A DNA stretch of 64,000 nucleotides. Origin: Verrucomicrobiota bacterium. Its GTDB lineage: Bacteria; Verrucomicrobiota; Verrucomicrobiia; Opitutales; UBA953. The stretch lies in the NCBI GenBank assembly GCA_003569205.1, contig BGOK01000003.1, positions 1-64,000 on the forward strand, read 5' to 3'. Positions 1-64,000 of this stretch are shown piece after piece. The number at the start of each line of letters is the position of its first letter. Within the stretch, counting starts at the first letter, position 1. Made by a program: the position numbers and the translations under genes. The notes under the pieces were generated by a model that was given only the letters and a program-made list of their open reading frames with translations, made no database searches and was not told the DNA's origin.

Positions 1-3000
1 TACTGCCAATGATTACTCGGGACAACCGTCGTCCAGAATGGCGCCCTGCTGAACGTTGCCCAGTTCGCTAACGTCAACACCGCCTCGTCCATCGGTAAGG
101 GCTCAACCGCTGGTGCCAATTCCGACTCTCGCTGACGGTGGTACGCTGCAGTATACCGGCGCTAACGCCCAGTCGACGGACCGTCTCTTCTCGGTCGGCA
201 ACCAGGGTGGCGTAATCGACGCCTCCGGCTCGCTCCGCCGCCAGCCTCAAGTTCACCGGCACCGGTGCCATGGGCTTCTTCGGCTACAATAGTACTGGTG
301 GCACCTATGCCGCCGAAACGGGTATCCGCACGCTGACCCTCACGGGGCTCGAACGCGGGCGATAACACCGTCAACCTCATCATCGGGGACAACACCGGTG
401 CGACGTCGATCCTGAAGACCGGCATCGGCCGCTGGACCCTCGGTGGCGTCAATACCTACACGGGTACGACCACGGTTTCCGCCGGTACCCTCGAGACCTC
501 CGCGACGGGCGTCATCGCCGCCGCTGGTACGGTCAACGTCCTGGCGGGTACGACCTTCCGTAACGCGGGCGCCGTCAATGCCACCACCGTCATCGACGGT
601 GGCCACGGTCATCAACGCGGGCAGCTTCGGCGGCGACGTCACAATCAAACTCCGGTACCTTCACGAATAACGCGGGCGCACCATCGCCCAGCTTAGCCTC
701 GGCAAGACCATCAAGGTCGCCGGTGGTGCGTTCACGAACGCGGGCACCGTTTCGACAACACCTTGCTTGAGTCCGGCTCCGTTGCCAACTCCGGCACCAT
801 GGCAGGCCGCTTGACCATGACGGGCGGTACTGCGACCAGCTCGGGTACCTTGACGGACCTTCGCTTGCTCGGTGGCTCGGTTACGAGCTCGGGCGCCATC
901 ACCAAGGCCATCCTCACCGCCGGCACGCTCGTCCACACGGGTGCGGCCACGGCGGCCATCGGCACGGTGGACGTCAACACCGGCGCTATCTTCGAAAATG
1001 CGGGCACGCTCGGCTCGGGCACGCTTAACGTCGCCTCTGGTGCGACCTATCGCGGTGCGGGCTCGGCTACGGCCGGCACGGTCAACCTCGCCACGGGCGG
1101 TATCTCAGCCCCGGCGGTCGCCTCGGTACCATCGCCTTCAATAACTTGAGCCTCGCCTCGGGTGCCATCATCGAACTCGAAGCGTCCGACCCCGGTAGCT
1201 TGTCGAAGCGCGACGGCCTCATCGTCAATTCCGCCCTCACGCTTGGCGCCTCCCCGGTGTCCGTGAAGCTCTTCTCCTTCAATGATGCCCTCGCTGGCCG
1301 CGGTGCCGCCTCGGTCTTCAACCCGAACCTCGGTTACAGCTGGTCCTTCTTGAAGGACAACACCACCACGGGTGCTGGCCTGCTGGCCAACAAGTTCACG
1401 CTCGATGCCGCCGGTTGGCAGGGCGCCATCGGCAGCTGGTCGCTCGCGACCGAAGTCGATGCGGTCACGACCTTCAACAACCTGAAGCTCGTCTACACCC
1501 CGACCAATCCCGCTGATCGTGGTCGACGTCGCCACGGATTCCTTGGCCTCCGCCATCTCGGCTATTTCCCTGGCTAACGTCCCGGTGAACTCGGGTTTGA
1601 ATAAGTCGGGCGCCGGCATCCTCACGGTTGACCTGCTTTACGCCTACACCGGTGGCACGAACGTCACTGGCGGCGGCGTCAAGCTTGTCGACGGCGGCGC
1701 GCTCGGTACGGGCTCGCTCACCTTGGACACCGGTACGCAGCTCATCGTCCAGAAGGTCGATGGTGCGATTGTCAACAACGTCGGTGGCGCAGGTAACCTC
1801 CTCAAGGATAACGCCGGTACCTCGACCCTCACGGGCTCGGTGGGCTTCACGAACTTGTCCGTCACCGCTGGCATCTTGGCGGCATCGAACGCCCTGTCGG
1901 TGGCGACTGCCACGACGATGCTGATGGCGCGACCTTGAACACCGCGGGTGCGACCGCGCTCTCCTTGGGTGCCGCCGCAGTGGACGGCAGCTTGCTGAAC
2001 GCCCCGGCGGTCTCGGCGGCTTCCCTGACCATGGTGCGAATAGCGTCTTCACCACGCAGGCCGGCAAGGCGCTCACCGTCACGGGTGCCGTCCTCTCCAG
2101 CGGTTCCCTCACGGTGGGTTCGTTGACCGCGGGTGGTAACTTGACCGCTGCGGGCAGCGCTCGTCTCTGCGGGTGCGATCAACGCCGCTGCGATTGCCTT
2201 CGGCACGGGCACCTTCAGTGCGACCAACTTGGTTGCCTCCGCGCCTTCACCAACGCCGGTGCGACCACGCTCACGGTAGCCTCACCGCCACCAGCGTGAC
2301 GCAGTCGGCGGGCAGCCTCAGCGCCGCCACCTTGAGCACGACGGGCGCCTTCGCCCTCCAGGCGGGGCACGGCACCATCGCTGCACCGGTTCGCTCGCCT
2401 CGACCAGCATCACCCTCGGTGACAACACCACGCTCACGGCTCCAGTCGTCAACAACTCCGGCCTCATCACGCTGGGCACGGGTTGCGGTCCTGAACCTGA
2501 ACCACAACCGCGACATCACGTGGCTGCGCCGATCGGTGGCACGGGTTCGCTGACCGTCTCGTCCTCCAATGTCATCACCCTCAGCGGCGCCTTCGGCCTC
2601 CCGGCCGTCAACGTCAGCGGCAATACCCTAGCCCTCAAGGGCGTCGTCTCCACGGCCTCGGACTTCACGAAGAGCGGTACGGGTCTCCTTGTTCTCTCTG
2701 CCGTCAACACCTACACCGGTGCGACCTTCATTAATGGCGGCACGCTCCGCATTAACAGTGACAGTGCCCTCGGTGCGACCGCGACGGCTGTCACCGTGGC
2801 GGCGGGTGGTACCCTCGACCTTTCTGGGTCGGTCGTTGCGAATAATATCAACCTCTTTGGCCGGACGGTGACCATCGCTGGCACGGGCGTGGGTAACGCT
2901 GGGGCTATCGTCAATAATTCTAACTTCACGCAGACGAGCGCGATTCAGGCTCTCACGCTCTCGGCTGATGCCTCCATCGGCGGTACGCAGGGATGGAATA

Positions 3001-6000
3001 TCGGTGGCATCGCCCTCGAGCTGGCGGGCTTCACGCTCACCAAGACGGGCAGCAACACCATCGCCATCGATGGCCCGATCGTCGCCGAAGGTAACCTCAC
3101 GGTGGCCCAGGGTAAGCTAAGCATCCTCGGTGGTACCACGGTCTTGGCCGGTACGACCCTGCCGGGCTTGATCACAGTCAGTCGGGCGCCACCTTGGAAC
3201 TCGGTGGCAGCGTTAGCTCCTTCGGCTTCACCCGGGCGGTCAACCTCCTGACTGGTTCGACCTTGGCCACCACCGCGAACTCCGCGATCTCCACGGGCTC
3301 GGCCATCACGGTGCGGGCGCCGTCACCCTTAATATTGGCGCGGGTGGTTCGTTCAACCCAGGCCGTGGCCATCACGGGCACCGCTAACCTGGCGAAGACC
3401 GGTTACGGCCGTCTCATCTTGGCTGCCTTGGTCGATAACGATATCACCGGTAACCTCACCATCACTGAAGGTAACGTCCAGGTCTCCGATTCGCTCGGCC
3501 TCCCGAGCGGTACCATTACCCTCACGGCTCAGCCTGGCGCCGACGTTAATCGCCGCACCCGCCTCGAGCTCGGCACCGGCGTCACGGTGGCCAATAACAT
3601 CGTCATCAATGGCCATGCGGCTGGCAGCCTTGTCGGCACGGGTGCCGTCATGCTGACCACGAGCACGGACATCGCCACGGTTTCTGGTAGCATCACCTTC
3701 AACGCGGGCGTCACCTCGGGCGGCAGTTTCATCTCGGCTGTCGACGATACTGGCACCATCGCCGCCACCGGTTACCTCGCCTTGACCGGCGACCTCATCG
3801 CCGGCACCGCGCAGCCGACGGTCCGTAAGGGTACGCTCCTCCTGAACCCAACGGGTACGGGCTCGAGCTACTCCCTGTTCACCATGCAGGAAGGCACCCT
3901 GCGCCTCGGTAAGAATAACGCGCTGCTGACCTCTGCAGAAATCCTCCTGGGCGTCTACGGGGCCGGCAGCTCGGTCGACCTGAACGGCTTCAGCCAAGAC
4001 TTCATCAAGGTTACCAAGGGCACCTTAGGCGCCACCATCACCAACACCAACACCACCACCATGGGTGTGGCGAACTTCACGAACACCGTTGAAACCACCT
4101 ATGCGGGTACCCTCGCCAATGGCGCAGTCGGCCTCGGCCTCGTTCGCCTCAATAAGACCGGTACGGGCAACCTCATCCTGACCGGCGTCAACACGCATAA
4201 AGACGGCACCTTCCTCACCACTGGCACGTTGGAACTCCGCGGTACCACCATCTTGGCCGCCAATACGGCCGTCGACGTCGCGGCGGGTACGACGCTGAAG
4301 ATCACCAACGCCAACGCCGACCTGACGATGGCCGCCAACATCACTGGCTCGGGCACGGTGCGCATCGACAGTAACATCTCGGGTGCGGCAGGCGCCCGCG
4401 GGGTGACGCTCTCCGGCGACAACCGCGGCTTTACGGGAACGTACATCCTCGAGCCGACCGCTTCGGGTATTTCGACCCCGAATACCGAACGTATCATCGT
4501 CACGAACGGCAATACTTTCGGTGCGGCGAACGTGATTATTAAGGATCGCGCCCAGGTCTGGATGCAGGGCGGCACTTACACCAATAACTTCACCATCACC
4601 GGTTGGGGCTTCGGCGATTCACAAGCCGTCGGTGGCACCCCAGCTCTCGGCTTGAACCTCCCCAACTACGCCGCGGCGGGTCAGGGTGGTATCGGGGCCT
4701 TCCGCTTGAACGCCAATACCATCGTCACGGGCACGGTTACCCTCGATGGCGACGCCAAGGTCACGGCTTATGGCGCTACGGCGAGCCTCAATGGCTCCTT
4801 GGGCACCACCAACAGCACCGACCGCCTCATCATCGGCGGCGGCGGTAGCGCGACCACTATCATCCTCGGCGGCACGAACAATGTCGGTACCAACGCCCTC
4901 CGCGACATCTGGATTAATTCTGGTGGTGGCACTAGCAGCGCACAGCTGACCATCGGCGGTGGTACCGCCGCCGGCACGCTCGGCACGGGCAAGGTCACCC
5001 TCTACACCGACGCCACCCTTACTGGCGTCGCCGTCCTGAATATCAGTCGCACCGATGGCTACACCATGGAAGCCGGCCAGCTCGTCGAAGCCGTCGCCCC
5101 GGTCGGCTTGTCGACGAACATGTCGAAGGCCGAATTCCGCGCCAACACCGCCGGCACAGGCCTGACGCTCAACGGCGCCCAGATCATCCTGTCTAACCTG
5201 ACGAACGCGGGCGGTAACTTCCGAGTCGCCACCGAAGTCGATGGCGCGATCGTGAACATCGACGCGGGCTCGCTCGTCAAGGTGAACGTGATTCAAATCT
5301 CTGAAGCTGCTAATATGGGTGGTACGGTCAACCAGACGGGCGGTATCGTCCAGCAGTTCGGTTCGACCTCCATGCGCGTCGGCCATTACGCGGGTCGCGT
5401 CAGCACCTACAACCTCTCGGGCGGTAGCCTCGAGATGGTCAACCCGGCCCCGGGTTCCGCTCCGGCGGGTGGCGCCGAGCAGGCCGGTGGTATCTACGTC
5501 GGCGTCGACGGCGTCGGCGTCTTCAACCAGACCGGCGGTTCCATCAAGACCCCGTGGATGGTCCTCGACAACCGTGGTGCCAACGCGGCCATCGACGGTA
5601 TCGTCTCCAAGTATAGTCTCTCCGCTGGCACCTTGGAATTCACCGCGGGCACGGGCCTCATCTCGAATAACCTCCTCACGGGCACCGCTGCCTGGTCGGG
5701 CGGTACGATCCGTAACGCGGCGCCAAGCTCCAACGTCGCCATCAACACGAACATCGTCGTGACTGGCACAACCGCGACGCTCGACACCGTCGACGCGAAC
5801 CGCGGCTTCGTCTTCAACCGTGAAGTCACGGGCGGCGGCACGGTGACCACTTCTGGTGGCGGTACCATCTTCGTGACGACGGCCGCGACACAGACCTTCG
5901 ACCTCGTCATGGCGGGCACCAGCGGCTTGACCAAGCAGGGCACGGGTACGACGACCCTCATCGGCAACCAGACTTACTCCGGCCCGACCCTCGTCAGCAC

Positions 6001-9000
6001 GGGTACGCTGAGCCTCGCGGGCAATATCCCGAACTCCGACCTCTCCGTCTCAGCTGGTGCCAACCTGCAGGGTCTCGGTACGGCTAAGTCGATCACCTTC
6101 GGTAACTTCACGTCGTTCTCGGCCGACCCTTCGGCCAGCTCGATCCTCACCGCTACGAACGCCTTCAGCGTCGCCGCGGGCGGCCTCGTCACGGTCAACC
6201 TCCTCGGTGGCCCGGCCACGAGCGCGCCGTTCGCGATCCTGAACTACGGTTCGACCACCGCCACCGGCGCTAACTTCGCCCTCTCCGGTGCTGGTAGCTA
6301 CCGCAGCGCCCCGACCTTCAACGTCGGTGCCACCAGCACCACCTTGGCCCTCGGCTTTGGTGAACTCGTCTGGACCAACGGCGGCGCTAACGCCTCGTGG
6401 GATGCGGCCTCGAATAACTTCTTTAACATCGGCACCTCCCTGGCCGACAAGTTCATCTTCGGCGACATCGTGACCTTCGATGATTCCCTTGGCGTATCGC
6501 AGGGCGTCAACTTCGTGGGTAACATCCGCCCAACGACGACCATCGTCAATAACTCGACCTACGATTACACCCTGACCTCATCCGCGGGTAATACCCTCGG
6601 CGGCTATGGCCAGGTCATCAAGCGCGGCACGGGCGTCCTGAATATGGCTGGCGTCGCCAACACCTTCACCGGTGGCACGCTCCTCAGCGCCGGTCGCATC
6701 AACGTCGGCGCTGCGGGCTCGCTCGGCACGGGTCGCATCACCCTCGGTGCCACCGACACCGCGGCGAACAACGTCTCGCTCTACATCTCGGGTACGCGCG
6801 TCGTGGGCAACCTCACCAACGCTATCCTGGTCAGCAGCAACGCTGGTGGCGTAGTCAAGATTGGTTCGGACGTCAGCGTCACTGGCGCCGGCGTGATGGG
6901 CTTCAGCGGCATCACGCTCCAACGCGACCTCATCCTCGACTCCAATGCGGCCGATCGCACGGACTACACCGGCATCACCGGTACCGGTAATGTGACCTTC
7001 GTCGGCACGGGACGCACGATTTTGGGTATCGGCTTGGCGAACACCTTTACGGGTAATGTGACCCTCGCTGGCACGGGCCGCGTCCAGATTGGCGCCGCCA
7101 CCGGTGGTACGCTCGACGGCATCCCGGACAACGCCACCGTCACCATCAACGCGGGCAGCGAACTCGCCATGTCGGCGGGCGCTGAAATCATCGGCGGCCT
7201 CTCCGGCGCCGGCAATATCACCACGAATTCACAGGCTGGTACCCTCACGGTCGGCACGGGCAACGCCACGAGCACCTTCTCTGGCGTCATTGGAGACACC
7301 GTGGGCTTCGCCCTCGGCCTTAATAAGGTCGGCACGGGTAGGCTGACCCTCTCGGGCGCCAATACCTTCACCGGCGCGGTCCAGGTCGGTACCCTCGTCG
7401 CTCCAGGCGGCACCCTCGAACTCACGGGCGCTAATGCCTTCGGGGCGATGACGGTCTTCGCCGGCATGGTCAACGTCAGCGCTTCCCAGAACAATACCGG
7501 CAACATCACGCTGAACAACGGTGCGACCCTCGACGTCCTCGCCGGCGGTCAGCTCTTCAACTCGGCCTACAACAATACGGCCATCGTCACCGTGAACGCC
7601 GGGGCCACCTGGCGCATGGTCAACCTGGCCTACGGTTCAAACGCAGGCGGTCAGTTATCCGATTACGCTGCTCGTCGCGTGCTCAACGGCGGCACGATGA
7701 TCGTCACCGGCGACACGCAGGACGTCGGCAATAACTTCACTGTCAATGCGACCACCGGCGGCACCTTCCGCTACGCCCCGACCAACGTCGGCCAGACGCT
7801 CACCTTCTCCGGCAACGCCAACGGCGATATCGCGCTCAACGGCCCGCTCGCCCTCCAGGTCGTCGGCGGCACCCTCGCTATCAACGAGAACATCGTTGGT
7901 GCGGGTAGCATCACGAAGACCGGTAACGGTAATCTCACCCTCGGTGGCGTGAATACCTTCACGGGCAACCTCGTGATTTCCGAAGGCGCCTTCAATATCA
8001 ACGGCGCCTATGCGCTCGGTCGTGGTACGGTCTCGCTCCCAGCGGGCGTCACCCTCGACAACACCAGCGGCGCCGACGTCAACGTCGCGACCGCCACGGC
8101 CATCAACCTCGGTGATGGCGTCCTGAACTTCACCGGTACGAATTCGCTGAGCCTCGGCTACGGCACCGTGACCCTGCCGGCGAACACGACGGTCAACGTT
8201 ACCGCCAAGACCCTCTCCTTGGATGGTCCGGTCGCCGGCGCCTTCGGTATCACCAAGACGGGTGCCGGCACGCTCGCGCTGCATGCTCCGAACAACACCT
8301 TCACTGGTGGCGTCACGGTCAACGCCGGCCTCCTCTCCATCGGCAAGTATGTGACCGGCTCGGCTGGCACGGGCGCCGTGGTCTTCAACGGGGGTGGCAT
8401 CGCCTTCGACGACTACCAAGCCCTTCGCACCTTCGACCTCGCGGGTGACTCGCGTGGTGCCGCCGTCCCAGCCACCACCGTCATCTCGGCGAACTTCAGT
8501 TCGATTCACAACACCACGGGCGACATCGTCCCCCTCAACACCACCCGTGGTTTCGTCGGTAAGCTCTACCTCCCAGCGGGTACCTGGAACTTCCAGGAAG
8601 CCTTCGACGACGGCGTAGCCCTGAAGGTCAACAACTCCGTTATCCTCAATAATGCCGCCTATAACGTTAACACGACGGGCAGCTTCACCGCCACCACCGC
8701 CGGCTGGTATGACATCGACCTCCGCGTCTACCAAGGCACGGGCGGTACCGGTGCCGTCGCGCCCTCGCTGTATGGTGTCGGTATCGCCAATGGCGCCGGC
8801 GCTTATGTGCCGTTCACGACGGCTGGCCTCGCCAGCTTGGGCGTCATCGCGACCGTGGGCACGACCCCGGGCTTCAGCTACGCCGGTGATATTTCGCTTC
8901 TCCAGAACGGTTCGATCAGCTCGACCAACCTCGGCAACTACGACTTCACGCTCTCTGGCGTCATCTCCGGTCCGGCCGACCTCACCAAGCTCGGTGCGGG

Positions 9001-12000
9001 TACGATTGTCCTCACGGGTGCCAACACCTACACCGGTAAGACCATCATCCAGGAAGGCACGCTCGCCCTCACCAGCAGCGCCAACGCCACGACCCTTATT
9101 GAAGTCAACGGCGGCTACCTCCGCTTGGATTCCGCCACCGCCATCCCAGCCGGCGGCGTCGTCCTCAATGGCGGCGGCTTGAAGTTCAACCTCGGCGCCA
9201 CCACGGCGATCACGGTGAACAACCTCACGATCAACGCGGCGGCGACTATCGATACCACTGGCCTCGACGTGACCTTTGGCGGTCCGCTCGCGGGCACGGG
9301 CTCGCTGGTGAAGGCGGGCACGGGCACTACCCCGGGCACCTTGACCTTGGCGAACGGTTCGACCTTCGCTGGCACGACCACGATCGCCGGCGGCAAGCTG
9401 GTTATCGCCAACGACTCCGCCCTCGGCGCCGTCCCGGCCACCGCCACGGCTGGCCAGCTGACCTTCACGGGCGGCTCTCTCCAGACCACGGCTAACGTCA
9501 CCCTCGCCGACAATCGCGGTATCGCGCTCGACGTGAACTCCACGGGTCTCTTCCTCCCGGATGCGGCGACGACCCTCACGGTTAATTCCATCATCGCCAG
9601 CGGCACGGGCACGGGCACGACCAGCGGCAAGCTCGCCCTCGGCTCGGCCACCTCGGGTGCCATCATCCTGAACGGCGTGAATACCTACGCCGGTGACACC
9701 GACCTCCTCGGCAGCACGGTGACGATCGGTAACGACGGCGCCTTCGGTGCGGGCACGAACCTGAACCTCCCGACCGGCGTCACCGCCGCGACCCTCCAGT
9801 TTGCAGGTACCGCTACGGGCACGCTGACCAAGGTCGTCAACATCGTCGATAGCCTCGGCACCCTGACCATCGCGGGTGGTGCGAAGGACATCACCCTCAG
9901 CAGCGGCCTCACCGGCGCTGGCTCCCTCGTCCAGACGGGTTCGGGTAAGCTCATCCTCGGCGGCACGAGCCTCTTCGCGGGTGCCATCGCGGCCGATAAC
10001 ACCATCGTCCTGAATACCGCCACGGCGATTGCCGGGGGGAACACGGGCGCAACCCTGCGCTTCGGCTCCAGCCCGTCCTACGCTAACGCCGGCACGATTG
10101 TCTACGGCACGGGCGTGACCACGGACGTCTCCAACCTCCTCGGCGCAACCGCCATGCCGGCCCTCACCGTCGACACCGGTGCCAACAACGTCACCTGGGC
10201 TTCGGCCGTGTACGGCGCCTTTGTCCTCACTAAGAAGGGTGCAGGCGAATTGAACTTCGAAGGCCTTGATCCAATCCAAGCAGGCTCCGTCAATATCGCC
10301 GCCGGTACCTTGACCATGGCGAAGTCGACGTCCCTCAATGGCGTCGTCTCCTCTGGTGCCTTCGGGACGCCGGCCTTTGTTACCTTCACGGGTGATGCTA
10401 CCCTCAAGTATGCCTCGGGCATCACGACCGACGTCTCCAGCGTCTTGGTCTCCAACGTTGGCAAGACTGGCACCATCGATATCGGTGCCAACAATGTGAC
10501 CTTCGCAGGTGCGCTCTCGGGTGCAGGTAGCTTCGAGAAGATTGGTACTGGCACGCTCACGCTCGCCGCGACCAACGCCTTCACCGGTGGCTTCAAGCTC
10601 ACCCAAGGTACCTTGGAAATCGCCGGGGTCGACACCTTGGATGCTTCGACGGGCCTCGCCTTCACGGGCAATACGACGCTGAAGTTCGCCACGGGTAACA
10701 CCGACGATGTCTCTAATGGCCTGACGGTCGCCGCCACGAAGACGGGCACGATCGACACCAATGGTAACGACGTGAGCTTCGCCAACGCGATCGGTGGCAC
10801 GGGAGCGCTGATCAAGGCTGGTGCGGGTACGCTGACCTTGGATGCACCGACGACCCTCACGGGCGCATTCAATGTGAATGCCGGCACGCTCGCCCTCACC
10901 GCGTTCGGTGGTCTGGCCACCCCGTCGTCCATCACCGTCGGCACGGGCTCTGCTCTCGACACGACCGCTGCTCCTGGCTTCTCGCTCGCTACTGGCCAAA
11001 CCCTCTCCGGTCTCGGTACGGTCAACGTCGGTACCGCCAAGACGCTCACGATCGCCACGGGCTCCACACTCAACGCCACGGGCCTCTCGGTCACCGGCAA
11101 GCTCACGCTCGCTGGCACCTATGCGGCTACCCTCGGTGCCCCTGGTACCGCCCTAGCGCCGAATGCTGCTGCCCAGACCAACGTCAGCGGTAACGTCACC
11201 CTCGGTGGCACGCTCAGCCTCACCTCTAACGGTGCAGGCGCGGGTGCTTACCAGATCATTAATGGTTCGGGCACGACGACGGGTAGTTTCGCCACCATCA
11301 ACGTTGCTGGTATCAATAACGCCCTCCTCCACCAGGAGGTTATTGCGACCGCGGGCGTCACGGGCGTCAACCTCGTCCGCGTCGCCACCACGACCGGCAC
11401 GCTTCCGACGACCGTCAACTACGGCGCTATCCGTCCAACCGCCGCTGCCTTCAGCACGACCCTGAACTTCGCCAACACCACCACGGCGGACGGCTTCAGC
11501 GAAGCCCTCACGGGTTCGGTCTCGGCCAACGGCACGGGCTTCACGACCGCCGCTGCGGGCACGACGGGTGTCGTCACCCTCGGCCTCGACTCCCTCACCG
11601 CGGGCGCCAAGACGGGCAGCTCTATCGTCACGGTCTCCTCCGTCGGCGTGGGCACCTTCGCTAACACCTCGCTGGTCACCGGCACGGTGGCGCTCTCTGG
11701 TAACGTCTACGATTACGCGACGGCCACGATTGCTGATGCGACGCTCGCCTTCGGCAATGTCCACGTCGGTGCCACTGGCGTGACCCGCAATGTCTCGGTG
11801 ACCAACACCAAGGTCACCGACGCGGCCTACCAGGACAACCTGTCGGCGACGGCGACGGCGGTCACGGGTCTCTCGGTTAACACGCTCTCAGCCCTCGCGG
11901 CCGATACCTCGGGTAACTTGGTCTTCACGGCTGTGACCGGCACCGCTGGCTCGCTCGCTGGGGCCGTGACCTTCACGCTGAACTCGACGAACACGGTCTC

Positions 12001-14290
12001 GGGCCTCGACGCCAAGGCCCTCGCGACCACGGCCAACGTCACCACGACGGGCCAGGTTTACTCCGGTCTCTCCACCTGGAACGCCACGACCGGTTCGTGG
12101 GGTCGCTTCGTCTCGGGCTTCGGCACTAACTGGGGCACGAATCAGGGTTCGCCAGGTCTCGACGCGGCCTTCGCCAACGTCGACACGGCAACCTTCGATA
12201 ACACCGCCCTCACGAATGGTGCAACCGCGACGGTCAGCCTCGACGGCGCCGCTCCAAGCCTCAAGGCGATTACCTTTAACACCACGGGCGGCGGTTACAC
12301 CCTCGATGCTGGTTCCGGCGGTGCGCTCACCCTCGCTTCTGGTTTGGGCAACGCGGCCGTCACGGCCACCGCGGGTAATCACACCATCGCCACGGACCTC
12401 ACGCTCTCCACGGCCCTGGATGCCGTCGTCGGCACGGGCGCTAAGCTGACGCTTTCGGGCGCCGTCTCCGGCACCGTCGGCCTCGCGAAGTCGGGCGCTG
12501 GTACGCTGACGCTCGCAGGTAACAACTCTGGCTACACGGGTGCCGTCACCCTCGCTGCGGGTACCCTCGAGCTCAACTCCTTCAACGCGATCATCAACGC
12601 TTCCGCACTGAACGTCACCGGTAACTCGACGCTCCTTTACGGCATCGGTAACACGACGGACGTCTCGGCTAAGCTCGGCACCATCGCCGCGGGCACAACC
12701 CTCACGGTCGATACCAACGGTAATATCCTGACCTACGCCTCCACGATCACCTCGGCCGGTACCTTGGTGAAGGATAACTCCGGTACACTCATCCTCGGTG
12801 CAGCGAACAGCCTCACGGGTGCGCTCAACGTGACTGGCGGTTCCGTCCGCCTGACCAACGCGGGCGCCCTCGGTACGGCCGCTGTCACGGTCGGAGCGGG
12901 TTCCTTCCTCGACCTGAATACCCTTAACGCCACGGGTGCCGCGATCGTCCTCGACGGTGGTACGCTCTCCCGCACCTCGGCCTACACCGGCACGGTGACC
13001 TTCACCGCCGCCTCGCTCAATTCGGGCCTCCTCAGCCTGGCAGGCACGGCCAAGGTTGGCGTCCTCACTGGCCAGACGGCTGCCATCAACGGTGAGACCC
13101 GCGATATCGAACTCAACGGCGGTACGCTCTCGGGCCTCTCGAGCTTCACCGGTACGCTCATCGTGAAGTCGACGCTCGATGCCTCGGCGACGATCTCGGC
13201 CGGTGCCGTCACCCTTGATGGCGGTACGATCAACCTCCAGGGCCTGAACTCCACCAAGAGTCTCGGTTACCTCGCCGGCCAGCTCGCCAACGCCAGTGGT
13301 TACACGGGTAACGTCGAAATCCTCGGTGCCGTTACCCTCGCAACGGGCACGCTCGGTAACGGTGTCATCCAGGTCGGTTCGGGCGACACGGTAACCCTCG
13401 CGAATAACGGCCTGAATAACGCCATCGCCCTTTCGGGTGGTACGGTCGACTTCAACGGCAAGACCGCCACTTCGTCCATCGCTTACACCAACGGTACGCT
13501 GACCAACGCCACTGGCTACACCGGCGACGTCACCTTAGCCTCCGCTGGCTCCAAGACCCTGACCGCGGGCTCCCTCGGTTCGGCTCGCGTGATTACCCCG
13601 ACTGGTACGACCCTCGACTTCGCGGCTGGCTTCAACAACGCGGTCCGCAACACGGGCGGCGCGGTGACCAACGGTACTAACTACACGGGTACGATGGCCT
13701 ATGCCGGCGGCCAGTCCATTAACGTCACGGCCGACCAGGTGGCCAAGCTGACCTTCGAGTCAGGTACGACCGCTAAGGGTTCGGGTACGCTCACCGACCT
13801 CGGCTTCGCGGCGGGTTCGGCTTACACGATGAACATCAAGGACGGCGCCGGCGTCGCCGGGGTCGGCTTCGACTCCGTGACGGTCACGGGTGCGCTCAAC
13901 CTCGCATCGCTGTCCTCTGCCAACCGCATGACCCTGAACGTGGTCTCGCTCGATAGCACGAACGGCGTGGGTGGCAATATCGCCAACCAGACCTTCGCTT
14001 GGAATGACCCGAAGAACTTCACGCTCTTCACGTACGGCACGCTCAGCTTGGGCAACGGCGTGACGAATGTGGCCGACCTCTTCACGGTCAACTACGCCAA
14101 CTTCAAGGACAAGTATGGCGTCACCGCCCAGTCCGATTGGTTCACGGTGTCCAACGATAGCATCAACGGGGCCATCGTCCTCACCGCGATTCCTGAGCCT
14201 TCCACCTACGGCATGAGCCTCGCTGGCCTCGCCTTGGCCCTCGCCGCCATCCGCCGCCGCAATAAGCGGAAGGCCGACGCGGCCAAGTAA
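1..14290 (+). CDS. Giant autotransporter-associated beta-strand repeat (PATR-type) surface protein with C-terminal PEP-CTERM signal; 5' end outside window; intact frame 3194..14290, upstream part frameshifted
   Basis: Many repeats of the type 'GxGTLTLxGxNTYTGxTxVxxGTL' throughout. C-terminus IPEPSTYGMSLAGLALALAAIRRRNKRKADAAK is a PEP-CTERM motif plus TM plus basic tail. The same repeat type continues upstream to base 1 in alternating frames. Confidence 0.93.
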
Positions 14291-14311
14291 GAGGTCGCCC
14301 GAGAGAGTGAC

Positions 14312-14341
14312 AAAGCCCCGGGCCCTCCCGGGGCTTTTTTG
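14312..14341 (+). terminator. Rho-independent terminator after the giant surface protein gene
   Basis: AAAGCCCCGGG-CCCT-CCCGGGGCTTTTTT stem-loop with T-run, 22 nt after the stop codon. Confidence 0.9.
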
Positions 14342-14777
14342 TGCGGCGGCTTTGCCGCCTGTCTCGAGGTAGGGTCAGCACTGCGTGCTGAGATGCAGGA
14401 GTACGGATTACGGAGTACGGAGTACAGAGTACAGAGGTAAAGGGGGACCGGTGGGCTAGGGGTGCAAAGGTGCAAAGGTGCAAATCGGCCTACGGCCTGT
14501 GCAAAGGTAAATACCCAAACAGGTAGAGCCATTCCCTGTCCGCCAACCGCCCGCCGCTATTTCCTTTATTGGTAGGGTCGTGGCTACGTGCTGAGATGCA
14601 GGAGTACGGAGTACGGATTACGGAGTACAGAGTACAGAGTATAGATTACAGAGGTAAAGGGGGACCGGGAACCGGAGGAAAAAGGGAATACAGGCTGCCC
14701 CTACCCGAGATAGAGCCATTCTCTATCCGCCAACCGCCAACCCCCAACCCCCAGCCCCCAACCCCTCTCGGCCAACC
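14342..14777. repeat. Intergenic mosaic repeat island 1
   Basis: Contains GGCGGC-TTT-GCCGCC, GGTAGGGTCAGCAC-TGC-GTGCTGA, the 47-nt GGTGCAAA module, degenerate GAGTACGGATTACGGAGTACAGAGTACAGAG repeats and a C-rich tract; modules shared with islands 2 and 3. Confidence 0.85.
14466..14512 (+). repeat. 47-nt module copy 1 (aaaggtgcaaaggtgcaaatcggcctacggcctgtgcaaaggtaaat)
   Basis: Identical to 18461..18507 and 22937..22983. Confidence 0.95.
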
Positions 14778-16103
14778 CTACCTCTCCAACGCTGGGCGCT
14801 TGGGGTCGAATTTCCAACCGGGTATCAGGAATTGCATGGCGACGGCGTCGTCGCGGGAGCCGGAGGGGAGCTTGCGATAAAGTTGGTGCGCGGCTTCGAG
14901 CTGGGCGGAGTCGATGACGACACCGAGGCCCGGCTGCTGAGGGACCGCTATCTTACCGCCCTTGATCTGCAGGGGCTCCTGCGTGAGGCGTTGGCCTTCT
15001 TGCCAAATCCAGTGCGTATCCATCGCAGTGACGTTGCCGGGGGCGGCGGCGCCGACGTGCGTGAACATCGCGAGGGAGATATCAAAGTGGTTATTGGAGT
15101 GCGAACCCCAGGTGAGGCCACGCTCCGAACAGACTTGGGCGACCTGCACGGAGCCCTGCATCGTCCAGAAGTGTGGGTCCGCGAGCGGGATGTCCACAGC
15201 TTCAAGTTTAAGCGCGTGCTCCAGTTGGCGCCAGTCGGTGGCGACCATGTTCGTCGCGGTGCGCAGGCCGGTGGCCTTCTTGAATTCCGCCATGATTTCG
15301 CGGCCCGAGAAGCCGCCTTCCGCGCCGCAAGGGTCTTCGGCGTAAGCGAGGACGCCCTTCAGGTTCTGGCAGACCTCGACGGCTTCCTTGAGGAGCCACG
15401 CGCCGTTCGGGTCGAGGGTAATGCGGGCCTGCGGGAAGCGGGCAGCCAAGGCACGGACAGCTTCGACCTCACGGGCGGCACTGAGGACGCCGCCCTTGAG
15501 TTTGAAGTCCTGGAACCCGAAGCGTTCCTGCGCGGCCTCGGCCTGCCGGACGATACTCTCGGGCGTCAACGCTTCATCATTGCGGAGACGATGCCAAGCG
15601 TGGGCGGACGTGGACTCATCGCGATAGCCGAGAGTCGTTTTACGGTGGTCACCGATGAAGAAGAGGTAGCCGAGCATCTCGACCTCAGAGCGCTGTTGGC
15701 CCTTACCCAGTAAAGCTGCCACGGGCTTCTGCTGGAATTGACCGAGTAAGTCGAGGAGGGCGGACTCAATCGCCGTGACGGCGTGGATGGTCACGCGCAG
15801 GTCAAAGGTCTGGAGGCCGCGGCCACCGGCGTCGCGGTCGGAGAAGGCGGCGCTGACCTTAGCTAACAAAGACGCGTAGTCGGCGATGGGTTGTCCAAGG
15901 AGTAGGGCCGTCGCATCTTCGACCGTCTGGCGGATCTTCTCCCCGCCGGGGACTTCGCCGAGGCCGGTGTGGCCGGCGTTATCGGTGATGAGGATGATAT
16001 TACGGGTAAAGAAAGGTCCGTGGGCGCCGCTGAGGTTGAGCAGCATGCTATCGTGGCCAGCGACGGGAACGACACGGACAGATTGGATGAGCGGAGAGGA
16101 CAT
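14778..16103 (-). CDS. gudD: Glucarate dehydratase (enolase superfamily)
   Basis: 441 aa; GudD-like throughout (e.g. [54 protein letters not shown]). Confidence 0.88.
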
Positions 16104-16118
16104 CGTGAAAGTGTGGGG

Positions 16119-17411
16119 TTAAGTCCTGGGCTTAGTACGGACGAAGAAGACGAGGCCCGCGGCGAGCACGGAGGCGAAGGCCAGACCGTAAAGTCCGTAC
16201 TGGACGGAGCCAGTAGCCTTCTCGAGGTGCCCGAAGACCGTCGGGGCCACGAACCCACCGAGGTTACCTAAGGAGTTGATGAGGGCGATGACCGCCGCCG
16301 CAATGCGGACGTCGAGGTAGCCTTGCGCGATGGGCCAGAAGAGGGATGAGGCCGACTTAAATCCGAGCGCTGCGAAGCAGATGGCGATAAAAGCGAAGAC
16401 CGGTCCGCCCGTGGTCGACAGGAACATTCCCGTGGCGGCGATCACGAGCGCGCCCGCCACCCAGAGTTGCGGCCACTTCCAGCGCGCTGCACCGGCGGCC
16501 GCCAGATACATGCCGAGGATCGAAATCGTCCACGGAATGGAGTTGAGGAAGCCGACCTGGAGGTCGGAGAGGTCGCCCATCTTGCGGATGATGCTGGGGA
16601 GCCAGAAGGTCGCCGCGTAGATGGTGAGTTGGATCGCGAAGTAGATGACGCAGAAGAGAATAATCTGCGGGTCGCGGAGTAGGCGGAAGATGCCGGGCCG
16701 TGCAGTCTGGTTGGCTTCGCGCTCACGTTGTTCGGCGTCGATGGTCTCTTCTAACGCCTGCTTTTCTTCGGCGGAAAGCCAGCGGGCATCGCGCGGTAGG
16801 GAGTCGAGCCAGAACCAGGCGCCCACACCGATGACGACCGAGAAGAGTCCTTCGATGAACAACATGCTCTGCCAGCCCTTGAGGCCGAGGACCGACGTCT
16901 GCATGAGGGCGCCGGATAACGGGCCAGAAAGGATGGAGGCGATGGCGGAGCCGCTGAGGAAAAGGGCAATGGCCTTACCGCGCTCCGCGGCGGGCAGCCA
17001 GCGGGTGAAGTAGTAGATGACTCCCGGGAAGAAGCCGGCTTCGGCGGCGCCTAGTGCGAAGCGGAGGAAATAGAATTCATTCTCATTACGCGCGAAGGCC
17101 ATGAGCGACGCCACGACCCCCCAGGTGATGGTAATCCGGGTTAGCCACAGGCGTGCCCCGAGTTTCTCCAGCAGCATGTTCGACGGCACCTCGAAGAGGG
17201 CGTAGCCGATGAAGAATAGGCCCGCACCTAGTCCGTAGGCGGCGCTATCGAGGCCGAGGTCGGAGCTGAGGTGCTGCCGGATGAAGCCGATATTTACCCG
17301 GTCCAGATAGTTCACGATGAACATCAGGATGAACACCGGCAGGATGCGCCGCTTTACCTTGGCAACGGCGGCGCCCAGGTGGAGCGACGGGCCTTCGACA
17401 AACTCAGCCAT
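16119..17411 (-). CDS. MFS transporter, anion:cation symporter type (probable hexarate/sugar acid transporter)
   Basis: 430 aa multi-TM protein; MFS motifs (NYLDRVNIGF, GYALFEVPSNMLLEKLGARLWL, AAEAGFFPGVIYYFTRWLP); between gudD and kdgD. Confidence 0.88.
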   Translation of the reverse strand: MAEFVEGPSLHLGAAVAKVKRRILPVFILMFIVNYLDRVNIGFIRQHLSSDLGLDSAAYGLGAGLFFIGYALFEVPSNMLLEKLGARLWLTRITITWGVVASLMAFARNENEFYFLRFALGAAEAGFFPGVIYYFTRWLPAAERGKAIALFLSGSAIASILSGPLSGALMQTSVLGLKGWQSMLFIEGLFSVVIGVGAWFWLDSLPRDARWLSAEEKQALEETIDAEQREREANQTARPGIFRLLRDPQIILFCVIYFAIQLTIYAATFWLPSIIRKMGDLSDLQVGFLNSIPWTISILGMYLAAAGAARWKWPQLWVAGALVIAATGMFLSTTGGPVFAFIAICFAALGFKSASSLFWPIAQGYLDVRIAAAVIALINSLGNLGGFVAPTVFGHLEKATGSVQYGLYGLAFASVLAAGLVFFVRTKPRT

Positions 17412-17417
17412 AACGGT

Positions 17418-18329
17418 TTACCGCACGCCGGCTTGGGCGATGAGGGCGGCGAGTTGTTCGACTTCGGCCGGCTTGAGGTCAGTCAAGGGCGCACGGACGG
17501 GGCCGGCACTATGGCCGACAATGGTCGCCCCAGCCTTGATGATGCTCACCGCATAACCGGCGTTCTTATTACGGATCTCCAAGTAGGGCAGGAAGAAGGT
17601 ATCGAGCAGGCGGTTCTGCGTGGCGACGTCGTCCGCCGCGATCGCGTGGTAGAAGTCCATCGCTGCTTGCGGAATGAAGTTAAAGACCGCGGAAGAGTAG
17701 ACGGGCACGCCCATGGCCTTGTAGGCGGCGGCGTAGACCTCGGCGGTCGGGAGGCCACCGAGGTAGCTGAAGCGGTCGCCCATTCGGCGGCGGATCGAAA
17801 CCATGAGCTCGATGTCACCGAAGCCGTCTTTGTAGCCAATGAGGTTCGGGTTGTTCGCGGCGAGCTTCTCGAGGTGGTGCGGCTGCAGGCGGCAGACGTT
17901 ACGGTTGTAGACCACGACCCCGATTTTAACCGACTTGCAGACCAGGTCGACGTGCGCGGCGACCCCGTCCTGATTGGTCTCGGTGAGGTAGTGCGGGAGG
18001 AGGAGGATGCCCTTCGCACCGAGGCGCTCGGCCTCTTGGGCATATTGAATCGCCACGCGGGTCGGGCCACCGGCGCCAGCTAAGATCGGCACTAGCCCAT
18101 CACACGTATCGACGGCGGTTTTGATTACGGATGAATATTCCTTGGGCTCGAGGGAGAAGAACTCGCCCGTGCCACCGGCCGCGAAGAGAGCCGTGGCCCC
18201 GTAAGGGGCGAGCCATTGGAGGCGCTTGGCATAGCCAGCGGGGTCAAAATCGCCGTTCGCCGCGAAGTCGGTGATCGGGAAAGACAGGAGGCCGGAGGAT
18301 AGGACTTTCTTAAGCTCTGGGGGGGACAT
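17418..18329 (-). CDS. kdgD: 5-dehydro-4-deoxyglucarate dehydratase (DapA family)
   Basis: [29 protein letters not shown]...[14 protein letters not shown]...VVYNRN...[10 protein letters not shown]. The ORF-track start at 18584 runs into repeat island 2; the start at 18329 fits the family. Confidence 0.86.
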
Positions 18330-18460
18330 GGCGACGGGCGAGAGGAGAAGGGGAGGAGTAGTCGGGCGGGAGAGGGGAGGCAATAGGAAGAGTAGGGAGG
18401 TGAAGGGGACTGGTGGGCTGGAGTATGGTTGGCTAGGGGTTGTATGGCGGTTAGGGGTGG

Positions 18461-18507
18461 AAAGGTGCAAAGGTGCAAATCGGCCTACGGCCTGTGCAAA
18501 GGTAAAT
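18461..18507 (+). repeat. 47-nt module copy 2
   Basis: Identical to 14466..14512 and 22937..22983. Confidence 0.95.
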
Positions 18508-18547
18508 GCCAAAACAGGTTGGGGCGTGGCTACGCCGCGCCTGCATT

Positions 18548-18614
18548 GGGTAGGGTCGGGACTGCGTCCCGACATAGCAGGCAACTAGGTTGGCACGCAG
18601 TGCCAACCCTACCC
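18548..18614. repeat. REPIN-like inverted pair of GTAG-prefixed palindromes
   Basis: GGGTAGGGT (18548..18556) to ACCCTACCC (18606..18614), enclosing hairpins 18555..18573 (loop TGC) and 18588..18608 (loop GCA). Confidence 0.8.
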
Positions 18615-18738
18615 GAGACACAGCCATTCCCTATCCGCCAACCGCTATTTCCTCTATTGGGTTGTGTGGCGGCTTTGCCGCCTGCCTCAATACAGGCCGA
18701 CCCTTGCATCTTTCCATTGCGTCGTTTTACTTCGGCCC

Positions 18739-20283
18739 ATGCGCTTCCCCACGCTGCTTGCCCTGTTCGCGACTTTGGCCCTCACGGCCGCAGAGCGCCC
18801 TAATATCATCGTTATTTTAGCCGATGACCAAGGGCTCGGCGATGTCTCGGCCTATAACCCGAAGGGTAAAATCCCGACCCCCCATCTCGACCGCTTAGCC
18901 GCCGAGGGCATGCGCTTTACCGATGGGCATACGACGTCGGGGGTCTGCACGCCTTCCCGCTATAGCTTACTAACCGGGCGGTACCACTGGCGCACCCGCC
19001 TGCAGAGTGGCGTGCTGGGTGGCTATTCTCCTCCGCTGATTGCGAAAGATCGCCTGACCGTCGCAGGGTTCCTTAAGCAGCAAGGCTACGGCACGGCTTG
19101 CTTCGGTAAGTGGCACCTCGGGATGTCCTTCGCACTCAAGGCCGGTGGGGTCGCCGACGATAAAGGAGTCTTTGATGGCCCCGGCGCCAAGGTTGGCCAG
19201 GAAGTTAATTACGCCGCCGATATTAAGGACGGTCCGCTCGACCACGGCTTCGACCAATTCTATGGCATCAGCGCTTCGCTCGACATGCCGCCGTTTGTCT
19301 GGATCAAGGATCGGCGCACAACGGAGATTCCGTCTGCCACCAAGACGTGGCTTCGCTCGGGTCCAGCCGGCCCGAAGTTCGAAGCCATCGACGTGCAGCC
19401 GGGCTTGATCGATCAAGCCATGGCTTACGTCACGGCCCAGAAGCAGGCCGCCCCGCAGAAGCCCTTCTTTATCTACCTGCCGCTGGCCGCCCCGCACACG
19501 CCCATCGTTCCGACCAATGAATTCAAGGGTTCCAGCGGCCTCAACCCGTACGCTGACTTCGTGCGGCAGGTCGACGCAGACGTCGGTCGGCTCATGGCTA
19601 AGCTCGAGCAACTGGGTTTACGCGAGAACACGCTGATCGTCTTCACGGCAGATAACGGTTGCTCCCCCGCGGCCAAGATCGATGAGCTCCAAGCGAAGGG
19701 CCATGAGCCCAGCTATCTCTACCGCGGCCATAAAGCCGACATCTTTGAGGGCGGCCACCGCGTCCCCTTCATCGTCCGTTGGCCCGCCCAGGTGAAGCCT
19801 GGGAGCGTGAACCCGCAACTCATCGGACAGATTGATTTCTTGGCTACCTTCGCCGAGGCACTCGGCGTGCCCGTGCCGGCTGGTGCCGGTGAAGACAGTG
19901 TATCTTTTCTGCCAGCTCTACTCGGCCGCGAGGGTCCCCTCCGTCAGTCCATCGTGAGCCAATCCATCAACGGCAGTTTTGCGATCCGCGATGGGCAGTG
20001 GAAGTTGGCGCTCTGCGCAGGCTCTGGCGGCTGGAGCGTCCCTAAGCCCGGGTCTAAGGAAGAGAAAGGCCTGCCGGAATTCCAACTTTACGACCTAGCG
20101 ACCGACCTAGGAGAGAAGACGAACCTCGCGGCCCAGCACCCCGAGCGGGTTGTGGCCATGAAGGCCGCCTTGCAGGCGATGGTGGACCGCGGACGGAGCA
20201 CCCCGGGCCCCGCCCTGGCCAACGACGTCCCGTGGTTTTGGTCAAGAAAACCGGCAATAAGAAGCAGCAGGATAAGTAAGTAA
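18739..20283 (+). CDS. Secreted sulfatase (arylsulfatase family)
   Basis: Signal peptide MRFPTLLALFATLALTAAE, then RPNIIVILADDQGLGDVSAY and the sulfatase signature GVCTPSRYSLLTGRY. Extreme C-terminus possibly frameshifted near 20232. Confidence 0.92.
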   Translation: MRFPTLLALFATLALTAAERPNIIVILADDQGLGDVSAYNPKGKIPTPHLDRLAAEGMRFTDGHTTSGVCTPSRYSLLTGRYHWRTRLQSGVLGGYSPPLIAKDRLTVAGFLKQQGYGTACFGKWHLGMSFALKAGGVADDKGVFDGPGAKVGQEVNYAADIKDGPLDHGFDQFYGISASLDMPPFVWIKDRRTTEIPSATKTWLRSGPAGPKFEAIDVQPGLIDQAMAYVTAQKQAAPQKPFFIYLPLAAPHTPIVPTNEFKGSSGLNPYADFVRQVDADVGRLMAKLEQLGLRENTLIVFTADNGCSPAAKIDELQAKGHEPSYLYRGHKADIFEGGHRVPFIVRWPAQVKPGSVNPQLIGQIDFLATFAEALGVPVPAGAGEDSVSFLPALLGREGPLRQSIVSQSINGSFAIRDGQWKLALCAGSGGWSVPKPGSKEEKGLPEFQLYDLATDLGEKTNLAAQHPERVVAMKAALQAMVDRGRSTPGPALANDVPWFWSRKPAIRSSRISK

Positions 20284-20335
20284 CGGGAACATTTGCCCTC
20301 GGTCGGGGACAGGTTCTAGTAGACCCCTTACCCCG

Positions 20336-22896
20336 ATGAAGGCCCCCCTTTCCCTTTACTTTACCGCCGTTTGCTTGTTGGCCGCCCCCGCCGCGTTCGG
20401 CCTCAACAAGGGCAACGCCGGGCCGGAGGAGGTCACGTTAAAATTCAAGCTCCCCCCGCCCCCGTGCTCTCGCCCGAAGAGGCCTTGAAGACTTTCAAAA
20501 TCGAAAAGGGTTTCCGCATCGAGCTCGTCGCGTGTGAGCCGATGATTCAATCGCCTATCGCCATTAGCTTCGACGATCAGGGCCGGATGTTCGTCGTCGA
20601 GATGCGTGGCTACATGAACGATGTGAACGGCGCCGGCGAGAAAGACCCCTCAGGGCGCGTGTCGCTGTTGGAAGACACGAAGGGCACGGGTCGCATGGAT
20701 AAGGCCACGGCTTTCGTTGACGGGCTCGTCATGCCTCGTTCCGTCCTCGCGGTGAACGGGGGCGCTCTCATTGGTGAATCCCCTAACTTATTTTTCTATA
20801 AGGACACCAAGGGCACGGGCGTCGCCGATGTGCGGACGGTCGTCGCGACCGACTACGGCACCCGCGGCGGTCAGCCGGAGCACATGGCCAACACGCCGAC
20901 CTGGGCGATGGACAATCGTATTTGGAGCGCGGGCTACGGCACGAGCTTCCGCCTTAACGCTGGTACTTGGCAGCGCGGGGCTGGCTTGGGCCGCGGGCAG
21001 TATGGCCTTTGTCAGGACGATGTGGGTCGCCTGTATTACAACTATAATTCCGACCTCCTCCGCACGGATCTCCTCCCAGCTGGCGCGTTTGCACGCAATC
21101 CACTCCTGCGCAATGTGACGAGCATCAATAGCCGCGTCGTTGCCGATCAGGCGGTCTTCCCAATCCATCCGACTCCTGGCGTGAACCGGGGTTACGACGC
21201 GAGCACCTTGCGACCCGACGGCACGCTGGCGAAGGCCACCGCGACGTGTGGCGCAGTCGTTTATCGGGGCGATCTCTTTGGCCTGGCTTTCCGCGGCAAT
21301 GCCTTCATTCCTGAGCCCGCTGCCAATGTCGTGAAGCGTATCGTGCTCACGGAGAAGGACGGCGTAGTGACGGGGGAGGCGGCCGTACCCGGTCAGGAAT
21401 TTCTGGCTTCGACCGATGAACGCTTCCGCCCCGTGCAGGTCGTCAACGGGCCCGATGGGGCGATCTATATCGTCGATATGTATCGCGGGATCATCCAGCA
21501 CCAGGGCTTCCTGACGCACTACCTCATCGCGAACATCAAGGACCGGAAACTCGAGCAGCCTGTAAACCACGGCCGGATCTGGCGCATTGTCCCAGAGAAG
21601 GCTACCCAGGTCGCTGCAGTGAAAGTGCCCGCGGGCACGGCTGCGCGCGTGGAGCTACTCCGTCATCCTTCGGGCTGGGTCCGCGATACCGCGCAACGCC
21701 TGCTGGTCGAGTCGGGCGATGCCGCCGCCGTCCCGGCCTTACGCCAAGTACTGAAGACACCTGGTTCCGCGCAGGCTTTGGCTCGGCTCCACGCGCTCTG
21801 GACGCTGGAGGGCTTGAACGCGCTCGACGCCGACAGCTTGCGCACGGCGATCAAGGATGCCGATCCCCAGGTCCGCGCCGCGGGGGTGCGGCTTGCGACG
21901 CCGGATCTCTTGCCGGACCTGATTGCCCTGACGGGCGAGCAGGAAGTCATCGTGCAGGCGCACCTCGCCATTCGTCTGGGTGCCGTTACTTCGCCCGAAG
22001 CGGATGTGGCTTTGGCTAAGTTACTCGTGGCTCATGGCCAAAATACCTTGGTCCGCGAAGGCGCCCTCACCGGCATGCGTGGCAAGGAAACCGTCATTGC
22101 CAAGCTCGTTGCCGCCCAGGCGACGAAGGTGAACGCCGCTGGGGCCAGCTACATCGTCGAAGCCCTCGCCACGCTGGTATCGCAGTCCGGCAAGGTCGGC
22201 CCGTTGGAGGACATGTTGAACCTCGCTGCCGCGGTGGACAATCCGGCCATGCGCTTGGCGGTGGTCCGTGGCCTTGATCGCGGGGGTCGCGATTCGAAAG
22301 CGAAGCCGACCAAAGGCACCGACAAGGGCAAGGTTGCCAAGTTACTCTGGTTGCCGGCCGCGCCGGCGGCGATGGCGAAGCTCTCAACTACCCTCACCGA
22401 CAAAGAGGGTGCGGCTGCTCTCAAGGGCTTGAATGAACGGGTGATGTGGGTCGGCAAAGCTGGTGCGCCGAAGCCTCCCGTGGTCGCGCCTTTAACTCCA
22501 GCGCAAGTCGCTTCCTTTGAGCGTGGCCGGACGATTTATAACGGCCTGTGCGCGGGGTGCCACCAGCCGCATGGTTATGGCCTCGATGGTTTAGCGCCGC
22601 CGCTCGTTGATAGTGAGTGGGTCCTCGGTAAGCCCGACATTGTGGCGCTCATTATCATGAACGGACTCGGCGGCCCGGTGAAGGTGAGCGGCCGGACGTG
22701 GGACCTGAGCATGCCGCCGATGGCGCAGCTCAACGACGAGGACCTCGCCGCTGTCGTGACCTATGTCCGCCGCGAATGGGAGCATACCGCCACGCCGATT
22801 GACACCAAGTTTGTGAAAACTCTCCGCGATCAATTCGGCACGCATGCTTCGTGGTCCGCCGACGAACTCCGCCCGCCCGCCCCCGCGAAGAAGTGA
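20336..22896 (+). CDS. PVC-type membrane-bound dehydrogenase / HEAT-like / cytochrome c fusion (frameshifted near 20450)
   Basis: Signal peptide MKAPLSLYFTAVCLLAAPAAFG from 20336, then frame change to the long ORF (FKIEKGFRIELVACEPMIQSPIAISFDDQGRMFVVEMRGY...). Heme motif CAGCH near the C-terminus. Confidence 0.88.
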
Positions 22897-22936
22897 GCGC
22901 GAGCGAAGCTCGCGAGGGGGCAGGTGGAAAAGGTGC

Positions 22937-22983
22937 AAAGGTGCAAAGGTGCAAATCGGCCTACGGCCTGTGCAAAGGTAAAT
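22937..22983 (+). repeat. 47-nt module copy 3
   Basis: Identical to copies at 14466..14512 and 18461..18507. Confidence 0.95.
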
Positions 22984-23030
22984 AGTAAAACAGGCAGGGG
23001 CGTGGCTTCGCCGCGCCTGTATCTTCGCGA

Positions 23031-23117
23031 GGTAGGGTCAGCACTGCGTGCTGACCTAGCGGCATCGAGTTAAAAGAAAGGCAGGCAACTAGGTTGGCAC
23101 GCAGTGCCAACCCTACC
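23031..23117. repeat. REPIN-like inverted pair of GTAG-prefixed palindromes
   Basis: GGTAGGGT (23031..23038) to ACCCTACC (23110..23117), enclosing hairpins 23036..23056 and 23092..23112. Confidence 0.8.
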
Positions 23118-23170
23118 TTCCCCCTAGCCAACCATACTCTAGCCCCCCTTGTCCCCCCGTTCGCTACCAC

Positions 23171-23920
23171 TCACTCAAAACTAAACTCACTATCCAAGGA
23201 CTCGGGGGGTGGGTCGTCGCCGGCGAGGATACCGCGCACGAAGAGTTCGCGGTGCTCAGGGCAGGGGCCCAGTCGTCGTAGCGCTTCGATGTGATCTGGC
23301 GTGCCATAGCCCTTATGACGGGCGAACCCGTATTCCGGATAGCGTTTATCCAATTCGACTAACATGCGGTCGCGTTCGACCTTGGCGACGATGGAGGCCA
23401 GTGCGATGGCCAGGCTCTTGCCGTCACCGCCCTTGATTGATTCATGGGCCCAAGCGAATGGCCGTAAGGGCAGGCCGTCGACGAGGACGAGCATATTGCG
23501 CTCCTCGGTGCGGCCAAAGAGTTCACCTTCCGTACCTGCGGCCGGGAAGAGTGCCGCCAGCGATCCTTGGGCTAACTGGGCGATACAGCGGGCCATCGCC
23601 ATCCGCGTCGCTCCGAGGATATTGTGCGCTGAAATCTCCAGCACCGAGGCCTCCGCCCAGACCGCGCGCAGTTTGCCTTCGGCGTGCATCTCTGCAATCC
23701 GCGTGCGGAGTTCGGCCCGCTTTTCCGGCGAGAGTTTCTTGGAGTCATTGGCTCCGGATAGTTTCCGTATCCAAGCCACTTCGCCGTAGAACCCTGCGTC
23801 GAGCAGCACGGCCCCCGCTACCACGGGGCCGCAGAGCGGCCCACGACCAGCTTCATCGACCCCCGCGATACCCGGACGACCGGCGCCGCGCTTACGGTCG
23901 AAGGATGCCAGCGACGCCAT
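23171..23920 (-). CDS. rnhB: Ribonuclease HII
   Basis: GIAGVDEAGRGPLCGPVVAGAVLL, NDSKKLSPEKR, RHKGYGTPDHIEAL motifs; start MASLASFDRK at 23920. Confidence 0.93.
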   Translation of the reverse strand: MASLASFDRKRGAGRPGIAGVDEAGRGPLCGPVVAGAVLLDAGFYGEVAWIRKLSGANDSKKLSPEKRAELRTRIAEMHAEGKLRAVWAEASVLEISAHNILGATRMAMARCIAQLAQGSLAALFPAAGTEGELFGRTEERNMLVLVDGLPLRPFAWAHESIKGGDGKSLAIALASIVAKVERDRMLVELDKRYPEYGFARHKGYGTPDHIEALRRLGPCPEHRELFVRGILAGDDPPPESLDSEFSFE

Positions 23921-23924
23921 CGGA

Positions 23925-24944
23925 CTACTCCGCCTTCTTGCGGCGGATGAACGGTTTGGCTTCCGGCGGCGGGAGCCCCCGGACCTCATAGGCCGTGCGG
24001 AAGTGGAGCTTTGCGAAATTTACGAGAATCGCGGGGCCGAGGCGGCCGACGAGTTCGATGCCCGCTTCCTTGGCTTCGCGGCCCGAGCCCTTGGGGAGTG
24101 TCACGCCGCAGTCTTGCGATAGGCGGTCGAGCTCACGGACAAAACAAGCGCGGGCGACGATGGAAGCCGCCGCGACGACGGGGTCGGATTCCGCCTTGGT
24201 CCGCATGCGGAGGTCGAATTCGACGCCCTTGCGCGCGAGCTCCTTTTGCACCAGCGGTTCTTCCGAGAATTGGTCGAGCAGGCCCCACTGGGGGCGACGT
24301 TGGTGCTGGAGTTCAAAGTCCTTGAGGGCTTCTTCGCACGACGTCGCGTGCATCCAGCCGAGCAGGCGATTGAGGTTCTTGCCGAAGCGGGAGTGGAGCT
24401 CGTTATACTTCGCCATGCGTGCGAAGGTCGTCTTCACGGACACCCCGGGCGTCGTGCGGATAATGCGGTCGAGCTCAGCGATTTTCGTATCCGTCAGCTT
24501 CTTGGAATCTTTGATCCCGAGGCTGATCCATTCGCGTGTCATCTCGCCAGTCGCGATGACGCAGGCCGAAACCACCGGACCGAAAAGGTCGCCCTTGCCC
24601 GATTCGTCGAGCCCCGCGTGTTCCTCGAACCAATCGGGGTTCAGTTCCTCCTCATAGCCCAAGGTCGCCTGGCCGGTGACATCGGGCTCGACGCTGAATT
24701 TCACAAATTCCTCAGTGCCGCGGCCAGAGATGACGCACTTGCCGGACTTGTAATGGACCACGTTGACGTCGGGGCCCTTGAAGGCGAAGGCCGAATGGTC
24801 GACTGGGAAGGAGACCCAGCCCTTGCCGATAATAATTTGGCGCAGCTTCTCAGCCTGGGCCGCATCGAGCTTGAGGGTGTGCATGGCCACCTTCTTGGGT
24901 GCATCATCGGAGTCCTGCTTTGCCTTTCTTGCCATGGGGACCAA
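23925..24944 (-). CDS. rnhC: Ribonuclease HIII
   Basis: RNase HII-like catalytic domain (GLDESGKGDLFGPVVSACVI, IKDSKKL) with an N-terminal TBP-like extension typical of RNase HIII. Confidence 0.88.
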   Translation of the reverse strand: MVPMARKAKQDSDDAPKKVAMHTLKLDAAQAEKLRQIIIGKGWVSFPVDHSAFAFKGPDVNVVHYKSGKCVISGRGTEEFVKFSVEPDVTGQATLGYEEELNPDWFEEHAGLDESGKGDLFGPVVSACVIATGEMTREWISLGIKDSKKLTDTKIAELDRIIRTTPGVSVKTTFARMAKYNELHSRFGKNLNRLLGWMHATSCEEALKDFELQHQRRPQWGLLDQFSEEPLVQKELARKGVEFDLRMRTKAESDPVVAAASIVARACFVRELDRLSQDCGVTLPKGSGREAKEAGIELVGRLGPAILVNFAKLHFRTAYEVRGLPPPEAKPFIRRKKAE

Positions 24945-24982
24945 GGTTTAGCCGAGTTGGCCCTCAAATCCAGCCCCATCCC

Positions 24983-26047
24983 ATGACGCCCCACGAACAA
25001 AAGCTGATTCCAGCCGCCGCGGCGTTCCGGAAGGCCTTGTTAGCGTGGTTTGCTCGCCACCAGCGCCCCTTGCCGTGGCGAACCGAGGTCTCGGCCTACC
25101 GGACCGTTGTTTCGGAGCTCATGTGCCAACAGACGCAGATTGCGACGGCTCTCCCATACTTTGAGCGCTGGGTGGCGCGTTGGCCTGACTTTCAGTCCTT
25201 GGCTCGGGCCCAAGAAGCCGACGTCCTCGCCGCTTGGGCGGGCCTCGGGTATTATACGCGGGCGCGCAACCTCCTCGCTCTCGCCCAGCAAGTCGCCGGT
25301 CGGCCGGAGCCGCGCACCGCTGCTGCGTGGCAGGGTTTTAAGGGCGTTGGTCCCTACACTGCGGCGGCCATCGCTAGCATCGCTTTTAACGAACCCGTGG
25401 CGGTCGTCGATGGCAACGTCGTCCGCGTGCTCGCGCGCGTCGGAGGCGTGAAGGAAAAGTTCAAAGATACCACGACGGCCGCAAAGTCATTCACGTCGCT
25501 GGCGAACGCCCTCGTCGACCCGAAGCGACCGGGTGATCACAACCAGGCCATGATGGAACTGGGGGCGACCGTCTGTCGCAAGGCCGCGCCCGACTGTGCG
25601 CACTGTCCCGTGGCCCGCTGGTGTGCGGTGAGTGGGCGAGCGGAAGCGGCGCAGCTACCCCGCTTCGAGCCCAAGGTGCGGAAGACGGCGGCAGTCACGC
25701 GCGCGTTGGTGCACCATCGGGGCAAGCTTCTCGTGCGGCGTAATCCGCGTGAGGCCCGGCGCTTAGCGGGGATGGCGGAGTTGCCGGAGCTGGCGACCTT
25801 GCGCAGCGTGGTGGCTAGTAAGCCGGCGTTGGTCCGCCGCCGCACCATCGGCAGCGTCACCTACGAGGAGACCTTGCGGGAAGTCGTCGTCACGACTGCT
25901 TTGATCCGTACGTGGTCGCAGGACGCCGAGTTGGAGTGGGTCGCGGTCACGGACTTAGACGCCGTGGCTTTGACGGGCCCGCACCTCCGCTGGGTCCGCG
26001 AGTGGCTTAGTCCAAGCGATCGACCAGCGCGCGGCAAACGGCCTTAA
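24983..26047 (+). CDS. mutY: A/G-specific adenine glycosylase
   Basis: LPWR, VSELMCQQTQIATALPYFERW, GVGPYTAAAIASIAF, and the CRKAAPDCAHCPVARWC cluster motif (CX6CX2CX5C). Confidence 0.94.
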   Translation: MTPHEQKLIPAAAAFRKALLAWFARHQRPLPWRTEVSAYRTVVSELMCQQTQIATALPYFERWVARWPDFQSLARAQEADVLAAWAGLGYYTRARNLLALAQQVAGRPEPRTAAAWQGFKGVGPYTAAAIASIAFNEPVAVVDGNVVRVLARVGGVKEKFKDTTTAAKSFTSLANALVDPKRPGDHNQAMMELGATVCRKAAPDCAHCPVARWCAVSGRAEAAQLPRFEPKVRKTAAVTRALVHHRGKLLVRRNPREARRLAGMAELPELATLRSVVASKPALVRRRTIGSVTYEETLREVVVTTALIRTWSQDAELEWVAVTDLDAVALTGPHLRWVREWLSPSDRPARGKRP

Positions 26048-27434
26048 GGACTGCCACGCGGGCGTGGCGTTTGTCGTCGCCGAGAATGACGTGCCACGGC
26101 GCGTGGGGCGTATCGGTGCGGGCAATCATGTCTTCCGCGGCGCGCAGGTTATCGTCCCACTTCTTGCGGTTACGATAATCCTCCGACGTCATCTTATGAC
26201 GCTTATGCGGCGAGTCTTCCCGGGCCTTAAAACGGCGCATCTGCTCTTCCTTGGAAATATTAATCCAGACCTTGAGCACGATCATACCGGTTTCCGCGAG
26301 GCGGGCCTCGTAGTCGTTGATCTCGGAATAAGCGCGGGCCCATTCGGCGTCGGTGGCAAAGCCCTCGACCCGTTCGACCATCACGCGGCCATACCAGGAG
26401 CGGTCGAAGATGGCGAGGTGGCCTGGGGCGGGCGTCTTATTCCAAAAGCGCCAGAGGTAGTGGCGGGCTTTTTCTTCCGGGGTCGGCGCGGGTATCGGGT
26501 AGACCTGATAGTGCGCGACATCCATCAGCCCGCAGAGACGACGAATCGCACCGCCCTTGCCGGCGGCATCGGGGCCCTCGAGGGCGAAGACGGTGCTCAG
26601 GCCCTTGGCGGCGGCGAGGCGGGTGAGTCGACCGAGGCGGGCCTGCAGCTTGGCAATTTGCGCCGAGTAGTCTTTTCGGTCCAGCGTGGGGTGGGCGGCG
26701 ACGCTTTCGAGGAGACCGCGCGGGCGGCCACTCGGTTTCTTGTGCTTCACTGCCGCGCGTCGACGAGAGGCCAAGGAAAGTTGGCGGACAATTTCTAAGC
26801 CCGCATGTAAGTCGCGGGCTTTCGTTTCGCCACCGAGGATTACCTTCCACGGGAGGTTGCGGCCAGCGGCGGTCGAGCGCAGGTTGCGCGCTAGCGTGTG
26901 CCCACCGTTTTTCGTCAGTAGCCAGTCATCGGCGGAGACGACCCAATCCCGAGCGTCGGTGTCTTCGACTTCGCGTAAGCGCTTACGCAGGGTTTTTTCG
27001 GGCGTCTCGATCCAGACCTTCACCACGGAATTACCATCGGCGGCGAGCATCTCTTCGAACTGCTTGAGTGCGCGGACGCGTTGGCGAAGCTTCTCGCCGG
27101 AAAGTTCATCCTTGGCGACAGCCAGCGCCGTCTGCGTCACCCAATCCCCGACCACCACCGTGATGGTGCCTTTGGCTGGCATCATTTGCCAGTACGGCCA
27201 GAGGAAGGGTCGGCCGCGGAGTTCGGCGGCGGCGCCATCAGGCGCGCAGATCCTGACCCGGCGGGAGTCGAACCACTCCGTCAGCTGGTTGGCGAGGGCC
27301 GAGGCGCCGAGGCGGTCGTTGCCACCAAGGAGGATGACGGCTCCGCGGCCAGTAGACACCAGCCTACGTTGGGCGGCGAGGAGGCGGAGGTGGAGCGCGG
27401 AGCGGGCGCGGTCAAGGGCGGAGCGGGAGACCAT
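26007..27434 (-). CDS. Tandem-domain polyphosphate kinase 2 family protein (polyphosphate:AMP phosphotransferase-like)
   Basis: C-terminal PPK2 domain with Walker A EGPDAAGKGGAIRRL and FDRSWYGRVMVERVEGF; N-terminal divergent duplicate (GGNDRLGASALANQL). Confidence 0.88.
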   Translation of the reverse strand: MVSRSALDRARSALHLRLLAAQRRLVSTGRGAVILLGGNDRLGASALANQLTEWFDSRRVRICAPDGAAAELRGRPFLWPYWQMMPAKGTITVVVGDWVTQTALAVAKDELSGEKLRQRVRALKQFEEMLAADGNSVVKVWIETPEKTLRKRLREVEDTDARDWVVSADDWLLTKNGGHTLARNLRSTAAGRNLPWKVILGGETKARDLHAGLEIVRQLSLASRRRAAVKHKKPSGRPRGLLESVAAHPTLDRKDYSAQIAKLQARLGRLTRLAAAKGLSTVFALEGPDAAGKGGAIRRLCGLMDVAHYQVYPIPAPTPEEKARHYLWRFWNKTPAPGHLAIFDRSWYGRVMVERVEGFATDAEWARAYSEINDYEARLAETGMIVLKVWINISKEEQMRRFKAREDSPHKRHKMTSEDYRNRKKWDDNLRAAEDMIARTDTPHAPWHVILGDDKRHARVAVLKAVCRALVDRLD

Positions 27435-27506
27435 CGGGGGAAGGCGGTACCTTACCCCCTTTAACGGGGAAGGGAAGCGAGGACTCCGTCACGGCTGGGT
27501 GACGGC

Positions 27507-28772
27507 TTAACCGAGTAGCTGGGCGATGTCCGCCACATAGACTTGGCGGCCGCTGGCATGGGCTGAATCAAAGCAGAACTGTCGGCCGCTGCGGCTAGCC
27601 GAAGGGTGCGTGTCGCAACGCCATTCCTTGCCGTTGATGGCAGCGACCGTCGGGAAGGCCCCGACCTCGATCCGGCGGTTGGTCGGGATATGGTAGAGAT
27701 ACGGACGCTGCAGCTTCGCGGGCCCCTGCGGGTAGGTGTCGTTGAGCACCCACTCGTTATTGGTGTTTGGTAAATAGGTGTTGTGCCCGTTGACGGGCAT
27801 CGCGTCTTTGCCTACGACCGTAACCTCGTCGGAAAGGTCCTTGTAGATATAGAAGCGCTCGCCGTGCGAAGGGTGCCAGGCCCACGCGAAGATGTGCTGC
27901 GGGTCGCGCCAGACGAAGTGTGAGGTTCCGCCGTTGGGATCCATCACGTGGACCTTCCCGCCGTTGACGTCGATTGTTAACGCACGCGTACGGAAGCTGG
28001 CCTTGTCGCCTGGATTACGCCAGCGATGCAGGAAGAAGAGGCGAGTACCGTCGGTGTTGCAAAGCAGATGATTGAACCAGTGGACCGAGCCAGGCGTGAA
28101 GGCCGCGGCGGCCGGACCGGTGAACGGGATCTTCGCCGCCTCGGCCAGCGAGAAGAGCAGGCGCTGCTTGCCGGTGGCGACGTCCATGCGCCAGATGCCG
28201 ATATCGTCGGGCGCTGGCTTGAGTCTCCAGATGTCGCGTTCGGCGCCCGTGGCGTAACCGTAGCCAGGGCGGGTGACGTCGAGTCGCGCGAAGTCGGGCG
28301 CAAAGGCGGTCTGTCCGTCCGGGCTGAAGGTGTAGAACGGATTGGGCAGGGTGCGCGTGCGGCCGGACTTTACGTCGAGGACGCGGGTCACGAAGCGGCC
28401 GCCTTCGCGGTCGTTCCAGGCCACGTCGCGGTCCGAGCCCGGGACCCACTGCAGCATACAGCCTTGTTGCCAGTTCCATGCGTTCGAGCCTCCTAGATCG
28501 ATCCAGCGGTCCTTGTCCTGTGTGTCGACCATCCCTACGCGGATGGAGTCAGCCAAGGTCGGCGAGCGGCCTTCGAAGTCGACCTCGTTGGCGAGCACGA
28601 AGCGGTCGTCTGGCGAGAACAGTAATTTGTCGTAGTAGCCGCGCCAGTGGAATTTGGGCCCGCGCGTGATGGCACGGATGGTGGGAGCCACGGCCCCACG
28701 AGTGTGACAGCCAGCGAGGAGGGATGCCCCGAGCAGGCCGGCGCTGCGGGTCAGGAATCCGCGGCGATCCAT
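27507..28772 (-). CDS. Exported lipoprotein with beta-propeller-like (PD40/oligogalacturonate lyase-like) fold
   Basis: Tat-type signal MDRRGFLTRSAGLLGASLLAGC with lipobox; WD/PD40-like repeats (e.g. RFVLANEVDFEGRSPTLADSIRVGMVD). Confidence 0.6.
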   Translation of the reverse strand: MDRRGFLTRSAGLLGASLLAGCHTRGAVAPTIRAITRGPKFHWRGYYDKLLFSPDDRFVLANEVDFEGRSPTLADSIRVGMVDTQDKDRWIDLGGSNAWNWQQGCMLQWVPGSDRDVAWNDREGGRFVTRVLDVKSGRTRTLPNPFYTFSPDGQTAFAPDFARLDVTRPGYGYATGAERDIWRLKPAPDDIGIWRMDVATGKQRLLFSLAEAAKIPFTGPAAAAFTPGSVHWFNHLLCNTDGTRLFFLHRWRNPGDKASFRTRALTIDVNGGKVHVMDPNGGTSHFVWRDPQHIFAWAWHPSHGERFYIYKDLSDEVTVVGKDAMPVNGHNTYLPNTNNEWVLNDTYPQGPAKLQRPYLYHIPTNRRIEVGAFPTVAAINGKEWRCDTHPSASRSGRQFCFDSAHASGRQVYVADIAQLLG

Positions 28773-28775
28773 GGC

Positions 28776-29858
28776 TTAGCGCTCTTCGGGCAGGTCAGCC
28801 TTGGGCAAGACGCCCTTGAGGAGTGAGTCGAGGGTCTTCTGCGTCTCTGCGCGCATCTCGGCGTCGGCGCTCTTGGCGACGGCCTTCTGCTGGAGTTTGA
28901 CTGCTTCCTCGCGCTTACCTTGGAGCCAGCGGACGCGGGCCAGGGTATCGAGCTTGTCGGCCTCTTCGCCCTTGGTCAGTTCAACCGCCCGGGTGGCACA
29001 CAGGTCGGCGAGCTTTAGGTTGAGGTGCTTCTCGTACTGTGGGTTGGTTACGAGGTCCCAGGCCAATTCATTGAGCGACTCAGCGTCGTCGGACTCCGCT
29101 TCGGCCACCTTCTCGAGCATCTTGTAGAGTTTAGAAGGGTCACCCTTAGCTAAGGCGATGGTTGCGCCGACGGAGTCGATGAGGTCTTGGCGTTCTTCCG
29201 GTGGGAGGACAGCAGCGGCGTCAGCCAACGCGGCTTCGGCGGCCTTCCAATCCTTGCGGGCCATGGCTTCACCGAGCTTGTTGAGTTTCGCCTGAGCCTT
29301 TTCGGCTTCGGGATCGACCGCGGGACCAGCGGCGACTTTCTTGCCGCTCTTCTTCGGGTCGAACGTCCCCGTTAAAATATCACCAAGCATTTCTTCATTC
29401 ATCTCCATCGGGTGGCCGGTCCAGACGAGTTTGCCCTCGCTGACCACGAAGGCGTGAGGGATGCCATTCACGCGCGCGGCTTCGAGCCAATCTTTGATGA
29501 AGGCGTCGCCGCCGATGGAGACGGCGTAGGACATCTTCTCACCCTGTTGTTGGACGAACGCTTTTACCTTCTCGGCGGACTTGGCGTCCTTCTCGCCATC
29601 CCAGACATTGACGCCGGTGAAGACGACACCCTTGGGGCCGAGTTTCTTGTGCAGTTCGTTGAGGTGGGGGATGGCGGTGATGCACGGGCCGCACCAAGTG
29701 GCCCAGCACTCGAAGACGTAGACTTTGCCCTTCTCGAATTCCTTGACCGCTTGGCCTTGGATTTGGGTCGCCGGGCGGGTGGCGGGGACGTCGTCGCCGA
29801 CCTTGAGGTCAGCGGCGGAAAGGGTGGCGGTCAGCAGGAGCAGCAGGAAGGCGCGCAT
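28776..29858 (-). CDS. TlpA-like thioredoxin-fold protein with C-terminal helical region
   Basis: Signal peptide MRAFLLLLLTATLSAA; active site CWATWCGPCITAIPHLNELH. Confidence 0.85.
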   Translation of the reverse strand: MRAFLLLLLTATLSAADLKVGDDVPATRPATQIQGQAVKEFEKGKVYVFECWATWCGPCITAIPHLNELHKKLGPKGVVFTGVNVWDGEKDAKSAEKVKAFVQQQGEKMSYAVSIGGDAFIKDWLEAARVNGIPHAFVVSEGKLVWTGHPMEMNEEMLGDILTGTFDPKKSGKKVAAGPAVDPEAEKAQAKLNKLGEAMARKDWKAAEAALADAAAVLPPEERQDLIDSVGATIALAKGDPSKLYKMLEKVAEAESDDAESLNELAWDLVTNPQYEKHLNLKLADLCATRAVELTKGEEADKLDTLARVRWLQGKREEAVKLQQKAVAKSADAEMRAETQKTLDSLLKGVLPKADLPEER

Positions 29859-29930
29859 GATGCGACCATCCTTACCGTTTCCCTCGGTCGCTCAACCCGG
29901 AAAAGGCTTGGGTACATAATTCCAGTAACA

Positions 29931-29962
29931 AAAAGCCCCCTACTCGCGAGGAGAGGGGGCTT
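29931..29962 (-). terminator. Rho-independent terminator downstream of acs
   Basis: Minus strand AAGCCCCCTCTCC-TCGCGA-GTAGGGGGCTTTTTG. Confidence 0.8.
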
Positions 29963-29989
29963 ATGGACGCCAGTGGTCGGAAACTCGGC

Positions 29990-32155
29990 TTAGACGGACT
30001 TGGCGTTGAATTTATTCCGGATGGCCTCGACCACGGCGGGGTCGGCCAGCGTGGCGATGTTGCCGAGTTCGCGGCCTTCGGAGACATCGCGCAGCAGGCG
30101 GCGCATGATTTTGCCCGAGCGGGTCTTGGGGAGGTCGGGCACGAAGACGATGCGCTCAGGGCGGGCGAACTTGCCGATCTTGGCGTCGACCATGCCATTG
30201 AGCGTCTTAGCCAGTTCAGCCTCGTTGACGGTCTGGGCGGCGGCGGTCTTCAAAATGACGAAGGCCATGAGCCCTTGGCCCTTGAGGTCGTGCTTCACGC
30301 CGATGACGGCGGACTCGGCGACCGCGGGGTGTTCGATGAAAACGGCTTCGAGCTCCGCGGTGCCGATGCGGTGACCCGAGACATTGACCACGTCGTCGAC
30401 GCGGCCGGTGATCCAAAGGTAGCCGTCCTTGTCGCGGATGGCACCGTCGCCCGGGAAGTAATAGGCACCATTCCAGCGGCTCCAGTAAGCCTCGATGTAG
30501 CGCTTCTCGTCGCCGTAGATACCTTGCGTGATGCCGGGCCAAGGCTTGCGAATGGCGAGCAGGCCGGTGTCGGTTTCGTTGCCGTTTTCGTCGAGCACGG
30601 CGGCGTCGACGCCAAAGAAGGGTAACGTGGCGGAGCCTGGCTTGGTCGGCGTGCAGCCGGGCATCGGGGTGATCATGTGGCCGCCGGTTTCAGTCTGCCA
30701 CCAAGTGTCGACGATCGGGCAACGCTCCGCGCCGATGTTGCGGTGATACCAGAGCCAAGCCTCAGGATTGATGGGCTCTCCGACGGAGCCGAGTAAGCGG
30801 AGCGTGGAGAGGTCGTACTTCTGTACCCACTCATCGCCCCACTTCATAAAGGCGCGGATGGCGGTCGGGGCCGTGTAGAAGACGGTGACTTTGTGGTCCT
30901 GAACAATCTTCCAGAAGCGACCGAAGTCGGGCGCATCGGGCGCACCTTCGTACATGAGTATCGAGGCACCATTGAGCAGCGGACCGTAGACAACATACGT
31001 GTGGCCGGTGACCCAACCCACGTCAGCGGTGCACCAGAAGAGGTCATCGTTGCGGAGGTCAAAGACATACTTGTTGGTCGTGTAGGCCTGCAGCATGTAG
31101 CCGCCCGTGCCGTGGATGATGCCCTTGGGCTTGCCGGTGGAGCCGGAAGTGTAGAGCAGGAAAAGCATGTCATTGGACTCCTGCCAGACGGCGGGGCAGT
31201 CCGCCGTGACTTGGGCGGCGGCCTCGTGATACCACACGTCGCGACCAGCCTGCATGCTGCAGCCAGCGTCGGGCTGGCCAGGGTGGCGCTGGACGACGAG
31301 GACCTTCTCGATGCTCGGGCAATCTTGGACGGCTTCGTCGACCGTCTGCTTGAGCGCTAGGAACTTCCCGCGGCGGTAGCCACCGTCCATCGTGATGACC
31401 GCCTTGGACTTCGCATCATTGACGCGGTCGCGGATGGATTCAGCGGAGAAGCCACCAAAGACGACGGAGTGAACGATGCCGAGCCGTGCGCACGCGAGGA
31501 CCGCGATGGTGAGCTCGGGGACCATTGGCATGTAGACGGCAACGGTGTCACCTTTAACCAGCCCGAGCCCCTTGAGGACGTTGGCAAAGCGGCAGACTTC
31601 GGCGTGGAGTTCGCGGTAGGTGAGGCGGCGGATATCCGTGGCTTGCCCGTCCTTGGTCGGCTCGCCTTCGAAGACGATGGCGACCTTCTCGCCGAGGCCC
31701 TTCTCGATTTGCGCGTCGAGACAGTTATAGGCGATGTTGGTCTTACCGCCGACAAACCATTTGAAGAACGGCTTCTTCGATTCGTCGAGGACCTTGGTCC
31801 AAGGTTCGAACCAGGTCAGCTCCTTCGCTTCATCCGCCCAGAAACCTTCCGGGTCATCGATGGAGCGACGGTAGAGCTTATTGTAGCCATCCATCCCCTT
31901 GACGCGGGCCTTGGAGATGAAATCCGCGGACGGCGGGAAGACCTGCTCCGAGGCGCTGAAGCCTTCGGACGCGGCCTTTTGGACATCGGCAATTTCTTCA
32001 TTCACCTCGGTCAGGGCTTTGCGACGCTTGCGCAAGATGAGGTAAATCGAGAACGCTACCAAGATGGCTAAAATAAGCACCAGTGGGTAACTGTCGTAGA
32101 AGTTGGGATCGAAGGCGGCAGTGAGAGAAGCCATGAGCGGGGCGGGGTTAGTCAA
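29990..32155 (-). CDS. acs: Acetyl-CoA synthetase with N-terminal transmembrane segment
   Basis: ACS motifs (LLYTSGSTGKPKGIIHGTGGYML, WWQTETGGHMITPMPG, ITGRVDDVVNVSGHRIGTAELE, KTRSGKIMRRLLRD); N-terminal YPLVLILAILVAFSIYLILRKRRKA. Confidence 0.93.
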   Translation of the reverse strand: MTNPAPLMASLTAAFDPNFYDSYPLVLILAILVAFSIYLILRKRRKALTEVNEEIADVQKAASEGFSASEQVFPPSADFISKARVKGMDGYNKLYRRSIDDPEGFWADEAKELTWFEPWTKVLDESKKPFFKWFVGGKTNIAYNCLDAQIEKGLGEKVAIVFEGEPTKDGQATDIRRLTYRELHAEVCRFANVLKGLGLVKGDTVAVYMPMVPELTIAVLACARLGIVHSVVFGGFSAESIRDRVNDAKSKAVITMDGGYRRGKFLALKQTVDEAVQDCPSIEKVLVVQRHPGQPDAGCSMQAGRDVWYHEAAAQVTADCPAVWQESNDMLFLLYTSGSTGKPKGIIHGTGGYMLQAYTTNKYVFDLRNDDLFWCTADVGWVTGHTYVVYGPLLNGASILMYEGAPDAPDFGRFWKIVQDHKVTVFYTAPTAIRAFMKWGDEWVQKYDLSTLRLLGSVGEPINPEAWLWYHRNIGAERCPIVDTWWQTETGGHMITPMPGCTPTKPGSATLPFFGVDAAVLDENGNETDTGLLAIRKPWPGITQGIYGDEKRYIEAYWSRWNGAYYFPGDGAIRDKDGYLWITGRVDDVVNVSGHRIGTAELEAVFIEHPAVAESAVIGVKHDLKGQGLMAFVILKTAAAQTVNEAELAKTLNGMVDAKIGKFARPERIVFVPDLPKTRSGKIMRRLLRDVSEGRELGNIATLADPAVVEAIRNKFNAKSV

Positions 32156-32242
32156 TTTGAGTTATGCGGTCTCAAAAGGACAACCAAAACGCACCTGCGA
32201 TGGCTGAAAAGCCCGCTTTAGCCCGAAATATTGCAAATCCGC

Positions 32243-32896
32243 TTAACCGAGTTCGGCCAGCAGGTCGGCGAAGTCGTCCACGACGCGGACGCCGAGCCCT
32301 TCCAGGCGGTCGCGGTGTTGATGCCCGTGTGCGACGAGGACGCAGTCCACGCCCATCGCGTGGGCGGCTTCCGCATCATGGGCCGTGTCGCCGACGTAGA
32401 CGACGTGTTCTGGGTCGATGCCAAGGTCATGTAGATGGACGCGAGCGCGTTCTTCTTTGCTGCCGGCATGGATATCACTGCCGCCGCAGGTCTTGATGAA
32501 GTGGTGCGCTAGTTCGTAGTCGCGGAGGGTCGCGAGCAGTAGGCTGAGCTCATAAGCCGAGAGCACGGAATGCGTCAGGCCAGCACGGGAGAGTCCGGCG
32601 AGTAGTTCGCGGGACTTTGGGTGCAGCTGGCACTCCGCCTTGCGTGCTTCGTAGGTGGCCATGAAGCGATGAGAGATGGCGTGGAAGCTGGCTGCGTCGG
32701 CGTCAAAGCCCACCTTGCGGTAGACATTGATGACGGGGAATTCAAAGATTTGCCGATAGCGCACGTGGTCGACCAAGGGGCGACCGGCGTCGCGGAGCAT
32801 TTCATTGAGCGATTCGCAGCAGAGCCAAGTATCGTCAAGCAGCGTGCCGTTCCAGTCCCAGACGGCGTGGCGGTAATCGGTGAGTCGCTTACGCAT
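32243..32896 (-). CDS. HAD-superfamily phosphatase
   Basis: VWDWNGTLLDDTW (DxDxT), YVGDTAHDAEAA; start MRKRLTDYRH at 32896. Confidence 0.85.
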   Translation of the reverse strand: MRKRLTDYRHAVWDWNGTLLDDTWLCCESLNEMLRDAGRPLVDHVRYRQIFEFPVINVYRKVGFDADAASFHAISHRFMATYEARKAECQLHPKSRELLAGLSRAGLTHSVLSAYELSLLLATLRDYELAHHFIKTCGGSDIHAGSKEERARVHLHDLGIDPEHVVYVGDTAHDAEAAHAMGVDCVLVAHGHQHRDRLEGLGVRVVDDFADLLAELG

Positions 32897-33629
32897 GGGC
32901 GGGGACGAGCCCGAAGGCTTCGATGGCGACGCCGGGACTGGCGTGCGCGAGGTCTGGTGGGCGTTGCGTGGTGGGGAAGTCATCCCACGCCACGGGGGCT
33001 TCGCTCCACGCGAGGACCTTGGCCGTTTGCAGCCTGTACGGCGCATGGTGCACTTGGCCGCGCAGGAGGCGCCCGTTCTTTTCGGTGAAGAAGTTGTAGC
33101 GCTCGGCGAGGAAGAATTCGAGCGTGCCCGGCGCAGCCGCTGTCGGGGTGTCGAGGGGCTGCCAAGCGTAGCGGGCGGTAGTGGTTTCGCCTTGGCGACG
33201 ACAGTCGAGGGTGAAGCCGGTGCCGTCGGCCTGGTGACTCATCTGCCCGTACTGGTAGTTGAGCGCAAACTGGGCCCGGGCGATCTTCACCGCCGGCCAG
33301 CGGTCGCAGTCGAGGGAGAAAAAGAATACCCCGGGCTCGCCGGCCGCGTCACGTACATAAACGCGGACGTTGAGTTCGTTGAAGTAAGAGAGCCAGGGGA
33401 GCGGCGGCAAGCCGACCGGGCGAACCGCGTTCATTTTGAAACCGACGACCCCGAGGTAGGTCTCGCCGCCGAAGCAGTCAACCGTCAGGCCGCGCGGCAG
33501 GCGTCGCTGGACCTCCGCGGGGTCGACGCGCCAATGGAAGAAAAAGAGATCATCCCAGCGTTGGCGCATGACTGCCCGACGGCCCGGGTGCTGCCCGGTG
33601 GCGAGGAGACGTTGAGTGGCTTGATCCAC
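32889..33629 (-). CDS. DUF2071 / YqjF-like protein
   Basis: RWDDLFFFHWRVDPAEVQRRLPRGLTVDCFGGETYLGVVGFKM, FNELNVRVYVRD; overlaps the next start by 8 bp. Confidence 0.82.
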   Translation of the reverse strand: MDQATQRLLATGQHPGRRAVMRQRWDDLFFFHWRVDPAEVQRRLPRGLTVDCFGGETYLGVVGFKMNAVRPVGLPPLPWLSYFNELNVRVYVRDAAGEPGVFFFSLDCDRWPAVKIARAQFALNYQYGQMSHQADGTGFTLDCRRQGETTTARYAWQPLDTPTAAAPGTLEFFLAERYNFFTEKNGRLLRGQVHHAPYRLQTAKVLAWSEAPVAWDDFPTTQRPPDLAHASPGVAIEAFGLVPAHA

Positions 33630-33672
33630 GCCGTACTTTCGCTCGCTTTGGTGGGGCGGTCAAGCGGCCCCC

Positions 33673-35034
33673 TTATTTTGCGGCTTGGAAAGCCGGCTGC
33701 GCTAAGTCGACCTGATAGAGCACCTGATTGTAATCCCAGCGCGGGGTGGGCTGCTGGTTATTGGTGAAAGTTGTCACATAGGTGCCCTCGAAATGAATCA
33801 AGGGCGAGTCGTCGCGGAAGGCCTCGGGATGAAGGACGGGATTATAGAACGTGTAGTTGTCGTGCGTCGCCACCTTGCGCGCACCGGTCCAAGGGCCGGT
33901 TGGGCTGGGTGCGGTGGCTAACCAGATCTCGCCGAGGAAGGAGGTGTCGCCGCCCTTTTGCGTGAATAGCAGGAGCCAGCGCTTACTCCACGGATGCCAG
34001 GCCAAGTCGCCGCCATGCGCTTCAACTTTCTTACCCTCGGGCGTGAGGATAGTGCGGTCGGGCGAGAGGGTCTCCCAAGTCTGCGGATTTTTCCAAGCTT
34101 CGTAGGTGGCCGGACAGCGGAGCGTCGGGAACGGGTTACAGTAGAGGAGCCAAGCTTTGCCCGCTGCGTCGGTCCACGGGAGGGCATGGCCATCAGGGAC
34201 CTTGGGGGCCTTGGGTTGCTCGGCGGATTTCGTCCAGAAGGTCAGGAGTGGCTTGAACTTAAGCGCAGCGGTATCCCATTCCACCAGGTCCCAGCGGTAG
34301 GCCTCCATATTGCCGCGGACTTTGACCGCAGAGGCGACGAGGTGCTCTTGGCCTTGGGCGTCTTTGAGCGTGGCGGCGCCCCAGACCCAAGTCGGGCCAT
34401 CGCCCGGGATGTCAGCCACGCCGCGGGCGGCGCCTTTCTGGTTAAGGAAGTAATCGAAGCGCACTTTCAACGGTGGGCGAGCGGGCGGCACAAAGTCTGC
34501 TGTCGTTGCCGCGGATACGTTGAAAATCCCTAGTGGGTAATTCGAGAGGTTGGTGTCGCCCCAGAACCAGAATTGTTTCCCGCCGAAGCGTGCGTTGACG
34601 ATACTGTCGCAACCCACCACCGGCCCATCACGCCAATCCAAGTGTTCGCCGAGCTTGTGGCTTTCGGCAAAGAGGCCCGTCCCCGTGAGGCGACCGAGCC
34701 GCTGAGCTAAAATACGGCGATCCACCGTGACGGTCAGTTTCTTGCCTGGCTCGGGTCGGAGACGTACCCCTTTGTACCCAAAGCCATCCGCTTTCACGCC
34801 ATAGCCGTGGCCGCTTACGGTAAACCACGTCTCCTGGCCCATCAGTTCTGGTAGGTCAAAGGCGATGACGCCGGCGTTGTCCGAGATCAAGCGGACGCCA
34901 TGGACCGTCCGCAGTTCGACGCCGGGTACCGGCCACTGGGTGCCTTTCTCGATGACCTCAATACGGCACGGCTCGATCGCTAATAGCCCCGGGCTCAGCA
35001 GCCAGCCGGCCAGCAGGACGAGGGTCATGCGCAT
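33673..35034 (-). CDS. Secreted beta-propeller-like protein (glycoside hydrolase/DUF4185-like), function unknown
   Basis: Signal peptide MRMTLVLLAGWLLSPGLLA; CDSIVNARFGGKQFWFWGDTNLSNYPLGIFNVSAA; Trp/Gly-rich repeats. Confidence 0.6.
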   Translation of the reverse strand: MRMTLVLLAGWLLSPGLLAIEPCRIEVIEKGTQWPVPGVELRTVHGVRLISDNAGVIAFDLPELMGQETWFTVSGHGYGVKADGFGYKGVRLRPEPGKKLTVTVDRRILAQRLGRLTGTGLFAESHKLGEHLDWRDGPVVGCDSIVNARFGGKQFWFWGDTNLSNYPLGIFNVSAATTADFVPPARPPLKVRFDYFLNQKGAARGVADIPGDGPTWVWGAATLKDAQGQEHLVASAVKVRGNMEAYRWDLVEWDTAALKFKPLLTFWTKSAEQPKAPKVPDGHALPWTDAAGKAWLLYCNPFPTLRCPATYEAWKNPQTWETLSPDRTILTPEGKKVEAHGGDLAWHPWSKRWLLLFTQKGGDTSFLGEIWLATAPSPTGPWTGARKVATHDNYTFYNPVLHPEAFRDDSPLIHFEGTYVTTFTNNQQPTPRWDYNQVLYQVDLAQPAFQAAK

Positions 35035-35125
35035 GGGCTGACTCTTCGCAGTTTCCCGAGGGCTTCAAGCGTAGGCTCGTGGCTTTTCGCTTGGAGCGGT
35101 CCGTGAACGGGCTTAACCCTCACCC

Positions 35126-35899
35126 ATGCTCTCCGATGCGCGCCAAGCCGAGTTGCTGAAGTTTGCCGAAGCCCTCGCGGACGTCGCCCGCTCGGTCCTC
35201 ATCCCTGCCCACGCTGACCCAGACACCCGCCTCGAGATTAAGCCCGACGGCACGCCCGTGACTTGGGCCGACAAGGAAGCCGAGCGGCTCATGCGTCAAC
35301 TCATCGCCAAGGCCTACCCCTCGCACGGCATCTTAGGCGAAGAGTTTGGTCCGCAGAATGTTAATGCCGAGTTCTGTTGGGTGCTCGACCCCATCGACGG
35401 TACGAAGTCCTTCCTCTCACGCGTGCCGCTCTACGTCACGCTCATCGGTCTACGTTATGAAGGTCAGCCGTTGTTGGGCCTCATCGATCAGCCGATATTG
35501 GACGAACGTATCGTCGGCGATGGCCGGACGGCCCGCCTGAACGGTAAGCCCGTGCGGGTGGCCGAAGTCGCGTTAAAGGATGCCGTCGTCGTCTCGACTG
35601 ATTTTGACCACATCCGTCGCCTGCATAAGCGGGCCCGCTGGAACCGTCTCGCCGACTCCGTTGCCCATACGCGTACCTGGGGTGACGGCTACGGCCATAT
35701 GCTCGTCGCCAGCGGCCGGGCTCACGTGGTGGCTGACCCAGTGATGAACCCGTGGGACCTCGTTCCCGTGATTCCGGTGCTTAAGGGCGCCGGTGCCGTC
35801 GTCACCGATTGGCACGGCGGCAACGCCGTCGCGAGCGGCAACATCATTGCCGCCGCGCCGAAGTTGCACGCGCAAGTCCTGTCGACCCTGAACGACTAA
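35126..35899 (+). CDS. hisN: Inositol monophosphatase family protein, probable histidinol-phosphatase
   Basis: GILGEEFG, WVLDPIDGTKSF, VADPVMNPWDLVPVIPVLKGAGAVVTDW; convergent with hisD. Confidence 0.82.
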   Translation: MLSDARQAELLKFAEALADVARSVLIPAHADPDTRLEIKPDGTPVTWADKEAERLMRQLIAKAYPSHGILGEEFGPQNVNAEFCWVLDPIDGTKSFLSRVPLYVTLIGLRYEGQPLLGLIDQPILDERIVGDGRTARLNGKPVRVAEVALKDAVVVSTDFDHIRRLHKRARWNRLADSVAHTRTWGDGYGHMLVASGRAHVVADPVMNPWDLVPVIPVLKGAGAVVTDWHGGNAVASGNIIAAAPKLHAQVLSTLND

Positions 35900-37200
35900 C
35901 GCTTCTTCGCGAGGCGGATTTGCAGCGAGCGCCCGTGCGCATCGAGGCTTTCCATGCCCGCAAAGGCGGCGACCACGCTGGCGGCTTTGGCGAGCGAGCG
36001 TTGATCATAGCGCACGAAGCTCGTCCGGCGGAGGAAGTCGGCGACGCGGAGGCCGCTGAAGAATCGCCCTGTCCCACCAGTCGGTAGCGTGTGGCTCGGG
36101 CCAGCGGTGAAGTCGCCGAGGACCGTCGGGGTCTCGTGGCCGAGGAGCAGGGCGCCTGCGGTCGTGATGGCGGCGGAGAGTTTCGCTTCTTCGCGTTTCG
36201 CAACCATGAGCTCAAGGTGTTCAGGGGCGACGAGGTTGGCCACGCGCGCCGCTTCGGAGATTTTCCGGACGAGGATTACGCAGGTCATCTTCTCGAGCGC
36301 CTTCGTGATTTTGGCACCATGCGAGAGCGTGAGGGCTTGGGCGTGGGCCGAAGCGAGGCAACGGTCGGCGAAGGCCGCTTGGTCGCAGACGAGGTAGAGC
36401 TTTTCCTTGCCGCTACCGTGTTCGGCCTGTGCGCAGAGGTCAGCGCCAACGAAAACAGGGTTAGCCGTACGGTCAGCGATGATCATCACTTCACTCGGGC
36501 CGGGCAGAAGGTCGACGCCCACGACGCCGAAGAGCTGGCGTTTGGCTTCGGTGACATACGCGTTGCCGGGGCCGAAGACCTTATCGACGGCGGGGATGGA
36601 CTTCGTTCCGAGCGCGAGGGCGGCGATGGCTTGGACGCCGCCGACCGCGTAGACTTCCTTGATGCCGCAGAGGTAGAGGGCGGCTAAGATGTCTGGGTTA
36701 ATCTGGCCGTCGGGTCCGGGGGGCGTGCAGGCACAGAGCTCAGGCACGCCAGCAACCTTCGCGGGGAGTGCCGTCATCAGGACCGTCGAAACGAGCGGGA
36801 CTTGGCCGCCCGGGATGTAAAGGCCGCAACGTTGGATGGCATGGTGACGTTCGCCGACCGTGGCGCCATGCGGGTTCTTCGCAGACCAGCCCTTGGGCAA
36901 AGTGCGGCGGTGGAAGTCGGTCACGCAACGCGCCGCTTCATTGATGGCCTTGCGTTTGGCAGGGGTGAGTTGCTGCGCGGCCAGCTTGAGGCGGGCCTCG
37001 GGGATGCGGAGTTGCTTGGCGCTCAACTGCACATGGTCGAACTTCTTTGTGTAGGCTAGCACGGCAGTGTCGCCGCGGTCACGCACGTCAGCGATGATGC
37101 TAGCCACCGTCGTACGGACGTCGGTCGAAGCTTCACCATTGCCAACGAAGGCACGGAGGCGGGCAAGGAAGTCGGGGGCGTTGGCCTGAAGGACGGGCAT
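35896..37200 (-). CDS. hisD: Histidinol dehydrogenase
   Basis: HisD motifs: YIPGGQVPLVSTVLMTALPAKVAGV, KVFGPGNAYVTEAKRQLFGVVGVDLLPGPSEV, AEHGSGKEKLYLV, GPSHTLPTGGTGRFFSGL. Confidence 0.95.
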   Translation of the reverse strand: MPVLQANAPDFLARLRAFVGNGEASTDVRTTVASIIADVRDRGDTAVLAYTKKFDHVQLSAKQLRIPEARLKLAAQQLTPAKRKAINEAARCVTDFHRRTLPKGWSAKNPHGATVGERHHAIQRCGLYIPGGQVPLVSTVLMTALPAKVAGVPELCACTPPGPDGQINPDILAALYLCGIKEVYAVGGVQAIAALALGTKSIPAVDKVFGPGNAYVTEAKRQLFGVVGVDLLPGPSEVMIIADRTANPVFVGADLCAQAEHGSGKEKLYLVCDQAAFADRCLASAHAQALTLSHGAKITKALEKMTCVILVRKISEAARVANLVAPEHLELMVAKREEAKLSAAITTAGALLLGHETPTVLGDFTAGPSHTLPTGGTGRFFSGLRVADFLRRTSFVRYDQRSLAKAASVVAAFAGMESLDAHGRSLQIRLAKKR

Positions 37201-37204
37201 GGGC

Positions 37205-37930
37205 TTAGCGGGTCGGGAAGATGAAGTGAATGGGCGCGAGCGTGGGGTTCACGGCGATTTTTTCGTAAGTAGCCTCAGCGACTTTCTTACCATCAATCAA
37301 GATGGCTTCCTTCTGCGTAAAGAGGATACCCTCGACGATGGTCGTCGCGATGACCAGCTGGCGTTGCGTCTTGCCGTCGGGCATCGGCTGGTCGGTGGCA
37401 GTGAGGCGGAAGGTTTCGGCGTCGAAGTGGCGGATGAGGCGGAAGCCGCTCTTGTAGGCGTATTCCACGGCCACTTGCTTGCGTCCGTTGATCTCGCTGG
37501 CGGGCGCGGCCTTCACGACGCCTTGGCGCTCGGCCGGGGCGGCAAAGAAAGTGAGGTCGCTCATGGCCATGTCGCGGAGCACGCTGACAAACTCGGAGCG
37601 CAGTACGCCGATTTGGGTCGTCTGCGTGGACTTGCGCCAACCTTCGTTGCCGTTGGTCGCGAGGATCTCTTCGACGGAGCGGTTGGCGTTGAGGCTGAGC
37701 TGGTAGCGCTGATCGGGCGCGTTGACCTCGAGCAGGGTGAAGCCAGCGGGCTTTCCGGCCGCATCGACGGACGTCAGTTCGAATTGGAGGCTCCGCACCT
37801 TCGCGAGGGCGGCGGGGTCTTGGGCCAGGGCGGCGCGCGCCCGGGCGATGACCTCGGTGGGGGTGAGCTCGGCGGCGAAGGCGCAGGTCGCGCAGGCTAG
37901 CCAAGCGAGCATGGTCCGGAAAGATGCCAT
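37205..37930 (-). CDS. Outer-membrane lipoprotein-sorting (LolA-like) exported protein
   Basis: Signal peptide MASFRTMLAWLACATCAFAA; LolA-like architecture; start at 37930. Confidence 0.55.
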   Translation of the reverse strand: MASFRTMLAWLACATCAFAAELTPTEVIARARAALAQDPAALAKVRSLQFELTSVDAAGKPAGFTLLEVNAPDQRYQLSLNANRSVEEILATNGNEGWRKSTQTTQIGVLRSEFVSVLRDMAMSDLTFFAAPAERQGVVKAAPASEINGRKQVAVEYAYKSGFRLIRHFDAETFRLTATDQPMPDGKTQRQLVIATTIVEGILFTQKEAILIDGKKVAEATYEKIAVNPTLAPIHFIFPTR

Positions 37931-38033
37931 AAGGCTTCTGGATATGGCTTTGGCGGTGGGCCTTGGCAAGCCTCCGCCCAGTTGGGTGGGGTCGGCATTG
38001 ACCCTTTCGGGCTAACCGCCTAAGTTTTGGGCC

Positions 38034-38399
38034 ATGCGAATCCTTGCGCTGCTGCTTTTGACCCTGACCTTCACGGCCTGCCAGAACGCCCAGCCCGAGG
38101 ACGAATGGCGCAACCATACCGCCACGAAGTTACACCTCATCAAAGTTGGTGATACCCGCGCACAGGTCATCGAACTCCTTGGGGTACCGAGCGATGCGTC
38201 GGCTGATGGGACGATGGAGACGCTCTTTTACCGCATGCTACCGACTTCGGCGGAACTCGAATATGCCGCCTCGAACAAAGCTTTAGGTGGCTGGAAGAAT
38301 GCGGCCGAGAAGCGCGCGGTGCCGCCAATCACGCATGAAGTTCGCCTGCTGAACGGTATCGTCAGTGGTTACGGTCCGGCTTTGACGCCAACGCGCTGA
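38034..38399 (+). CDS. Small lipoprotein, SmpA/BamE-like
   Basis: MRILALLLLTLTFTACQ lipobox; IKVGDTRAQVIELLGVPS motif. Confidence 0.6.
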   Translation: MRILALLLLTLTFTACQNAQPEDEWRNHTATKLHLIKVGDTRAQVIELLGVPSDASADGTMETLFYRMLPTSAELEYAASNKALGGWKNAAEKRAVPPITHEVRLLNGIVSGYGPALTPTR

Positions 38400-38402
38400 G
38401 GT

Positions 38403-39131
38403 TCAACCGCGGGCCGCGACTAAGAGGCCGGCGACATCGCAGCGGCCCTCGTAGAGTGCCTTGCCGACAATAGCCCCGACCAGATTGGGGTAGGCCTTGG
38501 ATAACTGCGCGAGGCGACGGACGTCTTCCGTGCCAGCCACGCCACCCGAAGCAATGACGCCGCAAGGACATGCCTTGAGCACGGCCTCGAGGGAATTCCA
38601 GTTGGGGCCGGTGAGCATACCATCGGTCGCGATGTCCGTATAGATCACCGTGGAGACACCGAGCTCACCCGCTTCCTTGGCGAAGTCGGTGGCCTGCAGG
38701 GCGGTCACGGCCGTCCAGCCTTTGACGGCGACGAGGCCATCCTTAGCGTCGATGCCAACGGCGAGGCGCGGGCCGTGGGCCTTGGCCATCTCACGGAGGA
38801 AAGCGGGGTCGGTCGCGGCGCGGGTACCGATGACGACGCGGCTGGCGCCCGTAGCGTAAGCGGACTCGGCGAGGGCGCGGTCGCGCATGCCACCCCCGAA
38901 TTGAATCTTCGGGCCGAGCTGTGCAATGCGCGCGAGCGTCGCCAGGTTGAGTGGGGCGCCGCCGAAGGCACCGTCAAGGTCGACGACGTGAATCCATTCC
39001 GCGCCGGCTTGGGCGAACTGGACGGCGGGTTCGACCGGGTCTTCGTAATAGTTCGTGCGCGCGTCGTCGCGGCCTTGGCTGAGGCGTACGCAGCGACCGC
39101 CGCGGATGTCGATGGCGGGATAGACGATCAT
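38403..39131 (-). CDS. hisA: Phosphoribosylformimino-5-aminoimidazole carboxamide ribotide isomerase
   Basis: MIVYPAIDIRGGRCVRLSQG, WIHVVDLDGAFGG, QFGGGMRD, YTDIATDGMLTGPN. Confidence 0.95.
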   Translation of the reverse strand: MIVYPAIDIRGGRCVRLSQGRDDARTNYYEDPVEPAVQFAQAGAEWIHVVDLDGAFGGAPLNLATLARIAQLGPKIQFGGGMRDRALAESAYATGASRVVIGTRAATDPAFLREMAKAHGPRLAVGIDAKDGLVAVKGWTAVTALQATDFAKEAGELGVSTVIYTDIATDGMLTGPNWNSLEAVLKACPCGVIASGGVAGTEDVRRLAQLSKAYPNLVGAIVGKALYEGRCDVAGLLVAARG

Positions 39132-39135
39132 GAAA

Positions 39136-40466
39136 TTAGGCGCCCTTGCGGGCCTTCGTGCTCGCGGCCGCCACCGTCACCGGCTTCTCGCCGCGGATGG
39201 CTTCCGCCGTCACCGTGAACTTCGAGCCGGCTGGGTGTTCGGGCAAGGCGTACATGGTCTCGAGCAACACGCCTTCGAGGACGGAGCGGAGGCCACGGGC
39301 GCCGGTGCCGAGGGCGAGCGCGCGTTCCGCGGGGCGTCCAGGGCTTCGGGGGTGAATTCGAGATTCATGCCCGAAAGGCCAAAGAGCTTACGGTACTGCT
39401 TGGTCGGGGCGTTCTTCGGCTCGGTCAGGATCCGGATGAGGGCATCCTTACTGAGCGGCTCGAGGACGGAGATGACCGGGAGGCGGCCGACGAACTCGGG
39501 GATCATCCCGAACGAGAATAGGTCTTCGGGCTGGAGACCGGCGAGGACCTGTTCGGCCGAAAGCGTCGGCGGGATATCGCCGCCTTGGATAAAGCCCAAT
39601 GCCTTGGTACCCGAGCGGCGAGCGATGAGGCGGTCGAGGCCAACGAACGCGCCGCCGGCGATGAAAAGAATATCGCCCGTATCAATTTGGATACACTGCT
39701 GCTCGGGGTGTTTGCGACCGCCAGCAGGCGGCACGTTGCAGACCGTGCCTTCGAGGAGTTTGAGTAGGGCCTGCTGGACACCTTCGCCAGACACATCGCG
39801 CGTGATGGAAGCGGAGTCGGACTTACGGCCGATCTTATCAATCTCGTCGATGAAGATGATGCCGCGCTGGGCGCGCTCGACGTTCATGTCGGCCGCCTGG
39901 AGGAGGCGGAGAACCACGGTTTCAACGTCGTCGCCGACGTAGCCAGCTTCGGTGAGCGTGGTGGCGTCTGCGATGGCGAACGGCACGTCGAGCATGCGCG
40001 CGAGCGTCTTGGCGAGGAGCGTCTTGCCGGTGCCAGTTGGGCCGATGAGTAGGACGTTGCTCTTGTCGAGTTCGACCTCGCCGAGGGCGTTGGTCTTGTC
40101 GCCGCCCGCAGCTTGCGTGAGGCGATCGTTGAGGCGCTTGTAGTGATTATGGACGGCGACGGAGAGGACCTTCTTGGCGTGGTCCTGGCCGATGACGTGG
40201 ATATCGAGTTCCGCGCGGAGGGCCGCGGGGGCCACGAGCTTGACGGGAGTCGGCACATACTTGGCCGGGCCGGCCTGCATGAGCGGACCCGCCGCCGAGC
40301 CAGCGCTGGGCTTACCTTCGCGGGTGCGCTCGCGATCAATCAGCCGGCCGCAGGTGGAGACGCAGACATCGCAGATGCCGATACCTTTAGGACCAGCGAT
40401 GAGCTTGCCGGCCTGGGCGGCGGGCTTGCCGCAGAAGGAGCAACACTCCGCCTGGTCGCCGGCCAT
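39136..40466 (-). CDS. clpX: ATP-dependent Clp protease ATP-binding subunit ClpX (frameshifted near 39332)
   Basis: N-terminal CSFCGK zinc finger, Walker [28 protein letters not shown]. After 39332 the true C-terminus [33 protein letters not shown]... is in another frame, ending at 39136. Confidence 0.93.
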
Positions 40467-40471
40467 GAGGA

Positions 40472-41068
40472 TTAAGCGCGGCCTGCCTTAGGCAGGACGA
40501 CGTGGTCGACGAGGCCGTAGGCCTTGGCCTCTTCGGCTGTCATGTAATTATCGCGGTCCGAGTCGCGCTGTAATTCCTCCGGCGTGCGACCGCTATGCTT
40601 CGCGAGGACGTGGTTGAGCGTGTCGCGCCAGCGGAGGATTTCCTTGGCGGCGATCGAGATATCGGACGTCTGGCCGGTCGCACCGCCACTGGGCTGGTGA
40701 ATCATGACGCGGCAATTAGGGAGTGCGTGACGCTTACCCTTGGTGCCGGCGGCGAGCAGGACGGCCGACATTGAAGCGGCCATGCCGATGCAGTAAGTGT
40801 TCACCTCGCAGGTGAGGAAGTTCATGGTGTCGTAGATCGCCATGCCCGCGGTGACCGAGCCGCCCGGGGAGTTGATGTAGATCGAGATATCCTTCTTCGG
40901 GTCTTCCATCTGCAGGAACAGCATCTGGGCGATGACGGCATTGGCGACGTCGTCGTAGATGGGGGCGCCGAGGAAGATGATGCGATCCTTGAGGAGACGG
41001 CTGTAGATGTCCCACGCCCGTTCGCCGCGTGCATCTCTTTCAACAACGTTGGGGATAATGTAGGACAT
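40472..41068 (-). CDS. clpP: ATP-dependent Clp protease proteolytic subunit
   Basis: [53 protein letters not shown]. Confidence 0.96.
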
Positions 41069-41103
41069 CGTGTGGAGGGGTTAATGGGAACTATACCCGG
41101 ACC

Positions 41104-42414
41104 TTAGGCTTTCTCAACCGCTTCCGGGGCTTTCCCGTCGAGGACGAGGTCGAGGGCCTTATTTAGGACGGCGTCGCGGCGGAGGACTTGGAGCTGATTA
41201 CGGTCCTTGGCCAGCTTTTCGGGCTGAACGTTGGTGCGGTAGGCCTCGCGGAGGATGGCCTGGGTGAATTCCTCGCGGGTGAGGTCGATGCCGTTTTCTT
41301 CGGCGATACGGACCAGAACGACCTGAGCGCGGACCTTGGTTTCGGCGGCCTTGCGGGATTCCGTGATGATTTCCTCGCGCTGGGCTTCGAACTGCTCGGG
41401 CTTCAGGGTGCCATTGCGGATGCGGAGCTGCAGGTACTCATTGAAGAGGCCATTAGCGACCGAATCGACGGCGGACTGGGGGAGAGGGAGATCGAGGCCG
41501 GTGATGAGGGCGTCGAGGGCCTTTTCGCGGCGGGCGGTTTCGGCGGCCTGTTCCTTGGTGCCGGTGATGCCCTTGCGGAGCTGGTCACGGAGGTCGGCTT
41601 CATCCTTCACGCCAACGGACTTGCAGAAGGCTTCATCCACGGCAGGGATTTCCTTGCAGCGGACTTCGGCGACGGTGAGGGCGTACTGCACGGTCTTGCC
41701 ACGGAGGGCTTCGCGGGTGGCGTCGGCGCCGTAGGCTTGCTCCGCCTTAGCGGTGTCGCCGGCCTTAAGACCGATGATGGCCTTGGCAATGGCGGGGACC
41801 GCGACGACTTCGCTTTCCGAGCCCGCTTCTTCCCAAGCGGATTCAGATGAGCCCAGCGGGCCGGCCTCAGCGTCGACTTCCTTGACGGCTTGGCCGTCGA
41901 CGGTGCCGGTGTAGCTGAGACGGACGTAGTCGCCCTTGGCAGCGGCGGCTTCGGTCTTTTCGAAACGGGCGCGCTGTTGGAGGAGCTTCTGGAGGTGCTC
42001 GGCAACTTCGGCGTCGGTCACCGTGACGACTTCCTTGGCAATCTTGATGCTCTGCCAATCGGGGGTCTTGAATTCAGGGAGGACATCGACTTCGTAGCGG
42101 ATGACGACGTCGGCGCCCTGCACGGATTCGTCCTTCTGGACGTCGGCGAGGGTGTAGACGGTGAAGCTCTTCTCTTCCTTGATGCGATCATAGCCCTGGG
42201 CGAGGAGGCGCTGGCTGATTTCATCAGCGATATTCTTGGAGTACTTTTGGCGGACAATCGCTTCGGGCGCCTTGCCCGGACGGAAGCCGGGGAGGGCGGC
42301 TTCGCGCGTGAAGCCCTTGAGCACTTCCTTTTCGGAGGCGGCGACGGTGGCTGCTGGAATCGTCACGGTGACGGAGCGGCGGGTCGGGTTGGTAACTTGG
42401 ATTTTGATGTCCAT
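41104..42414 (-). CDS. tig: Trigger factor
   Basis: GFRPGKAPEAIVRQKY; gene order tig-clpP-clpX. Confidence 0.92.
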   Translation of the reverse strand: MDIKIQVTNPTRRSVTVTIPAATVAASEKEVLKGFTREAALPGFRPGKAPEAIVRQKYSKNIADEISQRLLAQGYDRIKEEKSFTVYTLADVQKDESVQGADVVIRYEVDVLPEFKTPDWQSIKIAKEVVTVTDAEVAEHLQKLLQQRARFEKTEAAAAKGDYVRLSYTGTVDGQAVKEVDAEAGPLGSSESAWEEAGSESEVVAVPAIAKAIIGLKAGDTAKAEQAYGADATREALRGKTVQYALTVAEVRCKEIPAVDEAFCKSVGVKDEADLRDQLRKGITGTKEQAAETARREKALDALITGLDLPLPQSAVDSVANGLFNEYLQLRIRNGTLKPEQFEAQREEIITESRKAAETKVRAQVVLVRIAEENGIDLTREEFTQAILREAYRTNVQPEKLAKDRNQLQVLRRDAVLNKALDLVLDGKAPEAVEKA

Positions 42415-42521
42415 GGATGTATAGAAAGGAGGTTTGGGAGCCGCCCTAGCGGGCTCGCAAGGGGGGGAAGGGGGAGCAAACGGAACATTCCCCCACGGTC
42501 AACAGCGGAGGAAGGGCCTTT

Positions 42522-43019
42522 TTAGGCTGAACCTAGGCGTTTTTTGAGGCGCGGCAGCACGCAACGGGGCACAAAAGCGGCTGCTTGGGACAGTTTATGG
42601 CGGGCGATGTCCTTCACGAAGGTCGAAGAGGTCACAAACTGGTCTTGGCTGGGCATGAGGACCACCGTCTCGATTTCGGGGGCCATGAGGCGGTTGGCGT
42701 GGGCTAGGTCGAACTCGAACTCGAAGTCACTGAACTTCCGGAGGCCCCGGATGATGGCCACGGCCTTCTGTTTGCGGGCAAACTCAACCGTGAGGCCGTC
42801 GAGGGAGAGGACCCGGATTTTTCCCATGCCCTTGCAGGCTTCGTGAGCCATGATCAGGCGTTCCTCCAAAGGGAATAAAGGGTTCTTGGAGTCGCTTGGC
42901 GCGACGGCGACGATGACGCGGTCGAAGAGCCGGGAGGCGCGACGAAGTACATCCAGGTGCCCGAGGGTGATCGGATCGAAGGTGCCGGGGTAGACGGCGA
43001 TGCGCGGTTTGAGGGTCAT
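42522..43019 (-). CDS. coaD: Phosphopantetheine adenylyltransferase
   Basis: AVYPGTFDPITLGHLDVLRRA, IIRGLRKFSDFEFEFDLAHANR; start at 43019. Confidence 0.94.
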   Translation of the reverse strand: MTLKPRIAVYPGTFDPITLGHLDVLRRASRLFDRVIVAVAPSDSKNPLFPLEERLIMAHEACKGMGKIRVLSLDGLTVEFARKQKAVAIIRGLRKFSDFEFEFDLAHANRLMAPEIETVVLMPSQDQFVTSSTFVKDIARHKLSQAAAFVPRCVLPRLKKRLGSA

Positions 43020-43073
43020 TGTTTTCCTGTTGCGGCTGACTCTCGCCCCAGAACATTGTCCCCGCAAGCCCGC

Positions 43074-43739
43074 ATGCATTTCCTTCGGCATATCCCCAAT
43101 CTCCTCACTGCGGCCCGGTTGCCGGCGGTCTTCCTGATAGCACTCTGGACCTCCTGGGCGGGGGTATGGGCTAGCGCCGCCTTGGCTTTGTTCATTCTGG
43201 CCGCGTTGACCGATATCTTTGATGGCTGGGTCGCCCGTAAACTCGGGGCGGTCTCGGACTTCGGCCGGTTGATGGACGCCTTGGTCGACAAAATCTTCAT
43301 CCTCGGTCTGCTCGTGGGTTTGATGGCTGCCGATTGCCTACCGGGTCGTCACGTGCTTGGGCCCGTGATCGGTGACTTGCCTGCCGCTGGCTACTTGAGC
43401 CCCTCCGACAGCGAACGCCTGCTGGCGGCCTTTGGGGTGGTGCTGATTCTCTGCCGCGAATTCCTTATCACGGGCCTGCGTCTCGTGGCAGCGGCCTCAG
43501 GACAGGTGCTCGAGGCTGAGGGGCTCGGTAAGATTAAGACCTTTCTACAAATCTTGGCCATCGGCCACCTCATCGGTCTACGTGCCTATGAGACGCATTG
43601 GAAGCTCTCCGCCCTCTGGCACGAGCGCTGGGAAGTGATTATCATGAGTCTCTTCTGGCTCTCGGTCGCGCTGACGGTTATCTCGGGTGCGAGTTATCTT
43701 ATCCGCCATCGCCGGCATCTGCCGGGCTTGTCCGGATGA
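43074..43739 (+). CDS. pgsA: CDP-diacylglycerol--glycerol-3-phosphate 3-phosphatidyltransferase
   Basis: CDP-alcohol phosphotransferase motif DIFDGWVARKLGAVSDFGRLMDALVDK. Confidence 0.9.
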   Translation: MHFLRHIPNLLTAARLPAVFLIALWTSWAGVWASAALALFILAALTDIFDGWVARKLGAVSDFGRLMDALVDKIFILGLLVGLMAADCLPGRHVLGPVIGDLPAAGYLSPSDSERLLAAFGVVLILCREFLITGLRLVAAASGQVLEAEGLGKIKTFLQILAIGHLIGLRAYETHWKLSALWHERWEVIIMSLFWLSVALTVISGASYLIRHRRHLPGLSG

Positions 43740-44209
43740 TGGTCAGCATCGCCACGCTGGGGCCGTTGGGCCGGTTGCGGGCGCCAGGCACATGGGGTTC
43801 CGCTGCGGGTTTACTCTGGTGGGCTTTGGTGGTGCGCCTCGCCCATGCCAAAGGCTGGCACCATGAGTTCATCTTCAACTCACTGGTCGTCTTGATGGCG
43901 ATTGTCATCTGCGGCGTTGCGGCACTCATGATCGGCAAGAAGGACCCGCAAGAAGTCATCCTCGATGAGTTTGCGGCCATGCCGCTGGTCTTCTTGTTCA
44001 ATCCCTATGTGTATAGCGGCAAGTCGTCCTTGCTCCTCATTCTGCTGGGGTTCCTGCTGTTCCGACTCTTCGATATCACGAAGCCCTTTGGCATTAAGGC
44101 GCTAGAGAAGTTACCCGGAGGCTTTGGCATCGTGCTCGATGACGTGATGGCTGCGATTTACGCGAACCTGGTCCTGCACGCCATTGCCTGGCTTTGGGTC
44201 ATCCTCTGA
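43736..44209 (+). CDS. pgpA: Phosphatidylglycerophosphatase A
   Basis: PGTWGSAAGL, DPQEVILDEFAAMPL, LFRLFDITKPFGI, DDVMAAIYANL; ATGA overlap with pgsA. Confidence 0.9.
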   Translation: MMVSIATLGPLGRLRAPGTWGSAAGLLWWALVVRLAHAKGWHHEFIFNSLVVLMAIVICGVAALMIGKKDPQEVILDEFAAMPLVFLFNPYVYSGKSSLLLILLGFLLFRLFDITKPFGIKALEKLPGGFGIVLDDVMAAIYANLVLHAIAWLWVIL

Positions 44210-45024
44210 TGGCCACACATTTCGCTCTAGCCGACACCGCGGTCGTCCGGGTCACTGGTGAGGACTCGGCAACTTTCCTTCAGGGGCAGTGCACGGCCGA
44301 CCTGCGCGGCGTAACGTCCGCCGATGCCTTATGGTTGAACCGCAAGGGCCGAGTGCTAGCCCACACGGTGGTGATCAAGGAAGCCGACGGCTCGTTCTTG
44401 CTCCTGGCCCCGCACTTGGCGGCAGAGGCACTGATCGCCGTGGTGACGGCCAACGTGATTGCGGACGACGTTGTCGCCACGGATGAATCTGCGAGTTGGC
44501 TTCGCTGGATGGCTTGGGGCGAACTTCCCGCGCTCGCTGGCGCGCGCGTTTTCGCGACGCAGCGCTACGGTGTTCCGGCTTGGGATGTGCTGACCCCCGC
44601 AAGTGTGGCCGCTCCAGGCGACGTCGTAGATCTCGCGGTATTAGAGTCGCTCCGCATCCACTCCGGTGTGCCGTCCGTGCCGGCCGATTGCGGCGCGAAT
44701 GAGTTTCCACAGGAGTGCGGCCTCGAGCCGTGGGTCAGTTACACGAAGGGCTGCTACCTCGGCCAGGAAGTCATGGCGCGGATTCAGTCCATGGGTTCCC
44801 TGCGTCGAATCCTGCGCCGCGTCGAATCGGTCGACGGCACACCTTTAGTGGCCGGCTCCGAGCTCTCGGTTGCGGGCAAGGTCGTCGGCAAGGTCCGTTC
44901 TGCGGCGGGCCCGCTTGGGCTGGCACTGGTTAACCTCGACCAGCCAGTGGGGACGGTTTGTGCGGCGGTGAGCGCCGGGGTGGTGCTGGGCGTGCCCGCG
45001 GCGTTGCCGTTCGCTAAGGCCTAA
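44209..45024 (+). CDS. ygfZ: YgfZ/GcvT-like folate-binding protein
   Basis: TFLQGQCTADLR, FPQECGLEPWVSYTKGCYLGQEVMARIQSMG (KGCYxGQE). Confidence 0.88.
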   Translation: MATHFALADTAVVRVTGEDSATFLQGQCTADLRGVTSADALWLNRKGRVLAHTVVIKEADGSFLLLAPHLAAEALIAVVTANVIADDVVATDESASWLRWMAWGELPALAGARVFATQRYGVPAWDVLTPASVAAPGDVVDLAVLESLRIHSGVPSVPADCGANEFPQECGLEPWVSYTKGCYLGQEVMARIQSMGSLRRILRRVESVDGTPLVAGSELSVAGKVVGKVRSAAGPLGLALVNLDQPVGTVCAAVSAGVVLGVPAALPFAKA

Positions 45025-45089
45025 GCGAGTGCCCGACCTCGTTCGGTTTCCGTTTGCGACTAAGCCTTGAGGCGTTTCATTAGAAGCCG

Positions 45090-46739
45090 ATGGCCTCGCA
45101 ATTCCATTATCAGGAACCCTTCCCGCTGGGACCCGATACGACCAAGTATCGTCTGGTCACCAAGGACTACGTCTCGGTTGCCGAGTTTGACGGGAAGCCA
45201 GTGCTCAAGGTCGCACCCGAAGGGCTCACGCTCTTGGCCAATCAAGCGTTCCACGATATTAATTTCTACCTGCGCTCGGAACACCTCCAACAGGTCGCCG
45301 CGATTCTCGCCGATGCCGAAGCCAGCGACAATGATCGGGCGGTCGCCTTGGCGATGCTCCGCAATGCGGAAGTCGCCGCCAAGGGCGTACTGCCTTTCTG
45401 TCAGGACACCGGCACCGCGGCTATCACCGCTAAAAAGGGCCAGCAGGTCTGGACTGGCGGCGATGATGCCGAGGCTCTGTCGTTCGGCGTCTATCAAGCC
45501 TACGCGCAGAACAACTTGCGCTACTCGCAGCTCGCACCGCTCGACCTCTACACGGAGAAAAACACGGGGACGAATTTGCCAGCGCAGGTCGACATCGCCG
45601 CCACCGGTGGGATGAAGTTTGAATTCCTTTTCGTCGCCAAGGGCGGCGGCTCGGCGAACAAGTGCTACCTCTACCAAGAGACCAAGGCCGTCCTAAATCC
45701 AAAGTCGCTCGTCGCCTTCTTAACCGAAAAGATGAAGAGCCTCGGCACCGCCGCGTGCCCGCCGTATCACCTCTCCTTCGTCATCGGCGGCACCTCCGCC
45801 GAGGCGACCATGAAGGCCGTCAAGCTAGCCTCCACGCATTACTACGACGCTTTGCCCACGCAGGGCAACGACCACGGTCAGGCCTTCCGCGATCTCGCCC
45901 TCGAGGCCGAACTCCTCAAGGTCGCGCACCAGCTCGGCATCGGCGCTCAGTTCGGTGGCAAGTGGTTCGCCCTCGACGTCCGCGTCGTCCGTCTCCCGCG
46001 TCACGGCGCGTCTTGCCCGATTGGCATGGCGGTCTCTTGCTCGGCCGACCGCAACGCCAAGGCTAAGATCGATGATCAGGATGGCGGCATCTGGATTGAG
46101 CAGCTTGAGGCCAACCCGGGTCAGTTCATTCCGGCCGAGGCGCGTAAGCATGCCGACGCCACCAAGGTCGTGAAGATCGACCTGAACCGTCCGATGGCGG
46201 AGATCCGCGCCGAGCTTTCCAAGCACCCCGTCACTACGCGTCTCGCGTTGACTGGCACCTTGGTCGTCGCCCGCGATATCGCCCACGCCAAGCTGCAGGA
46301 ACGACTCCAGCGCGGTGAAGGCCTCCCGGAATATTTCAAGCAGCACCCTGTCTACTACGCCGGTCCCGCGAAGACTCCGGTCGGTATGGCCTCGGGTTCA
46401 TTTGGTCCGACCACCGCAGGGCGTATGGATAGTTACGTCGAACTCTTCCAGGCTAATGGTGGCTCGCTCGTCATGATTGCCAAGGGCAACCGCGGTCAGG
46501 CCGTCACCGACGCCTGCAAGAAACACGGTGGTTTTTACCTCGGTTCCATCGGCGGCCCCGCCGCGATTCTCGCCCAGGAAAATATCCGCAAGGTCGAAGT
46601 CCTCGATTACCCTGAGCTCGGCATGGAGTCCGTCTGGAAGATTGAAGTCGTTGATTTCCCTGCGTTCATCTTGGTGGACGATAAGGGGAATGACTTCTTC
46701 TTGAACCTCCCGGCTGGTTGCGGCATCTGCGGTCCCTGA
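45090..46739 (+). CDS. Fumarate hydratase class I
   Basis: [77 protein letters not shown]. Confidence 0.92.
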
Positions 46740-46819
46740 GTTTAGTCTGCCGTAAACGAAAAGATAATTATCCTCGGAAGGATTCTATCGTCAGCCCTAT
46801 CATAAGCAGCGCCTAAGGC

Positions 46820-47211
46820 TTACTTATCCCACTCGAGCGCACCGCGCTTCACTTCGTAAGCGAGGCCGAGGACGAGGGTGCCGAGGAAGACAGCCGTAGC
46901 CGCCGTGATGGCGATACCAGCAGCCAGGAATTCGCGATAAACCAGAGCCCAAGGCACCAAAAGACGACTTCGATGTCGAACAGGATGAACAACATCGCAG
47001 TGACGTAGAACTTCACCGCGAAGCGTGGGTGCGGCTTACCTTCCATCGGTAGGCCGCACTCATAGGCCTTATCTTTGATGTAGTTGCCCTTCGCACGCTG
47101 GCCGAAGAGGTGACTGGCGGCCAAGATGCCGGCGGGCAGCGCCAAGCCCATGAGGGCCTGAATCAGGACCGGCAGGTAAGTGGAGAGGGACTGGGCTTCG
47201 GCGAGGACCAT
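46820..47211 (-). CDS. nuoA: NADH-quinone oxidoreductase subunit A (frameshifted near 46960)
   Basis: YECGLPMEGKPHPRFAVKFYVTAMLFILFDIEVVF, then in the next frame LVPWALVYREFLAAGIAITAATAVFLGTLVLGLAYEVKRGALEWDK. Confidence 0.9.
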
Positions 47212-47225
47212 CGGAAGAAGACACG

Positions 47226-47259
47226 AAAAAGCCCTGACCGAGGGAGGCAAGGGCTTTTG
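47226..47259 (-). terminator. Rho-independent terminator after the DUF4340 gene
   Basis: Minus strand GCAAAAGCCCTTGCCTCCCTCGGTCAGGGCTTTTTCG. Confidence 0.8.
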
Positions 47260-47271
47260 CTCGTCGTCGCC

Positions 47272-48330
47272 TTATTTGGCCGGCGGCGGGGTCAAAACAG
47301 GGGCGTTTCCACCCGGCAAACTGAGGCCCTGGAAGTTGCCCAGTTGCGGAGCGCCGGGTTGGCCGGGGTTCTCCGCGGGCGGGGAGACGCGCCGTTTGAA
47401 TTCGGCGAGAGAGGCCGGGAGTTGCTCGGAGAGCCAAGGTTGGGAGAGGAACTCGGCCTTCGCGCCCATCACGTTCGAGACGTGCTTGGGGTCGGAGTGG
47501 CTGACGCGCGTGAAGAGCTTGGGTTGTTCGTTGGGGGCACTGGCGGGGCCCTTCGCGAAGACCGCCGTCACCGTGGCGCCGTCGAAGAGTTCGAGTTTAA
47601 CCGTCCAGAACTTGGCGAACGCGGCCGCGGCTTCCTTGTCGCCCTTGGCGGCGGCGTCGGAGGCACGCATGATCGCCAGCGCATTGACAATGTCTTCGAC
47701 GGTTGGACCTTCCTTACCGCCGAACGGCTTACCCTTTTCGGGGCGAGCGAACGACTGCTGTCCATCAGCCCAAGTGAATGAGATGGCTTTGATGTCTTCA
47801 GGCTTCCCGTTGAACAACACCGAGTCCATCCAGTTGGTCGGGTCGGCTTCAAGGTAGCCATTGAAGCTCGTGCGGATGGCGGACGTCTCGCCTTGGAGGC
47901 GCATCGAAAGGCCGGCTCCGTCGTCGGTTGGCTTACCAATCTCCGCCGCGAAGACCTTACCGTTTTCGCCCGTCATGCTGAGCGAGCTATCCGTCAGCCC
48001 AAGCTTTTCCAGTCGCTTGGGGTTGCTGGTGAGTACGCCGAGGTTCTCGGCTTTCTGTAAGGCGATCACCAAGGGGCGGAGGCGATTTTCGACATCCACC
48101 GGCAGGTTGAACTTTTCCTTCACGACCCAGGTGCCGTCGGCGGCTTTCTCCACCGTGGTCGACTTGCCGTTGGCCTTCAGCGTGAGGCTCTTCGGCTGGG
48201 CGAGGATTTCGGTGGCCACGAGCGGGCTCTTGGGGCCGCTGTCGGCGGTGTCCTGCGGCTTGAGGTTAAGCAGGGCGAGGGCACCGAGGCCTAGGACTAA
48301 GGTTCCGATGAGGAGGGACTTGTTACGCAT
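47272..48330 (-). CDS. DUF4340 domain protein (ABC/Gld-cluster associated)
   Basis: N-terminal TM, single copy downstream of the GldG-like gene. Confidence 0.75.
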   Translation of the reverse strand: MRNKSLLIGTLVLGLGALALLNLKPQDTADSGPKSPLVATEILAQPKSLTLKANGKSTTVEKAADGTWVVKEKFNLPVDVENRLRPLVIALQKAENLGVLTSNPKRLEKLGLTDSSLSMTGENGKVFAAEIGKPTDDGAGLSMRLQGETSAIRTSFNGYLEADPTNWMDSVLFNGKPEDIKAISFTWADGQQSFARPEKGKPFGGKEGPTVEDIVNALAIMRASDAAAKGDKEAAAAFAKFWTVKLELFDGATVTAVFAKGPASAPNEQPKLFTRVSHSDPKHVSNVMGAKAEFLSQPWLSEQLPASLAEFKRRVSPPAENPGQPGAPQLGNFQGLSLPGGNAPVLTPPPAK

Positions 48331-48333
48331 GGG

Positions 48334-50220
48334 TTAGGCGGCTTTACGGCGGCGGGAGAGGAAGTAGAGCAGGCCGAAGAGGCCAGCGAGGACCGGGCCG
48401 ACGAGGAGATTAACGACGGCCAGTTTGCGGCCGAGCGCATTCACGTCCTCGCTGAGGCCACGGCGAATCTGGCGGCGCTGCTCAGAGAGTTCGGTGGCTT
48501 CTTTCTGGAACTTATCGATCTCACGCTGCATCTCGGGCGTGATGACAAGGCCCTTGGAGAGGTCGCCCCCGCTACGGCGGGAGATTTCGTTCACCTTGTT
48601 GTTGGCCTCTTCGAGGCGCTTCTCGATTTCATCGAGCTTAGCCTGATACCGTGCTTGGGCGTTGCGTTCGAGGGCGACGACGCGGTTGAACGGGCGGATG
48701 GACGTGCCCTTGGAGCGCAGCGTCACGAGTTCATCAGAGCCACCGAGGGTCTCGAGCGAGCTCAACACGAACTTCAAGTTATCATTGAGTTCTTCCATGA
48801 CCATCTGGCCGTTCAGCTGGCGCTGGCGGACGGTGAAGGGGTCGAGCATGAAGTCGGAGTCCGCAACGACGAAGAGCCGACCAGGCTGCTTGGATTCCTT
48901 GAGGTGGTTAGGGCCCGCCTTAGGGGTCTTATCTTTCTCGTCCGCGGCGACGCCGTTGGGGAAGGCCGAGGTGAACGTGCCGGTGAACGAAGCGGCGAGG
49001 ATGCGGGGACGGCCATCGGCCTTAAAGCCCACCGCGACCTTCTCGAACGGACCCGCGTTGGCGATTTGCGTAGCGGCCGCGCCTGTGGTCGGTCCCTTGA
49101 GGGCGACGAGGACGTCCATCTTGAGGCGCTTTTCAGCACCGGAGATGAGCGTGATTTCGCCGGCCTCCATGAAGGCTAATTCACGTAGGTCGGAGGTGAG
49201 CGGAGACTCCTTGGACAAGGACTCGGCCCCGACGGAGAAGGCTGGTGGGTATTGCACGGGCTGGTTGCGTGAGCCGCGGATTGGCACGGAGCGCTGGCTG
49301 TCGCCAGCGACCGCGTCCATGTCGACATTCACTCCCCAGCCGCGGAGCAGGGCCGGGTCGGAGGAAGCGCCGAGCGCCATCGGAGCGACCATGAAGGGCA
49401 TGCCGCCTTGCTGGAACTTCTGGATGCGTGAGAGCGGATCGACGGCTGCGAAGACGGCGCCGCCATTCAGGAGGAATTGGTCGATCGCGTAGGCGAGCTT
49501 ATCGGAGAGATGGTGCGGGTGGATCAGCGCGACCACGGCCGTGCCCTTCGGGAGTTCCGTTGCCTGGTTGTTGACGGTGATGACTTCGAACGTCTGGCCG
49601 AGTTCGGCCATGAGCACATCGGCCGCACCCGGTTGTTGGTCGCCGCCTTGCGGGGCCGTGTTCGTGATCGCGAGCGTGCTGACGAGGGCGAGCTTGGGGC
49701 GCTCGAGGCGGGCCACGGAAGCGATTAACTTAGACAAGTCGTACTCCAGGAATTTCTCGCGCGCGGGGTCGAGGAAGGCAATCGCCTTGACCGTGTCAGC
49801 CTGCTGGGCCGTGAGGCCAAGGTAGGCTGCACCGTTCGGCGTATTCATCGCACCCAAGCTCTGGCGCTGGGCACGCTGCTCTTCCTTGGTGTCGGGCTTA
49901 GGGTCAGTGATCACTAGCTTTACCTTGCCCTTGGAGGCGGCGGCGTATTCGCGCAGCAACGTTTCGATACGGCGGGAATAGCTTTCGAGGTAGGGGCGCA
50001 GTTTGACGTCGGAGCGGCTGACGAAGAACTCCAGCGTCACGGGCTCATCGAGCTTACTGACGATGTGGCGCGAGCCGGGGGAGAGCGTGAACGTGTGGTC
50101 TTCCGTCAGGTCGACGCGCGTGCCGCCGAAGCGGTCACCGACGACGCCGACGATCAGGCTGACGAAGAAAGCCGCGGCCAGGATGGCGAGGGCGGCAAAG
50201 AAGGCTTGAGAGCGAGACAT
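48334..50220 (-). CDS. GldG-family ABC-type auxiliary transport protein
   Basis: DRFGGTRVDLTEDHTFTLSPGSRHIVSKLDEPVTLEFFVSR; C-terminal TM and RRRKAA. Confidence 0.88.
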   Translation of the reverse strand: MSRSQAFFAALAILAAAFFVSLIVGVVGDRFGGTRVDLTEDHTFTLSPGSRHIVSKLDEPVTLEFFVSRSDVKLRPYLESYSRRIETLLREYAAASKGKVKLVITDPKPDTKEEQRAQRQSLGAMNTPNGAAYLGLTAQQADTVKAIAFLDPAREKFLEYDLSKLIASVARLERPKLALVSTLAITNTAPQGGDQQPGAADVLMAELGQTFEVITVNNQATELPKGTAVVALIHPHHLSDKLAYAIDQFLLNGGAVFAAVDPLSRIQKFQQGGMPFMVAPMALGASSDPALLRGWGVNVDMDAVAGDSQRSVPIRGSRNQPVQYPPAFSVGAESLSKESPLTSDLRELAFMEAGEITLISGAEKRLKMDVLVALKGPTTGAAATQIANAGPFEKVAVGFKADGRPRILAASFTGTFTSAFPNGVAADEKDKTPKAGPNHLKESKQPGRLFVVADSDFMLDPFTVRQRQLNGQMVMEELNDNLKFVLSSLETLGGSDELVTLRSKGTSIRPFNRVVALERNAQARYQAKLDEIEKRLEEANNKVNEISRRSGGDLSKGLVITPEMQREIDKFQKEATELSEQRRQIRRGLSEDVNALGRKLAVVNLLVGPVLAGLFGLLYFLSRRRKAA

Positions 50221-50235
50221 GGTGGGGTTCTCCGA

Positions 50236-50997
50236 TTAGCGGCGTTCGACGATGAGGGTGCTGAGCCCGAGGCCTGCGAAGGCCACGGTCAAGAAATAGG
50301 CGGTGGGGCGCAGGTCGATAAGACCCAGCGTGAACGGTTCCAAGTTACGCCAGAGTCCGAGGCGCCGGATTTCGTCGACGGTCCCGGTGGCGAACGCGCC
50401 GGAGAGTAGTTCGTCAAAGACGCCGTAGCCGACGAGGACTAGAACGAAACAGGCGAGGAAGCCGGTGACAAACGCGATGACCTGGCTACGCGTGAGCGCG
50501 GAGGCGATGGCGGCGATGCCGAGGCAGGCGCCCGCGCAAAGGAAGGAGCCCACGTAGCCCGAGACGATTACGCCAACGTCGGGGTCACCGAGGTAGCAGA
50601 CCGTGAAGGCCATCGGCAGGGTGATGAGGAGCGCACTGCCCAAGAAGAGCCAGGCCGCGAAGAACTTACCGAGGGCGGCTTGCCAGACCGTGACTGGCCA
50701 AGTGAGGAGCAGTTCGAGCGTCCCTTGTCGACGTTCTTCGGCCCAGAGGCGCGCGCCTGCGGCGGGAGCGAGGAAGGCCCAGAGCCACGGATGGTAGAGG
50801 AAGAAGCGGTCGAGGCTGGCGACGCCGGCTTCGTAGATATTACCGATGAAGAAGGCCAAGGAGATGGCGAACGCGTTGAAGACCGCGAGGAAGACGTACG
50901 CCAGCGGCGTGCGGAAGTAGCCCGCGAATTCGCGACGTAGCACGGCCCAGAAGGCGGCGCCGGGACGCGGGGTAGGGGAGGCAGGTTGGTCGGACAT
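50236..50997 (-). CDS. ABC transporter permease (GldF-like)
   Basis: RREFAGYFRTPLAYVFLAVF, EERRQGTLELLLTWPVTVWQAALGKFFAAW. Confidence 0.88.
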   Translation of the reverse strand: MSDQPASPTPRPGAAFWAVLRREFAGYFRTPLAYVFLAVFNAFAISLAFFIGNIYEAGVASLDRFFLYHPWLWAFLAPAAGARLWAEERRQGTLELLLTWPVTVWQAALGKFFAAWLFLGSALLITLPMAFTVCYLGDPDVGVIVSGYVGSFLCAGACLGIAAIASALTRSQVIAFVTGFLACFVLVLVGYGVFDELLSGAFATGTVDEIRRLGLWRNLEPFTLGLIDLRPTAYFLTVAFAGLGLSTLIVERR

Positions 50998-51010
50998 GGT
51001 CGTAAGTGGA

Positions 51011-51715
51011 TTAGGCGGTGAGTTTGCGGAAGACCTGATTGAGGTCGGTGCCGCGTTGGAGGAAGCGTTCCTTGGATTCGTCGCAGCGAACCTCGCCTTG
51101 GGCGATGACGATCACGCGCGTGCAGAGTTCGTCGATCTCTTCGAGGATATGCGTCGAAACGATGACGGCCTTGCGGGCGGCCATGTCCTTGAGGATGCGG
51201 CGCACTTCGAACTTTTGGTTCGGGTCGAGGCCGTCGGTGGGTTCATCGAGGATGAGCACGGCTGGGTCGTGGATGACCGCTTGGGCGAAGCCCACGCGCA
51301 TGCGGTAACCCTTAGAGAGCGTATCCACGGATTGGCCAGCGACCTCTTCGAGGCGGCAGAGTTTGAGCGTGTCGGCCACGCGTTGGGCGGGGTCGGCGAG
51401 GCCGCGTAGTTCGGCGGCGAAGCGCAGGAATTCGCGGACGGTCATTTCGCCGTACGCCGGCGCGCCTTCGGGTGAGTAGCCGAGGTGGGCCTTGGCCGCC
51501 ACGGGGTTCTCGACGACATCGAAGCCCGCGACGACGGCCGTGCCGGCGTCGGGACGCAGGTAGCCGGTAAGCAACTTCATCGTCGTGGACTTGCCGGCAC
51601 CGTTGGGCCCGAGGAAGCCGACGACTTCGCCGCGATCGACGGAGAACGAAACGTTTTTGACGGCGCGAATGGCGCCGTAGGATTTTTGGAGTTGGGAGAC
51701 TTCGATGAGGGCCAT
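51011..51715 (-). CDS. ABC transporter ATP-binding protein (GldA-like)
   Basis: GPNGAGKSTTMKLLTGYLRPDAG, LSKGYRMRVGFAQAVIHDPAVLILDEPTDGLDP. Confidence 0.93.
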   Translation of the reverse strand: MALIEVSQLQKSYGAIRAVKNVSFSVDRGEVVGFLGPNGAGKSTTMKLLTGYLRPDAGTAVVAGFDVVENPVAAKAHLGYSPEGAPAYGEMTVREFLRFAAELRGLADPAQRVADTLKLCRLEEVAGQSVDTLSKGYRMRVGFAQAVIHDPAVLILDEPTDGLDPNQKFEVRRILKDMAARKAVIVSTHILEEIDELCTRVIVIAQGEVRCDESKERFLQRGTDLNQVFRKLTA

Positions 51716-51722
51716 GGGGAAA

Positions 51723-52856
51723 TTAGCGGGTTTGCGGGGTGCCTTGGGCGGCGAGGCGAATGTCCGCCGCCTGGAGTTTCTCGCTGATGCGGAGCAGGAG
51801 TTTTTGGTTAAACTCCAGTTGCTTAGCGGCGTTGGCTGGACGGAACCAATACATGAGGCGAATATTCACGGCCCACTCGCTGAACTCGGTCACGTGCACG
51901 AGGGGCGGGTGGCGCGAATCGAAGCCTTCGTGGTCCACGAGCGACTCGCGGATAATCGTGACCGCCTGCTGGATTTTCTCGGATGGCGTGTTGACCTCGA
52001 GGTGCACGAGGTCTTGGGCGCGGATGAAATCGCGGCGGGTGATGTTAACGATGGCACGGTTGGCGAGGTCGCCGTTCGGGATGGCTAGTTTTTGGCCGTC
52101 CAGGAGCTCGATGGTCGTGGAACGCAGGCCGAGGGCCTCGACCTTGCCTTCATGCGTTCCGGTGTTGATGAAGTCGCCGAGCGTGAAGGGCTGGTCGACG
52201 ATGAGCATGACGGCACCAAAGACGTTCTTGATGGTGTCTTGGGAGGCGAAGGCCAAGCCGACGACGGCGCCGGCGAGGAGGCCGAGAATCGCCTCGGAGG
52301 ACTTCGGGTCGATGATCGAGATGGCCTTGAACCCGCCGACAAGGATGACGGAGATTTTGATGACCGTGGAGATCATCGGGACGAGAACGTCGTCCAGCTT
52401 ATTGTCGGTTTCGTCGGCGACCTTCCGAGCCCAGGCGATGGGAATCTCCACGAGGTAGAAGACGGCAGTCGTGTGGGCCAAGGAAGTGAGGAAGATGGTG
52501 CTGACGGCCGCGAAATGGAGCCACTCACCGTGCGCGAGGTAGGGGGCGTTCTCCTTGATGATAATCAGGAGGGCGTAGGCGGGTAGGAGGGTCGGGAGCG
52601 CCTTGCCGACGGCGGCGATAGCGGCCTCAGCGATGGGGCTTTGCTCGAACTTAGTGGCAGCCCAGCCGAGGGCCTTCTTGGCGACCCAGCCGATGACGAA
52701 CGCCAAGGCGATGTAGCCCAGGTTGTGGAGGATGAGGTCCGTCCAGCTCGGGGGGATGTCCGGCTTTACGGCGTCGAGGTCACCAATGATATAGAACTTA
52801 TTGGCCGAGCTGACGGCGGCCGGAGCGGTCGCAGGGGCGACTTGAGCGAGGAACAT
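51723..52856 (-). CDS. Mechanosensitive ion channel, MscS family
   Basis: GLAFASQDTIKNVFGAVMLIVDQPFTLGDFINTGTHEGKVEALGLRSTTIELLDGQKLAIPNGDLA. Confidence 0.92.
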   Translation of the reverse strand: MFLAQVAPATAPAAVSSANKFYIIGDLDAVKPDIPPSWTDLILHNLGYIALAFVIGWVAKKALGWAATKFEQSPIAEAAIAAVGKALPTLLPAYALLIIIKENAPYLAHGEWLHFAAVSTIFLTSLAHTTAVFYLVEIPIAWARKVADETDNKLDDVLVPMISTVIKISVILVGGFKAISIIDPKSSEAILGLLAGAVVGLAFASQDTIKNVFGAVMLIVDQPFTLGDFINTGTHEGKVEALGLRSTTIELLDGQKLAIPNGDLANRAIVNITRRDFIRAQDLVHLEVNTPSEKIQQAVTIIRESLVDHEGFDSRHPPLVHVTEFSEWAVNIRLMYWFRPANAAKQLEFNQKLLLRISEKLQAADIRLAAQGTPQTR

Positions 52857-52976
52857 GGGAAAGGAGGGGAGGAGCGTTGTTTTATCTAGGCGGAAGAATC
52901 CGCCATTTCAAGCGTCAGTGACATCCCTATCCGCTTGATGCCCAGCCTGTGCCTTGCCACGCTGGCGACCAGAGGA

Positions 52977-53996
52977 ATGAGCGAAATAGCCGAAAAAAAG
53001 CCCGCCAAGCCGGTGGTCCTGACCTGCGCCCAGCCGACGGGCCGCCTCCATTTGGGGAATTACCTCGGGGCCGTCCTGAATTGGGGTCGGATGCAGGACG
53101 ACTACGAGTGCTATTTCGGGATCGTGGACCAGCACGCCATTACGGTCGCCCACGTCCCCGCCCAACTCCGGGATAATACCTACTCCTGCCTAGCCCAATA
53201 TATGGCCTGCGGCCTCGACCCCGCCCGGAGCCATCTCTTTGCCCAGTCCCATGTCATTGGTCATACCGAACTGGCCTGGATTTTAGGCTGCCTGTGCCCG
53301 TTGGGCCAGCTGGAGCGCATGACCCAGTTCAAAGATAAGGCCAAGAAGCAGCAGTCGATTGATGCGGGCCTCCTTTTCTATCCCGTGCTGATGGCGGCGG
53401 ATATCCTCCTCTATAATGCGGATCTAGTGCCGGTGGGCGACGACCAGAAGCAGCACCTTGAGTTGGCCCGCGACTTGGCGGAGAAGTTCAACCACCGCTA
53501 TTCGGACACCTTCAAGGTTCCGTCCCCATTTATCTCTAAGGTGGGTTCGCGCATTATGTCCCTGCAGGACCCGACGGCGAAGATGTCGAAATCCGACCTC
53601 AATCAGTCTGCCACGGTCTACGTCACGGACCGGCCCGAAGAGATCCGCAAGAAGTTCATGTCCGCGGTGACCGACTCGGGCGCTGAGGTGCGCCCTGGCG
53701 ACGATAAGCCCGGCGTCACAAATCTCCTCACCATCCTCTCGGCCTGCACAGGTCGCGACGTCCCGACGCTCGCTGCTGAGTTCGCGGGCAAAGGGTATGG
53801 CGATTTTAAGAAGGCCGTCGCCGACGCCGTCGTCGCGACCCTCGACCCAGTACGCTTGCGCTACGACGAACTCATTAAAGACCGCGAGGCGCTGAACGCG
53901 ATTTTCAAGTCTGGCGCTGAAAAGGCCCAAGCCACGGCCTTCCGCACGATGTCCAAGGTCAACCGCAAGGTCGGCTTCGTCGAGCGCCCGCGCTGA
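52977..53996 (+). CDS. trpS: Tryptophanyl-tRNA synthetase
   Basis: CAQPTGRLHLGNYLGAVLNW, MSLQDPTAKMSKSD (KMSKS). Confidence 0.95.
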   Translation: MSEIAEKKPAKPVVLTCAQPTGRLHLGNYLGAVLNWGRMQDDYECYFGIVDQHAITVAHVPAQLRDNTYSCLAQYMACGLDPARSHLFAQSHVIGHTELAWILGCLCPLGQLERMTQFKDKAKKQQSIDAGLLFYPVLMAADILLYNADLVPVGDDQKQHLELARDLAEKFNHRYSDTFKVPSPFISKVGSRIMSLQDPTAKMSKSDLNQSATVYVTDRPEEIRKKFMSAVTDSGAEVRPGDDKPGVTNLLTILSACTGRDVPTLAAEFAGKGYGDFKKAVADAVVATLDPVRLRYDELIKDREALNAIFKSGAEKAQATAFRTMSKVNRKVGFVERPR

Positions 53997-54022
53997 GTTT
54001 CCCTTTACCCCAACCCCACCCC

Positions 54023-55213
54023 ATGTCCCGCGACCTCGAAAAAATCCTCAAAGAAAAATGGTACTTAGTGGCGGCCGACTTCATCGCCGTCCTTGCCATC
54101 CTGTGCCTCGACCTCAACCCCCGTGACGGGCTGGAGGCCTTCCTGGCCGTGCTCGGTATCTTGGGCGCTTCGCTCATCGTCGTCATCCCGGTGTTGATGG
54201 ATGGCGGGGATAAGCGGGAGCGTCTCGCCGAGCAGGCCCGCCTACGAACGGCGCTGGCCGCAGAGATTGACGGGCTGCGGGATGATTTCCGGGCGGGCAC
54301 CGAAGCGGTTTCTCGCCGCGTCGGCGAAATCGAAGTTACCGCTCGTCAGGCGGGTGAGGCCGCGGCGGCCGCGGTCGCCCAGCGCGCCTCCGCTGAACTC
54401 AACACGCTCAAGGCCGCTATCACTGCCTTAGAAGCTAAGGCAAAAGTCTTGGAGGCCGCGGTGGCCGCTAGCGGCAGTTCCGTAAAACCGGAAGCCGTCG
54501 AAGAATTGACGACGCAGGTCGAAGCCTTGGCCGTGTCCGTCCGCGCTTCCGTGGCGGATGTGGACGAGGCCGCCGAGGCGATGAAGGCCCTGCGCACCGA
54601 CGTCGGGACGCAGCAGGCCGCCGTGGCCGACGACCTCAAGAAACTCCGCGAAGATTTAAAGAAGTCCGGTCTGAAGGCGGCCGCCGCCACCGACAAGCTG
54701 AGCGAAGCGCTCGAGTCCGTTCAGGCCGAAGTAAAGTCCTTGCAGGCAAACCCGCCCGCCGCCTCCGCTCCTAGCCCGTCGTCGCTTTCCGACGAAGAGC
54801 CGGAGGCTGCGATCGAGGAGATGTTTATCGAGGGTGTGAAGACTCCGATTAAGTCGATTATTACGTCGGAGGCCGAAGTAGAGGTTTCGATTGAAGAAGT
54901 ATCCACCGAGGAAGAGGAGTCCGCCGAAGTGGCCACCGCCCCTGCGGGTGGCGGCACATCGCTGACGATTAACTTAATGATCGGCATCGGCAACAAGCCG
55001 TATGTCCGCGGGACGGGTCCAGGCCTGAGCCAGGATAGCGGGCAACTCATGACCTTCCTCGGTATCGGTCGCTGGCAGTGGGTCTCGCCGGAGCCCGATG
55101 CGCCCGCGACGGTGGAAATTTGGAAGAACGACCAGACGCCGATGGGCGAACCGCTGCACCTTTCTGGCGGCGAGCCAGTCGAGGTCGATGAGAGCCACTT
55201 CACGGGCTCGTGA
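54023..55213 (+). CDS. Membrane-anchored coiled-coil protein with conserved-looking C-terminal domain, unknown function
   Basis: Two N-terminal TM helices, long Ala/Glu coiled coil, acidic linker, then C-terminal TSLTINLMIGIGNKPYVRGTGPGLSQDSGQLMTFLGIGRWQWVSPEPDAPATVEIWKND. Confidence 0.75.
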   Translation: MSRDLEKILKEKWYLVAADFIAVLAILCLDLNPRDGLEAFLAVLGILGASLIVVIPVLMDGGDKRERLAEQARLRTALAAEIDGLRDDFRAGTEAVSRRVGEIEVTARQAGEAAAAAVAQRASAELNTLKAAITALEAKAKVLEAAVAASGSSVKPEAVEELTTQVEALAVSVRASVADVDEAAEAMKALRTDVGTQQAAVADDLKKLREDLKKSGLKAAAATDKLSEALESVQAEVKSLQANPPAASAPSPSSLSDEEPEAAIEEMFIEGVKTPIKSIITSEAEVEVSIEEVSTEEEESAEVATAPAGGGTSLTINLMIGIGNKPYVRGTGPGLSQDSGQLMTFLGIGRWQWVSPEPDAPATVEIWKNDQTPMGEPLHLSGGEPVEVDESHFTGS

Positions 55214-55217
55214 TGCG

Positions 55218-56318
55218 ATGCTGAGCCTCTTGGCTACGTGGGTCTTCCTGGCAGCGGGCGAGCCCGTCGCGGCGCCTGCGCCGGAGGCCCCACGTATTTT
55301 CGCCAATGAGGGCGGCCTGGCCGTCGTCCTCGGCTATGAACTGGCCGAAGTCAGTTTTGTCGCCGTGCACTGCTCCGCCCTCGAGCGTTATACGCAGCAA
55401 GTCTTGGCGATTCCAGCCATCCCTGGGGTCGTTAATGGCGTGCCCCAAGCGAAAGGCCGTTTGGAAATCGTCGACCTGCCTGGGCAGCCGGACGTGAGCG
55501 TCCGCGTGCAAGCGGGCCAAGTGATTGTCTCGCTCCGGCTCACCACCCCTGAGGTCGCGGCCCAGCGGGCCTCGGAAGCTGCGGCCCGCACTTGGGTGGG
55601 CCGGGTAGCTTTTGCGGCCGGCCAGCCCGTGACCGCTAGCGAGCCATGGGTGGCCCAGGCTTTGGCGAGCGAGACGCGCGCGCTGTTGCGTCCGGCGATG
55701 GTCGATTTTTGGTATCGTGAAGGCCGCTTAGCCGCCCCCGCGCGCTTAGCGGATATCCTCCAAGGCAAGGCAGCGGAGCGGGAAGCTTTCCTTTTTTGGC
55801 GAGCGCTCCGCCATGATGTTGGCATCTCCGCTGAACAGACCCGCGTACTCATCGCGGCGGCGCAGGGGCGCGACACGCGGAAAATTTTAGCGACGTTGGC
55901 GAAGTCCGAGGAGGAATGGTGGTTGGCCGCCCGCGCTAACCTACTCCTGACGCGTAGTCCCGTGAGCTTAGGCATGCGCGAGTCTGCGGAAGCCTTGGAT
56001 GATGCCGTTCGGTTTGTCTTCGACCTTGGTGCCGGCGATGTCGTCCTGACTGGCCCGCAGGTCGTGCGGCAGCGCGAGGCCGTGGGCGTGCGGCAAGGCA
56101 TGGAGTCGCGGCTCTTGGTGCTTCGTCGGGAGATCCTCCGTCAGAACCCAGTCTACCATAATGCTTGGCGCACCTTGGGGGCTTGGCTGGAGCGGTTTCC
56201 GAAGTCATCGCCCGAAGAGCTCGATGCTATCTGGGCCGATTTTCAGAAAGAGGTTCGCGAGGCCGAGGTAATGCGGAAGGAAATCCAAGGCGTCTTGGCT
56301 GAGCCGAACTTAAAATAA
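55218..56318 (+). CDS. Hypothetical exported protein
   Basis: Signal peptide-like MLSLLATWVFLAAGEPVAAPAP; immediately downstream of 54023..55213. Confidence 0.65.
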   Translation: MLSLLATWVFLAAGEPVAAPAPEAPRIFANEGGLAVVLGYELAEVSFVAVHCSALERYTQQVLAIPAIPGVVNGVPQAKGRLEIVDLPGQPDVSVRVQAGQVIVSLRLTTPEVAAQRASEAAARTWVGRVAFAAGQPVTASEPWVAQALASETRALLRPAMVDFWYREGRLAAPARLADILQGKAAEREAFLFWRALRHDVGISAEQTRVLIAAAQGRDTRKILATLAKSEEEWWLAARANLLLTRSPVSLGMRESAEALDDAVRFVFDLGAGDVVLTGPQVVRQREAVGVRQGMESRLLVLRREILRQNPVYHNAWRTLGAWLERFPKSSPEELDAIWADFQKEVREAEVMRKEIQGVLAEPNLK

Positions 56319-56345
56319 AAAAGGCCAGCACTGGGCTGGCCTTTG
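56319..56345. terminator. Bidirectional terminator between convergent genes
   Basis: AAAAAAGGCCAGC-ACTGG-GCTGGCCTTT. Confidence 0.85.
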
Positions 56346-56363
56346 CAAAGATGACGGCGTCGC

Positions 56364-56630
56364 TTAGCGACCCTGTTTATCCGAGATATCCTTAGGGAGC
56401 ATCTGGTCCGCTAAGGTCACACGGAAAAGGCTGAGGGCCATCCAGAGCACACCCGAGAGGCAGGACGAGGCGAGTAGGGCACCCGCCCAAACGACAGGCT
56501 CGCCGGCTTCGACCCAGGGCACGTGCTTCTTAAGCACCGTGGTCATCCAGGCGAAGAAAATCACAGTCAGGGTGAGGTCGACGATGACCCCCCACGTGGT
56601 GACCAGCTTGGGCTTCATGTTGTTGTCCAT
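56364..56630 (-). CDS. Small membrane protein, hypothetical
   Basis: 88 aa with two predicted TM helices. Confidence 0.6.
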   Translation of the reverse strand: MDNNMKPKLVTTWGVIVDLTLTVIFFAWMTTVLKKHVPWVEAGEPVVWAGALLASSCLSGVLWMALSLFRVTLADQMLPKDISDKQGR

Positions 56631-56806
56631 GGGGACTGATTCGTGCCTTTCCTGCCCCGCCTGTCAATCTCGCCCCGCCCGCCCCGGTTTTTTAGCGTTT
56701 GCTGGGCGGATATCTCCGCCCTTGCCACGCCCGTCAGGCCGTTCACCCTGCCCGCCCCGGCAGGGTATTGCCTAACCGGGTCAATCACCCACATTTCACC
56801 GTCAAT

Positions 56807-59635
56807 ATGGCCGAAGAGCTCAAGGATACCCTTAACCTGCCCGTCACCGATTTCCCCATGCGGGCCGGCCTGGCCGAACGCGAGCCGCTGCGCATCGCCC
56901 ACTGGGAGAAGAATGGCCTCTACGCCGCCATTCAGAAACGAGCCGCCGGTAAGCCCGCCTTCGTCCTCCATGATGGTCCGCCTTTCACCAACGGTGACGT
57001 CCATATCGGTACCGCTCTCAATAAACTGCTGAAGGATGCGATCCTGCGCTTCAAGTCCATGCGCGGGTTCCGGACGCCGTACGTCCCCGGCTGGGACTGC
57101 CACGGTTTACCGATTGAGCATAAGGTGATGAAGGAGCTGCAGGCGAAGCAGCAGTCGCTCGACGCCCTCGGCGTACGCAAGGCCTGCGCCGAATTCTCCG
57201 CCGCCTATATCGAGAAGCAGCGCGGGCAGTTTCGCCGGCTCGGCATCCTTGCCGATTGGAAGTCCGAATACCGCACCATGGATCCCGCTTACGAGGCCGA
57301 GATTCTCAAGGGCTTCAGCAGTTTTGTTGAACAAGGCTTAGTCTATCGCTCGAAGAAGCCGGTCTATTGGTCCATCCCTTGCCAGACGGCTTTGGCCGAG
57401 GCCGAAATCGAATACCTGACCAAGCGTTCGCACTCCATCTGGGTCGCCTTCCCCGTCGCCGACCCCGCCGCGAAGGGCCTCGCCCCGGCGCACCCACTCG
57501 CCGTCGTCATCTGGACCACCACCCCGTGGACGTTGCCTGCCAACCTCGCCATCGCCGTGCATCCAGAACTTGAATACGTTGAGGTTCGCCACGGCGATCG
57601 TTCGTTCCTCGTGGCCGCCGCCCGTCGCGATGCCTTTGTCACCGAGTGCGCCCTCGAAGGTGCGACCGATGGTTTCCGCGTGAAGGGCCGCGCCCTCGAA
57701 GGCCTGCAGTCCCAGCATCCTTTTATCGACCGCGCTTCGCCGGTCGTGCTTGCCGACTACGTCACCACGGACGCTGGTTCGGGTTGCGTCCACACCGCTC
57801 CCGGCCACGGGCTTGAAGACTTCCAGACCGGTAACAAATACGGCCTCGAGCCCTATTGCCCGGTCCGTGATGATGGTACCTACGCCGATGATGGCCAAGT
57901 GCCGGCTGCCTTGGTGGGTGTGACTGTGCTTGAGACGGACGGTAAGAACCCGGCCAACATCGCCGTCCTGGGACTACTCAAGGAAAAGGGTGCGCTTCTA
58001 AAGTCGCAGAGTTTCGAACACCAATACCCGCACTGCTGGCGCTCCAAGTCGCCGGTCGTCTTCCGCGCCCTGGACCAATGGTTCGTCGGCCTCGATCGCG
58101 GTGGCCTGCGGGCTAAGGCCCTCGCTGCCGTCGGCCAGGTGAAATGGATTCCTGCTAGCGGGGAGAATCGTATCCGCGCCGCCCTCGAAGGCCGTCCCGA
58201 TTGGTGCATCTCGCGCCAGCGCGCTTGGGGTGTACCGATCCCTTCGTTCTACTCACCATCGACCGGCGAGTCCTACCTCGATGCGGGCATCGTCCGGCAT
58301 GTCGCCGCGCAGGTCGCTACCCGCGGTGGCGATTGGTGGTGGGCCTCCTCCGTCGCGGAAGTCCTCGCCGGTGCTCCCGTGCCAGCCGCTTGGCCGAAAG
58401 ATCTCCGCAAGGGAACCGACACGCTGGACGTGTGGATTGATTCGGGCTCCAGCCACTTGGCCGTTTGCGCCCTCCATCCGGACCTCCATTGGCCCGCCGA
58501 CCTTTACCTCGAAGGTTCCGACCAACATCGCGGTTGGTTCCAGTCCTCCCTCTGGACCGCCATCGCCGTCAAGGGCACGGCGCCTTATCGTGCCGTCCTC
58601 ACGCATGGTTTCGTCGTCAACGAGAAGCGTCAGAAGATTTCGAAGTCCGATAACCCGAGCGGCAAGCCGCAGACCGCCGATGACTACGTCAAGAAATACG
58701 GCGCCGATATTGTGCGCCTCTGGGTCGCCTCGGAAAACTACCAGAGCGACATCCCGATTTCCGATGCCATCTTCGAGACCATTTCGAATCAGTATCGCGG
58801 GATGCGTAATTCGTTGCGCTACCAGCTTGGTAATCTCTTCGACTTCGAGGCCGCGAAGGATGCGCTCCCAGTCGCGCAGTTGACCCCAATCGACCGCTGG
58901 GTCCTCGTCGAGACCGCCCAGCTCATCCGCGAAGTCACGGATGCCTGCGAGCGTAATGAGTTTCACCGTGCCGCCGCCGCCTTGGCGGGTTTCACGACGG
59001 GCACGCTCTCGGCGACCTACCATAATGTCGTCAAGGACCGCCTCTACACGACCGCGCCAAACGACCCCTTGCGCCGTTCGACGCAGACCGCGCTCGACCT
59101 CGTCTTGCGCGCCTACCTGAAACTCATCGCGCCCTTCGTGCCGTTCACGGCGGATGAAGCGTGGTCGCACTTGCACGCCCGTACCGAGTATGTCGACGCC
59201 ACGTGCATTCACCTGCAAGACTGGCCCGTCGTCGACGCGGCTTGGGAAGACGCCTCCGGTTTAGCCGCCCATACCGCTGTCGCCGCCATCCAGGCCTTGG
59301 CCGCCCAGGTCAACGTCCCCATGGAGCGCCTCCGGCAGGAGAAGAAAATCGGCCAGTCGATGGAAGCCGCCGTCACCGTTACGGGTGACCCGGCCGACCC
59401 TGATTTCGCCATCCTTTCCCAGCATGCGGGCCTTTTAACTGAGCTTTGGATCGTCTCGGCCGTCACGCTACAGCCCCAACCGCAGGCCCCGCTGGCCTTT
59501 GCCGTCGACCATGCTTCTGGGGTAAAGTGCCCGAGGTCATGGCGCTGGGTACCTACGCTTGTGGACGCCGGGAAATACGGTATGGTATCCCCACGGTGCC
59601 GCGACGCCCTCTCCGCCAAGTACTCGCAATTCTAA
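56807..59635 (+). CDS. ileS: Isoleucyl-tRNA synthetase
   Basis: HDGPPFTNGDVHIGTALNKLLKD, VPGWDCHGLPIEHKV, KRQKISKSDNP (KMSKS-like). Start MAEELKDTLNLP at 56807. Confidence 0.95.
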   Translation: MAEELKDTLNLPVTDFPMRAGLAEREPLRIAHWEKNGLYAAIQKRAAGKPAFVLHDGPPFTNGDVHIGTALNKLLKDAILRFKSMRGFRTPYVPGWDCHGLPIEHKVMKELQAKQQSLDALGVRKACAEFSAAYIEKQRGQFRRLGILADWKSEYRTMDPAYEAEILKGFSSFVEQGLVYRSKKPVYWSIPCQTALAEAEIEYLTKRSHSIWVAFPVADPAAKGLAPAHPLAVVIWTTTPWTLPANLAIAVHPELEYVEVRHGDRSFLVAAARRDAFVTECALEGATDGFRVKGRALEGLQSQHPFIDRASPVVLADYVTTDAGSGCVHTAPGHGLEDFQTGNKYGLEPYCPVRDDGTYADDGQVPAALVGVTVLETDGKNPANIAVLGLLKEKGALLKSQSFEHQYPHCWRSKSPVVFRALDQWFVGLDRGGLRAKALAAVGQVKWIPASGENRIRAALEGRPDWCISRQRAWGVPIPSFYSPSTGESYLDAGIVRHVAAQVATRGGDWWWASSVAEVLAGAPVPAAWPKDLRKGTDTLDVWIDSGSSHLAVCALHPDLHWPADLYLEGSDQHRGWFQSSLWTAIAVKGTAPYRAVLTHGFVVNEKRQKISKSDNPSGKPQTADDYVKKYGADIVRLWVASENYQSDIPISDAIFETISNQYRGMRNSLRYQLGNLFDFEAAKDALPVAQLTPIDRWVLVETAQLIREVTDACERNEFHRAAAALAGFTTGTLSATYHNVVKDRLYTTAPNDPLRRSTQTALDLVLRAYLKLIAPFVPFTADEAWSHLHARTEYVDATCIHLQDWPVVDAAWEDASGLAAHTAVAAIQALAAQVNVPMERLRQEKKIGQSMEAAVTVTGDPADPDFAILSQHAGLLTELWIVSAVTLQPQPQAPLAFAVDHASGVKCPRSWRWVPTLVDAGKYGMVSPRCRDALSAKYSQF

Positions 59636-59647
59636 CCACCACTCTTC

Positions 59648-60775
59648 ATGTCCAAGAAACCCGCCCCCAAGAAGCCCGCCGCCAAGGCTGTCGCTAAGCC
59701 TGTCGCTAAGCCTGTCGCCAAGGCCAAGCCACCCCTCAAGCCGGTCAAGAAGCCCGTGGCCAAAGTAGCTCCACCTTCTTCCAAGAAGACGGCCGTACCG
59801 ACTAAGCCTACGGCTAAGGTGACGCCTCCCAGCAAGACCCCGCCGGCGAAGGCTGTTAAGGCCGCTGGCAAGCCTGCTCCCGTCGTTGTCCCGGCCAAAG
59901 GGGCGAAGGCTCCCCTCGTTGCAGCTAAGTCCGCCAAGCCTGCGAAGGGCGCGAAGGTTCAGGCCAAGACCAAGGCAGAGCACGAGAAGCAGAAGCAGCT
60001 CCTTGATAAGCATCGCGGCATGCATGATCAGGTGGGGACTCCCGACGCTCCGGTGCGCACCAAGCTGCAATTCTTTACCTTTGCTGATGTCCTCGAGCAT
60101 ATGAAGGGCCGTAAGCGCGAAGGGGCCAAGTTGAACCTCTGGGTGCCCGAAGAAGAGCGTAAGGCGCGCGAGAAAGCCGCCACTGCGGCCCGGGATAAGG
60201 GCCATAAGTCGCATAACATCGCGGCCGCTTCGATTGCTGACCTCCTCGGCGGGGTTAACCCGTTCCGCAAGGGCGGTGGGATGATTGATGAATCCAAGCA
60301 GATCCCCGAAAAACTTCGCCGCTATTACCACCTGCTGACCGCCATGCGTGAAGTCATCCAGAAGGGCTTGGCCTTCCACTCCGAAGAAGCCCTCAAGAAG
60401 AACGGTAAAGATGACGCTGGCGACCTCTCGGGCTACTCCCAACACCTGGCTGACGCCGGCACGGACACGGCCGACCGCGACTTCGCGCTCTCCCTTATTT
60501 CCAACGAGCAGGAAGCGTTGAAGGAAATCGCGGACGCCGTCGAGCGACTTAAGTCAGGTAAGTACGGCATCTGTGAAATCACTAATAAGGTCATCCCGCA
60601 CGCGCGTCTGATGGCGGTACCTTTCACCCGCTACTCGCTGGAAGGCCAGAAGGAGCTTGAACGCAACCGTCGCGCGCATCGTCGGCGGGGCGGTAGTCCG
60701 CTCGGCGAAATCGGCGATGAAGTCGGCTTCGGTACCGGCGGCGGCGGCGGTGAAGACGATCAGCCCGAGACTTGA
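59648..60775 (+). CDS. DksA/TraR-like protein with histone-H1-like Lys/Pro/Ala-rich N-terminal tail
   Basis: N-terminal KKPAPKKPAAKAVAKPVAKPVAK...; C-terminal ERLKSGKYGICEITNKVIPHARLMAVPFTRYSLEGQKELERNRR resembles the DksA finger with 3 of 4 Cys lost. Confidence 0.82.
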   Translation: MSKKPAPKKPAAKAVAKPVAKPVAKAKPPLKPVKKPVAKVAPPSSKKTAVPTKPTAKVTPPSKTPPAKAVKAAGKPAPVVVPAKGAKAPLVAAKSAKPAKGAKVQAKTKAEHEKQKQLLDKHRGMHDQVGTPDAPVRTKLQFFTFADVLEHMKGRKREGAKLNLWVPEEERKAREKAATAARDKGHKSHNIAAASIADLLGGVNPFRKGGGMIDESKQIPEKLRRYYHLLTAMREVIQKGLAFHSEEALKKNGKDDAGDLSGYSQHLADAGTDTADRDFALSLISNEQEALKEIADAVERLKSGKYGICEITNKVIPHARLMAVPFTRYSLEGQKELERNRRAHRRRGGSPLGEIGDEVGFGTGGGGGEDDQPET

Positions 60776-61359
60776 GCACCGGATTCTTCAGTCCTTTGCG
60801 TGTGCGAGCGTACAGCACTTTTTGGGCGGTGTCGGTCACGGCTTTTGCGACCGACGTCCTGACGAAGTTGCACATCGAACGGATCTTTCCGCTCCGGTTC
60901 GAAAACGACTGGGTCTATCACTTTTCCGAAAACCCCGAGCGCTCACCCATCGCCATCTTTCCTTGGCTTTGGATTGTCCACGTTGGCAATAAGGGGGCGG
61001 CTTGGGGCCTAGGGGCGCAGTATGACGTTCGCCCGTTCCTCGTCTTCTTAGCCCTGGTGGTCTTGGCCTTGGTGTGGCGTTGGCGCCACCCCTTGATGCG
61101 TGAATTGGGCGGTGGCCAGTTGGCCTTCGGCCTCTTCGTCGGGGGGACGCTGGGCAACGTGCGCGACCGTCTCTTCGGGGACCATGTGATTGACTTCATC
61201 GACGTCCATTTGCCTGGCTATCGCTTCCCTGCATTCAACGTCGCCGACTCCTGCATCTGCGTGGGCGTCGTCATCTATCTCTTCATGTCCTACCGGCAGG
61301 ATTACCTGCGGCGGGAGGCCATCGCCTCGCACGCGGGCGAGGACCAGCCGCGGGTCTAG
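60772..61359 (+). CDS. lspA: Lipoprotein signal peptidase
   Basis: VHVGNKGAAWGL, GGTLGNVRDRLFGDHVIDFIDV, FPAFNVADSCICVGV; TTG start overlapping the upstream TGA. Confidence 0.88.
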   Translation: MSTGFFSPLRVRAYSTFWAVSVTAFATDVLTKLHIERIFPLRFENDWVYHFSENPERSPIAIFPWLWIVHVGNKGAAWGLGAQYDVRPFLVFLALVVLALVWRWRHPLMRELGGGQLAFGLFVGGTLGNVRDRLFGDHVIDFIDVHLPGYRFPAFNVADSCICVGVVIYLFMSYRQDYLRREAIASHAGEDQPRV

Positions 61360-61360
61360 G

Positions 61361-61975
61361 ATGGACGCCGTGCGCTTCGATGTGGCGGCGCACCCGGGCG
61401 CCCAAGCCTATAAGCTGCTGGCGGGCCTCGTGGTCCCGCGGCCCATCGCGTTGGTTACGACGCTCGACGCCCAAGGGGTCGTCAACGCGGCGCCGTTCTC
61501 CTTCTTCAACGTCATGGGCACAGAGCCCCCGCTGGCTGTCTTGGCGCCCGGTGACCGTGAGGACGGCACGCCGAAGGACACCGCGGCCAATCTCTTAGCC
61601 AATGGCGAGTGCGTGATTCATCTCTGTGATGAGCCGATGGCTGACCGGATGGTGGCGTGTGCGCGATCGTTACCGCCTGGCGTGAGCGAAGTGGACCGCG
61701 AGCGTCTGGCGACGCGTCCAGCGGAGCGGGTCCGTCCACCTATCTTAGTCGATTGCCCCGTCGCTTTAGAGTGCCGCGTCCTTGATATCAGGAGGTATGG
61801 CGAGAACCGCGTCGTCGTCGTGGAAATTCTTTTGGCGCATGTGCGGGCGGGTATCGCCGATCCAGTGACCTGGCGGGTGGACTACGCGCAGTATGCGCCG
61901 GTCGGGCGCATGAATAGCCCCGACGGCTACGTACGCACGCGGGATATCTTTCGTAAGGATTTTCCCCGGAGTTAA
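61361..61975 (+). CDS. Flavin reductase-like FMN-binding protein
   Basis: GLVVPRPIALVTTLDAQGVVNAAPFSFFNVMGTEPPLAVLAPG, KDTAANLLANGECVIHL. Confidence 0.88.
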   Translation: MDAVRFDVAAHPGAQAYKLLAGLVVPRPIALVTTLDAQGVVNAAPFSFFNVMGTEPPLAVLAPGDREDGTPKDTAANLLANGECVIHLCDEPMADRMVACARSLPPGVSEVDRERLATRPAERVRPPILVDCPVALECRVLDIRRYGENRVVVVEILLAHVRAGIADPVTWRVDYAQYAPVGRMNSPDGYVRTRDIFRKDFPRS

Positions 61976-62772
61976 CCGGCTTTGCCGAGGCGCTTCACTA
62001 CCGTTGCGAAGTCGTCGGGGAGCGGGGCGGTCAAGTCAATCGGGACGCCGGCCACGAGGCCTTGAATCCGGCCGAGATGGAGGAGTAGGCAGCGATGCAA
62101 AGGCTTATCGTCGCCCTTATTGAGGCGACCTCGCCGCGTCGTGTCGGTGAGTGTCACGCGGCCTGAGCGGGCGTATTCGAGTTCGCCGGCGATACGCAGT
62201 CCGCATTCGTTGGCGTGGGCGCGGATTTGGTCACGACGCGGGAAACGCGTGGTCGCAGTCCAGCGACGCCAGCGATTGAAAAGCTCGCCGCCGTGAAAGG
62301 TCGTCTCGGCTTGTTTGCCGAGCCGATGCGAGACGAAGGCCCGCCCGCGCGTGTCGTCCATACCCAGTGGTAGGTCGCAGAGCCCGCCTTCGGCGGGGGC
62401 CTCTTCGGTGCGGGCGATGAACTCGTAGGTGAAGTTAAGTTGAAACGACCCGATGGCCTCGCGCCACGAGGCGAGCGTGCTGGCCCGGTCAGCGAGGATG
62501 AGTAGTCCAGAGACTTGTGGCTCGGGACCGAAGGCCACCGCCGGTTCTTTTAGTCCGAGCTTAACGATCTCGGGTTTCTCCAGTTGAAGTTGGACGCGGA
62601 GTTCGCCGACTAAGTGGGCGGCATTTTCCTGCCAGGGATGGTCGTCGCTGGGTAAATTAACTGGCTTGTTGAGGGCGACCCAGCCTGGCCCGTGCGTGAG
62701 AACATCGAGCCGCAAGGGCGCCACGCCGAAGACTCCCGACGGGAAGCCGATGGAGGAAGGGAGCTGGCTCAT
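61972..62772 (-). CDS. RluA-family pseudouridine synthase-like protein with altered catalytic motif
   Basis: WVALNKPVNLPSDD, QVSGLLILADRASTLASWREAI; GPEPQVSG in place of RLDxxTSG. Confidence 0.75.
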   Translation of the reverse strand: MSQLPSSIGFPSGVFGVAPLRLDVLTHGPGWVALNKPVNLPSDDHPWQENAAHLVGELRVQLQLEKPEIVKLGLKEPAVAFGPEPQVSGLLILADRASTLASWREAIGSFQLNFTYEFIARTEEAPAEGGLCDLPLGMDDTRGRAFVSHRLGKQAETTFHGGELFNRWRRWTATTRFPRRDQIRAHANECGLRIAGELEYARSGRVTLTDTTRRGRLNKGDDKPLHRCLLLHLGRIQGLVAGVPIDLTAPLPDDFATVVKRLGKAG

Positions 62773-62780
62773 CCTAAAAC

Positions 62781-62811
62781 AAAAAACCCCGGCGTCTCAG
62801 ACGGCGGGGTT
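62781..62811 (-). terminator. Rho-independent terminator for rpsT
   Basis: Minus strand AACCCCGCCGTCTGAGACGCCGGGGTTTTTTG. Confidence 0.85.
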
Positions 62812-62835
62812 GTGGAGAGGCCCGAAAGGCATCTC

Positions 62836-63081
62836 TTACTTCTTGGCGGCAGCCAGCTTCTTCGCGAGGCGAGCCTTGATGCGGTTCGCTTTGTTGCGAT
62901 GGATGACGCCCGTCTTGGCGGCCTTGTCGGCGGCGGAAGCCACGGCGGCAGGGCTGGCGGAAGCCGCGCCTGCGACGAAGCCCTTGACGAGGCTCTTAAG
63001 GCGGGTGCGGACGATCTTATTGCGAGCGGCGCGAGCAATGGTTTGGCGGATGCTCTTCTGGTTAGCTTTGATGTTGGCCAT
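62836..63081 (-). CDS. rpsT: 30S ribosomal protein S20
   Basis: MANIKANQKSIRQTIARAARNKIVRTRLKSLVK...HRNKANRIKARLAKKLAAAKK. Confidence 0.96.
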   Translation of the reverse strand: MANIKANQKSIRQTIARAARNKIVRTRLKSLVKGFVAGAASASPAAVASAADKAAKTGVIHRNKANRIKARLAKKLAAAKK

Positions 63082-63176
63082 GTGTGTCAGTAGGGAAGCC
63101 GTGGGCGGCCCTCGGAGTCAACGCGGATTTAACGATTTCGCCCCCGGAGTCGGGGGCGTCGTCAAAATTGTCCTGC

Positions 63177-63263
63177 TGGTGGAAGGGGTGGGATTCGAAC
63201 CCACGAACAGCGAAGCTGAACGGATTTACAGTCCGCGACCTTTAGCCACTTGGATACCCTTCC
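63177..63263 (-). tRNA. tRNA-Tyr (GTA anticodon), CCA encoded
   Basis: Minus strand GGAAGGGTATCCAAGTGGCTAAAGGTCGCGGACTGTAAATCCGTTCAGCTTCGCTGTTCGTGGGTTCGAATCCCACCCCTTCCACCA; long variable arm. Confidence 0.96.
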
Positions 63264-63392
63264 GGCCAGCAGGAAGGGCTTTTTGGCAGTCCGAGGCTCC
63301 CGTGACAAGCGCTTTCCCTCGCTTTTAGTGGTTCGGGTCTGGAAATGCCGAAAGGCCTTCACTCCCCGCCAATTTTGGCTCATTCAGGGAGC

Positions 63393-63779
63393 ATGGAGGC
63401 GTCCCCTATCATCGTCTTGATTGATGGAGACTGTGCTTTGTGTAATCGGTCGGCCCAATGGTTCTCCGCCCGCGATACCCGTGGGACCATGGTTTTCGCG
63501 ACGAACGCAGGGGAGACGGCCCGTATCCTCGGCGAGCCCCCTGGGGGCGATCAGGGGACGGTGGTGGCTTGGGTCGGCTCGCAGCGGCTGGTTCGGTCGT
63601 CCGCCGTTTTATTCATGCTGCGGTGCTTGGGGGGCGGTTGGGGTCTCTTGGCTTGGTCGCTCGCCTGGGTGCCCACCTTTTGGGCCGACGCCGTCTATAA
63701 CTTTATCGCCCAGCGTCGGCATTGGTTCGGTCGCCCCCTGGCTTGTACGCTCTTGAGCCCCACTCACCTCGCTGATTAA
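63393..63779 (+). CDS. DUF393 / thiol-disulfide oxidoreductase DCC family protein
   Basis: VLIDGDCALCNRSAQWFSARD (DGxCxLC). Confidence 0.9.
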   Translation: MEASPIIVLIDGDCALCNRSAQWFSARDTRGTMVFATNAGETARILGEPPGGDQGTVVAWVGSQRLVRSSAVLFMLRCLGGGWGLLAWSLAWVPTFWADAVYNFIAQRRHWFGRPLACTLLSPTHLAD

Positions 63780-63788
63780 TCTGCGCAC

Positions 63789-64000
63789 ATGAAGACCCTC
63801 CTCGCCTTTGCCGCGGCCCTGATGCTGGCGGGCTGTGGTGTCTTCAAGACTTACGTGCAGAATGATGCCCAAGCGCAGATGGAGCGGGATAGCGCCGAGC
63901 GTCAGGCCCGCCTGAAGGCGGAGGGTAAACTGAATGCCAAGGAGCTGGAAGCTGTGTCCGCTCGCATGGGGTGGGTGCGGGCGGAGGCGAATGGCCTCCC
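63789..64000 (+). CDS. Small lipoprotein, truncated by window end
   Basis: MKTLLAFAAALMLAGCGVFKTYVQNDAQAQ lipobox; open to end of window. Confidence 0.7.
   Translation, partial: MKTLLAFAAALMLAGCGVFKTYVQNDAQAQMERDSAERQARLKAEGKLNAKELEAVSARMGWVRAEANGL

Follow-up and report, generated by a model that had tools for sequence, protein, structure and literature searches.

The element studied here lies in a 64,000-nt window (the whole stretch of DNA that was analysed) of a Verrucomicrobiota genome, in a 410-bp gap between two divergent genes. Its left neighbour is a KdgD-like gene (17421-18329, - strand), an open reading frame placed in the dihydrodipicolinate synthase family from its sequence and with orthologues in 34 of the 55 genus genomes. 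Its right neighbour is a sulfatase-like open reading frame (18739-20283, + strand), around which synteny is common to genomes G017, G025, G031, G032 and G072. The original prediction placed two GTAG-tagged palindromes in head-to-head orientation at 18548-18614, and both the coordinates and the sequence are as claimed. Each half consists of GGTAGG, an 8-bp perfect stem and a TGC loop, with GTAG one base ahead of the stem foot. The left REP reads GGTAGGGTCGGGACTGCGTCCCGAC on the + strand at 18549-18573 (stem GTCGGGAC/GTCCCGAC; exact pattern match C3:18549-18573) and the right REP reads GGTAGGGTTGGCACTGCGTGCCAAC on the - strand from 18613 to 18589 (stem GTTGGCAC/GTGCCAAC; exact pattern match C3:18589-18613), this second stem being the commonest A stem in the host genome. 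A 15-nt spacer, ATAGCAGGCAACTAG (18574-18588), separates them. The perfect inverted repeat said to bound the pair was seen as its outer arms, GGGTAGGGT at 18548-18556 and ACCCTACCC at 18606-18614. The whole unit, which has no strand, was assigned to subfamily A of the repeat family described below from its sequence and the genome-wide family. Folded as single-stranded DNA, the 73-nt stretch reaches a predicted -23.6 kcal/mol and is more stable than every shuffle (z = -5.6), and a search of Rfam returned no family match for the element. Beside it, at 18517-18541 on the + strand, is a degenerate subfamily E hairpin (GGTTGGGGCGTGGCTACGCCGCGCC), recognised from its sequence, whose tag has changed from GGTA to GGTT; intact E copies are found elsewhere in the genome, on C8, C12, C15 and C33.

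Further REPs are present in the window. A single A-type REP corresponding to the left half alone is located at 14368-14392 (+ strand, one mismatch), and a degenerate REP (GGTAGGGTCGTGGCTACGTGCTGAG, 14571-14595, + strand), identified from repeat family D18 and its sequence, sits within a partial duplication of this copy. The second A-type REPIN of the window spans 23031-23117, again with no strand, and is composed of two exact matches, a + strand REP at 23031-23055 with stem GTCAGCAC and a - strand REP at 23093-23117 with stem GTTGGCAC. A second repeat, GGTGCAAATCGGCCTACGGCCTGTGCAAAGGTAAAT, is identical at 14477-14512, 18472-18507 and 22948-22983, that is, in each of the window's three REP islands. 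Its chance expectation is 0, it is without GGTAGGG and it is present in many genus genomes. Arrays of 7-base-like units (GGAGTACGGAGTACGGATTAC...) were also seen near the REPs (14398-14436 and 14601-14668) and recur in the same islands of the relatives G017, G020, G025 and G031. The window also contains a very long open reading frame (3194-14290, 3698 aa) with many GTLTLxG repeats and a C-terminal PEP-CTERM-like end (PEPSTYGMSLAGLALALAAIRRR); from these features its product looks like an autotransporter-type adhesin.

A motif search of the 2.23 Mb Opitutae genome identified the repeats as members of a family. With the stem bases left free, GGTAGGGTNNNNACTGCGTNNNNAC gave 52 exact matches and 97 matches at ≤2 mismatches, against one for the reversed pattern. 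With no pairing prefilter applied, the stems were fully Watson-Crick in 48 of the 52 exact matches, with several different stem sequences. A generic GGTAGGG hairpin pattern matched 151 times, against 0 for its reversed control; the motif is not there by chance. The existence of a dispersed family in this lineage, occurring as singlets and as inverted pairs, had been proposed from the window alone and is borne out by these 151 generic copies. Copy-by-copy inspection covered 238 kb selected around pattern matches, the source of all copy-level statistics, and distinguished at least five subfamilies (A-E). Subfamily A, with a TGC loop, includes the 18548-18614 element and has 46 strict copies in the host genome; B is GCGCGAC-TGC-GTCGCGT, C and D have the loops CGC and CAC, and E is GCGTGGC / GCAAGGC. 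In A, B and E, 29 of the 33 close same-subfamily pairs are head-to-head with GTAG outside (p = 5e-14 against 25%), and C and D are mostly singlets, with three close pairs, one of them head-to-head. Only 29 of 162 matches fall in ORF-like sequence, though ORFs span 85% of the stretches examined. The family thus has what defines GTAG REPs and REPINs: a 5' GTAG tag adjoining a short palindrome, inverted doublets with GTAG outside that behave as a unit, and a dispersed, high-copy and mostly extragenic distribution.

The limits of the unit could be read from pairs of copies. The copies at C10:78970 and C10:80527 are 97% identical inside and 27% identical in their flanks, and the A-REPINs enclosing an E-REPIN at C4:61174 and C33:7439 share 94% identity across 155 nt, their flanks being at 27-30%. 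Since near-identical copies have unrelated flanks, the copied unit is GGTAG...CTACC. The remaining high-identity copy pairs have one flank in common, as expected of BIME-like mosaics. E-REPINs are nested in A-REPINs at four places (C4:61174, C8:35152, C15:4843 and C33:7439). Two loci of the window were compared with relatives. At the 18548 locus, an A-REPIN built on different stems occupies this region in G017 and G032 (the spacer of the G017 REPIN, at the same place, is one base different), G025 carries other REPs and G072 none. At the 23031 locus, each of the four relatives compared has a distinct mosaic; part of the REP island there (22890-23205) is apparently inverted in G017 and G020. A clean empty site was found at neither of the two loci, as relatives carry scrambled, rearranged repeat mosaics at both and therefore offer no clean before/after pair. 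By these sequence comparisons, the two loci show fast turnover, but no clean insertion.

Genomes of the same genus encode a small HUH/Y1 gene family of ~150 residues bracketed by GGTAGGG hairpins, an arrangement known as a REPtron. Among the 69 RAYT genes with both flanks available, a GGTAGG motif lies within 250 bp upstream in 65 and on both sides in 53. The hairpin type is uniform within each RAYT clade. A-type hairpins flank L053 (G002), L093 (G026), L054 (G007) and L047 (G016); B-type hairpins flank L112, L113 and L145; C-type hairpins L106, L108 and L123-L125; D-type hairpins L058, L099-L102 and L105; and E-type hairpins L056, from G032, a close relative of the host genome. Relatives therefore have what is characteristic of GTAG REPs and REPINs, a cognate RAYT with the matching REP in its flanks. 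In 13 genes spread over several Verrucomicrobiota lineages, the TAG that ends the RAYT reading frame belongs to the GGTAGGG of the REP that follows (L053, L093, L109, L045, L139, L114, L199, L212, L203, L220, L218, L229 and L144); REPs directly downstream of a rayt stop codon have been reported earlier (PMC2817692).

The partner genes are closer to TnpA-REP than to the IS200/IS605 transposases. The closest PDB sequence is E. coli TnpA-REP bound to its REP hairpin (4ER8, E = 7e-15), with IS200/IS605 proteins at best at 1e-5, and the AlphaFold model (pLDDT 89) has 4ER8 as its best fold match (TM 0.74), ahead of all IS200/IS605 transposases. The NCBIfam model REP_Tyr_transpos (REP-associated tyrosine transposase) was matched by the three RAYTs scanned at E = 6e-20 to 2e-24; relative to its curated cut-off of 80 bits, the A-type (75) and D-type (72) proteins score just below and the third type (86) passes. 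An H70-x-H72 (HUH) motif, Y123 and the W-Q...H-R-x-R positions are invariant in 41 RAYT sequences, so the proteins have the HUH motif and single catalytic tyrosine of a RAYT. The W-Q / H-R-x-R block is the GTAG-contact region of these enzymes (PMC6006769, PMC8266576). W102, Q103, H109 and R112 are invariant in the same 41 sequences and D108 is present in 93%, and by motif these positions correspond to the GTAG-contact residues W94, Q95, E/D100, H101 and R104 of the E. coli protein. Across 67 RAYTs, protein identity correlates with the identity of the flanking REPs (Mantel r = 0.62, reached in 0 of 2000 permutations). RAYT and REP therefore travel and change together, which is not proof of recognition, as the shared ancestry of linked sequences contributes to the correlation. 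The REPs of a single RAYT clade retain their tag and hairpin tip but vary in the lower stem; by analogy, this fits the tag-and-loop recognition described for group 3 TnpA-REP (PMC8266576).

A cognate RAYT was not found in the host assembly (G000), which is 85% complete. A RAYT in the same genome is not a strict requirement for GTAG REPs and REPINs, and REPs without their RAYT have been described in Pseudomonas (PMC3686654). The only Pfam Y1 gene of the host, at C8:89259 (L001, G000:C8:87759-91037), is a longer, TIR-type relative. A frameshift splits it into overlapping ORFs of 171 and 136 aa, whereas its relatives carry a single ORF of ~330 aa, and its flanks are GGGGTCAGGCCGCTCC inverted repeats, not GGTAGGG. 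Its GGGGTCAG end matches the consensus GGGGWSAS, so it fits the TIRtrons/TIRYTs (PMC3733652). L001 was rejected as the REPIN partner because of these ends and the frameshift. In the absence of a detectable cognate RAYT, the host copies are either recently orphaned or served by a gene absent from the assembly. Over the 55 genus genomes, the median REP number is 47 in RAYT carriers and 12 in genomes without RAYT (p = 3e-4), and G000, G017, G020 and G031 are REP-rich without a cognate RAYT. For these, RAYT loss after expansion, trans-action by another RAYT and assembly gaps are all candidate explanations. The idea that A-type REP copy number tracks the A-type RAYT was rejected, no such relation being seen in the genus: strict A copies number 41-75 in G031, G000, G009 and G017, which are without an A-type RAYT, and 4-21 in genomes with one. 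The original prediction that the family belongs to a RAYT system is thus supported, the same hairpins flanking RAYTs in the genus (the Y1/RAYT gene so flanked that it called for exists in genus members such as G002, G026, G007 and G016), with the reservation that none was found in the host, as far as this assembly reaches.

Taken together, the bracketing of sister-species Y1 genes by the same hairpins, the closeness of these genes to TnpA-REP and the RAYT-REP co-divergence point to a true GTAG REP/REPIN-RAYT system. The 18548-18614 element is very probably a REPIN: two head-to-head REPs that together form a miniature, non-autonomous mobile element within the GTAG REP super-family, and we infer RAYT-type mobilisation for it. 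In the proposed mechanism, the RAYT (TnpA-REP, an HUH single-tyrosine enzyme) would recognise each REP in single-stranded DNA by its 5' GTAG tag and hairpin tip and would cut beside the hairpin, and the whole GGTAG...CTACC unit would then be copied or moved into intergenic DNA. Cutting, movement and trans-action are all presumed here.

The mostly intergenic position of the copies and their stable folds would also be expected of host regulatory hairpins, acting as bidirectional terminators or mRNA-stabilising structures and kept by selection. This is a very improbable reading, as the 18548-18614 element lies between divergently transcribed genes and has no T-run, orthologous sites vary in content among close relatives, near-identical copies occur with unrelated flanks and nested in one another, and transposase genes are bracketed by the same hairpins. 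Still less credible is that the repeats are a MITE of another class, the kind that has a DDE transposase, target duplications and terminal inverted repeats, or that they come from the resident TIR-type Y1 gene (C8:89259). The element does have inverted repeat ends and the genome does have a Y1 gene, but this gene is frameshifted and flanked by GGGGTCAGGCCGCTCC in place of GGTAGGG, the same hairpins as in the element flank RAYTs, and 18548-18614 shows no target duplication.

A more serious contender, which we regard as possible but not the likelier case, is that the repeats are relics of a REPIN-RAYT system that has died out in this lineage, the copies being kept only by inheritance, recombination and gene conversion. 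The four REP-rich genomes without a cognate RAYT would be explained in this way, as would the several degenerate copies in the window. Against it, tag and tip are unchanged among many copies, whose stems still pair, and repeat content at the two loci compared differs between relatives that are ~97% identical in KdgD protein. The 85% completeness of the assembly also weighs against it, since RAYTs sit between repeats, where assemblies break.

Within a REPIN, the two hairpins are rarely the same. Tag and hairpin tip are common to both halves, whereas the stems differ by compensatory changes, each stem still pairing internally; this feature was unexpected. At RAYT genes, 41 of the 42 distinct REPINs have non-identical halves. 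In the 11 of these REPtron REPINs with an 8-3-8 geometry, stem pairs 2-6 differ two-sidedly (in 3-6 REPINs per pair, never one-sidedly), pairs 7-8 never differ and pair 1 shows a one-sided difference once. In the host genome, heterotypic REPINs make up 10 of 11 in A, all 13 in E and only two of five in B. These counts do not represent independent events, since the copies share descent. When the halves of the heterotypic REPINs tested were made identical in silico, the long fold-back hairpin became 6-16 kcal/mol more stable; for the 18548-18614 REPIN, it went from -20.7 to about -36.5. In these models, unequal stems with the same tag and tip may weaken pairing between the halves and so favour the two-hairpin (clover) form that the RAYT could use. 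The long hairpin is still the more stable predicted fold even with unequal halves, and the proposed benefit is therefore a shift in balance, not a switch. We tentatively suggest, as an idea that could well prove wrong, that the mismatches of Verrucomicrobiota REPINs are deliberate: tag and tip would be kept and stems kept different by selection, countering a long hairpin that hides the element from the enzyme, with trans-mobilisation or rapid RAYT loss explaining the REP-rich genomes without RAYT. If true, deliberate mismatch would be a sequence-encoded tuning of mobility. The supplement of PMC3116915 proposed that REPINs switch between two folds, a long hairpin that is hidden and a clover that is active, and heterotypic stems make this idea testable. 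As sister species have gained or lost the transposase, what RAYT loss does to REPIN populations can also be compared directly.

The kind of element is already known, as GTAG REPs were placed in Verrucomicrobia, including Opitutus terrae, by Di Nocera (2013, PMC3733652). A literature search, with most subscription papers outside its reach, found no earlier report of REPINs in freshwater Opitutae, and the REPIN-RAYT system documented here in uncultured lake bacteria is large and comprises many families. Like this system, the GTAG REP super-family and its REPtrons (PMC3733652) have short, perfectly paired hairpins that carry a GTAG tag and a loop of 2-3 nt, form head-to-head dimers that keep GTAG on the outside, and combine several families in one genome with family-specific RAYTs. 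They differ in their hosts, here freshwater Opitutae (the hairpin sequences being compared as given in that paper's text alone), and phylum-wide RAYT-REP co-divergence and heterotypic stems were measured here. Among the group 3 REPtrons of Stenotrophomonas maltophilia and Marinomonas, which recognise tag and loop and cleave at CT (PMC8266576), the Sm REP has an 8-bp perfect stem and a 3-nt loop after GTAG, as here. In our elements, GTAG and the stem are one base apart, and it is in hairpin geometry (8-3-8) that the two were compared. The BIMEs of E. coli (y with z1/z2 REPs; PMC8266576) also pair unlike REPs in inverted orientation, but E. coli REPs have a bulged stem whereas the stems here are perfect. 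As in the REPINs of Pseudomonas fluorescens SBW25 (Bertels and Rainey 2011, PMC3116915), the inverted REP doublet is the replicating unit, is extragenic and RAYT-linked, and has long hairpin and clover as alternative folds. The SBW25 doublets were described as symmetrical, typically identical pairs, whereas stems differ in nearly all of the REPtron REPINs reported here. To what was known of GTAG REPs, this adds the families, the RAYTs that go with them and the heterotypy measured here.

Follow-up and report, generated by a model that had tools for sequence, protein, structure and literature searches.

We suggest, with a probability of about 0.9, that positions 23031-23117 of the window (the whole 64,000-nt stretch of DNA that was analysed) hold a REPIN, i.e. 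inverted GTAG-type REPs, and that these REPs are non-autonomous substrates of a short HUH/Y1 RAYT (TnpA-REP), which would act on them by the mechanism proposed below. It is well supported that the element belongs to a group-3-like REPtron with heterodimeric REPs, the likeness to group 3 being one of anatomy. Across the copies, hairpin integrity is kept while the stem letters change and the foot, the loop and the TAG tail stay fixed. Moreover, each hairpin type is associated with a single RAYT lineage, and the REP pairs next to cognate RAYT genes consist of different, matched left and right types. Elements of this kind are already known; what is new are the REPIN sequences, the link to RAYTs in this genus and the order of the left and right stems.

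Anatomy and surroundings of the element

The 87 bases at 23031-23117 consist of two inward-facing REPs with their GTAG feet on the outer sides. The + half (23031-23056) reads GGTAG-GGTCAGCAC-TGC-GTGCTGACC and the - half (23092-23117) GGTAG-GGTTGGCAC-TGC-GTGCCAACC, each followed by TAG, and 35 nt lie between the two hairpins. In the left half, the 9-bp stem begins directly after the GTAG at 23032-23035. A preliminary description of this DNA had given the sequence, the coordinates and the abutting of GTAG and stem correctly to the base, and its reading as a REPIN, with two inverted REPs facing inward across a short spacer, holds as well. Between the left and the right half two stem pairs differ (C-G/T-A and A-T/G-C), and both differences are compensated. 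The window has 63% G+C. The features of the element and its surroundings are:

14362..14790, no strand: island 1, degenerate REPs; one has no 3' arm after GTGCTGA and the stem of another is damaged
18549..18613, no strand: island 2, heterotypic REPIN; + half of the CGGGAC type with the outer pair broken, - half TTGGCAC
22932..23022, + strand: accompanying intergenic repeat (GGTGCAAAGGTGCAAATCGGCCTACGGCC...) of repeat family D6, also in islands 1 and 2
23031..23056, + strand: left REP half (CAGCAC type); foot GGTAG 23031-23035, 5' arm 23036-23044, loop TGC 23045-23047, 3' arm 23048-23056
23057..23059, + strand: TAG tail of the left half, giving a CT dinucleotide with the last stem base
23060..23088, no strand: spacer between the tails of both halves, variable among copies
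23089..23091, - strand: TAG tail of the right half, conserved in TTGG copies
23092..23117, - strand: right REP half (TTGGCAC type); foot GGTAG 23117-23113, 5' arm 23112-23104, loop TGC 23103-23101, 3' arm 23100-23092

The CT dinucleotide is the cut site of known TnpA-REP enzymes (PMC8266576). Of 31 TTGG copies, all 31 have the TAG tail, and with it CT, next to the stem on its 3' side, while conservation is at background a few bases past TAG and directly upstream of the foot, and no conserved cleavage motif was found upstream of the foot in these copies. In the TTGG copies, conservation ends at the single 29-nt REP; still, the pairing of left and right halves is kept in many pairs, with the spacer of CAG/TTGG pairs ranging from 13 to 35 nt. 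A GTAG foot directly before a palindrome and a high copy number characterize these repeats as GTAG-type REPs, and all three islands of the window are intergenic.

The + half of island 2 (18549) reads GGTCGGGAC-TGC-GTCCCGACA. The preliminary description had held that it differs from the + half of island 3 (23031-23117) by compensated stem changes, and this is correct for the two differing pairs within the 7-bp stem considered there; beyond that stem, however, the island 2 half has a broken outermost pair (G-A), so that not all differences are compensated. The notion of compensatory stem variation likewise needs to be recast, because the pairs are compensated, but islands 2 and 3, and likewise both halves of island 3, represent separate pre-existing REP subfamilies (left type and right type) rather than compensation events in situ.

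A second intergenic repeat (GGTGCAAAGGTGCAAATCGGCCTACGGCCTGTGCAAAGGTAAAT; 14461, 18456 and 22932) lies beside all three islands and is also present in related genomes; the D6 copies at 14461 and 18456 are 77-91% identical. Positions 3194-14290 of the window are occupied by a very long gene of autotransporter-like character, which contains passenger-associated repeats and ends in PEP-CTERM (Pfam PATR, PEP-CTERM).

Island 3 lies in a 274-nt gap between convergent genes for a DUF7133/cytochrome c protein and RNase HII (rnhB). Such a setting would suit a transcriptional device, i.e. a bidirectional terminator or an mRNA-stabilising hairpin to which REP ancestry is secondary. We regard this as highly improbable because no T-run follows the hairpins of 23031-23117, island 2 precedes a sulfatase gene, and in related species the same gap holds different, rearranged REP sets. 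A terminator as the main role is rejected on the missing T-run and the rearranged islands. The orthologues of this gap (window 22897-23170) in G009, G017, G020, G031 and G032 have different REP sets (L164, L165, L168, L169); in G017, G020 and partly G032, repeat segments of the gap run the opposite way with respect to the genes on either side, as though the island had undergone an inversion.

Copies of the hairpin and covariation of its stem

The host genome is a 2.23-Mb MAG in 34 contigs, 85% complete, and the window belongs to contig C3. It was searched whole, and only copy-bearing stretches were taken as loci. The genome contains 47 copies of the island 3 hairpin class, with none for the reversed-pattern control. 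The left half has seven exact copies in the host genome and is present in 35 of 55 genus genomes, the right half 32 exact copies and a presence in 13 of 55. The foot and loop pattern occurs in 31 of 37 genus genomes but was not found in any of 20 genomes that represent the order's other families, and a control pattern gave one match over all 57 genomes. In 296 kb chosen for REP content, and therefore with a ratio that is not genome-wide, GTAG-foot hairpins number 189 versus 34 with the reversed foot GATG. Among the matches listed, GTDB genomes with sequences of the same hairpin are Opitutae/Verrucomicrobiota MAGs, many from lakes. The exception among them is a contig labelled as Polynucleobacter meluiroseus MAG that carries the Opitutales REP (L219 2482-2507), which is probably a binning error. 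In the genus there are many further REP types with RAYTs of their own, having the loops CAC, CGC, GAC, GCC, CCCT, TCCC/TCCT, TGCC, TACC, TCC and TTC (L113, L115, L131, L066, L097 and others).

To follow the stem, host-genome copies were gathered by the foot and loop pattern GGTAGGG-N6-CTGCG with the 3' arm left free. The resulting 87 exact foot and loop copies represent 19 distinct hairpins and, with six unconstrained pairs each, 522 free pairs; since the copies form subfamilies, their counts do not count independent events. Pairing is kept in 511 of the 522 (478 Watson-Crick and 33 G.T) and broken in 11, versus a mean of 315 and a maximum of 354 Watson-Crick pairs when the 3' arms are swapped among copies. 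Among the 19 distinct hairpins, 92.4% of the cells pair, versus 78% after shuffling and 30-43% with slid partners, and 27 cells are changed on both sides versus 9.4 in the shuffled sets. Comparisons of hairpins that are one pair apart gave nine with Watson-Crick pairs on both sides, two with G.T and two broken. The commonest hairpin, with 32 exact copies over 26 nt, is accompanied by three copies with one mismatch, and all seven copies at two mismatches from it are compensated. Thus, the covariation with fixed foot and loop that had been proposed is present, as is the excess of compensatory changes without which the preliminary description would have withdrawn it.

The covariation could also have arisen without selection on the fold, namely if both arms change in one step, either because REPs exchange whole hairpins (by RAYT-mediated replacement or conversion) or because replication corrects one arm on the hairpin template (quasi-palindrome correction). 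One-sided intermediates are rare, as this account would have it, and arm-swap chimeras exist in G020 (TTGGCAC-TGC-GTGCTGACC) and in the host genome (ACCGCAC-TGC-GTGCCAACC), where identical GCGCGAC/GCGCGAC pairs moreover look as if one half had been replaced by the type of the other. However, templated correction is not general, since a G.T at stem pair 3 of the GCGC family is kept in 70 copies and resolved to G-C in one, and exchange cannot give rise to the variety of paired stems that distinguishes the RAYT lineages. We therefore consider this account unlikely. Selection on the folded structure, as proposed in the preliminary description, is the best reading of the data, with the qualifications that we infer it from a pattern that whole-hairpin exchange also yields, and that besides the chimeras a mismatched subtype (GGTCGGGAC/GTACCGACC) has been propagated to seven copies.

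The G.T of the GCGC family corresponds to an A.C mismatch on the opposite strand, and its fixation indicates that the GTAG strand is the folded strand. REPs of the GCGCGAC/GCGCCAC type (e.g. G000:C10:78970 (L028), L088, L118) have no CT beside the stem, and the RAYT of this family may therefore use another cleavage site.

RAYT lineages and their left and right stems

Genes matching the model for REP-associated tyrosine transposases are found in 36 of 55 genus genomes. The short RAYT genes (about 140-215 aa) are, with two exceptions, flanked by GTAG hairpins, whereas none of the 17 extended Y1 genes (>235 aa) has adjacent GTAG hairpins, which agrees with the Y1 classes distinguished in the literature (PMC6006769). 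A tree was made of 54 short genes, including three that belong to the extended class but are truncated; mapped on this tree, the loop type of the hairpins requires 20 changes for 19 labels, while shuffled labels require 41.9 and none of 200 shuffles is as low. The association of stem subfamilies with RAYT paralogues, which had been raised as a point to be checked, is thereby borne out. Four RAYTs (G002, G007, G016, G026) form a CAGCAC clade with support 100/99. They carry CAGCAC-TGC (+) and CGGCAC-TGC (-), so that in these genomes the RAYT is flanked by its own REP type as in a REPtron. The left half in the window is identical to the + half beside these genes, and the right half is the right half of the clade (CGGCAC) with one pair changed from C-G to T-A.

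The RAYT protein matches E. coli TnpA-REP 4ER8 (E 6.4e-5). With the NCBIfam model REP_Tyr_transpos, the cognate RAYT scores 69.5 bits, below the cut-off of 80, which is a score threshold and not a biological feature; a gene above this cut-off is present in only 7 of 55 genus genomes. Among the short RAYT proteins, the predicted HUH motif (HxH) is present in 53 of 54 and the predicted tyrosine motif (of the Y..NPV type) in 50 of 54.

In the host MAG, 85% complete, and in G017, G020 and G031 no short RAYT was found, yet the host carries the 32 identical right-half copies. The genomes richest in the TTGG half (G000, G009, G017, G020, G022, G031 and G032) have 14-55 exact copies each, and a CAGCAC-clade RAYT was found in none of these seven. 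By contrast, in three of the four genomes that have such a RAYT, CAG copies are few. The sole Y1 gene detected in the host genome (L006 1453-2366; G000:C8:89232) lies in two overlapping frames and has no adjacent REPs. In relatives (e.g. L087) the gene is a single frame of ~325 aa whose C-terminal end is helix-turn-helix-like, again with no adjacent REPs. As the cognate RAYT, the host gene (L006/L093) was rejected, because it is of the C-terminally extended class, occupies two frames and none of 17 extended genes has neighbouring GTAG hairpins.

The host REPs might thus be orphan relics, with the RAYT lost and the copies only decaying, and other bacteria are known to have REPs but no RAYT gene (PMC6006769, PMC8049555). 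However, 32 copies are identical over 26 nt and only three are at one mismatch, while the nearest relatives have diverged by 12-21% in their coding flanks; relics of such an age should have decayed. The letter-identical right-half copies argue against an old loss of the RAYT. We therefore doubt that the copies are relics; missing pieces of the MAG, with the RAYT unassembled, or a recent loss are the plain answers and the likelier ones. Dozens of identical copies without a detectable RAYT raise the question of what keeps the copies alike.

In all loci collected, which were chosen for REPs, close pairs of REPs face inward in 216 cases versus outward in 35. Of 97 close inward pairs sharing a loop, 92 are heterotypic, an excess that is not independent of shared descent, and five are identical, where the pool of REPs with that loop would give 19.9. 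Among neighbours in the same direction, 13 of 48 are identical versus 9.6 expected. When partners were shuffled over all inward pairs with loops mixed, identical pairs were not depleted (five seen, 4.1 expected), and the depletion thus depends on the choice of null, being found in the within-loop comparison only. The identical inward pairs all have spacers of at least 59 nt, and at their RAYT loci the CAC and CGC families have homotypic REPs with the gene sitting between them. Beside the RAYTs of several lineages, the pairs stand in a fixed order (e.g. +GCGCCAC/-GCGCGAC, +TTGAGCG/-CTGACCA, +GGCGTGCG/-GATGACCG and +GCGGCCAT/-GACGTGAT). With 92 of 97 pairs heterotypic, the two different stems look like a conserved left/right feature rather than drift. 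The pattern may reflect end identity, avoidance of a palindrome or descent alone.

REP heterodimers have been noted to predominate without an obvious explanation, and an escape from cleavage of long palindromes has been suggested (PMC3733652). In DNA folding predictions, long-range pairing in heterotypic pairs has about -23 kcal/mol versus -34 to -40 kcal/mol in identical pairs; for 58 of 61 pairs in which one or two stem pairs differ, however, the predicted minimum remains the long hairpin, and avoidance of the palindrome is accordingly not established as the sole cause of heterotypy. As a tentative and, in our view, possible rule for the genus, most dimer-forming RAYT lineages may keep two different stems with a shared loop in a fixed order, with the two halves serving the RAYT as left and right ends and/or a long perfect palindrome being avoided. 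If true, this asymmetry of the stems would answer the published question of why REP heterodimers predominate, and the left/right pattern makes that question directly testable.

Proposed mechanism and known systems

Group 3 TnpA-REP requires the loop bases, GTAG and a paired stem, GTAG guides cleavage at CT, and the complementary strand is not used (PMC8266576). The invariant foot, loop and CT-bearing tail, together with stem letters that are free but paired, give the elements described here an anatomy that fits this biochemistry. In the model that we suggest, each half would fold when the DNA is single-stranded, either as lagging-strand template or in excised form. The RAYT would recognise the loop, the foot and the paired stem, with GTAG as guide, and may then cut at the CT beside the stem, copying or moving REP or REPIN units. 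Hairpins that no longer pair would no longer be copied, leaving covariation behind. The different left and right stems could provide end identities for the RAYT or break up what would be a 31-bp perfect palindrome. In one genus of freshwater Opitutales, the RAYT lineages are matched by 19 hairpin labels, or roughly a dozen clear types, so that this genus offers a natural dataset for the co-change of a single-strand nuclease and its hairpin.

Among the closest known systems are group 3/subclass 2.5 REPtrons such as REP-Sm/TnpA-Sm of Stenotrophomonas maltophilia (PMC8266576, PMC3686654, PMC6006769), which share a GTAG foot abutting a perfect stem of 8-9 bp, a 3-nt loop, CT at the stem, a short RAYT with REPs of its own type on its flanks and many types per group. 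However, the sequences, the host phylum and the loop letters are others, and here the RAYT-flanking pairs are heterotypic in a fixed order in most lineages. The REPINs of Pseudomonas fluorescens SBW25 are likewise intergenic inverted REP doublets with a spacer, and compensatory hairpin changes were already noted there, but their unit is a doublet described as symmetrical, while our element has two unlike halves and, in the TTGG copies, conservation ends at the 29-nt REP (PMC3116915). The BIMEs of E. coli (Y and Z REPs, TnpA-REP; PMC8266576, PMC6006769) resemble our elements in having an asymmetric REP pair around a RAYT homologue; E. coli REPs, however, are imperfect palindromes with a required internal bulge, whereas the stems here are perfect or have one G.T. 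Finally, dimers with different stems are known as REP heterodimers, and GTAG repeats are known in Verrucomicrobiota from Opitutus terrae (PMC3733652). Compared with those heterodimers, both stems are here tied to the RAYT lineage and to an order.
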